Origin: a bacterium
GTDB taxonomy: Bacteria; RBG-13-66-14
Direction of reading: 5' to 3'
DNA: 11,638 bases
NCBI GenBank assembly: GCA_035528375.1
Contig: DATKYS010000012.1
Location: 1 to 11,638 of the forward strand
Under the pieces are notes generated by a model. The model was not told the DNA's origin, ran no database searches, and saw only the letters and a program-made list of their open reading frames with translations. The position numbers were made by a program, and so were the translations under genes. This document shows, in pieces, positions 1 through 11,638 of this stretch (position 1 is the stretch's first letter; each line of letters starts with the position of its first letter).

Positions 1-51
1 CGGCGGCCCGCAGAGGGGCCACCCTACATTTACGGATATTGACTTTTCAGC

Positions 52-78
52 ATAGGGGCAACCGTCCACGGTCGCCCG
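52..78 (+). repeat. REP-like palindrome, family A, copy 1 (degenerate)
   Basis: A hairpin with 10-nt arms at 56-65 and 68-77 separated by CC. One A.C mismatch breaks an otherwise perfect stem. It begins with ATAGGGGC and ends with GCCCG, the same ends as the copies at 7358-7385, 7451-7478 and 7501-7528. Its inner arms (ACCGT/ACGGT) match the copy at 7451-7478 read on the minus strand. It lies beyond the 3' end of the leftward hydrolase-lipoprotein operon. Confidence 0.7.
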
Positions 79-89
79 CTCTTAAACTT

Positions 90-114
90 AGACAAGGGGC
101 TTCAACCCCTTGTT
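90..114. repeat. Palindromic repeat, family B, copy 1; possible operon terminator
   Basis: Perfect 8-bp arms ACAAGGGG (92-99) and CCCCTTGT (106-113) enclose a 6-nt centre. The same arms recur at 4706-4731 and, with changes, at 5078-5099. On the minus strand the hairpin starts 8 nt after the lipoprotein stop codon and is followed by CTAAGTTT. It could end that transcript, but the T-tract is poor, so I call it a repeat first and a terminator only possibly. Confidence 0.7.
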
Positions 115-121
115 CACCCTT

Positions 122-940
122 CTATGGCGGATCCAAGACCGGGTCGCGGGGGTCGGGAACGGGGAGGCGCCCCGACCGCCAGGCGGGGTCCAGCGGGTCC
201 AGCCCGCCCTCGATGAGCCCCAGCATGTCCCCAAAAAGCTCCCGCTCGGGCCCGAAGCCGGGACCGCGGCGGAGAAATTCGCCCAGCAAGAACGCCGCTT
301 CCTTTAAATCGCCCTGCGCCTCGGCCAGGAGCGCTGCCGCCGCCCAGGCGCGGTCATCCGTCGGGCCCAGGGCCAGCGCCACCGACAGCTCCCGCCGGGC
401 TTCGTCCCCCCGGTCCAGGGCGCATAGAAGGAGCGCCAGCGCCAGGTGCGGGCGCCCGTCGGCGGGGGCCAGATACGCGGCCGCCCGGAGCTGGACCTCG
501 GCGCGCCAGGCCTCCCCCTGACGGAAGCGCAGCAGCCCTAAAAGAAAGCGCAGCCGCGCCTGGTAAGGGTCTTCCCCGAGGGCCGACTCCAAAAACGCCG
601 TCGCCCCCTCGATATCCCCGCGGACTCCGAACCGGGACGCCGCGAGCCACGCCCCTTCTCCGCCCCCCTCCTCCAGCGCGTCGTAGAACGGCGGCTGGTC
701 GGTGTTCGCGCCGGCGGGAACGACCAGCCCGTCAATTTCGGCTGGCCTCGCCCCCTCCTCCGCCCGGTTGAGCGCGGCCAGCTCCGGGCCTCGCTCCGGG
801 TCGCCCAGCGTCCGAAACGCCAGGGCGTAAAAATCCTCCGAGGGCAGCGCCTTTATGAAGGCGCAACCCGGCGGAGGTCCCGGCTCGACGGCGCAGCCGA
901 GCAGGATTAGAATCCCCGCGAGGGGGAGGAGTTTTTTCAA
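122..940 (-). CDS. TPR-like lipoprotein
   Basis: A 272-residue protein predicted to be exported and lipid-anchored. The N-terminus has two Lys, a hydrophobic run and a lipobox LLGC with Cys at residue 16, so the mature protein would start at Cys16. From about residue 100 onward the sequence is helical and Ala/Leu-rich, with roughly three TPR-like repeats (patterns such as ALGEDPYQARLRFLLGLLRF and ALALGPTDDRAWAAAALLAE). The C-terminus is Pro/Asp-rich. The start is TTG at 940, chosen because it places Lys-Lys directly before the signal sequence and overlaps the upstream stop as TTGA, implying translational coupling. TPR lipoproteins usually scaffold protein assemblies in the envelope, but nothing here shows a partner. 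The very long antisense reading frame that continues upstream through the hydrolase and yidC is a GC artefact. Confidence 0.8.
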   Translation of the reverse strand: MKKLLPLAGILILLGCAVEPGPPPGCAFIKALPSEDFYALAFRTLGDPERGPELAALNRAEEGARPAEIDGLVVPAGANTDQPPFYDALEEGGGEGAWLAASRFGVRGDIEGATAFLESALGEDPYQARLRFLLGLLRFRQGEAWRAEVQLRAAAYLAPADGRPHLALALLLCALDRGDEARRELSVALALGPTDDRAWAAAALLAEAQGDLKEAAFLLGEFLRRGPGFGPERELFGDMLGLIEGGLDPLDPAWRSGRLPVPDPRDPVLDPP

Positions 941-1557
941 ACCAGATAGGGGTTGGACCGCTTCTCCTCGCCCACGGTGGTCGCGGGGCCGTGGCCCGGC
1001 AGGAGGCGCGTCGAGTCGGGCAGGGACATGACGACCCGCTCGAGGTTGTGGAAGAGCTTGTCGGGGTCGCCGCCGGGGAGGTCGCTGCGCCCCACGCTGC
1101 CGGCGAAGATGGAGTCGCCCACCGCGGCGATGCCGTACTTGGCGTCGTAGAGCACCACCCCGCCAGGCGAGTGACCCGGGAGGGGAAGCACCTCGAGCTG
1201 GACGGCGGGAAACGTCAAAAGGGCCGGATACGCTGTGAAGTGGGGCCACTCGGTGGGCCGGGGCCCGTAGACTTCGAGCCACTCCTCCTTCAGCGCCGCC
1301 ACCCAGATCAGGTCGTCTGGGTGGAGGTAGCAGGGGATGTCGTGGCGCCTGGCCATTTCCCCGGCGCCGCCCAGGTGGTCGGGGTGGCCGTGGGTCAGGG
1401 CGATGGCCCGGGGCTCCAGGCCGTTCTCCTCCAGCACCCGGGCGATTTTGGGCACCTCGGCCCCGGGGTCCACCACCAGGGCACCACCATCGCCCACGGG
1501 CCACACGTAGCAGTTCATCTCCAGCACACCGACCACCACGACCAGCGGCTCGCACAT
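937..1557 (-). CDS. Metallo-beta-lactamase-fold hydrolase, glyoxalase II / YcbL-like
   Basis: A 206-residue single-domain MBL-fold enzyme, probably cytoplasmic, with no signal peptide. Metal ligands are visible: the HxHxDH motif as THGHPDH (His56, His58, Asp60, His61), His129 in PLPGHSPG, Asp148 in AVGDSIF, and His189 in LLPGHGP. The GRSDLPGGD segment (156-164) is typical of the YcbL-like branch of glyoxalase II proteins, which are shorter than classical hydroxyacylglutathione hydrolases. The likely chemistry is hydrolysis of a thioester by a binuclear metal centre; the physiological substrate cannot be read from sequence. The ATG at 1557 is chosen over an upstream extension because AAAGGAG lies 5 nt before it (1563-1569). 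The stop overlaps the lipoprotein start by 4 bp, so the two form an operon. It is divergent from yidC. Confidence 0.9.
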   Translation of the reverse strand: MCEPLVVVVGVLEMNCYVWPVGDGGALVVDPGAEVPKIARVLEENGLEPRAIALTHGHPDHLGGAGEMARRHDIPCYLHPDDLIWVAALKEEWLEVYGPRPTEWPHFTAYPALLTFPAVQLEVLPLPGHSPGGVVLYDAKYGIAAVGDSIFAGSVGRSDLPGGDPDKLFHNLERVVMSLPDSTRLLPGHGPATTVGEEKRSNPYLV

Positions 1558-1575
1558 CGCTGCTCCTTTCCGGCG

Positions 1576-1604
1576 ATGGTAGCAGAGTCGGCCGCCGGGT
1601 ACAA
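1576..1604 (-). promoter_or_regulatory. Candidate promoter for the hydrolase-lipoprotein operon
   Basis: On the minus strand TTGTAC (1599-1604), a 17-nt spacer and TACCAT (1576-1581) resemble a sigma70 promoter, with 3/6 and 4/6 consensus matches. Transcription would begin at or inside the ribosome binding site, giving an almost leaderless mRNA. This is weaker than the facing yidC promoter and may be chance. Confidence 0.35.
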
Positions 1605-1627
1605 CACGCCACCGGAAACCGCCCCGC

Positions 1628-1657
1628 TTGACACCCCCCGCCGGCCGCCGGTACAAT
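1628..1657 (+). promoter_or_regulatory. sigma70-type promoter of yidC
   Basis: TTGACA (1628-1633, perfect -35), an 18-nt spacer and TACAAT (1652-1657, 5/6 match to TATAAT). A start near 1664 gives a leader of about 26 nt before the GTG of yidC. The fit of sequence, spacing and position makes this one of the best promoters in the window. Confidence 0.8.
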
Positions 1658-1690
1658 GCCTTGGCTCATACCCGCTTTCCAAGGAGCGCC

Positions 1691-3778
1691 GTGCCCGAAG
1701 AGAAGGACCGTGGAATGACCATCCGGCTGGTCCTGGCCGTGGTGATATCCATCGTGGCGATGGTCGGCATCAACTTCATCATCGGACTGGGCTCGGACGA
1801 GGAGGGGAAGACCGAGAACACCACGGAAAAACCCGGTGAGACGGAAAAACCCGTGGAGACGCTGCAACCCGCCGCAGAGGAGGAGACGGTCGCCGTGGAG
1901 ACCGCGCCCGCGGAGAGCGTCGAAACCCCGGCCCCCGCAACGGCCGAGCCGCGCCTGACCCCCGACCAGGAGCGGCTGATCACCCTGGAGACGGACCTCA
2001 TCATTCTGCGCTTCTCCAACATCGGCGGCGCCCTGAAATCCGTCACCCTCAAGGAGCACAAGGACTACGACGGCTCGCAGCTCGTCCTTTTCAACAAGGC
2101 CCTGGGCGAGTACTACCCGGGCATGGTCTCCACCTCGGAGTTCGACGCCCTCACCGTCCACACGGCCAACCACGCCGCGGGCGAATATAAAATCGAGGGC
2201 GAGGAGCAGTTCACCGTCACCTACTCGGCCACGGTGGCGGGCATCCGGGTCGTGAAGAACTACACCTTCCGCGGAGACTCCTACCTCGGCCACTTCGACC
2301 TCACCGTGGACTACCCCACCCAGGACCACCGCTCCTTCAATCTCAACCTGGGCACCGGCCTGGACCGGCAGGGGGACATGCGGGAGCTGGTCCGCAGCCT
2401 GCTGGTAACCACCGGTGAGGTCGGGGGCGAGGAGTTCGAGGAGAGCCCCGGGGACAACGACCTCGAGGAGGCCTCGGGCCCCATCGCCTACATGGCCATC
2501 GCCGACCAGTACTTCGCCCTGGCGCTCAAGCCCACCGAGGCGCTCACCGGCGGCCGGGTGGCCCTCGAGCCGCTGCTCGACCCCCCGAAGATAGCCAACA
2601 CCGTCATCGAGGTGCGTACCGACGCGAGCGGCCGCTTCAAGGACCGCTTCCAGCTCTACATCGGGCCGAAGCAGTACGACACACTCCAGGCCCTCGGGAT
2701 GGGGGACGTGGCCGACTTCGGCTGGGACTTCCTCGCCCCAATCGCCATCGGCGCCCTCAAGCTCCTCAATTTCTTCGAGGGATTTCTGGGCAACTACGGC
2801 CTGGCGATTCTTCTCCTGTCCATCGCCCTCAAACTGGTGATGGTGCCGCTGACGAACAAGAGCTTCCGCTCCACCATAGCCATGCAGCGGCTCCAGCCGA
2901 AAATCGAGGCCATCAAGGAGAAGTACGCCAACGATCAGCAGCGGGCGAACCAGGAGATAATGGAGCTCTACAAGAAGCACAAGGTGTCGCCCCTGGGCGG
3001 CTGCCTTCCGCTTCTTCTGCAGATGCCGATATTCATCGCGCTCTTCGGGGCGCTCCGAAGCGCCGTGGAGCTCCGCGGCGCCGGCTTCCTCTGGATAGCC
3101 GACCTCACCCTGCCCGACTCCCTGTTCAACTTAGGCTTCACCATACCCCTCCTGGGCTGGTCAACCTTCAACCTCCTGCCCATCCTGATGACCGCCGCCA
3201 TGTGGTACCAGGGCAAGATGACCACCAGCTCGGGCGTCAAGCAGAAAGGTTTCACCAAGTACCTCCCCCTCATCTTCGGCGTTCTTTTCTACAACATGCC
3301 CTCGGGCCTGGTCGTGTACTGGATAACGAACACGGTGCTGACCATGGCGCAACAGTACTGGCTGCGCAAGGTGGACGAGGCCAAGGGCGTGAGCGAGCCG
3401 GAGCCCAGGGGGAAGGTGGTCAAGACCGTCCCCGCCTCGGAGCCCAAGGCCAAGCCGAAGCCGAAGCCGAAAAAGACGGAGGCCGCCTACGAGGTGCAGT
3501 GCGAAAAGTGCGGGCACAAGACGGACTGGAAAAAAACCCTGCGCCGCGAGTACAAAAAAGTCAACCTCCGCTCCGGGGGGAAGGGCGACGTGGACGGGGT
3601 TTACTGTCCCCGCTGCGGGGCGGCCCTCGCCCTGGCCGTGGACGACGACCCCGACTACTCCCTGGTGGCCGCCGACCCGGAGAGGCCGATCCCACCGAAG
3701 GAGGACCGGGACTGGGGGAAGTTCCTGCCCAAGCCGAAACCGGGCGAGGAGGGTTACAACAAGGTCAAGACCAAGTAG
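1691..3778 (+). CDS. yidC: Membrane protein insertase YidC with C-terminal zinc ribbon
   Basis: A 695-residue inner-membrane insertase that inserts and folds membrane proteins alone or with SecYEG. In order: a first membrane segment (about 11-32), an acidic Glu/Thr/Pro-rich linker (about 36-95), a periplasmic beta-rich P1 domain (about 95-340), then the conserved core with NYGLAILLLSIALKLVMVPL, the cytoplasmic loop LQPKIEAIKEKY, and PLGGCLPLLLQMPIF (434-447) followed by further membrane segments to about 550. Lys381 occupies the position of E. coli Arg366 in the hydrophilic groove. After the core come a basic repeat KAKPKPKPKK (586-595) and a tail with CxxC pairs at 604/607 and 639/642, a zinc-ribbon pattern not part of standard YidC. 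Start: GTG 1691 has AAGGAG 4 nt upstream. ATG 1715 (AAGGA 7 nt upstream) would remove only 8 residues and remains possible. It stands apart from the usual rpmH-rnpA-yidC cluster. Confidence 0.95.
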   Translation: MPEEKDRGMTIRLVLAVVISIVAMVGINFIIGLGSDEEGKTENTTEKPGETEKPVETLQPAAEEETVAVETAPAESVETPAPATAEPRLTPDQERLITLETDLIILRFSNIGGALKSVTLKEHKDYDGSQLVLFNKALGEYYPGMVSTSEFDALTVHTANHAAGEYKIEGEEQFTVTYSATVAGIRVVKNYTFRGDSYLGHFDLTVDYPTQDHRSFNLNLGTGLDRQGDMRELVRSLLVTTGEVGGEEFEESPGDNDLEEASGPIAYMAIADQYFALALKPTEALTGGRVALEPLLDPPKIANTVIEVRTDASGRFKDRFQLYIGPKQYDTLQALGMGDVADFGWDFLAPIAIGALKLLNFFEGFLGNYGLAILLLSIALKLVMVPLTNKSFRSTIAMQRLQPKIEAIKEKYANDQQRANQEIMELYKKHKVSPLGGCLPLLLQMPIFIALFGALRSAVELRGAGFLWIADLTLPDSLFNLGFTIPLLGWSTFNLLPILMTAAMWYQGKMTTSSGVKQKGFTKYLPLIFGVLFYNMPSGLVVYWITNTVLTMAQQYWLRKVDEAKGVSEPEPRGKVVKTVPASEPKAKPKPKPKKTEAAYEVQCEKCGHKTDWKKTLRREYKKVNLRSGGKGDVDGVYCPRCGAALALAVDDDPDYSLVAADPERPIPPKEDRDWGKFLPKPKPGEEGYNKVKTK

Positions 3779-3781
3779 CGT

Positions 3782-3861
3782 CCCGGCGGCCGGTGCCTTT
3801 CTCCACCCGTCGGCTACGGTTCGTCTCCACCGGCGGATGCACGGGCCGGGAAAAATTTTTT
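3782..3861 (+). terminator. Possible rho-independent terminator of yidC
   Basis: CCCGGC (from 3782) with GTGC just inside can pair with GCAC and GCCGGG (ending 3850). A small inner hairpin CCGT/ACGG is present, and the stem is followed by AAAAATTTTTT (3851-3861). The loop is long and the stem bulged, so this is weaker than the other terminators here. Confidence 0.35.
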
Positions 3862-3900
3862 GAGCTTTCATCTCAACTGATACTCAATCCGTTTCGGGGG

Positions 3901-3929
3901 TTGAGAGCACCGAAGGGTAGTGTTATAGT
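3901..3929 (+). promoter_or_regulatory. Strong sigma70-type promoter of the por cluster, extended -10
   Basis: TTGAGA (3901-3906), a 17-nt spacer and TATAGT (3924-3929), with TG at 3921-3922 giving an extended -10 (TGnTATAGT). TTGAG/CTCAA motifs lie just upstream (TTGAG 3860-3864, CTCAA 3872-3876, CTCAA 3883-3887, TTGAG 3901-3905), forming inverted repeats that reach into the -35 box and could be an operator. Transcription would start near 3936, leaving a leader of about 170 nt before porG. Confidence 0.8.
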
Positions 3930-3932
3930 TGT

Positions 3933-4080
3933 GGGCCGGATGGGTGTAAGTGGGGATTTTTCACCCGGTCCGCGGTAAAACCACGAACGACCCAGACCGC
4001 TCATAACGTCAAGTGGGGCACCGGGGCGCTGTGGATTGACGGGACGTGACAAAACCTCGAACGGCTCCGACTGCTCATAA
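3933..4080 (+). promoter_or_regulatory. Structured por leader with an imperfect tandem repeat
   Basis: At the start of the predicted transcript, GGGCC (3933-3937) and GGGTG (3942-3946) can pair with CACCC (3962-3966) and GGTCC (3967-3971), a 10-bp stem with a bulge and a T-rich loop. Two imperfect direct copies follow. AAGTGGGG occurs at 3948-3955 and 4011-4018. The block AAAACC-n-CGAACG-n9-GCTCATAA occurs at 3977-4006 and 4051-4080; over 36 aligned bases (3971-4006 and 4045-4080) about 28 match. No known riboswitch was recognised. It may be a cis-regulatory RNA or paired protein-binding sites. Confidence 0.55.
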
Positions 4081-4107
4081 ATCCAACCTCCAGGGGAGTA
4101 CCCAGCG

Positions 4108-4656
4108 ATGATCGAAATCCGCTTCCACGGCCGCGGTGGTCAAGGTGCGGCCAGCGGTTGCACCGTCTTCGCCGACGCGGCCTTCCGCGGGGGGAAGAGG
4201 ATCCAGGCCTTCCCCATGTTCGGTGTCGAGCGCCGGGGTGCGCCGGTGGCCAGCTTCGTCCGCATCTCGGACACCGAAATCCGCGCCCGCCACAACATCT
4301 ACACCCCAGACCACGTCATCGTCCTCTCCGAGACGCTCATGGACACCATAGACTGCACCGACGGCCTCAAACCCGGCGGGACCATCACCGTGAACACCGC
4401 CAAGAGCCCGGAGGAGCTCGGTCTCAAGGGCGACTTCAAGCTTTACACCGTGGACGCCACCCGGATATCCATCGAGCACGGCCTGGGCTCGATCACCTCC
4501 CCCATCGTGAACACGGCCATGCTGGGCGCCGCCGCCAAGGTCACCGGCCTGGCCGACATCGAGCTCCTCATGCAGTGCATCCGGGAGGCCGTCCCCTCGA
4601 AACCCGAGGAGAACGCCGCCGCCGCCAGGGACACCTACGACGCGATTACCCCGTAG
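4108..4656 (+). CDS. porG: 2-oxoacid (probably pyruvate):ferredoxin oxidoreductase, gamma subunit
   Basis: A 182-residue subunit of the four-subunit enzyme that converts pyruvate, CoA and oxidised ferredoxin to acetyl-CoA, CO2 and reduced ferredoxin in the cytoplasm. The N-terminal glycine motif FHGRGGQGA (6-14) and the AFPMFGVERRGAPV segment are characteristic of the gamma domain, and full length is as expected. AGGGGAG (4092-4098) lies 9 nt before the ATG. It is the first gene of a gamma-delta-alpha-beta set, the order of the Pyrococcus and Thermotoga por clusters. An intrinsic terminator follows 11 nt after the stop, so expression relative to the downstream subunits may be set by read-through. 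Substrate assignment (pyruvate versus branched-chain 2-oxoacid) rests mainly on similarity of the alpha subunit to PorA. Confidence 0.93.
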   Translation: MIEIRFHGRGGQGAASGCTVFADAAFRGGKRIQAFPMFGVERRGAPVASFVRISDTEIRARHNIYTPDHVIVLSETLMDTIDCTDGLKPGGTITVNTAKSPEELGLKGDFKLYTVDATRISIEHGLGSITSPIVNTAMLGAAAKVTGLADIELLMQCIREAVPSKPEENAAAARDTYDAITP

Positions 4657-4667
4657 CATCTCTCTGA

Positions 4668-4691
4668 GGAACGCGCGCGTTCCCTTTTTTT
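4668..4691 (+). terminator. Intrinsic terminator between porG and porD
   Basis: A perfect 16-nt palindrome (4668-4683) forms a stem GGAACG/CGTTCC with a CGCG loop. One C and then seven T (4685-4691) follow. It lies directly after the porG stop, inside what is otherwise an operon. Confidence 0.75.
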
Positions 4692-4705
4692 CGCCGCCCT
4701 ATTGG

Positions 4706-4731
4706 AGACAAGGGGTTTAAACCCCTTGTCT
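4706..4731. repeat. Perfect 26-bp palindrome, family B, copy 2
   Basis: Ten-base arms AGACAAGGGG and CCCCTTGTCT flank TTTAAA, so all 26 bases are self-complementary. It sits 15 nt after the internal terminator and 25 nt before porD. Related copies are at 90-114 and 5078-5099. It may be an inserted dispersed repeat or an RNA hairpin at the porD leader. Confidence 0.85.
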
Positions 4732-4756
4732 GGAAACCTCCACAAACGGGGGCCAG

Positions 4757-5050
4757 ATGCCCAACAAGCATTACGTCCACCTGAAGAACATAGACGACAT
4801 CCCCACCATGGCCAAGACGCTCTCCACCATGCTGGTCAACGAGACCGGCTCCTGGCGCAACGTCCGACCGATCATCCACAACGATGAGTGCACCCAGTGC
4901 GGCATCTGCTGGAAGTACTGCCCCGACATGAGTATCTCCGAGGACGCCGAGGGCTTCCCCGTGGTGAACCTCGTCTACTGCAAGGGCTGCGGGGTGTGCG
5001 CCATGGAGTGCCCCAAGGACTGCATCGAGATGGTGGAGGAGGTCCGCTAG
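4757..5050 (+). CDS. porD: 2-oxoacid (probably pyruvate):ferredoxin oxidoreductase, delta (ferredoxin-like) subunit
   Basis: A 97-residue electron-transfer subunit carrying two [4Fe-4S] clusters. Cluster motifs are CTQCGICWKYCP (Cys45, 48, 51, 55) and CKGCGVCAMECP (Cys75, 78, 81, 85), with Cys-Pro endings typical of 2[4Fe-4S] ferredoxins. The N-terminal 40 residues, including ETGSWR, match the PorD type rather than a free ferredoxin. Electrons from the beta-subunit cluster would pass through these to external ferredoxin. The ATG is preceded only by GGGGG 4 nt upstream, a weak ribosome binding site. Gaps of 100 and 131 bp separate it from porG and porA, unusually wide for this operon, and both hold palindromes. 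Confidence 0.93.
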   Translation: MPNKHYVHLKNIDDIPTMAKTLSTMLVNETGSWRNVRPIIHNDECTQCGICWKYCPDMSISEDAEGFPVVNLVYCKGCGVCAMECPKDCIEMVEEVR

Positions 5051-5066
5051 CCGCCGTGTGATCAGA

Positions 5067-5110
5067 CGAGGGGCAAGACAGGTGGTTTAAACCCCTTGTT
5101 CCTCCCCTCG
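5067..5110. repeat. Palindromic repeat, family B, copy 3, inside a longer stem
   Basis: The core at 5078-5099 keeps TTTAAACCCCTTGT, but its left arm has diverged (ACAGGTGG instead of ACAAGGGG). Outside the core, CGAGGGG (5067-5073) pairs with CCCCTCG (5104-5110), extending the hairpin. T6 (5124-5129) occurs 13 nt after the stem, too far for a good intrinsic terminator. It lies between porD and porA. Confidence 0.65.
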
Positions 5111-5181
5111 CCTTCGACGTATCTTTTTTACTTCGCATTACTCCTTTTCCCGCGGACCGGCACCCGGTTCGAGGAGGTTCG

Positions 5182-6339
5182 ATGAAGAAGGTCATCACCG
5201 GCAACCACGCGGTGTCCTACGGCTCCATGCTGGCCCGGGCGGAGGTGGTCGCCGCCTACCCCATCACCCCCCAGACCCAGATAGTGGAGAAAATCTCCGA
5301 GCTGTGCGCCGACGGGGTGATGGACGCCAAGTTCATCAAGGTGGAGAGCGAGCATTCGGCGATGGCGGCGTGCATCGGGGCGTCGGCGGCGGGGGCGCGC
5401 GCCTTCACCGCCACCAGCGCCCAGGGCCTGGCCCTCATGGACGAGATGCTCCACTGGGCGTCCCACGCCCGACTGCCCGTCGTCCTGGCCAACATCAACC
5501 GCTCCATGGGCCCCCCCTGGTCCATCTGGACCGACCAGAACGACACCATCTCCCGCCGCGACACCGGCTGGATTCAGTTCTACTGCGAGTCCAACCAGGA
5601 GGTCACCGACTCGGTCATCCAGGCCTTCAAGGTGGCCGAGCAGGTGGAGATGCCGGCGATGCTGGTCCTGGACAGCTTCTACCTTTCCCACACCTCGGAA
5701 CCGGTGGACCTGCCGGACATCGCGCTGGTGGACAAGTATCTGCCGAAGTATCAGGCCAAACAAGACCTCGACCCGGCCAACGGCCACCCGGCCTACGGGG
5801 CGCTCTGTAACGACGAGTGGTACTACGAGCTGCAGATCAAGATGCAGTGGGCGATGGAGAAGGCGCTGGACGTGATAATCAAGGAAGATGAGCTCTTCGG
5901 CGAGATGTTCGGCCGCAACTACCCCGTCGTCGAGGGTTACCGCGCCGACGACGCCGAGTACCTCGTCTTCGTCTCCTCGACCATCGCCTCCACGGCCAAG
6001 GACGCGGTGGACCGGGCCCGGGCCGAGGGCATCAAGGCCGGCTCGGCCAAGGTGCGCCTCCTGCGGCCCTTCCCCAGGCCTCAGATAAAAAGTATCGCCA
6101 AAGGCAAGAAGCGCCTGGGCGTCATAGACCGCAACCTGAGCTACGGCTCCGAGGGCGCCTTCTACACCGAGATCAAAAGCTGCCTGTACCACGAGCCGGA
6201 GCGGCCGGAAATCCACGGTTTCATCGCGGGCCTCGGCGGCCGTGACGTCACCGTGGACGCCGTGTACGAGATGATCAAGATAACGGCGAACCAGAGCCCC
6301 AAGACCGACATCAACTGGCAGGGGGCCAAGCTGGCGTAA
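5182..6339 (+). CDS. porA: 2-oxoacid (probably pyruvate):ferredoxin oxidoreductase, alpha subunit
   Basis: A 385-residue subunit forming, with beta, the thiamine-diphosphate active site. Visible family motifs are AYPITPQTQI (25-34), VESEHSAM (54-61, including the acidic residue expected near the cofactor), TSAQGLALM, DTISRRDTGWIQFYCE, the C-terminal KVRLLRPFP, and FIAGLGGRDVT near the end. The sequence resembles Pyrococcus PorA in remembered detail (IKVESEHSA, SQRDTGWIQFY, FIAGLGGRDVT), which favours pyruvate as substrate; a related 2-oxoacid cannot be excluded. GAGGAGG lies 4 nt before the ATG, the strongest ribosome binding site in the cluster. Length is full. No convincing promoter was seen in the 131-bp gap upstream. 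Confidence 0.95.
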   Translation: MKKVITGNHAVSYGSMLARAEVVAAYPITPQTQIVEKISELCADGVMDAKFIKVESEHSAMAACIGASAAGARAFTATSAQGLALMDEMLHWASHARLPVVLANINRSMGPPWSIWTDQNDTISRRDTGWIQFYCESNQEVTDSVIQAFKVAEQVEMPAMLVLDSFYLSHTSEPVDLPDIALVDKYLPKYQAKQDLDPANGHPAYGALCNDEWYYELQIKMQWAMEKALDVIIKEDELFGEMFGRNYPVVEGYRADDAEYLVFVSSTIASTAKDAVDRARAEGIKAGSAKVRLLRPFPRPQIKSIAKGKKRLGVIDRNLSYGSEGAFYTEIKSCLYHEPERPEIHGFIAGLGGRDVTVDAVYEMIKITANQSPKTDINWQGAKLA

Positions 6340-6348
6340 CCGTCACCG

Positions 6349-6378
6349 GCCCCGGACCGGCGGGTCGGAGCCCGGGGC
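6349..6378 (+). promoter_or_regulatory. Hairpin in the porA-porB gap
   Basis: GCCCCGG (6349-6355) pairs perfectly with CCGGGGC (6372-6378), and an inner CCG/CGG extends the stem. It ends 1 nt before the porB ribosome binding site AAAGGAT (6380-6386). No T-tract follows, so it is not a terminator. It may stabilise the mRNA or affect porB initiation. Confidence 0.45.
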
Positions 6379-6391
6379 GAAAGGATTTGTG

Positions 6392-7303
6392 ATGAAATAC
6401 TCGATTCCCACCGAGGAGTACGTTACCAGCGGAACCGTGGCGTGCCAGGGTTGCGGGGCGGTGCTGGCGATGCGCTACGCGCTCAAGGCCCTGGGCCCGG
6501 ACACGGTCCTCTCCGTCCCGGCCTGCTGCTGGAGCGTGATTGACGGACCCTTCCCATACTCGTCCACGCTGGTGCCGCTCTTCCACACGGCCTTCGAGAC
6601 CGCGGCGGCGGCCGCCTCGGGCATCCGCAACGGCTTCGCCATCCGGGGCAACGACCACACCACCGTGATGGCCTGGGCCGGCGACGGCGGTACCGTGGAC
6701 ATCGGCATCCAGGCCCTCTCCGGCGCCGTCGAGCGCGACGAGGACATCATCTACGTCTGCTACGACAACGAGGCCTACATGAACACCGGCATCCAGCGCT
6801 CCGGCTCCACCCCCTGGGGCGCCTGGACCACCACCACCCCCGTCCGACATTTCAAGAAAGAAGAGAAGAAGGACATGGTGGAAATCATGGTGGCCCACGG
6901 CATCCGCTACACCGCCACCGCCTGTGTGAGCCACGCCGAGGACTTCGTCAAGAAGATGAAGAAGGCCAAGGAAATACGGGGGACGAAGTACCTCCAGGTC
7001 TTCGCCAGTTGCCCGCCGGGCTGGAAGATGAAGTCCGAGGACTCGATCAAGGCGATGCGCCTGGGTGTGCAGACCGGCATCGTGCCCCTCTACGAGGTGG
7101 AGAACGGCGTGTACAAGATCAACCACAGGCCCAAGGAGTTCAAGCCGGTGGAGGAGTATCTGAAGCTCCAGGGGCGCTTCCGTCATCTGACGCCGGAGGA
7201 TGTGGAACACATCAGGCAATGGCGCGACCACCATTGGAAGGTTCTGGAGGCCAAGGTGGCCATGACCCGGGAGCTCTACGGGGCGGACGCGGCCGGGAAG
7301 TAG
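6392..7303 (+). CDS. porB: 2-oxoacid (probably pyruvate):ferredoxin oxidoreductase, beta subunit
   Basis: A 303-residue thiamine-diphosphate-binding subunit with one [4Fe-4S] cluster. The cofactor motif is GDGGTVDIGIQALSG (97-111) leading to DNEAYMNTG (125-133). Cluster ligands are expected to be Cys18 and Cys21 (CQGC), Cys45 or Cys46 (PACCW), and Cys207 (SCPPGW), the PorB pattern. Start: a GTG at 6389 is immediately followed by ATG at 6392. ATG is preferred because AAAGGAT (6380-6386) is then well spaced. The gene follows porA by 52 bp and closes the cluster. Downstream, the hairpin at 7358-7385 may end the transcript. It accepts 2-oxoacid-derived electrons and passes them to PorD. Confidence 0.95.
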   Translation: MKYSIPTEEYVTSGTVACQGCGAVLAMRYALKALGPDTVLSVPACCWSVIDGPFPYSSTLVPLFHTAFETAAAAASGIRNGFAIRGNDHTTVMAWAGDGGTVDIGIQALSGAVERDEDIIYVCYDNEAYMNTGIQRSGSTPWGAWTTTTPVRHFKKEEKKDMVEIMVAHGIRYTATACVSHAEDFVKKMKKAKEIRGTKYLQVFASCPPGWKMKSEDSIKAMRLGVQTGIVPLYEVENGVYKINHRPKEFKPVEEYLKLQGRFRHLTPEDVEHIRQWRDHHWKVLEAKVAMTRELYGADAAGK

Positions 7304-7357
7304 ACACGCGGCGCACATCCCCCGTTGCCTACCTTTTAAGCGGCGTTGATGGGTGCT

Positions 7358-7385
7358 CGTAGGGGCGGACCTTCAGGTCCGCCCG
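7358..7385 (+). repeat. REP-like palindrome, family A, copy 2
   Basis: Starts CGTAGGGGCG and ends CGCCCG. Perfect 10-bp arms GGGCGGACCT (7363-7372) and AGGTCCGCCC (7375-7384) enclose two bases. It is 54 bp after the porB stop and followed by GTTTCT, so it may also act as a weak terminator for the por transcript. Confidence 0.8.
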
Positions 7386-7403
7386 TTTCTATGGTTGCCC
7401 TCA

Positions 7404-7445
7404 CCCCTAACCCCGTCGGCGCGCCGTTCCCGCGGGGTGGAGGGG
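7404..7445. repeat. Complex inverted repeat in the porB-OMP gap
   Basis: CCCCT (7404-7408) and ACCCCG (7410-7415) pair with CGGGGT (7433-7438) and AGGGG (7441-7445). The loop contains a 10-bp palindrome CGGCGCGCCG (7417-7426). Its CCCTCACCCC start resembles a common style of dispersed palindrome, but I see only one copy here. Confidence 0.5.
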
Positions 7446-7450
7446 ACGCA

Positions 7451-7478
7451 CGGGCGACCGTGGACGGTCGCCCCTACG
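7451..7478 (-). repeat. REP-like palindrome, family A, copy 3 (inverted)
   Basis: Read on the minus strand it starts CGTAGGGGCG and ends CGCCCG. Perfect 10-bp arms are at 7452-7461 and 7464-7473. The inner arms match the degenerate copy at 52-78. Confidence 0.8.
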
Positions 7479-7500
7479 GGTCGGATTTGCATTGGATAAA

Positions 7501-7528
7501 CGTAGGAGCGGGTGTCCACACCCGCCCG
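7501..7528 (+). repeat. REP-like palindrome, family A, copy 4
   Basis: Starts CGTAGGAGCG and ends CGCCCG. Perfect 8-bp arms GCGGGTGT (7508-7515) and ACACCCGC (7518-7525) enclose CC. The inner stem differs from the other copies on both sides together. Confidence 0.8.
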
Positions 7529-7590
7529 TTCGGTTATCCACCGCCATTCGATTGAATATAGTTCTGGCCCCACCCCGGCCAGCAGGTGGG

Positions 7591-7610
7591 CCTCTCCCCA
7601 AAACGAGAGG
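7591..7610. repeat. Short inverted repeat CCTCTC/GAGAGG
   Basis: A 6-bp stem (7591-7596 with 7605-7610) and 8-nt loop at the edge of the hairpin array. Function not evident. Confidence 0.4.
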
Positions 7611-7626
7611 GGACAGCACATAAAAC

Positions 7627-7823
7627 GGGGGCCAAGACCGGCCCCCATCTCTACCGTGCCCGACAATAAAACGGGGGCCAAGACCGGCCCCCATCCAGCT
7701 GCGGTTCCCGCCGACGGCGACACCCAACCCGACGCTCGACTATTTCTCAATAATAAAGGGGGCCAAGACCGGCCCCCATCTTGATCATTTTCCACTAATA
7801 AAAGGGGGCCTTAACCGGCCCCC
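7627..7823 (-). repeat. Array of four near-identical terminator-like hairpins
   Basis: Four 20-nt units at 7627-7646, 7673-7692, 7758-7777 and 7804-7823. Each has GGGGGCC, a 6-nt loop and GGCCCCC. Loops are AAGACC in the first three and TTAACC in the fourth (plus strand). Each is preceded on the plus strand by AATAAA-like sequence, so on the minus strand each GC stem is followed by a T-rich tract. Start-to-start distances are 46, 85 and 46 bp. All read as terminators for leftward transcription from the gene at 8409-7843. Confidence 0.85.
7797..7823 (-). terminator. Primary intrinsic terminator of the outer-membrane protein gene
   Basis: On the minus strand, 19 nt after the stop, GGGGGCC-GGTTAA-GGCCCCC (7823-7804) is followed by TTTTATT (from 7803). 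Stem, loop and T-tract fit rho-independent termination. The three upstream-array copies provide backups. Confidence 0.85.
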
Positions 7824-7842
7824 TTCGCGAAGGTGCAGAGCT

Positions 7843-8409
7843 CTAGAAGAAGAACTTGAGAGTGACCTTGTAGCTCGACCCGGTGATGTTGGCTGCGCCA
7901 TCGTCATCGGTGGCATCGTTGCCGTCGTCGCTGCCCAGGGAGATCGGGTAGCCGATCTGGAAGCCCAGGGCGATCATGTCGCTGAGGAAGTAATCAACGG
8001 CGGAGGTCAGGTTCAGCCCGTAGGTACTGGTGTCAACGGGATCACCAATGCCCCAATCAACGCTCCTCATGAGGTAGAAGAATCCGAGGCCGGCATAGCC
8101 CACGAAGGGGCCGTCGCCCACGGTGCCCAGGAAGTTGACGCCGAAGTCCATGAAGGACTCGCTTGCATCACCCAGGTCGCCGGTTGCCGGTGAAATGCCC
8201 AGGGCATAGTTGAAGACACCCTGGAAGGTCAGGCCGGTGATGCCGTACTGGAGGTTGATACCCAGGCCCAGGGCGTTTCCGGGATACAGCATCGAAGTGC
8301 CAGTTCCGAGAGAAAGACCGGCTCCGAACTTGCCCTCGACCATGTTCTTGCCGAATGCGGCCGGAGCCATCATGAGCAACACAACGGCCAGAATGAGGAA
8401 TTTCTTCAT
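7843..8409 (-). CDS. Small secreted outer-membrane beta-barrel-like protein
   Basis: A 188-residue protein with a clear signal peptide (MKKFLILAVVLLMM then APAAFG; cleavage probably after Gly20). The mature part is rich in Gly and aromatics with alternating hydrophobic strands (LGLGINLQYGITGLTFQG, FVGYAGLGFFYL, MIALGFQIGYPISLG). An acidic Asp-rich loop (DDGNDATDDDG) precedes the last strand, which ends YKVTLKFFF, the terminal Phe signature of beta-barrel proteins. Length suits an eight-stranded barrel of the OmpW/OmpX size class; no specific family is recognised. AAGGAG (8416-8421) is 6 nt before the ATG, so in-frame extensions upstream are rejected. A strong promoter, hairpin leader and tandem terminators suggest high expression. 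Base composition is less GC-rich than its neighbours. Confidence 0.85.
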   Translation of the reverse strand: MKKFLILAVVLLMMAPAAFGKNMVEGKFGAGLSLGTGTSMLYPGNALGLGINLQYGITGLTFQGVFNYALGISPATGDLGDASESFMDFGVNFLGTVGDGPFVGYAGLGFFYLMRSVDWGIGDPVDTSTYGLNLTSAVDYFLSDMIALGFQIGYPISLGSDDGNDATDDDGAANITGSSYKVTLKFFF

Positions 8410-8419
8410 GTGGAGCTCC

Positions 8420-8437
8420 TTAGGGTTTAGGGTTAGG
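8420..8437 (-). repeat. Telomere-like CCCTAA repeats at the OMP ribosome binding site
   Basis: The plus strand reads TTAGGG (8420-8425), TTTAGGG (8426-8432) and TTAGG (8433-8437). In the mRNA this is a short C-rich repeat whose last unit runs into the ribosome binding site AAGGAG. It may be chance, or may keep the start region unstructured. Confidence 0.5.
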
Positions 8438-8452
8438 ACGTAGGTTACAAGC

Positions 8453-8491
8453 AAGCCTTTGATAGGCTTAGACAGAACCCGCATGGGTTCT
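8453..8491 (-). promoter_or_regulatory. Two hairpins in the 5' leader of the OMP gene
   Basis: Near the predicted mRNA start, AGAACCC and GGGTTCT (8485-8491 with 8474-8480) form a perfect 7-bp stem with a 4-nt loop. Next, AAGCCT/AGGCTT (8464-8469 with 8453-8458) forms a 6-bp stem with a 5-nt loop. Such 5' hairpins often protect abundant outer-membrane protein mRNAs from decay, as in E. coli ompA; that role is inferred here. Confidence 0.55.
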
Positions 8492-8508
8492 TACAAGATT
8501 ATTGGTAG

Positions 8509-8537
8509 AGTATAGCCTCACCGGAAAAAAAAGTCAA
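8509..8537 (-). promoter_or_regulatory. Strong sigma70-type promoter of the OMP gene
   Basis: On the minus strand TTGACT (8532-8537), a 17-nt spacer and TATACT (8509-8514) each match consensus at 5 of 6 positions. A/T tracts lie upstream of the -35, resembling an UP element. Transcription would start near 8502, giving a leader of about 92 nt. Confidence 0.85.
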
Positions 8538-8573
8538 ATTTTTCTGTAACTTTTTTCTGCAATCTGTTGTGGG

Positions 8574-8587
8574 GGTTAATCTTAACC
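8574..8587. promoter_or_regulatory. Dyad GGTTAA-TC-TTAACC upstream of the OMP promoter
   Basis: Perfect 6-bp inverted repeats with a 2-bp spacer, centred about 45 bp upstream of the -35 box. Placement fits an activator or other regulator site, but no family can be named. Confidence 0.35.
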
Positions 8588-8657
8588 TCTGTAAAACGAT
8601 ACGCATCTGCGACGGCGCAGCCGTAAATCCGCCGCGGATCGGGCTCCGCCCACAGCA

Positions 8658-9380
8658 CTAGCCGGAGCGGGTCGCCCGTGCGAGGAGAACGGTTCCGGCA
8701 ATCCCCAGGGCGAAAGCGATGGCGGCCCCCGGAACCCCGCCGATGGCCACGGTGGATAAAAGTACCAGGGCCGCCGTCCCCACCCCGAAGTAGAGGCGCA
8801 ATCGCCCGAGGCCGGTTCCCGTCGGCTTGGGCGGCGTTTCCATGTAAACCCGCTCGGCGACCGCCAGGGCCACGCCCCGTCGTCCGCCGGCCGCGTAGCG
8901 CAATCGGTGAATCGGCATGTGGACCAGCGCAGTATCGTACCCCCTCGCGCTCTCCAGCCCCCGTCGCGGCAGATGCGCCTCGGCCTGAGCCGGAGTGATG
9001 GAGGGTTCGACCAACCGGTAGGGCTCGGGGGGCGCGTAGTAGGGGACGAGCCTGCGCTGAGGCGGGGGGAGGTTCGCGTAAAAACGACCCGCCACGTCGG
9101 CGTACGCGACCCGCCAGAGCGGGTTGTCCTCCGCGGGGGTGAAGAGATAGCAGGGCGCCCATAGCGGCTCGTTCTTCTCGATGGTGCAGGGGATGCCCAT
9201 TCGGGCGAGCTTTTCCGCCAGGAGCTCAGCCGGATCCAGGGGTGCCAGCGGGTGGACCAGGTGAGCGATGGTGCGACCGTCCGGGGACACGAAATTCACC
9301 GAACCGCAGAAGGGGCACTTGACCCCCAGGCCGGATTCGGTGAGCGTCCCCTTGCAGTTGTAGCAGGCCGCATCGCCCAT
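8658..9380 (-). CDS. Zinc-ribbon membrane protein of unknown function
   Basis: A 240-residue protein I do not recognise. The N-terminus is a zinc ribbon: Cys6/Cys9 (CYNC) and Cys22/Cys25 (CPFC). The middle region (about 30-190) is soluble and rich in Pro and Tyr, with a WRVAYADVAGRFYANLPPP segment. The last 45 residues form two probable membrane helices (YFGVGTAALVLLSTVAIGG and AAIAFALGIAGTVLLA) ending in a basic tail, so the ribbon is probably cytoplasmic. The start at 9380 is preferred over ATG 9413 because GGTGA lies 5 nt upstream and a candidate -10 box overlaps 9413. The terminal helices and N-terminal ribbon suggest a membrane-tethered regulator or assembly factor, but that is speculation. 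It is followed by the OMP gene, which has its own promoter. Confidence 0.75.
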   Translation of the reverse strand: MGDAACYNCKGTLTESGLGVKCPFCGSVNFVSPDGRTIAHLVHPLAPLDPAELLAEKLARMGIPCTIEKNEPLWAPCYLFTPAEDNPLWRVAYADVAGRFYANLPPPQRRLVPYYAPPEPYRLVEPSITPAQAEAHLPRRGLESARGYDTALVHMPIHRLRYAAGGRRGVALAVAERVYMETPPKPTGTGLGRLRLYFGVGTAALVLLSTVAIGGVPGAAIAFALGIAGTVLLARATRSG

Positions 9381-9408
9381 GAAGCTCACCCAGCCGAAGT
9401 ACGCCTTT

Positions 9409-9438
9409 ATCATACAACGGCCGTTCGAGTCGAGTCCA
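9409..9438 (-). promoter_or_regulatory. Candidate promoter of the zinc-ribbon membrane protein
   Basis: On the minus strand TGGACT (9433-9438, 4/6), an 18-nt spacer and TATGAT (9409-9414, 5/6). It predicts a start near 9402, about 22 nt before ATG 9380, and excludes ATG 9413, which lies inside the -10. Confidence 0.5.
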
Positions 9439-9452
9439 GCCCGCCGGTCGCC

Positions 9453-9481
9453 TTGACCCGTGATTTGGATGGTCGTAAAAT
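9453..9481 (+). promoter_or_regulatory. sigma70-type promoter of the LOG-like/acylphosphatase pair
   Basis: TTGACC (9453-9458), a 17-nt spacer and TAAAAT (9476-9481), each matching 5 of 6 consensus positions. Transcription would start near 9488, about 53 nt before the GTG start. Its -35 is 14 bp from that of the opposing promoter. Confidence 0.75.
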
Positions 9482-9540
9482 CCAGACCGGTCCCGGGCGG
9501 GCTCGACCGTGTCCCGACCGACCCAACGAAAAGGAACGAT

Positions 9541-10044
9541 GTGGAAAGAAGGCTCCAGATCAGCATCATCGGCGGCGCAAGCTGCAGCGAATCCACGGCG
9601 GCCAAGGCGGAGGAGGTCGGTTTCTTGCTGGCCGAAGCGGGGGCGGTGCTGGTGTGCGGCGGCCGGACCGGCGTGATGGAGGCGGCCTGCCGCGGCGCAG
9701 CCAGGGCCGGGGGAACCTCCGTCGGCATCCTCTTGGGGTACGATGACGACGAGGCCAACCCCTACGTGGACATCCGGATACCCACCGGTCTGGGCGTGGC
9801 CCGGAACGCCATCGTCGTCGCCTCGGGCCGGGCGGTCATCGCCATAGACGGCTTCTACGGCACCCTTTCGGAAATCGCCCTGGCGCTGAAGATCGGCCGC
9901 CCCGTAGTCACCCTGGGAAGCTGGCTGCTGCCGCCGCCCCCCGCCGGGCGGAAGGCCGGGGACCCGCTCCACCACGCCCACTCGCCCCAGGAGGCGGTGG
10001 AGATGGCGCTCAGACTGGCGCGGCAATCCCCGGGGGTGACGTGA
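9541..10044 (+). CDS. TIGR00725/LOG-like Rossmann-fold protein with altered GG motif
   Basis: A 167-residue protein of the family often annotated as lysine-decarboxylase-like, related to LOG phosphoribohydrolases. It has the N-terminal nucleotide-binding strand QISIIGGASCSE (6-17), VCGGRTGVMEAACRGA (38-53), GLGVARNAIV (83-92), and GTLSEIALALKIGRPVV. The family's glycine motif (usually GGGxGTLSE) reads DGFYGTLSE at 103-111, so the first glycines are replaced. That may change or abolish nucleotide-ribose hydrolysis. Activity of TIGR00725 members is poorly known in any case. The start is GTG 9541 with AAAAGGA 5 nt upstream; the longer frame to 9460 begins inside the promoter and is rejected. The stop overlaps the acylphosphatase GTG by 4 bp, so the two are probably translationally coupled. 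Confidence 0.85.
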   Translation: MERRLQISIIGGASCSESTAAKAEEVGFLLAEAGAVLVCGGRTGVMEAACRGAARAGGTSVGILLGYDDDEANPYVDIRIPTGLGVARNAIVVASGRAVIAIDGFYGTLSEIALALKIGRPVVTLGSWLLPPPPAGRKAGDPLHHAHSPQEAVEMALRLARQSPGVT

Positions 10045-10313
10045 GAGAGACGCTGCAGGCGGTCGTGGAGGGGATGGTCCAGGGCGTGGGCTTCCGCTGG
10101 TTCGTGATGCGCCACGCCCGGGCGCTGGACCTGGTCGGCACGGTGGCCAACCTGCCCGACGGGACGGTCCGGGTGGTCGCGGTGGGCGAACGTGCCGACC
10201 TGGAATCGCTCGCCGCCCTCCTGCGCGAGGGTCCGACGGCATCCAGCGTCTCCGGCGTTAAACTCCAATGGGCCCCGGCCACGGACACCTACCGCGATTT
10301 CAGCGTTTTCTGA
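10041..10313 (+). CDS. acyP: Acylphosphatase
   Basis: A 90-residue cytoplasmic enzyme that hydrolyses acyl phosphates such as acetyl phosphate or 1,3-bisphosphoglycerate. The two signature motifs are present: VVEGMVQGVGFRWFV, with the catalytic Arg19 in the phosphate loop, and GTVANLPDGTVRVVA, with the catalytic Asn37. Length is typical (about 90-100), ending in DFSVF. The GTG start overlaps the TGA of the upstream LOG-like gene (GTGA). The gene is followed closely by a strong intrinsic terminator. Acylphosphatases also occur as the N-terminal domain of HypF; this one is stand-alone. Confidence 0.93.
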   Translation: MRETLQAVVEGMVQGVGFRWFVMRHARALDLVGTVANLPDGTVRVVAVGERADLESLAALLREGPTASSVSGVKLQWAPATDTYRDFSVF

Positions 10314-10322
10314 ACCTGAAGT

Positions 10323-10351
10323 CCCCGCCCCGAGCGGCGCGGGGTTTTTTT
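10323..10351 (+). terminator. Strong intrinsic terminator after acyP
   Basis: CCCCGC (10323-10328) pairs with GCGGGG (10339-10344) over a 10-nt loop, directly followed by seven T (10345-10351). It lies 10 nt after the acyP stop and separates this pair from ribBA. Confidence 0.88.
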
Positions 10352-10385
10352 AGAAAAGTTCGCGTGCCCGACCGACGGAGGTAAT

Positions 10386-11638
10386 GTGCCTTTCGACGAC
10401 ATCGAGTCGGCCCTGGAGGCGCTAAAAAAAGGCGAGATGGTCATCGTCGTGGACGACGAGGACCGGGAGAACGAGGGCGACCTGATCATGGGGGCCCGGT
10501 TCTGCCGCCCCCAGGACGTGAACTTCATGATCGTCCACGGGCGCGGCATGCTCTGCACCCCCATGGCGCCCGAGTTCACCCGGCGCCTCGAACTGGACAT
10601 GATGGTGCCCGACGCCCACAGCACCGCCCTCTTGGGCACACCCTTCACCGTCACCGTGGACTACCGCCACGGGGTGACCACGGGCATCTCCGCCGAGGAG
10701 CGCTCCAAGACCATCCGGGCCCTGGCGGACCCGTCCTCGACGCCCGGGGATTTCGCCCGACCGGGCCACGTCAACCCCCTGCGCGCCCGGGAGGGCGGGG
10801 TGCTGGTCCGCGCCGGACACACCGAGGCCGTCGTTGACCTCTGCCGCCTGGTCGGCATCGAGCCGGTCGGCGTCCTCATCGAGATTCTCAACGCCGACGG
10901 GACCATGGCCCGCCTCCCCCAACTGCGCGAGTCGAGCCGAGAGTGGGGGGTCCGGCTCATCTCCATCGCCGACCTCATCGAGTACCGCCGCCGCACCGAG
11001 GTTTTGGTGAAAAATGTCGCCTCGGCCCGGCTACCCACCGTCTTCGGCGAGTTCACCATCCACACCTACACCTCCACCATCTCCGACGAGTACCACGTGG
11101 CCCTGGTGATGGGCGAATTCAGCGGGGAGGACCCGATCCTGGTGCGGGTGCACTCCGAGTGCCTCACCGGCGACACCTTCCACAGCCTGCGCTGCGACTG
11201 CGGCCCGCAGCTCGACGTGGCGCTCCGGGCCATCGCCCTCGAGGGGCGGGGGGTCCTTCTGTACCTGCGGCAGGAGGGGCGCGGCATCGGCCTGGTGAAC
11301 AAAATCCGGGCATACGCCCTCCAGGACCAGGGGCGCGACACCGTGGAGGCCAACCTCGAGCTCGGGTTCCCCGCCGACCTGCGCGACTACGGAATCGGGG
11401 CCCAGATTCTCTACGACCTCGGCGTCCGCAAGCTCCGGCTCATGACCAACAACCCGCGGAAGATAGTCGCCCTGGAGGGGTACGGCCTCGAGGTGGTCGA
11501 GCGCGTGCCCGTGGAGGTGGACCCCACCGACGAGAACCTGCACTACCTCTTGACCAAGCAGGAGAAGATGGGGCACCTCTTCAGCAACCTGCCGGAGGGG
11601 GAGAAGTCGCACCACCACCAGCACGAGGTGGAGTCGGA
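10386..11638 (+). CDS. ribBA: Bifunctional 3,4-dihydroxy-2-butanone-4-phosphate synthase / GTP cyclohydrolase II (3'-truncated by window)
   Basis: 417 residues are visible and no stop is reached; homologues are about 400 long, so little is missing. Residues 1-205 form the RibB-type domain, which makes the four-carbon unit of riboflavin from ribulose 5-phosphate: [14 protein letters not shown] (21-34), [22 protein letters not shown], and GHTEAVVDL from 144. Residues about 213-410 form GTP cyclohydrolase II, which opens GTP: zinc ligands Cys259, Cys270, Cys272 with E. coli RibA spacing, [25 protein letters not shown], and MTNNPRKI. Both active sites look intact. The start is GTG 10386, with GGAGG 4 nt before it; the overlapping ATG at 10384 is out of frame. 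The end is His-rich ([10 protein letters not shown]). No FMN riboswitch fits in the 34 nt between terminator and start, and no clear promoter is seen there. Confidence 0.96.

Follow-up and report, generated by a model that had tools for sequence, protein, structure and literature searches.

The window, by which we mean the whole stretch of DNA that was analysed (11,638 nucleotides, the whole of contig C12 in a 2.63 Mb genome of Candidatus Coatesbacteria assembled in 144 contigs), encodes an ordinary full-length YidC, an essential insertase of membrane proteins, which carries an unusual conserved cytoplasmic domain at its C-terminus. This zinc-ribbon-like tail is found to be a real, lineage-restricted domain addition and is neither the product of chance nor of misassembly. 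The features of the gene and its tail are as follows.

1681 to 1686, forward strand: AAGGAG, the likely ribosome-binding site of yidC, read directly.
1691 to 3778, forward strand, stop included: yidC, 695 amino acids with a GTG start, comprising the periplasmic domain and the insertase core.
3365 to 3487, forward strand: basic K/P-rich linker (residues 559-599), variable among relatives, net charge +6, pI 10.0.
3488 to 3640, forward strand: zinc-ribbon-like domain (residues 600-650), C604-x2-C607 ... C639-x2-C642, assigned from invariant cysteines, Ka/Ks and sub-threshold profile matches.
3641 to 3775, forward strand: conserved C-terminal extension (residues 651-695), DDDxxY...D.P..P...D.WG..L...Y.KVKTK.

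The GTG at 1691 is probably the true start of yidC, judging from the AAGGAG which ends four bases ahead of it and from the same start region aligned in the relatives. The insertase core was identified by 60KD_IMP (PF02096; E 7.6e-59, 198.8 bits against a cut-off of 35) and by TIGR03592 (208.9 bits against 84.3), and the periplasmic beta domain of Gram-negative YidC by YidC_periplas (PF14849; E 7.2e-21, 75.8 bits against 24). This is the only YidC in the genome. Lys381, which precedes PLT in the first core helix, is invariant in the alignment of relatives and may be the counterpart of the groove arginine of E. coli YidC, the conserved positive residue of the hydrophilic groove. The protein has five cysteines in all, one in the core (438) and four in the tail (604, 607, 639 and 642), and re-reading of the sequence gave the same coordinates and residue numbers for the two CxxC pairs as a preliminary description of this DNA.

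After the last membrane helix the variable linker leads to CEKC (604/607), then to CPRC (639/642) and finally to a tail end of about 45 residues. The ribbon is basic like the linker, with a net charge of +5. The end had earlier been called acidic and proline-rich; it is merely mildly acidic (net -2, pI 4.9), and its P-x-P is present and conserved. In the extension Asp651-653, Tyr656, Asp662, Pro666, Pro668, Asp672, Trp675, Gly676, Leu679, Tyr689 and Lys691 are invariant in the aligned relatives. Since W-G, P-x-P and the terminal K-V-K-T-K are also conserved, the conserved unit comprises about 95 residues and is bigger than a bare ribbon. The C-terminus of YidC lies in the cytoplasm, and topology and sequence together would place the tail domain on the cytoplasmic side.

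The tail was recovered from each of the seven genomes of the window's family (f1, G000-G006), which represent four genera. All four tail cysteines are invariant in these independent assemblies along with 32 further columns (36 in total), and the spacing within the four-cysteine region is nearly fixed. The tail is thus no misassembly or peculiarity of one contig, as it stands in seven assemblies, four of which have separate public records. The tail is in frame with the rest, as described earlier: the yidC frame is open through the end of the tail in six of the seven genomes, the window included, and the exception (G005) has an intact tail. In that genome (L007 / L041) stops break the front part of yidC, which is probably a matter of assembly or bin quality. 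Identity in the linker drops to 20-39% among the more distant members (G003-G006), where the ribbon retains 65-80% and the membrane core 72-83%. The Ka/Ks values of the ribbon (G001 0.13, G002 0.10, G003 0.25, G006 0.17 and G005 0.41) may be compared with those of the membrane core (G001 0.20, G002 0.14, G003 0.15 and G006 0.22; overall 0.14-0.24), the estimates on 35-51 codons being rough, with synonymous sites saturated for G004. Purifying selection acts on the ribbon about as strongly as on the membrane core, and the linker is left to drift; a constrained ribbon behind a variable linker is what one would expect of a folded domain held on a tether.

Outside the family the tail was not found. 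In the phylum sample of 14 genomes it is present in 7/7 members of the window's family and in 0/7 members of the sister families. A search of 386 genomes with an alignment profile located the domain nowhere beyond the family, neither on other YidC proteins nor on other proteins; the remaining matches (E 0.001-0.006) were apparently unrelated sequences on inspection. With the same profile neither a free-standing copy of the domain nor a donor turned up in the genome itself, and no match was obtained in genome contigs outside the family or in viral contigs. Further, the YidC core was found in 151 of 155 genomes (mostly one per family), and 110 out-of-family tails could be read to the stop; they extend a median of 12.5 and a maximum of 101 residues past the core model and hold no cysteine at all. 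With 16 further genomes the count of out-of-family tails with cysteines is 0/126, against 7/7 in the family. These figures agree with the earlier remark that no standard YidC with a zinc ribbon is known, and the open-access literature, to which our search was confined, yielded no description of one. The domain was apparently acquired once, at the root of the window's family.

The best reading of the domain is a zinc ribbon, as suggested by CxxC-x31-CPxCG and the strand pattern, from which both zinc binding and fold are predicted. The two conserved knuckles lie within the 20-40-residue spacing of zinc ribbons, with the cysteines kept in 7/7 members. In the profile search proposed in the preliminary description, generic zinc-ribbon models of Pfam and NCBIfam matched weakly and recurrently in every member, and none exceeded its cut-off. 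The best score, for PF14803, was 22.4 bits against a cut-off of 25.6, even with the isolated 58-residue core. Comparison by sequence with solved structures gave two matches at chance level (E 0.45 and 0.59), and no relatives of the conserved last 45 residues were found. An AlphaFold model of the tail from five aligned sequences (pLDDT 51; 54-67 in the core) places strands at residues 26-34, 40-47 and 54-59 with low confidence, in the order knuckle, long hairpin, knuckle and third strand. Foldseek and VIA-align found no convincing fold match for this model (best E 0.38; Z 3.7), and the weak rows, which include Yippee/CULT, zinc-ribbon subunits of RNA polymerase and ribosomal entries, tie with unrelated ones. 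The full-length YidC model, with a pLDDT of 38.8, was too poor for use. In G004 two consecutive exported proteins upstream of yidC (L091:1368-1862 and 2335-2835) carry N- and C-terminal CxxC pairs; they were read and are dissimilar to the tail.

The location of the gene was also compared. The sister families keep the classical arrangement around yidC: mnmE follows the gene in f2-f5, jag stands directly behind it in f3-f5, and rnpA/yidD-like frames lie ahead of it where these were read. In the window's family yidC lies outside the rnpA-yidD-yidC-jag-mnmE order and its neighbours vary between genera; in the window it follows a metallo-beta-lactamase-fold gene on the opposite strand and precedes four genes of a 2-oxoacid:ferredoxin oxidoreductase. 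Jag_N and R3H were detected in 0/7 genomes of the family, several of them near complete, against 6/7 in the sister families, and KH domains of KhpA/KhpB type in 0/7 against six clear and one weak of seven. It is possible that gain of the tail is linked to loss of Jag/KhpA, in what is a single lineage. SRP GTPases of Ffh/FtsY type are present in most of the window's family, and nearly all of its genomes have the SEC-C zinc motif of SecA type; therefore the tail does not appear to replace a missing SRP, for which it is an unlikely substitute, or a zinc motif moved from SecA.

A few other features were noticed. An open frame on the reverse strand of the window (8658-9758), with the middle part CYNCKGTLTESGLGVKCPFCG, contains a second stretch that resembles a zinc ribbon and, after it, a probable membrane segment; the frame has a counterpart in G003 (L093:605-1336). 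No Rfam match was obtained in the window. In the seven genomes G007-G013 of the four sister families f2-f5 (for example L235, L237 and L238) an Ffh/FtsY GTPase (PF00448, PF02881) was not clearly found, whereas all 14 control genomes and most of the window's family have such GTPases; G009 nevertheless has a good SRP RNA adjoining dnaX (L228, 72.6 bits). This may reflect either loss of SRP in a bacterial lineage or an artefact of search or assembly. In G007 (L087:8692-9357) RnpA and YidD domains share one open frame of 222 amino acids, a possible fusion or overlapping genes.

As the most likely role we tentatively propose, at somewhat short of even confidence, that the YidC tail docks ribosomes or nascent chains as a tethered module. 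The four-cysteine zinc ribbon and its conserved extension would sit on a flexible basic tether past the last membrane helix, inside the cell, and would hold ribosomes, or nascent chains bound to them, beside the insertase; the basic linker could provide a loose electrostatic contact and the folded ribbon a specific one. The proposal is drawn by analogy with the basic tails of YidC, Oxa1 and Alb3, which help to tether ribosomes (PMC8733628), and with the tail of SecA, a flexible linker and metal-binding domain which attaches to 70S ribosomes close to the tunnel exit (PMC6620043). Both parts of the YidC tail, the linker (+6) and the ribbon (+5), are basic, as in ribosome-binding YidC/Oxa1 tails (PMC8733628). 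Against docking, no feature of the sequence points to the ribosome rather than to a protein partner, the tail end is slightly acidic instead of basic, and an extra ribosome receptor is not obviously needed where the SRP GTPases are present.

The main rival to ribosome docking is recruitment of a lineage-specific protein partner such as a targeting factor, chaperone, quality-control or assembly factor, in the manner in which the Alb3 tail recruits cpSRP43 (PMC4660199). Restriction of the tail to one family fits a co-evolved partner, and the conserved D-x-W-G and Y-x-K-V-K-T-K outside the ribbon resemble a protein interface; however, no partner gene is linked to yidC, whose neighbours differ among the genera of the family, and we regard this explanation as rather unlikely, if worth serious attention. 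The pattern of Jag and KH domains given above (Jag_N/R3H 0/7 against 6/7; KhpA/B-type KH 0/7 against six clear and one weak of seven), together with jag placed directly after yidC in f3-f5 and with yidC-jag co-transcription, taken as a functional hint (PMC6403258), would suit an RNA-binding ribbon which took over the role of Jag/KhpB-KhpA, proteins that disappeared as yidC moved out of the jag operon. But this is an event in a single lineage, so that the co-occurrence amounts to one data point, G007 (f2) lacks Jag and yet has no tail, and the tail has no RNA-binding signature besides its basic charge; such a replacement seems improbable to us.

Cytoplasmic four-cysteine sites can react to redox or metal, and the tail might in that case act as a zinc- or redox-responsive switch tuning the activity of the insertase. 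The many conserved residues other than cysteine, and a spacing that hardly varies, fit a structural zinc site instead, and a switch is considered highly improbable. The idea that chance cysteines, misassembly or a gene-end artefact account for the tail could draw on the gene of G005, broken upstream of it, but is refuted by the purifying selection and by the same tail in seven assemblies, four genera and four separate public records. A more far-reaching reading, for which we see little probability, is that these proteins form a new class of insertase, in which a zinc-ribbon domain gained once has replaced the yidC-jag/KhpA-KhpB partnership and would couple insertion directly to recognition of the ribosome or RNA through a metal-folded module.

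YidC is almost universal, and lineages vary the meeting of insertase and ribosome at few sites, among them the C-tail. A conserved tail restricted to one lineage is a natural experiment, and it offers a small, soluble and expressible module for testing to what extent docking by the tail on its own steers co-translational insertion. It coincides, moreover, with the loss of Jag/KhpA, RNA-binding proteins which often accompany yidC. With it this lineage may dock ribosomes or a partner in a manner of its own.

In comparison with known systems, classical zinc ribbons (Zn_ribbon_3 PF13248, Zn_ribbon_Nudix PF14803 and TFIIS/TFS-like) have the succession of CxxC knuckle, long hairpin, CPxCG knuckle and strand that is predicted for the YidC tail, whereas the YidC-tail matches to them are sub-threshold and mostly cover one knuckle, and its conserved extension is foreign to those families. 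The SecA C-terminal tail (SEC-C, PF02810) is, as predicted for the YidC tail, a small metal-binding domain after a flexible linker on a component of the Sec pathway. It is, however, a motif of about 19 positions with another cysteine spacing, against CxxC-x31-CxxC in the YidC tail, and no sequence relation was found; PF02810 is absent from the families matched by the tail, and in this genome SEC-C occurs at a single site, on another contig. Extended basic C-tails of YidC have been described in Rhodopirellula baltica and Oceanicaulis alexandrii (Seitl et al. 2014, cited in PMC8733628). These proteins have the same long cytoplasmic C-extension with a basic stretch on an unchanged core. The R. 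baltica and O. alexandrii tails are reportedly basic and partly able to replace the SRP receptor, and are not known to carry a zinc ribbon. In contrast, the Coatesbacteria family keeps its SRP GTPases and adds to YidC a four-cysteine domain of predicted fold.
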